A DNA stretch of 20,151 bases, from IMG/VR virus record IMGVR_UViG_3300018424_000352, positions 1-20,151 of that record; one strand, 5' to 3'. The stretch's first letter is position 1, and each line of letters opens with the position of its first letter. Below the pieces are notes generated by a model. The model had not been told where the DNA came from, did not search any database, and saw nothing but the letters and a program-made list of their open reading frames with translations. This DNA is from a virus. This document shows, piece after piece, positions 1 to 20,151 of the stretch. The position numbers and the translations under genes are program-made.

Positions 1-1236
1 TAACTCATAGTTTACAACATAGTCAGGAGCGCCAGTGCTGCTATGCTTCAGTTTCTTTAGCGAAGAGATAACACCAGTGTTAAAGTTAATAAGTGCCGCA
101 TAATATGTGTATCTAGTTCCGCCACCAACACCACCTTGAGCACTAATGAATGATGTAGAGTTGTCAATTGTTCCTGCCCAAGTGCTATACGTGGTAGTTC
201 CTGCAGAATCTTTATCATATTGAGCGATATCTTTGGTATTAATACCAAAGATTTTAATGTCCTGTCCAGGTAAGAAAGTTCTTGCGTCAGAAAGAGTTAC
301 AGTTAATCTTCCACCAGTTCCAGTCCCTCTGGATACAATATCATATAAAGTTCCATCTCCAGAAACATTGAATGATGCCAGGTTGTTAAGATCACCACTG
401 TTGAGAGTAAAGTATTCAAATCCATTACCAGTTGCATTAACTCGTAACAACTGTTCTGGGAATCCAAGTTGACTTAATCCAGTACCACCTTTTTGTGGAG
501 TGATAATTGGAAGATCTGCTGCTTGAATATTATTATATCCATTTGCTCTGATTGGACCATCGATGTCCAATGTTGTAGTTGGAGCATCATTGTTTATACC
601 AACCTTAATGGTGCCATTGTCATTCTTAACTGTAATACCATCACTATCACCAACAACTACATTTAAGTTAGGTGTAGTTCCACCGACTAAGAAGGTATTG
701 TCAGTTGTTCTAAATCTTAGGATATCATCATATTCTGTAGCGGCATTAATTTTAATTACTCTGTTAGTAAATTTAACGCCCTCAGTAGGAGAAAATCCAA
801 CTTGATGAGCACCACCTACAGTAATATCTAAAGATTCTGGAGTATCTACTCTGTATAAACCAGTGGTTCCAGTTGGATTGAAGTATAATGAAGGATTAGC
901 AGTGGTTCCATCCGAAACCTGAACATATGGAGAATCTAATTTATGAGTTCCTCCAATTGTAATATCACCATCCGAAACGGAAACATTACCAGTTAAAATA
1001 CTAAGGATCGTTGATGTATTATTCTGACCCTGAAGAGTAATAGATCCATCATTTGCAGGATTAGCATTAAAGTATGCCGTTCCTGCAGGACCAGATTTAA
1101 TAACTACATTGGATTGAAATGTAATTGATTGAGTGGCGGTATCTGACTGGTTAGAATCAAGATATGCCTTATCAAACTTTCCCTCCTGAATTGTAGCATC
1201 CTTAATAACATTGGATGTAATTCTAGTTAGTGCCAT
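1..1236 (-). CDS. Large tail-fibre-like virion protein, partial (C-terminus outside window)
   Basis: An open frame of 412 codons starts at the ATG at 1236 and runs off the left edge without a stop, so only the N-terminal part is visible. It begins MALTRITSNVIKDATIQEG, an opening like that of the neighbouring 1682-aa protein. The visible part is rich in Gly, Thr, Asn and Asp, has short beta-strand patterns and no hydrophobic membrane segment. Around residues 250-260 it contains QKGGTGLSQLG, a GGTG-type motif common in phage side-fibre and collar proteins. By composition and position it is probably a fibre or baseplate-periphery protein; its receptor is unknown. A late-type promoter lies just upstream, overlapping the stop of the previous gene, which suggests its own late transcript. 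Confidence is high that it is a gene, moderate for the fibre role. Confidence 0.8.
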   Translation of the reverse strand, partial: MALTRITSNVIKDATIQEGKFDKAYLDSNQSDTATQSITFQSNVVIKSGPAGTAYFNANPANDGSITLQGQNNTSTILSILTGNVSVSDGDITIGGTHKLDSPYVQVSDGTTANPSLYFNPTGTTGLYRVDTPESLDITVGGAHQVGFSPTEGVKFTNRVIKINAATEYDDILRFRTTDNTFLVGGTTPNLNVVVGDSDGITVKNDNGTIKVGINNDAPTTTLDIDGPIRANGYNNIQAADLPIITPQKGGTGLSQLGFPEQLLRVNATGNGFEYFTLNSGDLNNLASFNVSGDGTLYDIVSRGTGTGGRLTVTLSDARTFLPGQDIKIFGINTKDIAQYDKDSAGTTTYSTWAGTIDNSTSFISAQGGVGGGTRYTYYAALINFNTGVISSLKKLKHSSTGAPDYVVNYEL

Positions 1237-1259
1237 TTCGTGATATTTTCCCTATGATT

Positions 1260-1267
1260 TATTTATT
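1260..1267 (-). promoter_or_regulatory. Putative T4-type late promoter (AATAAATA)
   Basis: On the minus strand the sequence reads AATAAATAAATC about 23 nt before the ATG at 1236. It differs by one base from the TATAAATAAATC found before two other leftward genes at 6355 and 19132. T4 late promoters (gp55 sigma with gp33/gp45) have the core TATAAATA. This copy partly overlaps the final codons and stop region of the upstream gene. Confidence 0.5.
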
Positions 1268-4200
1268 TTAATTGGCAAGACAACGAATATCAATTCTAGT
1301 GTCTGTAGATAATGTACTCTTGAAGTATAATCTTGTGCCATCAAAATAGTAATCAATGTATGGTGCTTGTAAGACACCATTAATAAACACTACAAGAGAA
1401 TTAGTATTAAAGTTATCAAGGTCAGATCCAGTACCCCATAATGCAAATCCTTGAAGGTCAGTGTTTGTTCTAAATCCATAAGATTCAGTTCTCTGACCAG
1501 TTACAGTTGCTCCACTGTAAACATCGAACGTAGCACTAACTGCAGGAGAAACAACCTCAATAGCAACTTCTCTGTTTGCGTTGTTGCTGCTTCCTTTCAC
1601 TGTTAAGTTATATGCAAATGCTCTCTGTGCAATGCCATACGATGATCCTTCTTTAATAAAGACATTACCATCTTTATCAACATTAAATACCGAAGTTCCT
1701 GTTGGATCAAGGAAATCAATATATTTACCAACGCCAATATTGTTAGTTAACTTAATCTCAATTGGTTTGTAATCAACGCCAACTGAAGACCAATCTTGTT
1801 CGATATACAATCTGGTCTCTTTAGATCCACTATTTGAAACAATGGAATCAGTTGCAGAATTACCAATGTCAAGATGACCACCAATTCTCTGTCTGGTTGT
1901 TACATCCAGATCATAATTTACGTTAACAGATGTTTGACTAAAAATATCAACGAGATCATTACCAACATTTAAGACATAGTTATTAGAGTTATCCTTGTAT
2001 GCATGAACTTTTTCAGTTCCAATTAATCCAAAGGTTCTCCATTCTTGCTGGTCAGTATATACCCAACCAGTATTTCCACCTTCAACTGGGTTTACATTAA
2101 AAGTATAATCACCAACATTGCCAAGAGCAGGTGCCTGATCATTTGCCAGAAGTTTTGATAATTGACCAGATGGATTTCTTAATTGAACATTACTGAAAAG
2201 ATTATCACCTTCTGCAGTAAGAGTATTTAAGAAGTTGATTGGGGATTGGAATGAAGATGCGATTCTATTTCCAGTACCACCAAGAACAGTAATGCCATCC
2301 CTAACTGTAAGAGTTTGAAGTTCAGTAATTTCATTCTCCTGAGTTTTACCAGTAACAGCGTTAATAACGGTGTTACCAATATAAAGATCACCATTAGAGT
2401 TTAAACCAGAGTAGAATGCAATACCACCTTGCTCTTTAAGTGATTGAGAATACTTCTGCTCTTCCCTAGAAAGAACTTTGGTTTGTTTGATGGGGAAACC
2501 AGTAGAGTAGTTACCAGGACCGAAACCAACATATTCAAATGTGTGGTTACCAGATCTAATAGTAGATGGTCTACGGAGTTCTACTTTGATTACATCTCCA
2601 GGTCTAGTTGGATTAAGGTCGATCTTTCTAATTTCACCATCCCCAATTCCATCTGTAAGTTCAACTTCTACTGTTTGATGAGTTCCATCTAAATTATTTA
2701 AGTTACGTTCATGGTAAATTCTAGTTGATGAAGTTTCTTTACCTTCCCATCTCCACTCAATCTCATTATTAAGATATTCATCGAGGAAATGTCCAATAGA
2801 TTCTTTAGTAATGCTGTTAGAAATATCTAAAGGATCATTAGGACTAGAAGATAATCCACTGGTTGTCTTAACGTTACCAATCAGGACTGGATCAGCAATA
2901 CTCTTAGCAACGACTGGATCGCTAACAATATTATCAACATCAATTTCTGGATATAAGTGATCAGTATTTTGACTGAACTTAAATGTATTTCCAGGAAGGA
3001 CTGCTTGCGATACTGGAACCGATCCTTTGAGAACCGTCAGATAATATACCCCTTCAACTTCTACAGAACTTGCTTCATCATAAGAATAAGGAACAATTTC
3101 TTCTACATCATAAATGTAGTATACATCATTATATTGATGACCAGATACTCTAGAATAAGTAGCACTAGGTTCGGTTCTGGTTACACTAGTAAGATTACCT
3201 GGAGAAGCATCAGTACCTACAGCAACCCTGACAATATCAAGTAACGTATATGCAGCGTCTCTAACATTAGTACATCCACCAGGAACAACAATCAACTGCT
3301 CTTCGTTAGAAATTGTAACTTGAGTTCTATCAAGGTTAATAATAGAACCAGTTACAGTAGTGTTGTTGATGACACTCTCAACCATTGGTTTGAGATATGT
3401 TTCAATCATCGTATTAGTTTCAGTTCTCTCTGAATTAGGGAGATTGCTGGTTCCACTTACATAATATGCAGCAGCATCATATACTTCATCATTTCCACCG
3501 TATCTTGTATTATATGCAACTGCCTCAATAATATTAATCAAGTCATCAATACATCTCTGATCTCCACCTGTAATTGAGAATGAAGGATTGGCATTCTTAA
3601 ATCTTGCTACTGTCTCCTCTGCAAGGAAATATTTGTTAAGAAGAAGTAAATTAGCACCATCAGTGAATCTATCTCCTACACCAGAAATATCATCTCCCTT
3701 CTTAACTTGAAGTACATAACCAGATTGTGGGAATGATGGACTATTGAGTCCCTCACGTCTTGCTACATAACGCAATCTATAAAGTTTATCGTCTTGAATT
3801 CTTTCATCAACGATTCTTTTAACGTATGTACTTGGAGTGGTGGTAATTCCAGCTGGTCCATATTTGGTAGTATTGCTAGTTAAGATACCATAAATGTCAT
3901 TATTCAGTGCAGATACACTCACATACCAATTATTCTCAGCAAAATCAAATCCAAATACGTTTCCGTTTTGTGCTTTTTGAATTTTAGCAGAATACTCTTG
4001 AGTTACAGTTTGGGCACTTGCATAAAGAGGAACAAAAACTTTATCCTCAGCAGGTGATCCATCTTTGTTCAGTTGCCTTTGTCCAACTCTATATGCACCT
4101 GCAGTGGATGCTAATGTTCCACCAACGGTAAAATCAAGAGGCAACCCGTTACCAGTAGAAGGAATAATAACCTGCTGTCCAGGTTGTAATGTTCCAATAT

Positions 4201-6316
4201 CATTATTGACAAATCCAGTAATTGCTGTCACAGCACCATTTTGTACTGTAACATTAATATTAATGCCTTGACCAGCATATTCTTCAGGAACAGTTAACTG
4301 AGTTCCCGAAAAATCAGTTCCGCCTGAATTAATAGTTGCCAGTTCATCTCTATCCTTCAGATACAGTTTAGTATTGTCTCCTTGAGTAAGTACAACATCT
4401 AAACTTTCCCAATAGATACTGGTTTCACCAGATTCAATAGAACGTGGTGGAATAATGTGAGTAATTTCACCTAAAGAATCTTTAACGAATGATCTATCAC
4501 TAAATCCAATAGATCTAATGGCATTTGCACCAAAGTTAGAGTTAGAGTTGGTGATAGACATATCACCACCATCTTCAGCAATAAAGTGGTCAGCAAAACC
4601 AACTGCGAAAACAGATACCGCCTGAATTACCGCACGATTAGATGCTTTAACGTGATAACTTCTTTGAAGTGGAGAATATACTGCATTGATATCAGTATGA
4701 TAAGCTGTTCCAGGTACGTTTTGATATATTCCAGCGCCAGAATCATATTTAACAAAAGCAGAGTCATCTTTCTGCAGAGAGATACCAGTATATTGAGCAA
4801 CAACCATGGATTTGAATCCAGTAGCACGCGATCCATCTGCGTGCATACCACAGATTCCATAAGTTGAACGAAGAGATACGTTAAAGATATATGGTGATGC
4901 AGATTCTACAGTATCAATTTCTACATTAACCTGTGCTGTAGGATTAGTATATTCAACCTGAACTCCATCTGTGTTTGGATCCAGATCAAGGGCACTCTCA
5001 AGTGCATTAAGGTCAGTTTCATCAGTTGCTGAAAGTACAAAGGTAAATTCACTTCTACTATTGACTGAAGATACTTTCTTTTCACCAACATAATATGAAT
5101 TTCTGCTGCCGCTTACAACAGTTCCTTCAATACTAACAAAGTTACCAGCAGTAAGATTTAACTCTTGAGTAAGGGTGACAGTAATAACGTTTCTATTTCT
5201 ACTTACTTTCTGTACAGCAACAGGATCAGCAAGAGCACCTACAATTCGGTTTTCTTGAATCTTAGGTTCAATCTTCTGTGGAAGGATGATAGAGATTGCA
5301 TCTGATACCTTTCTGTAGAAGTTGTACAGATCATGTAAAGATGCATATTCAAATACAGTCAGTTTGGTATGAGAAAACTGTGGTGGAACAATATCACCAG
5401 AGGTCCACTCTTTTGGTTCTACTGCACCACCACTATAAACTCCGCTTTCTACACCATCAAAAATACTAAACTGCCAGAAGTAACATCCACCAGTAATACG
5501 GAAGACAGCAGTTCTGCTGTTGTCATCCTCATATGGAAGATTTACTGTAACACCAGATCCGCTGTCGTTTACTCCATATGCGTGTGGTTTAGATAATGTA
5601 GCAATAATATCACCAGTAGAACTATCCAGTTGAATACTGGTAATGGTAGTAGCTGCCTGAATCTTTGTTACGCCATTATCAACTACAGCATTTTCAAATA
5701 CAGAACTTGCTACAAGGTCTCTAATATCTCCAGCATCACCACCTGTTACAGAAGTAATGGTAAGTTGATTTGGTGTTGATGAATCTGCATTATATCCAAT
5801 CGTAAGTTCAGATGCTGCAGAATTTTGACCACCAGCAGGAACATACTTAGGTCTAATCTTGGTCTTTCTAAGATCTAGACCAATGATAGAAGTACCTCTA
5901 GGGATGATCAGTCCACCTCTATGAGAGTTTGTTACCTTATAAAGATCAGCATACTGCTTTGTAGTATCACTCCATCCATAATCACCTGCTTGAGGAGTTG
6001 CTTGAAAAGCAGATAATGTTGCAGCATAACCTGCACCAGATTGAACGTATGGGTATACGCCAGGACGGTTATCTACAATGTGATCCCCAGGATACAGTAA
6101 AATTGTAAACTGATCGAACTTATCATCAGCACTGCCAGCACTAACATACGAATATCTTGCTACTTCAAGAACAGCACGGGCAATTGTTTTGAATGGTCTC
6201 AGTGGAGAGTTACCTTTATTATCAATAGCATCGGTTGCATCAAAATCATCTGGATTAACGTAGATGATTCTTCCTTCAACAGATGAAATGATGTTCTGAA
6301 GACGTGTTAATGCCAT
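1268..6316 (-). CDS. Giant virion structural / tail-fibre-like protein (1682 aa)
   Basis: This is the largest gene in the window. The ATG at 6316 has AGGA eight bases upstream and a TATAAATA late promoter about 40 nt before it. The first 100 residues (MALTRLQNI, then NPDDFDATDAIDNKGN and LLYPGDHIVDNRPG) resemble the opening of large cyanophage virion proteins and suggest a right-handed beta-helix or pectate-lyase-like N-terminal region; this fold is inferred from pattern. The body is a long beta-rich, Asn/Gly/Thr/Ser-rich chain. The last about 60 residues contain VVFINGVLQAPYIDYYFDG, a 'FINGVLQ..DY' ending seen in other cyanophage fibre-like proteins. No enzyme signature or membrane segment was recognised. 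It is likely a baseplate-attached fibre or tail-peripheral protein, but could be a neck or whisker protein. The downstream partial gene is probably a second fibre component. Confidence 0.85.
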   Translation of the reverse strand: MALTRLQNIISSVEGRIIYVNPDDFDATDAIDNKGNSPLRPFKTIARAVLEVARYSYVSAGSADDKFDQFTILLYPGDHIVDNRPGVYPYVQSGAGYAATLSAFQATPQAGDYGWSDTTKQYADLYKVTNSHRGGLIIPRGTSIIGLDLRKTKIRPKYVPAGGQNSAASELTIGYNADSSTPNQLTITSVTGGDAGDIRDLVASSVFENAVVDNGVTKIQAATTITSIQLDSSTGDIIATLSKPHAYGVNDSGSGVTVNLPYEDDNSRTAVFRITGGCYFWQFSIFDGVESGVYSGGAVEPKEWTSGDIVPPQFSHTKLTVFEYASLHDLYNFYRKVSDAISIILPQKIEPKIQENRIVGALADPVAVQKVSRNRNVITVTLTQELNLTAGNFVSIEGTVVSGSRNSYYVGEKKVSSVNSRSEFTFVLSATDETDLNALESALDLDPNTDGVQVEYTNPTAQVNVEIDTVESASPYIFNVSLRSTYGICGMHADGSRATGFKSMVVAQYTGISLQKDDSAFVKYDSGAGIYQNVPGTAYHTDINAVYSPLQRSYHVKASNRAVIQAVSVFAVGFADHFIAEDGGDMSITNSNSNFGANAIRSIGFSDRSFVKDSLGEITHIIPPRSIESGETSIYWESLDVVLTQGDNTKLYLKDRDELATINSGGTDFSGTQLTVPEEYAGQGININVTVQNGAVTAITGFVNNDIGTLQPGQQVIIPSTGNGLPLDFTVGGTLASTAGAYRVGQRQLNKDGSPAEDKVFVPLYASAQTVTQEYSAKIQKAQNGNVFGFDFAENNWYVSVSALNNDIYGILTSNTTKYGPAGITTTPSTYVKRIVDERIQDDKLYRLRYVARREGLNSPSFPQSGYVLQVKKGDDISGVGDRFTDGANLLLLNKYFLAEETVARFKNANPSFSITGGDQRCIDDLINIIEAVAYNTRYGGNDEVYDAAAYYVSGTSNLPNSERTETNTMIETYLKPMVESVINNTTVTGSIINLDRTQVTISNEEQLIVVPGGCTNVRDAAYTLLDIVRVAVGTDASPGNLTSVTRTEPSATYSRVSGHQYNDVYYIYDVEEIVPYSYDEASSVEVEGVYYLTVLKGSVPVSQAVLPGNTFKFSQNTDHLYPEIDVDNIVSDPVVAKSIADPVLIGNVKTTSGLSSSPNDPLDISNSITKESIGHFLDEYLNNEIEWRWEGKETSSTRIYHERNLNNLDGTHQTVEVELTDGIGDGEIRKIDLNPTRPGDVIKVELRRPSTIRSGNHTFEYVGFGPGNYSTGFPIKQTKVLSREEQKYSQSLKEQGGIAFYSGLNSNGDLYIGNTVINAVTGKTQENEITELQTLTVRDGITVLGGTGNRIASSFQSPINFLNTLTAEGDNLFSNVQLRNPSGQLSKLLANDQAPALGNVGDYTFNVNPVEGGNTGWVYTDQQEWRTFGLIGTEKVHAYKDNSNNYVLNVGNDLVDIFSQTSVNVNYDLDVTTRQRIGGHLDIGNSATDSIVSNSGSKETRLYIEQDWSSVGVDYKPIEIKLTNNIGVGKYIDFLDPTGTSVFNVDKDGNVFIKEGSSYGIAQRAFAYNLTVKGSSNNANREVAIEVVSPAVSATFDVYSGATVTGQRTESYGFRTNTDLQGFALWGTGSDLDNFNTNSLVVFINGVLQAPYIDYYFDGTRLYFKSTLSTDTRIDIRCLAN

Positions 6317-6354
6317 TAAATTATCCTGTTATGACACGATTTTATTCCTTGATT

Positions 6355-6362
6355 TATTTATA
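6355..6362 (-). promoter_or_regulatory. T4-type late promoter TATAAATA
   Basis: The minus strand reads TATAAATAAATC, an exact T4 late core, 38 nt before the ATG of the 1682-aa gene and just beyond the stop of the small 6367-6573 gene. It shares its first 12 bases exactly with the motif at 19132. Confidence 0.75.
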
Positions 6363-6366
6363 ATCA

Positions 6367-6573
6367 TCAAAAATCTGCTTTGGGTACATCAACCTCTGCC
6401 GCTGGTTTGACGACTTGCTTTCTTACTTTCTTCAGTTTTTTCAACTCAGATTTAATCAGTTGGTAAGCAGTTTCAGAGTCAAGTTTATTTCCCATTTCCA
6501 TGGCAATAATTACATCAATTCTTGTGCCAAAATGCATTAATGCTCTTTCAAAGCAATCTAAATCATCGTACAT
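6367..6573 (-). CDS. Small conserved-looking phage protein, unknown function (68 aa)
   Basis: The 68-aa product starts MYDDLDCFERALMHFG and is a mostly helical, charged protein: an N-terminal stretch of about 45 residues (FGTRIDVIIAMEMGNKLDSE) followed by a Lys-rich helix (SELKKLKKVRKQ) and a short Ala/Pro/Val tail. Its ATG lies inside the end of the Phd-like gene (11-nt overlap), so the two are probably translationally coupled. I recognise no domain. The linkage to a Phd-like antitoxin invites a toxin reading, but nothing in the sequence (no PIN acidic residues, no RelE-type or Doc/Fic motif) supports it. It ends just before a late promoter, so it is the last gene of the accessory island. 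Confidence 0.65.
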   Translation of the reverse strand: MYDDLDCFERALMHFGTRIDVIIAMEMGNKLDSETAYQLIKSELKKLKKVRKQVVKPAAEVDVPKADF

Positions 6574-6730
6574 TTTCTTTAATAGTATTTACACTATCTA
6601 TGTAAGTATTGTAGGGAACCATCATTGCAGTGTTTGTTCCATTGGTTATACCAATAATTTCCCCATTCTCAACACGGGAGATAAGAGTATCCCAGTTTTG
6701 TTGCCAGTGCTCTACAGTGTAAATTTCCAT
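6563..6730 (-). CDS. Phd/YefM-like small protein (orphan antitoxin-like)
   Basis: A 55-aa frame starts at the ATG at 6730, 17 nt after the 3' end of tRNA-Asn. The protein begins MEIYTVEHWQQNWDTLISRV and continues with VENGEIIGITNGTNTAMMVPY. This matches the layout of Phd/YefM antitoxin N-terminal domains: a short strand, a helix, then 'V..GE.i.IT..g...A.MVPY'. Known members bind their own operator as dimers and neutralise a partner toxin through a C-terminal tail. Here the C-terminus after VPY is only about 15 residues (NTYIDSVNTIKENVR), so a toxin-binding tail would be very short. The overlapping downstream gene does not look like a Doc, RelE or YoeB toxin. A lone DNA-binding regulator, or a phage antitoxin acting against a host toxin, is possible; both are inference. 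Confidence 0.7.
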   Translation of the reverse strand: MEIYTVEHWQQNWDTLISRVENGEIIGITNGTNTAMMVPYNTYIDSVNTIKENVR

Positions 6731-6746
6731 GATGATAAAGTATAAA

Positions 6747-6818
6747 CTCCTCCGCCTGGATTCGAACCAGGGACCAATCGATTAACAGTCGATAGCTCTA
6801 CCGCTGAGCTACAGAGGA
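6747..6818 (-). tRNA. tRNA-Asn (GTT)
   Basis: The minus strand folds into a complete 72-nt cloverleaf. The acceptor stem TCCTCTG/CGGAGGA has one G-T pair, there is a standard D arm (GCTCAGCGGTAGAGC), an anticodon loop CTGTTAA giving GTT, and a T arm with GGTTCGAATCC. The discriminator is G and CCA is not encoded. It sits 17 nt before the Phd-like gene. Confidence 0.95.
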
Positions 6819-6866
6819 ATGAAGGGTAGCAGCATTCTGGTTTATCTTTCCAGCGCGAACCACCCA

Positions 6867-6939
6867 TGGAGAATAGGGGAGTCGAACCCCTTACCTCCTG
6901 CGTGCAAAGCAGGCGCTCTACCAAATGAGCTAATTCCCC
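6867..6939 (-). tRNA. tRNA-Ala (TGC)
   Basis: A 73-nt cloverleaf on the minus strand: acceptor stem GGGGAAT/ATTCTCC with one G-T pair, D arm AGCTCATTTGGTAGAGC, anticodon loop TTTGCAC giving TGC, T arm GGGGTTCGACTCCCC, discriminator A. CCA is not encoded; the following bases are TGG. A small hairpin (CTGG/CCAG) lies in the 48-nt spacer before tRNA-Asn and may mark processing. Confidence 0.95.
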
Positions 6940-6941
6940 AG

Positions 6942-7150
6942 TGACCCCTCTGTTTGAGCATCATCTGGTGTCCCAGGATAGGCTTGAGGGGTGTTAGTGA
7001 TGGGACAAGCGTGATATACCTCATAAGGATATAACAGAGGCTTGCCCTCGTTTGGGAAGTGTTAGAGGACTTCCCAGCAGGGGTGATCAAATCCCTGACC
7101 TAGAGAAACCCCTAGGATTTAGTTGGCGTCTTTCTAGGCTATCTGCCTAG
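6942..7150 (-). ncRNA. Candidate structured RNA between tRNA-Ala and tRNA-Thr
   Basis: About 220 nt separate tRNA-Thr from tRNA-Ala and no credible gene fits. Instead the stretch is packed with inverted repeats: 7134-7150 (6-bp stem, 5-nt loop), 7099-7116 (5 bp), 7053-7076 (8-bp perfect stem TGGGAAGT/ACTTCCCA, 8-nt loop), 7002-7047 (8 bp with one bulge, enclosing an ATAT/CCT hairpin at 7014-7032), and 6944-6992 (7-bp ACCCCTC/GAGGGGT stem enclosing a 4-bp hairpin at 6965-6976). Transcribed with the tRNAs from the minus strand, it would be a multi-hairpin RNA released by tRNA processing at both ends. T4 carries two stable RNAs of unknown function (RNA C and RNA D) in its tRNA cluster, a useful parallel. 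It could instead be remnants of decayed tRNAs; no intact cloverleaf or T-loop was found. Confidence 0.5.
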
Positions 7151-7160
7151 CGACTACCAA

Positions 7161-7234
7161 AGCCACATGTCGGACTTGAACCGACGACCTACGGTTTACA
7201 AAACCGTTGCTCTATCCAGCTGAGCTAAAGTGGC
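7161..7234 (-). tRNA. tRNA-Thr (TGT)
   Basis: A 74-nt cloverleaf on the minus strand. Acceptor GCCACTT/ATGTGGC has one T-T mismatch at position 6. The D arm is AGCTCAGCTGGATAGAGC, the anticodon stem ACGGT/ACCGT carries loop TTTGTAA giving TGT, and the T arm is GTCGGTTCAAGTCCGAC. The discriminator is T and CCA is not encoded. Its first 10 nt overlap the end of the 65-aa gene upstream. Confidence 0.93.
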
Positions 7235-7422
7235 GATTGTTTTTCTTGTTTGCAAAGTTGGAAGTACATCTTATAATACCTTTTTTTCATAAGGTCGATG
7301 ACTTCCATTTCTTCTTGGAAACCCATATATTTGAGAAGTTGGTATGACCCCTCAAGTTCACTTAACAATCTTAAGACATTGATAGATGTTACTTCAAGTC
7401 CACCAAAGGTGTATTTGCTCAT
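7225..7422 (-). CDS. Small hypothetical protein (65 aa), overlapping tRNA-Thr
   Basis: The 65-aa product begins MSKYTFGGLEVTSINVLRLL and ends in a helical basic stretch (MKKRYYKMYFQLCKQEKQ). Its ATG shares the ATGA junction with the stop of the upstream 87-aa gene, typical of coupled phage genes, and its stop codon lies inside the 5' end of tRNA-Thr. Consequently mRNA translation and tRNA maturation by RNase P cannot both use the same transcript intact. No domain was recognised and no membrane segment is seen. The overlap with the upstream gene and plausible amino-acid composition are the reasons for calling it a gene. Confidence 0.6.
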   Translation of the reverse strand: MSKYTFGGLEVTSINVLRLLSELEGSYQLLKYMGFQEEMEVIDLMKKRYYKMYFQLCKQEKQSPL

Positions 7423-7682
7423 GGGGGTAATTCAGAATACTTGTCAAGTTCAACTGGGAAAAGAAGAGGATGCAACTCTTCCATTATAAGGTACTCACTG
7501 TTTCGTGTCAACTCTTCAATTGTAAGGACTGGTTCGTTAGCGGCAATTGCCTGAACCATTGGGTCCATGAGTTCTTCATCACTAATGTCATCATAAACGA
7601 ACTCAAGAGAATTTATACTGTAGACAAGTACAATCCCAACAGTATCTACGAATCTGTATTCTGATCGTACTTGGTACTCCAT
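7419..7682 (-). CDS. Small acidic hypothetical protein (87 aa)
   Basis: Starts at the ATG at 7682 with AGAGG five bases upstream, 13 nt after the end of tRNA-Leu. The protein is acidic (DDISDEELMDPMVQAIAANE, then TIEELTRNSEYLIMEELHP) with an N-terminal beta-like segment (YRFVDTVGIVLVYSINSLEF). No known family was recognised. It overlaps the following gene by 4 nt. It belongs to the group of short genes interspersed with the tRNAs, which in T4-type phages are often early or accessory genes. Confidence 0.65.
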   Translation of the reverse strand: MEYQVRSEYRFVDTVGIVLVYSINSLEFVYDDISDEELMDPMVQAIAANEPVLTIEELTRNSEYLIMEELHPLLFPVELDKYSELPP

Positions 7683-7695
7683 ATAAACCTCTAAG

Positions 7696-7780
7696 TAGGA
7701 ACGGGGGGACTTGAACCCCCACGGTATATATTACCAGCGGATTTTAAGTCCGATGCGTCTACCAATTCCGCCACATTCCC
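7696..7780 (-). tRNA. tRNA-Leu (TAA), class II
   Basis: An 85-nt class II tRNA on the minus strand: acceptor GGGAATG/CGTTCCT with a terminal G-T pair, D arm GGCGGAATTGGTAGACGC, anticodon loop CTTAAAA giving TAA, a variable arm with a GGTA/TACC stem, and T arm GGGGGTTCAAGTCCCCC. The discriminator is A and CCA is not encoded. The anticodon loop is uninterrupted, so there is no group I intron of the kind found in many cyanobacterial tRNA-Leu(UAA) genes. Confidence 0.95.
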
Positions 7781-7802
7781 AGAAAAGTCGGCAATGCCGA
7801 CT
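7781..7802 (-). terminator. Hairpin with T-run directly before tRNA-Leu (terminator or processing element)
   Basis: On the minus strand a perfect 7-bp stem AGTCGGC/GCCGACT with a 3-nt loop is followed by TTTCT. It lies 5 nt after the stop of the 58-aa gene and ends directly at the 5' end of tRNA-Leu. The form fits a short Rho-independent terminator with a weak U-tract. As the tRNA starts immediately after, it may instead act as a partial terminator or shield the tRNA 5' leader for processing. Confidence 0.6.
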
Positions 7803-7807
7803 GGAGG

Positions 7808-7984
7808 TTAATAATCGAACTGAATTTCAGTTCGTTCAGAATTGAGCATACACAAATCAAAAACCCTTTGGAATTGATCTGGAGTTTCACACTCTACCGT
7901 CAACTCATTGCCATCATCAGAGAAAATATGAAATGACCTAGAAGGGATACTAATAACAACTTTGGAAACGAGTTCATCAATCAT
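7808..7984 (-). CDS. Small hypothetical cyanophage-type protein (58 aa)
   Basis: The 58-aa product begins MIDELVSKVVISIPSRSFHI and continues with FSDDGNELTVECETPDQFQR: a compact alpha/beta-looking small protein with an acidic middle. The ATG at 7984 is preferred over an in-frame GTG at 8020, because the promoter at 8011-8039 would start transcription near 8004, downstream of the GTG. No strong Shine-Dalgarno is visible before the ATG, so the leader of about 20 nt may depend on other features. It is the first gene of the accessory island and is followed by a hairpin. Short proteins of this style are frequent in cyanophages, but I can assign no function. Confidence 0.65.
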   Translation of the reverse strand: MIDELVSKVVISIPSRSFHIFSDDGNELTVECETPDQFQRVFDLCMLNSERTEIQFDY

Positions 7985-8010
7985 AGTAGAGTGCTCAACT
8001 GAACAATGTA

Positions 8011-8039
8011 ATAGTAGCACAGATGACTAGGTTTGTCAA
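8011..8039 (-). promoter_or_regulatory. Sigma70-type promoter (TTGACA - 17 bp - TACTAT)
   Basis: On the minus strand a perfect -35 box TTGACA (8034-8039) is separated by exactly 17 bp from TACTAT (8011-8016), which keeps the critical -12T, -11A and -7T. It sits between the spike gene stop and the 58-aa gene, and would drive the 58-aa gene and the tRNA cluster with the host RNA polymerase, independent of late phage sigma. Confidence 0.75.
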
Positions 8040-8046
8040 GCCCCCC

Positions 8047-8976
8047 TCAGTTGAGGTAGACACCTGTTAAACAGTCCACATCGAGATACGGACCTCCAGC
8101 AAACAACTGCATGACACCAAGTTGTGCAGTGGAATACGAGTTACCCAACATAACATAGTTGTCGTAGGCACCATTCAGCAAAGTAATAGAGAATGATGCT
8201 TCAACTGGACTTAATGGACCTTGAGGAACACCTGTAGGAGTTCCAGTTACCCTCATACCCGTTACCGTGTAATCAACGTAACCTCCAACAGTGTACTCCA
8301 AGTTGCTCATGGTGTCAACCCTCATGTGTCCAAGAGCATACAGTTCCATGTCCCCCTGACTAGAAATCTTAAGAGATCCACCAGTAGAGGTTTGTTCAAT
8401 AATATATGTTCCCGCAAAGGAATCTCTCATGATACCACCCTCTTTCAATTCTCTGGCGATATTAGTTCCTTTAGTAACACTCTTATGAACATCCATAATA
8501 TATGTACCAGAGCACTTAATTCCACCCTCTGCCATAATAGTATTGTACTTATCACCAACAGTAAGTTGATAAGTACCATCTACTTTGTCGTATCTGTCTC
8601 CACGTACATGACAATGCATATCACCTTCAACATCCATACGAATGTCACCAGCAACATTAATATTCAATCTATGATTTAGATCTGGATTTTCCTTATCAAT
8701 TTTACTGCCACATTTGATGTTGACATTTTCTTGTGCGAAAACATTTACATCCTTTGTAGTGGAATGTACATGGATTGTACCATCTGGGAAAATTTTAACA
8801 TAGGCACCAGTAAGTCCATGCCTAATGTTAATTACTTCTACACCCTCAACATCAGAACGTTCAATTACATGCCCTACTGCTGTTGAAGATATTCTAGAGT
8901 ATGGATACACCCGTTTTTCACTGGGATCATCCTCTTTTAGTTTCTTTAGTGCTGCTTTTGTTTTATCATCTGCCAT
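8047..8976 (-). CDS. Central tail spike protein, gp5 C-terminal-like beta-helix (309 aa)
   Basis: The start is set at the ATG at 8976 (MADDKTKAALKKLKEDD), which has AGGAGA seven bases upstream; an ATG nine codons earlier lies inside the preceding gene. Residues about 60-240 consist of short repeated beta strands with VxG/VeGD turns (NINVAGDIRMDVEGDMHCHV, then VRGDRYDKVDGTYQLTVGDK), as in the triple-stranded beta-helix needle of T4 gp5C. In T4 this needle is cleaved from gp5; here it is a separate gene, starting 2 nt after the stop of the OB-fold hub gene. The N-terminal about 20 residues are charged and helical. The product is likely the trimeric membrane-piercing spike under the hub. No PAAR-type tip motif was recognised. 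Confidence 0.8.
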   Translation of the reverse strand: MADDKTKAALKKLKEDDPSEKRVYPYSRISSTAVGHVIERSDVEGVEVINIRHGLTGAYVKIFPDGTIHVHSTTKDVNVFAQENVNIKCGSKIDKENPDLNHRLNINVAGDIRMDVEGDMHCHVRGDRYDKVDGTYQLTVGDKYNTIMAEGGIKCSGTYIMDVHKSVTKGTNIARELKEGGIMRDSFAGTYIIEQTSTGGSLKISSQGDMELYALGHMRVDTMSNLEYTVGGYVDYTVTGMRVTGTPTGVPQGPLSPVEASFSITLLNGAYDNYVMLGNSYSTAQLGVMQLFAGGPYLDVDCLTGVYLN

Positions 8977-8978
8977 AA

Positions 8979-11126
8979 TTATTCTCCTGGGTGACCCACA
9001 CAATCAATAATATGTTGATAGCGATCATAGACATCGCTAAGATACAGTTTAGCATCTTTTCTTGCAATATACCTTAATGAAGGTTTGATAATTGCTCTTC
9101 TTGAGTTAGCAACACCAACACTTCCTTCATTACAACCAAGATAAATCTTAGGCATTTTTGTAAACCCAAATCCTTCCTTAACAACTTCAATGGATAATAA
9201 TCTTCCATTGACAATATTTGGTTTTAATTCTGGAAGAACCACTTCTGCTTGTTCATCCGATGCAGGTTCGATAATGACTCCACAGGATTCATCTAGATTC
9301 TCACCAGCATTCAAAACTACTGGTGGGTTGTTTGTAGTAATAATACCTAACCATGTTGGGTTTTCAGTGAACACACCAAAAACTTTATCATAATCTGGAT
9401 TACCATCATCATCAGTTGGAACTTCGGTGTTGGTTACAGATCCATCAAAATAAGGATATCCACCTCCACCGTTAATAACGATAACATCAGTCAATTTGCA
9501 ATTGTTAACAATTGCTTTTAATCTTGCGTTTCTTCCATATCCAGCGTATGGAGTTACAGCAACTCTTGGTTCTCTACAAATACCTGGAACATTTCCTCCA
9601 GGATTAGTAATAACTACTCCAACAATAACTCCACTGCCACTAACAGCAGGGATTGCCCTAGGTCTATCATCACCCTGACCTTTACCATGTCCAGTAAAAT
9701 GAATGGTTGGGAATGCAGGAATACGCTCTCTATTTGCTCTAGAGCAATCAAGAGTGCCGCTGACTACCTTACCATCAGGACCAATAATAGAACCACCGTT
9801 TAAACTACTGAAGAAAGAATCTTCACCATACAATCCAACGTTCAAATCATCTGGAAGACCACTAAAGGTTTCCATACGATTAAATAATGTCTCAATTGCA
9901 TTGTCTGGTTTGTCTCCTTCTTTGGTGGAGAACTCACCAGTACCAAGGAAGCAGGAGAGGTTACCATCACAGAACTGTGCAATGAGTGCTCCAAGTTTTG
10001 CAACAAGAGAACCACCAAAATCACCAGCAACTTGAATGATCGAAACTGCATTCTTAATCATATCCAATGCAGTTTCAATTGCACCAGTAATTTCATTAAC
10101 AATACCTTGGATAATATCACTAATTACACAGAGAGCAGCATTTAAAAGATTTTCAAGTAAACCAGAAACAATATCAAAAAGAAACTCAAGTAGTTTTTCA
10201 AATACTGTTTTAAATATACATTTAATAATCTCCCAAATAGTGTCCATCACCTTAGTAGTTGCCCAGATAACTTCTGGTTTCTTTTGAGGTGCTAATGTAA
10301 GGGCATCAGTTACTGGTTTAAGAATAAACTTTTCAAAATACTTTCTAAGTTCATCTAAGATTAACTGCTTTACACTACCTAACAATCCTTGAGCAACTGC
10401 ACCAAGACGTGAAGTATATGTTGAGATAATTTCTAAAGAACTAGTAATATTACCAGTTGTTTTATCTACTAATGTAGATCCAAAATTCTCATTCCGTTCT
10501 GCATACTTAAACAAATCATTTAAAATTCTAGCGATGTCAGATTCTGGTCTAGGACCACATTTTGCATTGGCGACAGAGAGAGTTTGCTCTTCATCCTTAG
10601 ATTGCCTTTCATCATTCTTACTTGCTTGACCTACATTACTACCTCTATTTGATGGTCCATGTTTTGCTTGACCATCTGCAGGTAAGTTATTCTGAATGGT
10701 CTCTGGACGATATGGTTCGAAATCATTGGATAGACCAGTTTGTCCTGGTTGATTTGCATAGTTTTGATTCTTCTTTTCAATAATACCCAATGCACCCATA
10801 ACTATAGGTTGCTGAGCACTTTCTCCATCCAAAAATGTACCAAGAACCCAAGTTCCATTTAATAATCCATGGGTAGCACCAGAACCCCTTCTGCTGGGAG
10901 TTTCTGTAGTAGGCATCATCACATGTGCCCATGGCAATTCTTCAGGTTTAAGTTTACCACGTTCACGTTCGTGGTATCCCATAATCCTGACTTTGACTCT
11001 ATTTGCCTCAGAGTAATCTACTAACTCTTCACCGATAATGTCAACATGACCATCACCTTCAACTTGTCCTATCCATAATCGATTACCCTGAGCACCAATC
11101 CAATGATTAGATTCTAACGTTTGCAT
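8979..11126 (-). CDS. gp5: gp5-type baseplate hub with N-terminal OB-fold, lacking lysozyme (715 aa)
   Basis: Residues about 10-120 match the gp5 OB-fold: NHWIGAQGNRLWIGQVEGD, RVKVRIMGYHERERG, ELPWAHVMMPTTE, GTWVLGTFLDGESAQQPIVM. In T4 this domain caps the hub and is followed by a T4-type lysozyme and the needle. Here no lysozyme signature follows. Instead comes a polar linker, then a long amphipathic helical region at about 200-395 (for example KLLEFLFDIVSGLLENLLNA) with possible hydrophobic coiled-coil character. The C-terminal part at about 470-700 is beta-rich with 'V.V..GGGGYPYF' and GFGF-type repeats. The ATG overlaps the upstream stop by one base (TAATG). It probably forms the hub trimer between the gp27-like ring and the separate spike. 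The symbol refers to the OB-fold part only. Confidence 0.8.
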   Translation of the reverse strand: MQTLESNHWIGAQGNRLWIGQVEGDGHVDIIGEELVDYSEANRVKVRIMGYHERERGKLKPEELPWAHVMMPTTETPSRRGSGATHGLLNGTWVLGTFLDGESAQQPIVMGALGIIEKKNQNYANQPGQTGLSNDFEPYRPETIQNNLPADGQAKHGPSNRGSNVGQASKNDERQSKDEEQTLSVANAKCGPRPESDIARILNDLFKYAERNENFGSTLVDKTTGNITSSLEIISTYTSRLGAVAQGLLGSVKQLILDELRKYFEKFILKPVTDALTLAPQKKPEVIWATTKVMDTIWEIIKCIFKTVFEKLLEFLFDIVSGLLENLLNAALCVISDIIQGIVNEITGAIETALDMIKNAVSIIQVAGDFGGSLVAKLGALIAQFCDGNLSCFLGTGEFSTKEGDKPDNAIETLFNRMETFSGLPDDLNVGLYGEDSFFSSLNGGSIIGPDGKVVSGTLDCSRANRERIPAFPTIHFTGHGKGQGDDRPRAIPAVSGSGVIVGVVITNPGGNVPGICREPRVAVTPYAGYGRNARLKAIVNNCKLTDVIVINGGGGYPYFDGSVTNTEVPTDDDGNPDYDKVFGVFTENPTWLGIITTNNPPVVLNAGENLDESCGVIIEPASDEQAEVVLPELKPNIVNGRLLSIEVVKEGFGFTKMPKIYLGCNEGSVGVANSRRAIIKPSLRYIARKDAKLYLSDVYDRYQHIIDCVGHPGE

Positions 11127-11338
11127 TAATCTTCGTAAATTCTACATTCTGCTGCGTCTGGATTAGCGTCACAAAATAATTCTAAAGGTGTTGGATCATA
11201 AGTTTCGTTTGGATGGTTTTCATGATACGCTTCTAACTGTTCAAGCTCGTCTTCAATGTGACGACGACGTTGGGGTGAAAGTTGCGGATTAGATAGTTCT
11301 TCCCTATCTGCTTCAATATGCTGTTCGATGTTTTCCAT
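11126..11338 (-). CDS. CP12-like small protein in the baseplate operon (70 aa)
   Basis: The 70-aa protein has an N-terminal charged helical part (MENIEQHIEADREELSNPQL), a second Glu-rich helix (HIEDELEQLEAYHENHP) and a C-terminus ending ELFCDANPDAAECRIYED. The last segment closely follows the C-terminal signature of CP12, the disordered redox protein that binds GAPDH and phosphoribulokinase in the Calvin cycle: two cysteines eight residues apart around 'NPxxxEC', then R-x-Y and an acidic end. The N-terminal cysteine pair and the AWD-VEEL core of typical CP12 are absent or strongly altered. GGAG lies six bases before the ATG. It sits between gp27-like and gp5-type hub genes, 1 nt from one and overlapping the other, so a structural role is equally possible. 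The likeness is seen; the function is inference. Confidence 0.7.
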   Translation of the reverse strand: MENIEQHIEADREELSNPQLSPQRRRHIEDELEQLEAYHENHPNETYDPTPLELFCDANPDAAECRIYED

Positions 11339-11339
11339 A

Positions 11340-12620
11340 TTATGCTCCGAATGAATCTCTTACTAATGTTAAGTTTGTTTTTAAAGTTGCCTCGGGATAT
11401 GCGCCTGAGTAAATATGCCGTATACTACTTATAACATATTTACCACTATAAGTTTTATCTATTTTGCCATCGGCATCAGTAAACTCAATGTATACTACAT
11501 TACCAGCACGTAAAGATAAATTTCCATAAACTTGACCAACTAAAACCTGACTGGTAAATACACCAAATCTAGAAACAGATTGTACAATCGTCTCCTTCAT
11601 GTACATCTTATTTTTAGTTTTATCTTGATTTCCAGATTCTAAGAACAAATCATCATTATATGATATTGTCATGTTTCTCGTTGGAGATTTAGACAATACT
11701 TTTTTATATAGGTCAGGCAAGTCATCCTGCTTACCTAACTTTTGCCACTTTTTATAGTTATCTGCAATGTTATATTCTGCAGTATAAACCTCCATATTGA
11801 CCAAATCTAAGAAGTCAACTTTACCTGAATAGAATCCTTTATCAAAGTTTTCAATTAAATCCAAATTCCTTACGAACTTAGGGTTTTTAAAGGAAGAAAC
11901 TTCATCAACTCCTCCCTGTGTAGTTCCAGTTGTAAATCTGGCAACTTCTGTCGTTTGTTCGGCAAGAGAGTCAATGGAAACGAAATTGTACTTGTCATAA
12001 TCCTCAAAGAAGAAATAACCTGCACTCACATCAGATCCACCACTCTTGGTGCTTTTAGAACTCTTACCGATATATTTGTTCCTTGCCCAAACCAATACTT
12101 CATATGGTTTTGAATTGGGAGGAACAAAGGTTAGAGTATTCATACTACCAGTAACATTTGTGGGTTTTTTAGACCCCAATTCTCCATTGATAACATCACC
12201 CAACAACGCATCACTCTTGACTGACTTGTATTGTTTTGATACTCGTTTCAGGTGATTGTTGATGGCATCTAACCTGCACAATTCTAGCACAAAGATCTTA
12301 CCAGTGTCAACCACCTCTTTATCGTGGATCTCATAAACGTACAAAGGACCATTAGCAGATCCACCCGTAAATTCATACTTTACATTATTTGTTTTATCCT
12401 CTACAACTAACTCAATCTGTTCCAGACCAATCATACCCTGAGACAGAGAACTTGTAGTATCAACTATCTTCATAGTTACAGTAATATATTTCTGAAGGAT
12501 ACCTTCTGAATATTCAAAAGATAGAATACTTCCTCTATCAATAGAGAACTTTTTACCACTATGCAACTTTACAGATGCTTTCTTTATCTCAAAATTATTG
12601 ACTAGTAATGGTTGATTCAT
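11340..12620 (-). CDS. gp27-like baseplate hub protein (426 aa)
   Basis: The protein is beta-rich throughout. Residues about 10-130 form a first tube-like half (LHSGKKFSIDRGSILSFEYS, then KYITVTMKIVDTTSSLSQGM). They are followed by a section with PPNSKPYEVLVWARNKYIG and YFFFEDYDKYNFVSIDSLAE. This 'P...P.e.l.W...' followed by 'ff.e....f.f.SId.L' pattern is characteristic of gp27/gpD-type hub proteins that extend the tail tube and hold the gp5 OB-fold. The C-terminal part (SLRAGNVVYIEFTDADGK, YSGKYVISSIRHIYSG) matches the end of such hub proteins. It starts two bases after the stop of the preceding gene. Placement directly ahead of the gp5-type gene agrees with T4, where gp27 and gp5 form one complex. 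I did not recognise any enzymatic domain. Confidence 0.75.
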   Translation of the reverse strand: MNQPLLVNNFEIKKASVKLHSGKKFSIDRGSILSFEYSEGILQKYITVTMKIVDTTSSLSQGMIGLEQIELVVEDKTNNVKYEFTGGSANGPLYVYEIHDKEVVDTGKIFVLELCRLDAINNHLKRVSKQYKSVKSDALLGDVINGELGSKKPTNVTGSMNTLTFVPPNSKPYEVLVWARNKYIGKSSKSTKSGGSDVSAGYFFFEDYDKYNFVSIDSLAEQTTEVARFTTGTTQGGVDEVSSFKNPKFVRNLDLIENFDKGFYSGKVDFLDLVNMEVYTAEYNIADNYKKWQKLGKQDDLPDLYKKVLSKSPTRNMTISYNDDLFLESGNQDKTKNKMYMKETIVQSVSRFGVFTSQVLVGQVYGNLSLRAGNVVYIEFTDADGKIDKTYSGKYVISSIRHIYSGAYPEATLKTNLTLVRDSFGA

Positions 12621-12622
12621 TA

Positions 12623-15148
12623 TTATAATCCTGGTTGACTTGCTTTGTTTTTAGAAGATTCCGAAGAAGATGAGGAATTGTTACTACTATTTAATTTAAA
12701 TATATCCATCATCATTGACGCTGCTGCTGGAACAGCAGTTACTGGACTTGTCATTAATGATGCTTTTTGAGCGAGACCAAGTGTTTCCACTACCTGATCT
12801 TGGAATGTTTTTCCCTTTTCAATTGGTGGTTTTTGTGCAGGTGGTTTTAATGCATCATCACCAGATGGTGGTGGTGCTGGTGGAACCTCATTTTTATCTT
12901 TCTCAAGTGCTTTTAATGTCTTATCCCAACTTGTTAATGATTTATTCGTACCCACATTATCATAGAATCCTCTACCAGATGCATCTGTTGGAAGTGCTGC
13001 CCACTCCATAGAAAGATTCTTAGCAAAATCCTCTTTGCTCATCTTTCCAGATTTGAAATCTTGATATCCCCTTCTATCTAAAAGCATCTGGAAGATCTGA
13101 TCTTGCCCTGCTTGATCAAACTTAAATGTTGTTGGATCAATACCTCTCGCTTTGAGCATATCCTTTGCTGATGCCATTTGAATCTGATAGCGACCCATAG
13201 CAAACTTATCACCCTTTTCAGCAGATAACTGGGCAATTGTTTTATCTAAAATACTTGCATCTTTAGCACCACCAACTAATTTGGTGTAATCATTTCCAGA
13301 TTCTAATCCACCAATAAAACTCTTTAAATCATCACCACCAGCGGAACTACCACCGCCTCCAGCGCCACCTCCGCCACCGCCGCCAGCACTGTTGCCATTC
13401 TTATTATCTCCACCACCAAACATTCCCATAATAGCATCAAAGATATTCTTCTCTGCACCCAGTTCAACTCTAAAATTAGGTATACCTGCCGCTTTAGCAA
13501 TTCCGCCAAACATATTGTTGATAAATTCTTTTGCTGGTCCTGGAATTAATGGAGCAAATGGACTAAGGATTTTGTTAGCAAGAGACAGTAATGTAATCGC
13601 ACCTGCTTTTTGAGGTAACGTCACAACATCTAATAATGGTTTAGTTAATTTCTTAACTGCTGGATTTTGCGTTTCTGATTTTTGAATAGGAGCAAGTGGT
13701 TTCTTGTCTCCCTTGAAAAACTCACCACCAGTTGCTGCTGCCTTAAGAGGTAATGCTGGACCTTTGTAGTCATAATCACCAGGGATGCTGGTATCTGGTA
13801 GAGGGGTAGGCGCAGGTGCCTCTGGAGCGGGTGCAGGTGCCTCTGCAGGTGCCTCTGGAGCGGGTGCAGGTGCCTCAGGTATTTCTGGTGGTTGTTCCTC
13901 TGAAGGTGTTTCTTCTACAGGTGCTTCTGGTGGTTGTTCTTCCTCCTTATTAAAGAATGGAGAAACCGATCTAAGAATTAATGGTGCAAGTATGCCAGCA
14001 AGACCAGCATAGAACATTGTAGTAAGGAGACCTTGCTTCTTATCTTTCTTCTTCTTCTTTTTATCTTTATCTTTAGATTTACCCTTACCTTCAGTTTCTT
14101 CTTTAGGTTCTGCCTCTAATGCTGCTTCCCTCGCTTTACCCTTAAGCAGTTGAGTCAATTTAGCATCTGCACTCTTCTTAAACTCAAACCTCTCCTTATT
14201 AATCTTATAAAGATTAAATAATGCTTGTCGAGTTTCAATTACGTTTTGATATATCTCACTTAATGACTCACCAATACCCATCTCTGAGGGAGTAATTCTT
14301 GGCATTTTTCTGCCAAGTTTTTTACTCTTACCTCTAGTTCTTCTTCGCTTCTTAGCAGTTGGTTGTGGAAGTGGATCGTTCTTAACTTGCTCAATTAATT
14401 CATCTAACTTTGTACCAAGTTGATCAGGAACTTCAGATTCCCAATCTTCATCATTTTCAGGAGCAACTGTCTTTTTGGGTGGTTCCTTTGGTCCCTGAAC
14501 AGGTGGTTCTGCAGGTCCCTGCATTGGATCAGGACCCTGAACAGGTGGTTCTACTGGACCAGCAGGTTTTGGATACTGATCTGGGTTGGCACTTTCTCTT
14601 GCCTTACGTCTTGCTTCTAATTCCTCTTGCTGCTTTCTTTTAAAATCCTCAAACGCCTGCTTCTGTTGTGCGATTAATTCATCAACAACATCCAATATCT
14701 GGTCAGATTTTTCTTCTAATTTCTTATCAAGTTTTTCCGTAACATCATCTACAAACTTATCTTCTGGTTTGTAGATTTGCGTCTCACCAGTAGTTGGTTC
14801 TTTCTTAGTAGGTTTAGTTTCTTTTTTGTTACTAGGTTTAACTATCTCTACAGGTATTACTTTATCTCTTTCTTCAGGAATTCCATAAAACTCCCTTAAT
14901 ATCATTCTAATATTCACAATGCCAGCAGTTTCCTTGCCAGTCATCAAATCACTTTCAATCTCATCATAATAATTTGGAAGTTCAGAAGGTGCTAACCACG
15001 TAGTTCTCGAAGCAATAAATCTCTTTGCTTTTTCTACTCCATCATTGGTGCGTGGAAACAAACCATAGGCAAGAACAATACCAACAGCAATCTCTCTATG
15101 TGCTGGTTTTGTAAATTTTTTAACTGCTGACTGTGGATAATTTGCCAT
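12623..15148 (-). CDS. Long tail protein with lambda-endolysin-like (GH104-type) domain (841 aa)
   Basis: Regions in order: a globular N-terminus (about 1-105, TKPAHREIAVGIVLAYGLFP), a Glu/Lys coiled coil (about 130-190), a Pro-rich section with EPPVQGP repeats, a very basic patch (about 265-285), a Lys-run then a hydrophobic segment at about 373-395 (MFYAGLAGILAPLILRSV) that could span a membrane, an Ala/Pro/Glu tandem repeat, a Gly-rich linker, and at about 605-735 a domain resembling lambda endolysin R. There, Glu616 in GLESGND matches the catalytic-Glu region and GRYQI (652-656) and MEWAALP the family motifs. The tail ends in a Ser-rich stretch. It lies where T4 has gp28/gp29 and may be a tape-measure or hub-lumen protein that cuts peptidoglycan during DNA entry. 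Lytic activity is inferred. Confidence 0.75.
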   Translation of the reverse strand: MANYPQSAVKKFTKPAHREIAVGIVLAYGLFPRTNDGVEKAKRFIASRTTWLAPSELPNYYDEIESDLMTGKETAGIVNIRMILREFYGIPEERDKVIPVEIVKPSNKKETKPTKKEPTTGETQIYKPEDKFVDDVTEKLDKKLEEKSDQILDVVDELIAQQKQAFEDFKRKQQEELEARRKARESANPDQYPKPAGPVEPPVQGPDPMQGPAEPPVQGPKEPPKKTVAPENDEDWESEVPDQLGTKLDELIEQVKNDPLPQPTAKKRRRTRGKSKKLGRKMPRITPSEMGIGESLSEIYQNVIETRQALFNLYKINKERFEFKKSADAKLTQLLKGKAREAALEAEPKEETEGKGKSKDKDKKKKKKDKKQGLLTTMFYAGLAGILAPLILRSVSPFFNKEEEQPPEAPVEETPSEEQPPEIPEAPAPAPEAPAEAPAPAPEAPAPTPLPDTSIPGDYDYKGPALPLKAAATGGEFFKGDKKPLAPIQKSETQNPAVKKLTKPLLDVVTLPQKAGAITLLSLANKILSPFAPLIPGPAKEFINNMFGGIAKAAGIPNFRVELGAEKNIFDAIMGMFGGGDNKNGNSAGGGGGGGAGGGGSSAGGDDLKSFIGGLESGNDYTKLVGGAKDASILDKTIAQLSAEKGDKFAMGRYQIQMASAKDMLKARGIDPTTFKFDQAGQDQIFQMLLDRRGYQDFKSGKMSKEDFAKNLSMEWAALPTDASGRGFYDNVGTNKSLTSWDKTLKALEKDKNEVPPAPPPSGDDALKPPAQKPPIEKGKTFQDQVVETLGLAQKASLMTSPVTAVPAAASMMMDIFKLNSSNNSSSSSESSKNKASQPGL
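13812..13877 (-). repeat. Tandem 33-bp repeat, two copies
   Basis: Two adjacent 33-bp units (13812-13844 and 13845-13877) differ only at their last base. They encode an 11-residue Ala/Pro/Glu unit (APAPAPEAPAE) inside the 841-aa tail protein and keep its reading frame. The near-perfect identity suggests a recent duplication in a flexible linker. Confidence 0.9.
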
Positions 15149-15150
15149 TA

Positions 15151-17460
15151 TTAGTTACCGAGAATATTATGCCCCCAAGCACCATAATACGAAGTCCCAC
15201 CACCAAGAGTCAATCCATTCCCCATTGGCACTGGAACAGGAATAAGTTGAGGTTGTTGAGGTGTTGGAGTTAGTGATGGTAACAAGTTACCTAATGCAGG
15301 TTGTGGTTCTGGTCCTACTCCATTATTTAGAGACACTTTTGGTTTTGGATTAATCTTTTTATCGTCTGGAAGTGGGTGACTATTAACCCACTGACCAGGA
15401 TCAACTTCAGATCCTTTTGCTCCAATTTCCCAGTGTAAATGAGGACCTTCAGAAACTCCAGTACTACCAACATTACCTAAAATTGCTCCCTGCTCAAATG
15501 TTTGTCCATTCTTAAGAGGGGATGGCGCAACCATGTGAGCAAATAAATGCTTTTGCTTATAAACAGAATCTTGCCATTCAATATAGTTACCATATCCTCC
15601 AGAATCAAAATCAACTTTAGTTACTTTCCCTGGAAGATATGCATATATTGGAGTTCCAGATGGTGCTGCTAAGTCATATCCTCTATGCTGTCTACCAAAT
15701 CTTTCACCTTTTCCTGAAATAATTGAAATCCCTTTAGATTTAATATCAGTAGATGCAAATGGTGAATAATTTGTACTTAAACTTGCTCCCGATTTACCTG
15801 CATATTTAACACTTCCACTTTGCCCAGAAACTCTGCCAAATTCAGCGTTCTCTGGCATAGTGCCTGCAGCAGCGGGTGGAGTAAGCATGTTTGCAAAAAG
15901 TCCCAATCCCCCTGCAGCAGCACCTGCAGCATTATTTTTAAACCAATTAAATGCCTTTCCTACTGCTTCTTTAGCTGCCTTAATTTTATCCATGATGCCT
16001 CCTAAGATGTTCTTGAATCCATTAAGTACGGTATCAAAAATCTTATTGCCAACATCAACTTTTTTAAATTGACCTGATGTAGATTTACCTACATTTTCTT
16101 TTGGTAATGTTTTAAGTTTCGAAAGTTCTGGGATAGCAGATTGTGCTTCAGATTCAGTTCCTGTTGCTCTTAAATGCTCAGAAACTGCAGAATATAAATG
16201 AGAAGCACCAAAGGTTAATAATCCTAATGCTCCTGGTGCTCCTAAGAATGCAGCAAGTTTACTCTTAGGAACGATCCACTCCTTCTCACCCCCCTCACCC
16301 ACAAGAACGAGTTGAGGTTTCTCTACTTCACCACCTTCGGCAAGTCCTTCTTTGGCAAGATCCCTACCAATAAGAGCACCATCAATTGCTAAAGATACTG
16401 CAGTACCAGCGCCAGGAACGGTGCCAGCAATGCCAGATGCAATCTCTCCAAGTGCTCCTATACCGTCACCCTTTAATGCACGCTCAATACCAAATCCAAT
16501 ACCAGCAATAATGCTAAGTCCTGGAATCTTCTTGGCAACTGCTTTACCTAATCCCTTTGCACCAACTTTGGCAAGTCCTTTTTTAGCAAGAGCACCAGAA
16601 AGTGGTTTGACTGCTTTACCTAATAACTTTTTGCCAGCACCTAACGCTACTTTACCAGCATTTGCAACTTTAGCGCCAGCACCACCAAGACCTTTACCGA
16701 TCTTAGTCATAAGACCAGGGGACTTTGCTGCTTTAGTAGCAACTGATCCACCCTTAGCAAGTTGTATACCAGTGCCGACAATATCTTTTACTTGCCTTGC
16801 AGTGCTAAGAGCACCTTTTACTCCCCTAACACCTTTAAAGAATCCTTTTCTGACTGCACCCTTTACACCAGAAACTGCCATCCTGCCCAATTTCTGAGCA
16901 AAGCGTCTAGTTTGCCTAAATGGTCTACCTAATCTCCTAATAAACTTCTTCTTGAGATACTTAGCAACCCTTATTAATCTTCTACCCTTTCTGACTAATT
17001 TGATGCCACGCTTCCCAACAAGGCGTTTGATACCTCTCTTTATAGCATTGCCGAGGAGTCGTTTTAGATGTTTAAATCCTTTGGCAAGATAATCAAATAT
17101 TGATCTATCTTCGTCCTTCTTTTCTTTCTTTTCTTCTTTCTCTTCCTTCTGTGTATCAGTTGCTTTCTTTCTTCTTGGAGCAACTAATCCCCTGTAATCT
17201 GCAATTAGTTCTTTAAATCTTCGCTTTTCATAGCGAAAGATCATTTCAGAAAGTTTTACATTAAGGACAGCAGTGTTCCTTAATCGTAAGGTTTCTTTAT
17301 ATAAAAGACCAGTAGGTACTAATTTAGTTTTTGGTTGTGGTTCAGCACCCTCTGCTGGATCTTCCTTTGCAGCATCAGACATCCCAGCAACTGGGTTAGA
17401 ATCATAAATCGATCTTATGATGTCATTGTATTCGGATAGACCCAGTTGCTTGGAATTCAT
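15151..17460 (-). CDS. Tape-measure-like tail protein with C-terminal M23 peptidase (769 aa)
   Basis: After a short N-terminal part, residues about 119-215 are extremely Arg/Lys-rich (KRGIKRLVGKRGIKLVRKG and onward). Residues about 215-380 are Gly/Ala/Lys-rich with hydrophobic stretches, and VGEGGEKEWIVPKSK follows at about 383-397, a motif typical of the late part of tape-measure proteins. The C-terminus (about 570-700) is an M23 (lysostaphin-type) zinc metallopeptidase: His592-x3-Asp596 in HRGYD, His642 in FAHM, and His674-x-His676 in HLHWE, the full metal-binding and catalytic set. Such domains cut peptide cross-links in peptidoglycan. Its ATG overlaps the upstream gp51-like frame (ATGA). 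It probably sets tail length or fills the tail lumen and is delivered to the cell wall at infection. Which of the two long proteins is the true gp29 counterpart is uncertain. Confidence 0.8.
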   Translation of the reverse strand: MNSKQLGLSEYNDIIRSIYDSNPVAGMSDAAKEDPAEGAEPQPKTKLVPTGLLYKETLRLRNTAVLNVKLSEMIFRYEKRRFKELIADYRGLVAPRRKKATDTQKEEKEEKKEKKDEDRSIFDYLAKGFKHLKRLLGNAIKRGIKRLVGKRGIKLVRKGRRLIRVAKYLKKKFIRRLGRPFRQTRRFAQKLGRMAVSGVKGAVRKGFFKGVRGVKGALSTARQVKDIVGTGIQLAKGGSVATKAAKSPGLMTKIGKGLGGAGAKVANAGKVALGAGKKLLGKAVKPLSGALAKKGLAKVGAKGLGKAVAKKIPGLSIIAGIGFGIERALKGDGIGALGEIASGIAGTVPGAGTAVSLAIDGALIGRDLAKEGLAEGGEVEKPQLVLVGEGGEKEWIVPKSKLAAFLGAPGALGLLTFGASHLYSAVSEHLRATGTESEAQSAIPELSKLKTLPKENVGKSTSGQFKKVDVGNKIFDTVLNGFKNILGGIMDKIKAAKEAVGKAFNWFKNNAAGAAAGGLGLFANMLTPPAAAGTMPENAEFGRVSGQSGSVKYAGKSGASLSTNYSPFASTDIKSKGISIISGKGERFGRQHRGYDLAAPSGTPIYAYLPGKVTKVDFDSGGYGNYIEWQDSVYKQKHLFAHMVAPSPLKNGQTFEQGAILGNVGSTGVSEGPHLHWEIGAKGSEVDPGQWVNSHPLPDDKKINPKPKVSLNNGVGPEPQPALGNLLPSLTPTPQQPQLIPVPVPMGNGLTLGGGTSYYGAWGHNILGN

Positions 17461-17588
17461 TGGTTACGCTGTTGTTCTAGTCGTTTCTTTTCCTCTTCCA
17501 GATATTGTCTCAATAACGCAACATAAATTTCTTTTTCCCAAGGAATTAAATTATCCAATTCAGTCAAACTATACTTATGGTGTTGCAT
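17457..17588 (-). CDS. gp51-like small frame, probably the frameshift extension of gp26
   Basis: From the ATG at 17588 a 43-aa product reads MQHHKYSLTELDNLIPWEKE and ends in an acidic/basic helix. The same frame is open further upstream, back to the gp26 stop region (17645), giving 19 extra residues (RIALFQNSLENYYRVNFGL) that also look like real protein. No ATG, GTG or TTG start is available in that extension. The pattern 'H..yslteLdnliPWEkE' recalls the T or E' part of tail assembly chaperones (lambda gpGT, P2 E+E'), made only by -1 frameshifting. T4 gene order places gp51 here, right after gp26. It may thus be expressed as a 62-residue tail on gp26 (about 294 aa in total), as a separate 43-aa protein, or both. 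It overlaps the tape-measure gene by 4 nt. Confidence 0.65.
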   Translation of the reverse strand: MQHHKYSLTELDNLIPWEKEIYVALLRQYLEEEKKRLEQQRNQ

Positions 17589-17638
17589 TAACCCAAAGTT
17601 GACCCTGTAATAATTTTCTAGGGAATTTTGGAAGAGGG

Positions 17639-18340
17639 CTATGCGAAAAAATTTGATAATCCTTCGATAACGTATGGAGTTACTACTTCAGTATTGGGAT
17701 TTTTAATATCAACAGTATGTCTCAGTGAAGGCATAGTATCAAAGAACTTTTGAATTTCAGCAAATTGCTTACTATTCATAGTTTCAACAAAAGAAGTGAA
17801 TTCTTCTATGCTTGTGGTGCTTTCATCCCAAACGTCTTCATCGTTATAGATCTTTCTAATTGAAGATGCGACCAATCTAAAAGTATCATCAACACTCTCT
17901 TCTTTGACAGCAAAGGTGTCGATATTAGGATACTTCATTTCAATCCAAAGATCATCTGACAATTTAATTTGATTGCTGTGATCTTCAGGGAACTGCACCT
18001 TAATATCATCAATATTAATCCTTACAGGAACTTCAGTTTTACGATCATCTGGACAAGTTACTACCATCTCAATAATCTCACCAACAGATTTTGCTCTAAT
18101 ATTTAAGAACACATACTCAATATCAAAGGTAGCAAGGTCTTCAACTTTGAATCCCTTTGTAAGCACACACGCAGTAATAATTTCTTTAATTGCATTTGCA
18201 ATTTCAATATCATCTTCAGATTCAAGTGCTAAAAGAAGAATCTTTTCCTCTTTTACAAAAAATGGTCTGTATTTGACTTTCTTTTTAGTAGAAGGAATTA
18301 CCAATTCATACGTTGGTGTATTCAATGTAGGTAATGACAT
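17639..18340 (-). CDS. gp26: gp26-type baseplate hub / tail assembly chaperone protein (233 aa)
   Basis: Residues 24-41 (YRPFFVKEEKILLLALES) carry the signature of the T4 gp26 family (T4_baseplate), and the rest fits in length and style: VLTKGFKVEDLATFDIEYVF, then EMVVTCPDDRKTEVPVRI, where family members have a cysteine-centred turn. T4 gp26 is needed for hub assembly and is scarce or absent in finished virions, in keeping with a chaperone. GGAG lies nine bases before the ATG. The last codons run through AAATTTTTTC immediately before the stop, and the -1 frame continues into the gp51-like frame. It is placed directly ahead of the tape-measure-like gene, the classic position of tail assembly chaperones. 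Confidence 0.88.
   Translation of the reverse strand: MSLPTLNTPTYELVIPSTKKKVKYRPFFVKEEKILLLALESEDDIEIANAIKEIITACVLTKGFKVEDLATFDIEYVFLNIRAKSVGEIIEMVVTCPDDRKTEVPVRINIDDIKVQFPEDHSNQIKLSDDLWIEMKYPNIDTFAVKEESVDDTFRLVASSIRKIYNDEDVWDESTTSIEEFTSFVETMNSKQFAEIQKFFDTMPSLRHTVDIKNPNTEVVTPYVIEGLSNFFA
17645..17654 (-). promoter_or_regulatory. Putative -1 ribosomal frameshift site (AAATTTTTTC)
   Basis: In the gp26 frame the sequence reads TCA AAT TTT TTC GCA TAG. It contains two overlapping heptamers of the X XXY YYZ type, A AAT TTT and T TTT TTC, two codons before the stop. A -1 slip leads straight into the open frame that encodes the gp51-like part. No strong downstream stem was found by eye, so stimulation would have to come from elsewhere. 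Confidence 0.55.
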
Positions 18341-18376
18341 TAATTAAACTCCATATCATAGAAATATTTAGTATGG

Positions 18377-19111
18377 TTAAACTAAGATACTTCCTTCTAA
18401 AAGATCTTCCCAAGTAAATCCTTTTGATCCAGATCCGCTTGTTGTCGTTTTCATGTATTCGTAATAGAAAGAGGTCTGAAACTTGACTGGTTGATTAGGA
18501 CCATTACTAAATGATATATTTGCCATAGTGTATGGAAATGCATTATATAATACCACCGTACTTACTGGTGTCATAGTATCTTTGGTAGAAAGATTAGGTT
18601 TTGTCCTATCTACTGTTCTATTTGGTTCTAACTTTTGAATAACAATATCAGCAGAATAATCATCATAATAATTATTGATTATATAATTTCTATCAGGATC
18701 TGTTCCAATTTCATTGAATAAGAAAATATACTCAGACCATGCCTGCATCACTTTAAATGGAAGATGTGTCATGTCCATTAAAAATGTTGCAGAAAATTCA
18801 TTGAACACTTTTGTATGAGCATATCTAATATTAACACCAGGAACAATACCTTTCAAATCTCCAGTGGCAACACTAAATCCTGGAATATTAATTTCATCGC
18901 AAAGGAAACTCAACTTACCAGATGCATCTAATCTACTGAAATCATATGCACCAGGAGATCCCGAACCTTTAATACCTAGTGCATCAGACAGGGTTTTCCC
19001 GCTAACCCCACTGGATAATCTATTAGGAGGTAGAATAGAGAAGTGGTATTGATTTGAAGTTGCTAATCCAAAGTCACCAATAATATTAGATCGTATATCG
19101 TCGATTTTCAT
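18377..19111 (-). CDS. gp54/tail-tube-like protein (244 aa)
   Basis: The protein starts MKIDDIRSNIIGDFGLATSN and has a short helical N-terminus followed by a beta-rich core. Segments such as NQYHFSILPPNRL, LCDEINIPGFSVATGDLKG, FNEFSATFLMDMTHLPFKVM and QAWSEYIFLF match the order in tail-tube-fold proteins of T4-type phages (gp19, gp54): 'i.lPg....' then 'i.y.....f..ls.tf..d....y..m..W...i'. T4 gp54 closes the baseplate centre and starts tube polymerisation with gp48. Since a gp48-like gene lies close by at the right end, gp54 is the favoured reading, with gp19 as the alternative. It is the first gene of the leftward operon, 20 nt downstream of a late promoter; no clear Shine-Dalgarno is visible. 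Confidence 0.7.
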   Translation of the reverse strand: MKIDDIRSNIIGDFGLATSNQYHFSILPPNRLSSGVSGKTLSDALGIKGSGSPGAYDFSRLDASGKLSFLCDEINIPGFSVATGDLKGIVPGVNIRYAHTKVFNEFSATFLMDMTHLPFKVMQAWSEYIFLFNEIGTDPDRNYIINNYYDDYSADIVIQKLEPNRTVDRTKPNLSTKDTMTPVSTVVLYNAFPYTMANISFSNGPNQPVKFQTSFYYEYMKTTTSGSGSKGFTWEDLLEGSILV

Positions 19112-19131
19112 CTATATATTGATAGAGGATT

Positions 19132-19139
19132 TATTTATA
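19132..19139 (-). promoter_or_regulatory. T4-type late promoter TATAAATA heading the leftward operon
   Basis: The minus strand reads TATAAATAAATC, an exact T4-type late core, 20 nt before the ATG at 19111. It lies in the 43-bp gap between the divergent operons. No matching late core was found for the rightward operon in this gap. Confidence 0.75.
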
Positions 19140-19154
19140 TTTAGCGACGTAATT

Positions 19155-19589
19155 ATGGCATATTCTGGAAAGTACAGACCAACGTACCGAAAGAAGTATA
19201 AAGGTGATCCCACTAACGTCATATACAGGAGTTTGTGGGAACTAAAATTTATGAAGTATTGTGATCTGAACGAAAACGTCCTGGAGTGGGGTAGTGAAGA
19301 GATTGTCATCCCGTATATTTCTCCTATTGATAATAGGGTCCACCGCTATTTCCCAGATTTCTATGTCAGAGTACGAAGTAAAACTGGGAGGATTGAGAAA
19401 CTTATTATCGAGATCAAGCCGCTTAAGCAAACAACGCCTCCCAAAAAACAACAGCGTCGTACAAAGAAGTATATAACTGAAGTTACCACATATGCGGTGA
19501 ATGAAGCAAAATGGGAAGCAGCAAGAGAGTACTGTAAAGACAGAAAATGGGAATTTAAAATATTAACAGAGAAGGAGCTTAAGGTATGA
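19155..19589 (+). CDS. gp4: gp4-type head completion nuclease (144 aa)
   Basis: The start is the ATG at 19155 (MAYSGKYRPTYRKKYKGDPT); an in-frame TTG at 19119 would add 12 residues that do not fit the family. The protein has the usual length of T4 gp4 (about 150 aa) and its hallmarks: TNVIYRSLWELKFMKY, EWGSEEIVIPYISP and DNRVHRYFPDFYV. These form a PD-(D/E)XK nuclease-type core with Glu29, Asp68 in FPDF, and Glu86-x-Lys88 in IIEIKP. In T4, gp4 acts after DNA packaging to complete the head so that a tail can join, and mutants give defective DNA ends or heads. The end overlaps the next gene by 4 nt (ATGA). Confidence 0.9.
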   Translation: MAYSGKYRPTYRKKYKGDPTNVIYRSLWELKFMKYCDLNENVLEWGSEEIVIPYISPIDNRVHRYFPDFYVRVRSKTGRIEKLIIEIKPLKQTTPPKKQQRRTKKYITEVTTYAVNEAKWEAAREYCKDRKWEFKILTEKELKV

Positions 19590-20041
19590 GCATCATATCA
19601 AAAATAAAAGAGGAGGGTGCTAAAACAGCATCAACTCAAAGAACTGTTGCGTTCAATTACCTTTTTGATAATGCAAAGGATGATGTGATGCCTGGTAATT
19701 TTTACTTATTTGAATATAATCCAAAAACCAAAGCACAATTGAAGCATTGGGACAAATATCCCTTGGTTTTGATTCTAGATATGTATGATGATGGATTCAT
19801 GGGAGCAAACTTCCATTATACTTCACCAAAAGAGAGAATGGTCCTTGCTCAAAAGTTTCTAAATAAAAGTGTCAGAATACCTATGAAGTTGGTACATAGG
19901 TATATTTTAAACAGAGCAGATAATTTATTTTTTGAAATCCCTGAGAAAGAACTGGTTGAATTTGCCGCTCTACCAATAGAACAATTTTACGATTCAAATA
20001 ACAGATTCGTAAGTGCAAAAAAAGTACAATCACAAAAATAA
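19586..20041 (+). CDS. Conserved T4-type phage protein of unknown role (151 aa)
   Basis: The ATG overlaps the gp4 stop, so translation is probably coupled. The core at about residues 33-80 reads VMPGNFYLFEYNPKTKAQLK, then WDKYPLVLILDMYDDGFMGA and NFHYTSP. This 'MPG.fY.F.Y.PKTK..L..wD.fPLv..l....dGF.G.N.HY' pattern is widespread in myoviruses and I have seen it labelled as a DNA end protector (gp2-like), though I am not sure that label is right. The second half is helical (PKERMVLAQKFLNKSVRIPM). No catalytic motif was seen. Its place next to gp4, where T4 has gp2 and gp53 nearby, suggests head completion, DNA-end protection or baseplate assembly. It does not resemble gp53. Confidence 0.8.
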   Translation: MSIISKIKEEGAKTASTQRTVAFNYLFDNAKDDVMPGNFYLFEYNPKTKAQLKHWDKYPLVLILDMYDDGFMGANFHYTSPKERMVLAQKFLNKSVRIPMKLVHRYILNRADNLFFEIPEKELVEFAALPIEQFYDSNNRFVSAKKVQSQK

Positions 20042-20151
20042 ATGGCATCTTTAAAATATCCAACCAGTACTACAACTACAGGATTGTATCTGCAATTTGC
20101 AGCATATGACTACAGTGTTGGGCAAGCAAATAGCATCAAATCAATCAGAGA
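20042..20151 (+). CDS. gp48-like baseplate tail-tube cap protein, partial (N-terminus only)
   Basis: An open frame starts at the ATG at 20042, immediately after the preceding stop, and runs off the right edge after 36 complete codons. It reads MASLKYPTSTTTTGLYLQFA and then AYDYSVGQANSIKSIR. The 'LKYP......YLQF..YDY' opening is typical of gp48-type proteins of T4-like cyanophages, which cap the baseplate centre and start tail-tube growth. Too little is present for certainty. Confidence 0.6.
   Translation, partial: MASLKYPTSTTTTGLYLQFAAYDYSVGQANSIKSIR

Follow-up and report, generated by a model that had tools for sequence, protein, structure and literature searches.

A gp26–gp51 locus that very probably encodes two forms of a tail assembly chaperone through a −1 frameshift in an IMG/VR virus record

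Gene organization of the gp26 locus

The window, i.e. the whole stretch of DNA analysed, comprises the 20,151 bases of a virus record in IMG/VR. The gene order at the locus is a tail tube gene (PF23849), gp26, an extension in the −1 frame, and a gene for a 769-aa protein containing an M23 peptidase domain. The gp26 gene (17639..18340, minus strand) encodes a 233-aa protein, the TAC-N-like short form, which matches PF12322 (T4_baseplate; Pfam E 3.8e-69) and phrog_150 (E 1.5e-73). On the minus strand its 3′ end reads TCA AAT TTT TTC GCA TAG, and two in-frame heptamers overlap there, namely A AAT TTT (17654..17648) and T TTT TTC (17651..17645). After a slip at the latter, 62 codons follow in the −1 frame (17645..17460) and end at a TGA (17459..17457) that overlaps the ATG of the next gene (17460..17458) as ATGA. 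This extension (17457..17645, minus strand) encodes a gp51-like C-terminal domain (phrog_634, E 2.2e-28), and 19 of its codons precede its sole ATG. The combined reading gives a product of 294 aa and the unshifted reading one of 233 aa. The original prediction of a −1 frame open for 62 codons up to the ATGA junction, and of a fusion of roughly 294 residues, agrees with these coordinates.

A canonical X XXY YYZ heptamer, as looked for in a −1 site, thus lies in frame with gp26, where gp26 and the −1 frame overlap. In-frame T TTT TTY occurs once in the 5545 codons of ten window genes, at the end of gp26 only. The −1 frame stays open for at least 60 codons after 373 of the 2321 stop codons of the window; because long open −1 frames are by themselves not rare, the case for frameshifting rests on conservation.

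The 769-aa gene (15151..17460, minus strand; PF01551, E 1.1e-21), whose start overlaps the −1 stop, is probably the tape-measure gene, judging from its position and from matches to tape-measure PHROGs that are weak and mostly due to the peptidase domain. In 62 of 68 relatives, no more than 12 nt separate the −1 stop from the start of the next gene, and in some relatives the tape-measure annotation is found one gene further on.

Several other features were identified in the window. Four tRNA genes (Asn, Ala, Thr, and Leu; 6746-6819, 6866-6940, 7161-7234, and 7695-7780, all on the minus strand) lie within ~1 kb, near small genes without assigned function. A 70-aa CP12-domain protein (PF02672, E 7.1e-13) is encoded at 11126-11338 on the minus strand, among tail and baseplate genes; CP12 is a regulator of the Calvin cycle and is known from cyanophages. 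At 19119-19589 on the plus strand lies a gene, divergent from the tail tube gene, whose product has an N-terminal domain resembling the TnsA endonuclease (PF08722, E 7.2e-25); in relatives this place is taken by the gp4 head completion protein.

Conservation of the slippery run

Relatives of gp26 were collected from IMG/VR and named phages, and the gp26 stop could be read in 192 loci. In 173 of them, T TTT TTN is present in the 0 frame within the overlap, at the same place as in the window; its last base is C in 150, T in 21, and A in 2 loci. The −1 frame is open past the gp26 stop in all 192 relatives; it reaches the contig end in one of them and terminates after 47–70 codons in the others. 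Loci lacking the run also lack any Phe-Phe at that position.

Codon usage was compared in 73 non-redundant loci (<80% identity), which were selected as holding the run and, like all loci counted here, share ancestry and are not independent trials. The codon before Phe-Phe encodes Asp, Ser, Asn, Ala, or Gly and ends in T in 73/73 loci (45.1 expected from codon usage), and only 3 of the 85 Phe-Phe pairs found elsewhere in gp26 form the heptamer. Judged by this codon choice, conservation of the heptamer surpasses what conservation of the Phe-Phe protein sequence demands. Of the two overlapping heptamers originally predicted, both are present in the window, but A AAT TTT (17648..17654, minus strand) occurs in only 5/73 loci and was set aside as a conserved slip element; by sequence comparison the conserved element is therefore T TTT TTY (17645..17651, minus strand, in the window) and not AAATTTTTTC.

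The exceptions to T TTT TTN are the Ackermannviridae, Kuja, and Cygsa01, all of which have an open −1 frame with gp51-like sequence. The gp26 genes of Ackermannviridae end in GAG/GAA ATT TTC ATT TAA, and the corresponding runs are ATT TTC in Cygsa01 and CTT TTT in Kuja. In Ackermannviridae, the −1 frame is closed 10–22 nt upstream of the gp26 stop, so that any shift would be confined to a short stretch, though this stretch contains no canonical XXXYYYZ heptamer. The runs in these three, not being canonical heptamers, suggest a different slip signal.

Protein selection and starts in the −1 frame

Upstream of the internal Met, pN/pS was 0.42 in the −1 frame, compared with values of 1.12 and 1.36 for the other two, in keeping with the proposal that the 19 codons before the Met look like protein. 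Among the relatives, stops within 45 codons are never found in the −1 frame and always in the other two. By these measures, the −1 frame is protein-coding from the slip onward. An ATG lies within the first 35 codons of the −1 frame in 70/73 loci, and the position of the first ATG differs between loci. A Shine-Dalgarno (SD) sequence of at least 4 nt precedes 6% of these first ATGs vs. 59% of gp26 starts, and no conserved −1-frame start codon with an SD sequence was found among the relatives examined.

The alignment of this junction across relatives, proposed earlier as a check, thus revealed both a recurrent run and a −1 protein conserved upstream of the Met. As for the outcomes that had been named as contrary to frameshifting, neither another frame nor a conserved start was observed, but the run does differ in Ackermannviridae, Kuja, and Cygsa01.

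Possible stimulatory elements

On average, the 50-nt fold beginning 0 to 5 nt past the heptamer is the most stable of the region. Compared with synonymous-codon versions, its mean z was −1.67 over the 73 loci, with 30 loci below −2, vs. −0.26 for the control segment. The candidate structure in the window (17583..17644, minus strand), a predicted fold proposed on the basis of the relatives, has a z of −0.9 against synonymous controls, which is not significant. No single stem common to all relatives was detected by RNAalifold (54 loci); the downstream stems are clade-specific with slight covariation, e.g. one TA/CG pair in group B. The only Rfam matches were tRNAs.

Upstream of the heptamer, the window contains an SD-like GAAGGA (17660..17665, minus strand), a possible stimulator. 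An SD-like match of at least 4 nt is present there in 43/73 loci, compared with 8.7% of control windows, and the GAAGGA/GAGGG element, located ~8 nt upstream, also codes for a conserved Glu-Gly, which is a confounder of this comparison. The downstream structure and the SD-like element are suggested as stimulators by these patterns and are not proven to act as such.

Relation to T4 gp26 and gp51

PF12322 covers residues 1-206 of T4 gp26 (8.8e-64) and 1-201 of T4 gp51 (3.9e-52), and the two are therefore paralogues. The −1-frame peptide of the window matches positions 230-278 of phrog_150 (E 2.1e-5), and the match of gp26 to the same family ends at 232. In profile comparisons, gp26 and the −1 peptides match consecutive segments of T4-type gp51 (98.3 and 96.6% probability, respectively), and the reading of gp26 plus the −1 frame in the window gives a PF12322 domain followed by the gp51 C-terminal domain in collinear order. 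T4 gp51 reads straight across the junction, the −1-frame peptide corresponding to its in-frame C-terminus. On the basis of these alignments, T4 gp51 naturally represents, in a single frame, the fusion of gp26 with the −1 frame.

Both halves of the window product, the PF12322 part and the gp51 C-terminal helices, are thus homologous to those of T4, but T4 carries two genes on opposite strands where the window has one frameshifted locus. No slippery heptamer was found in T4-type gp26 tails, which retain Phe-Phe written TTC TTT (GAG TTC TTT in T4 itself). In one T4-like contig, the gp51 reading (3001-3746) is interrupted near its middle by a premature stop that is not seen in its relatives, owing to either a sequencing error or a real break. 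Cyanophage gp51 has been described as lacking the first ~200 residues of T4 gp51 (Sullivan et al. 2010, PMC3037559), as would be expected because gp26 would supply them via the frameshift.

Comparison with tail assembly chaperones

In phage lambda, gpG and gpGT are the short form and the −1-frameshifted long form of a protein encoded just before the tape-measure gene. The window resembles this system in having short and long readings with a common N-terminal part; the gene that follows them is probably the tape-measure gene. It differs in that lambda slips on GGGAAAG and the window would slip on T TTT TTC, and in that the window gp26 is larger (233 aa) than its lambda counterpart and was not found to resemble other tail-chaperone families of Pfam in sequence. 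A scan of 52 gp26 members found no tail-chaperone Pfam family, and no relative turned up in a sequence search against solved structures.

The best match to a structural model of gp26 (pLDDT 88) among 350,542 PDB chains was the HK97 tail assembly chaperone 2ob9, with a non-significant E of 0.88. A model of T4-like gp51 (pLDDT 90) contains three helices added after the junction, and no tail-chaperone match appeared near the top of a fold search with this model. A fold search of a viral library gave gp26 relatives as matches. A chaperone-like working of gp26 and the fusion is supported by the gene layout. For the Pakpunavirus/Vandenendeviridae phage Adele, PMC12846349 describes a TAC-N gene whose 3′ end carries a poly-T slippery site for a −1 frameshift, followed by an ORF that annotations usually treat as its own gene. 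Adele belongs to a different phage lineage, with an invariant GTTTTT where the window lineage has TTTTTTY.

Alternative explanations

Gp51 might instead be a small protein made on its own, with translation beginning at an ATG (or GTG/TTG) inside the −1 frame; TTTTTTC would then be just the codons of a conserved Phe-Phe. The GenBank records of named phages do annotate gp51 as a separate gene, none of the GenBank regions viewed annotates a joined, frameshifted gp26-gp51 gene, and an internal ATG is nearly always available. These annotated starts sit at varying internal codons, and the gene is omitted in four records. This explanation is very improbable, since the position of the ATG shifts and SD sequences before it are nearly missing, the conserved protein extends upstream of the ATG to the slip, TTT TTY is preceded by a T whichever of five amino acids the codon before it encodes, the Phe-Phe of T4-type gp26 is written with other codons, and the separate gp51 of P-HM2 would span only 30 aa. 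Still further from likely, with a negligible probability, is an error of sequencing or assembly that split a gene truly in one fused frame. Although a six-T run is prone to indel errors, the same break in the same frame recurs in 192 loci of independent contigs and isolate genomes, and Ackermannviridae show the break with a different run; this explanation was rejected because the break is conserved across independently sequenced phages.

The remaining alternative accepts the frameshift fusion but regards the product as a chaperone of baseplate-hub assembly unrelated to tape-measure handling. In its favour, PMC3004832 counts T4 gp26 and gp51 among the chaperones of hub assembly, and the fold searches gave no significant match to known tail chaperones. 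We nevertheless consider it unlikely: a short/long pair produced by a −1 slip before a tape-measure-like gene is the layout of tail chaperones, and gp29, the T4 tape measure, is itself a hub protein (PMC3004832), so that both roles may be one.

Proposed mechanism

Very probably, a −1 slip allows the locus to encode both a short and a long form of a tail assembly chaperone. We infer from sequence that frameshifting operates in vivo, as well as its efficiency and the role as a chaperone. Most ribosomes would stop at the TAG to give the 233-residue gp26 (TAC-N), and a minority would slip by −1 on T TTT TTC, where both Phe tRNAs could re-pair on TTT TTT, to give the 294-residue gp26-gp51 fusion (TAC-NC). 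The helical domain gained at the C-terminus may recruit the tape-measure protein encoded directly downstream, which the gp26 part would then coat, as with lambda gpG/gpGT. In the T4 lineage, the same pair would be produced from two genes, with gp26 giving the short form and its paralogue gp51, to which the C-terminal domain is already joined, giving the long form.

More speculatively, and with a rather low probability, the frameshift may also set the output of the tape measure by coupling synthesis of the long chaperone to that of the tape-measure-like protein and fixing their ratio. Such control is conceivable because the −1 stop overlaps a start that mostly lacks an SD sequence: among the 62 loci in which this stop and the start of the next gene are at most 12 nt apart, only 19 have an SD of at least 4 nt (59% for gp26 starts). 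Unshifted ribosomes end ~180 nt upstream of that start.

Relation to previous work and implications

A 2022 abstract by Vladimirov and colleagues reportedly names T4 genes 26 and 51 and describes frameshifting as conserved in several T4-like groups. Tail assembly chaperones of T4-like phages are the topic of that work (Vladimirov, Gautam and Davidson 2022, Virology 566:9-15), which, as far as its title and citing papers indicate, deals with the same genes as in the window, a gp26-type TAC-N and a gp51-type long form. According to passages citing it, some T4-like phages have a short gene and, encoded separately, a long fusion gene (PMC10885494), and poly-T slippery sites occur in TAC-N genes of T4-like phages (PMC12846349). 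The original idea that T4 gp26 and gp51 form a short/long chaperone pair is right in outline, but it is not new. The interpretation has been largely published already (2022), and the present locus is a well-supported further case.

The results give independent support to the published view that T4 genes 26 and 51 separately encode a short/long chaperone pair which relatives produce by frameshifting. For annotation, the small 'gp51' in hundreds of cyanophage and related genomes would be better described as the end portion of a gp26-gp51 product. Together with the SD-like element, the downstream stems, which differ between clades, may constitute a testable recoding signal in marine phages.
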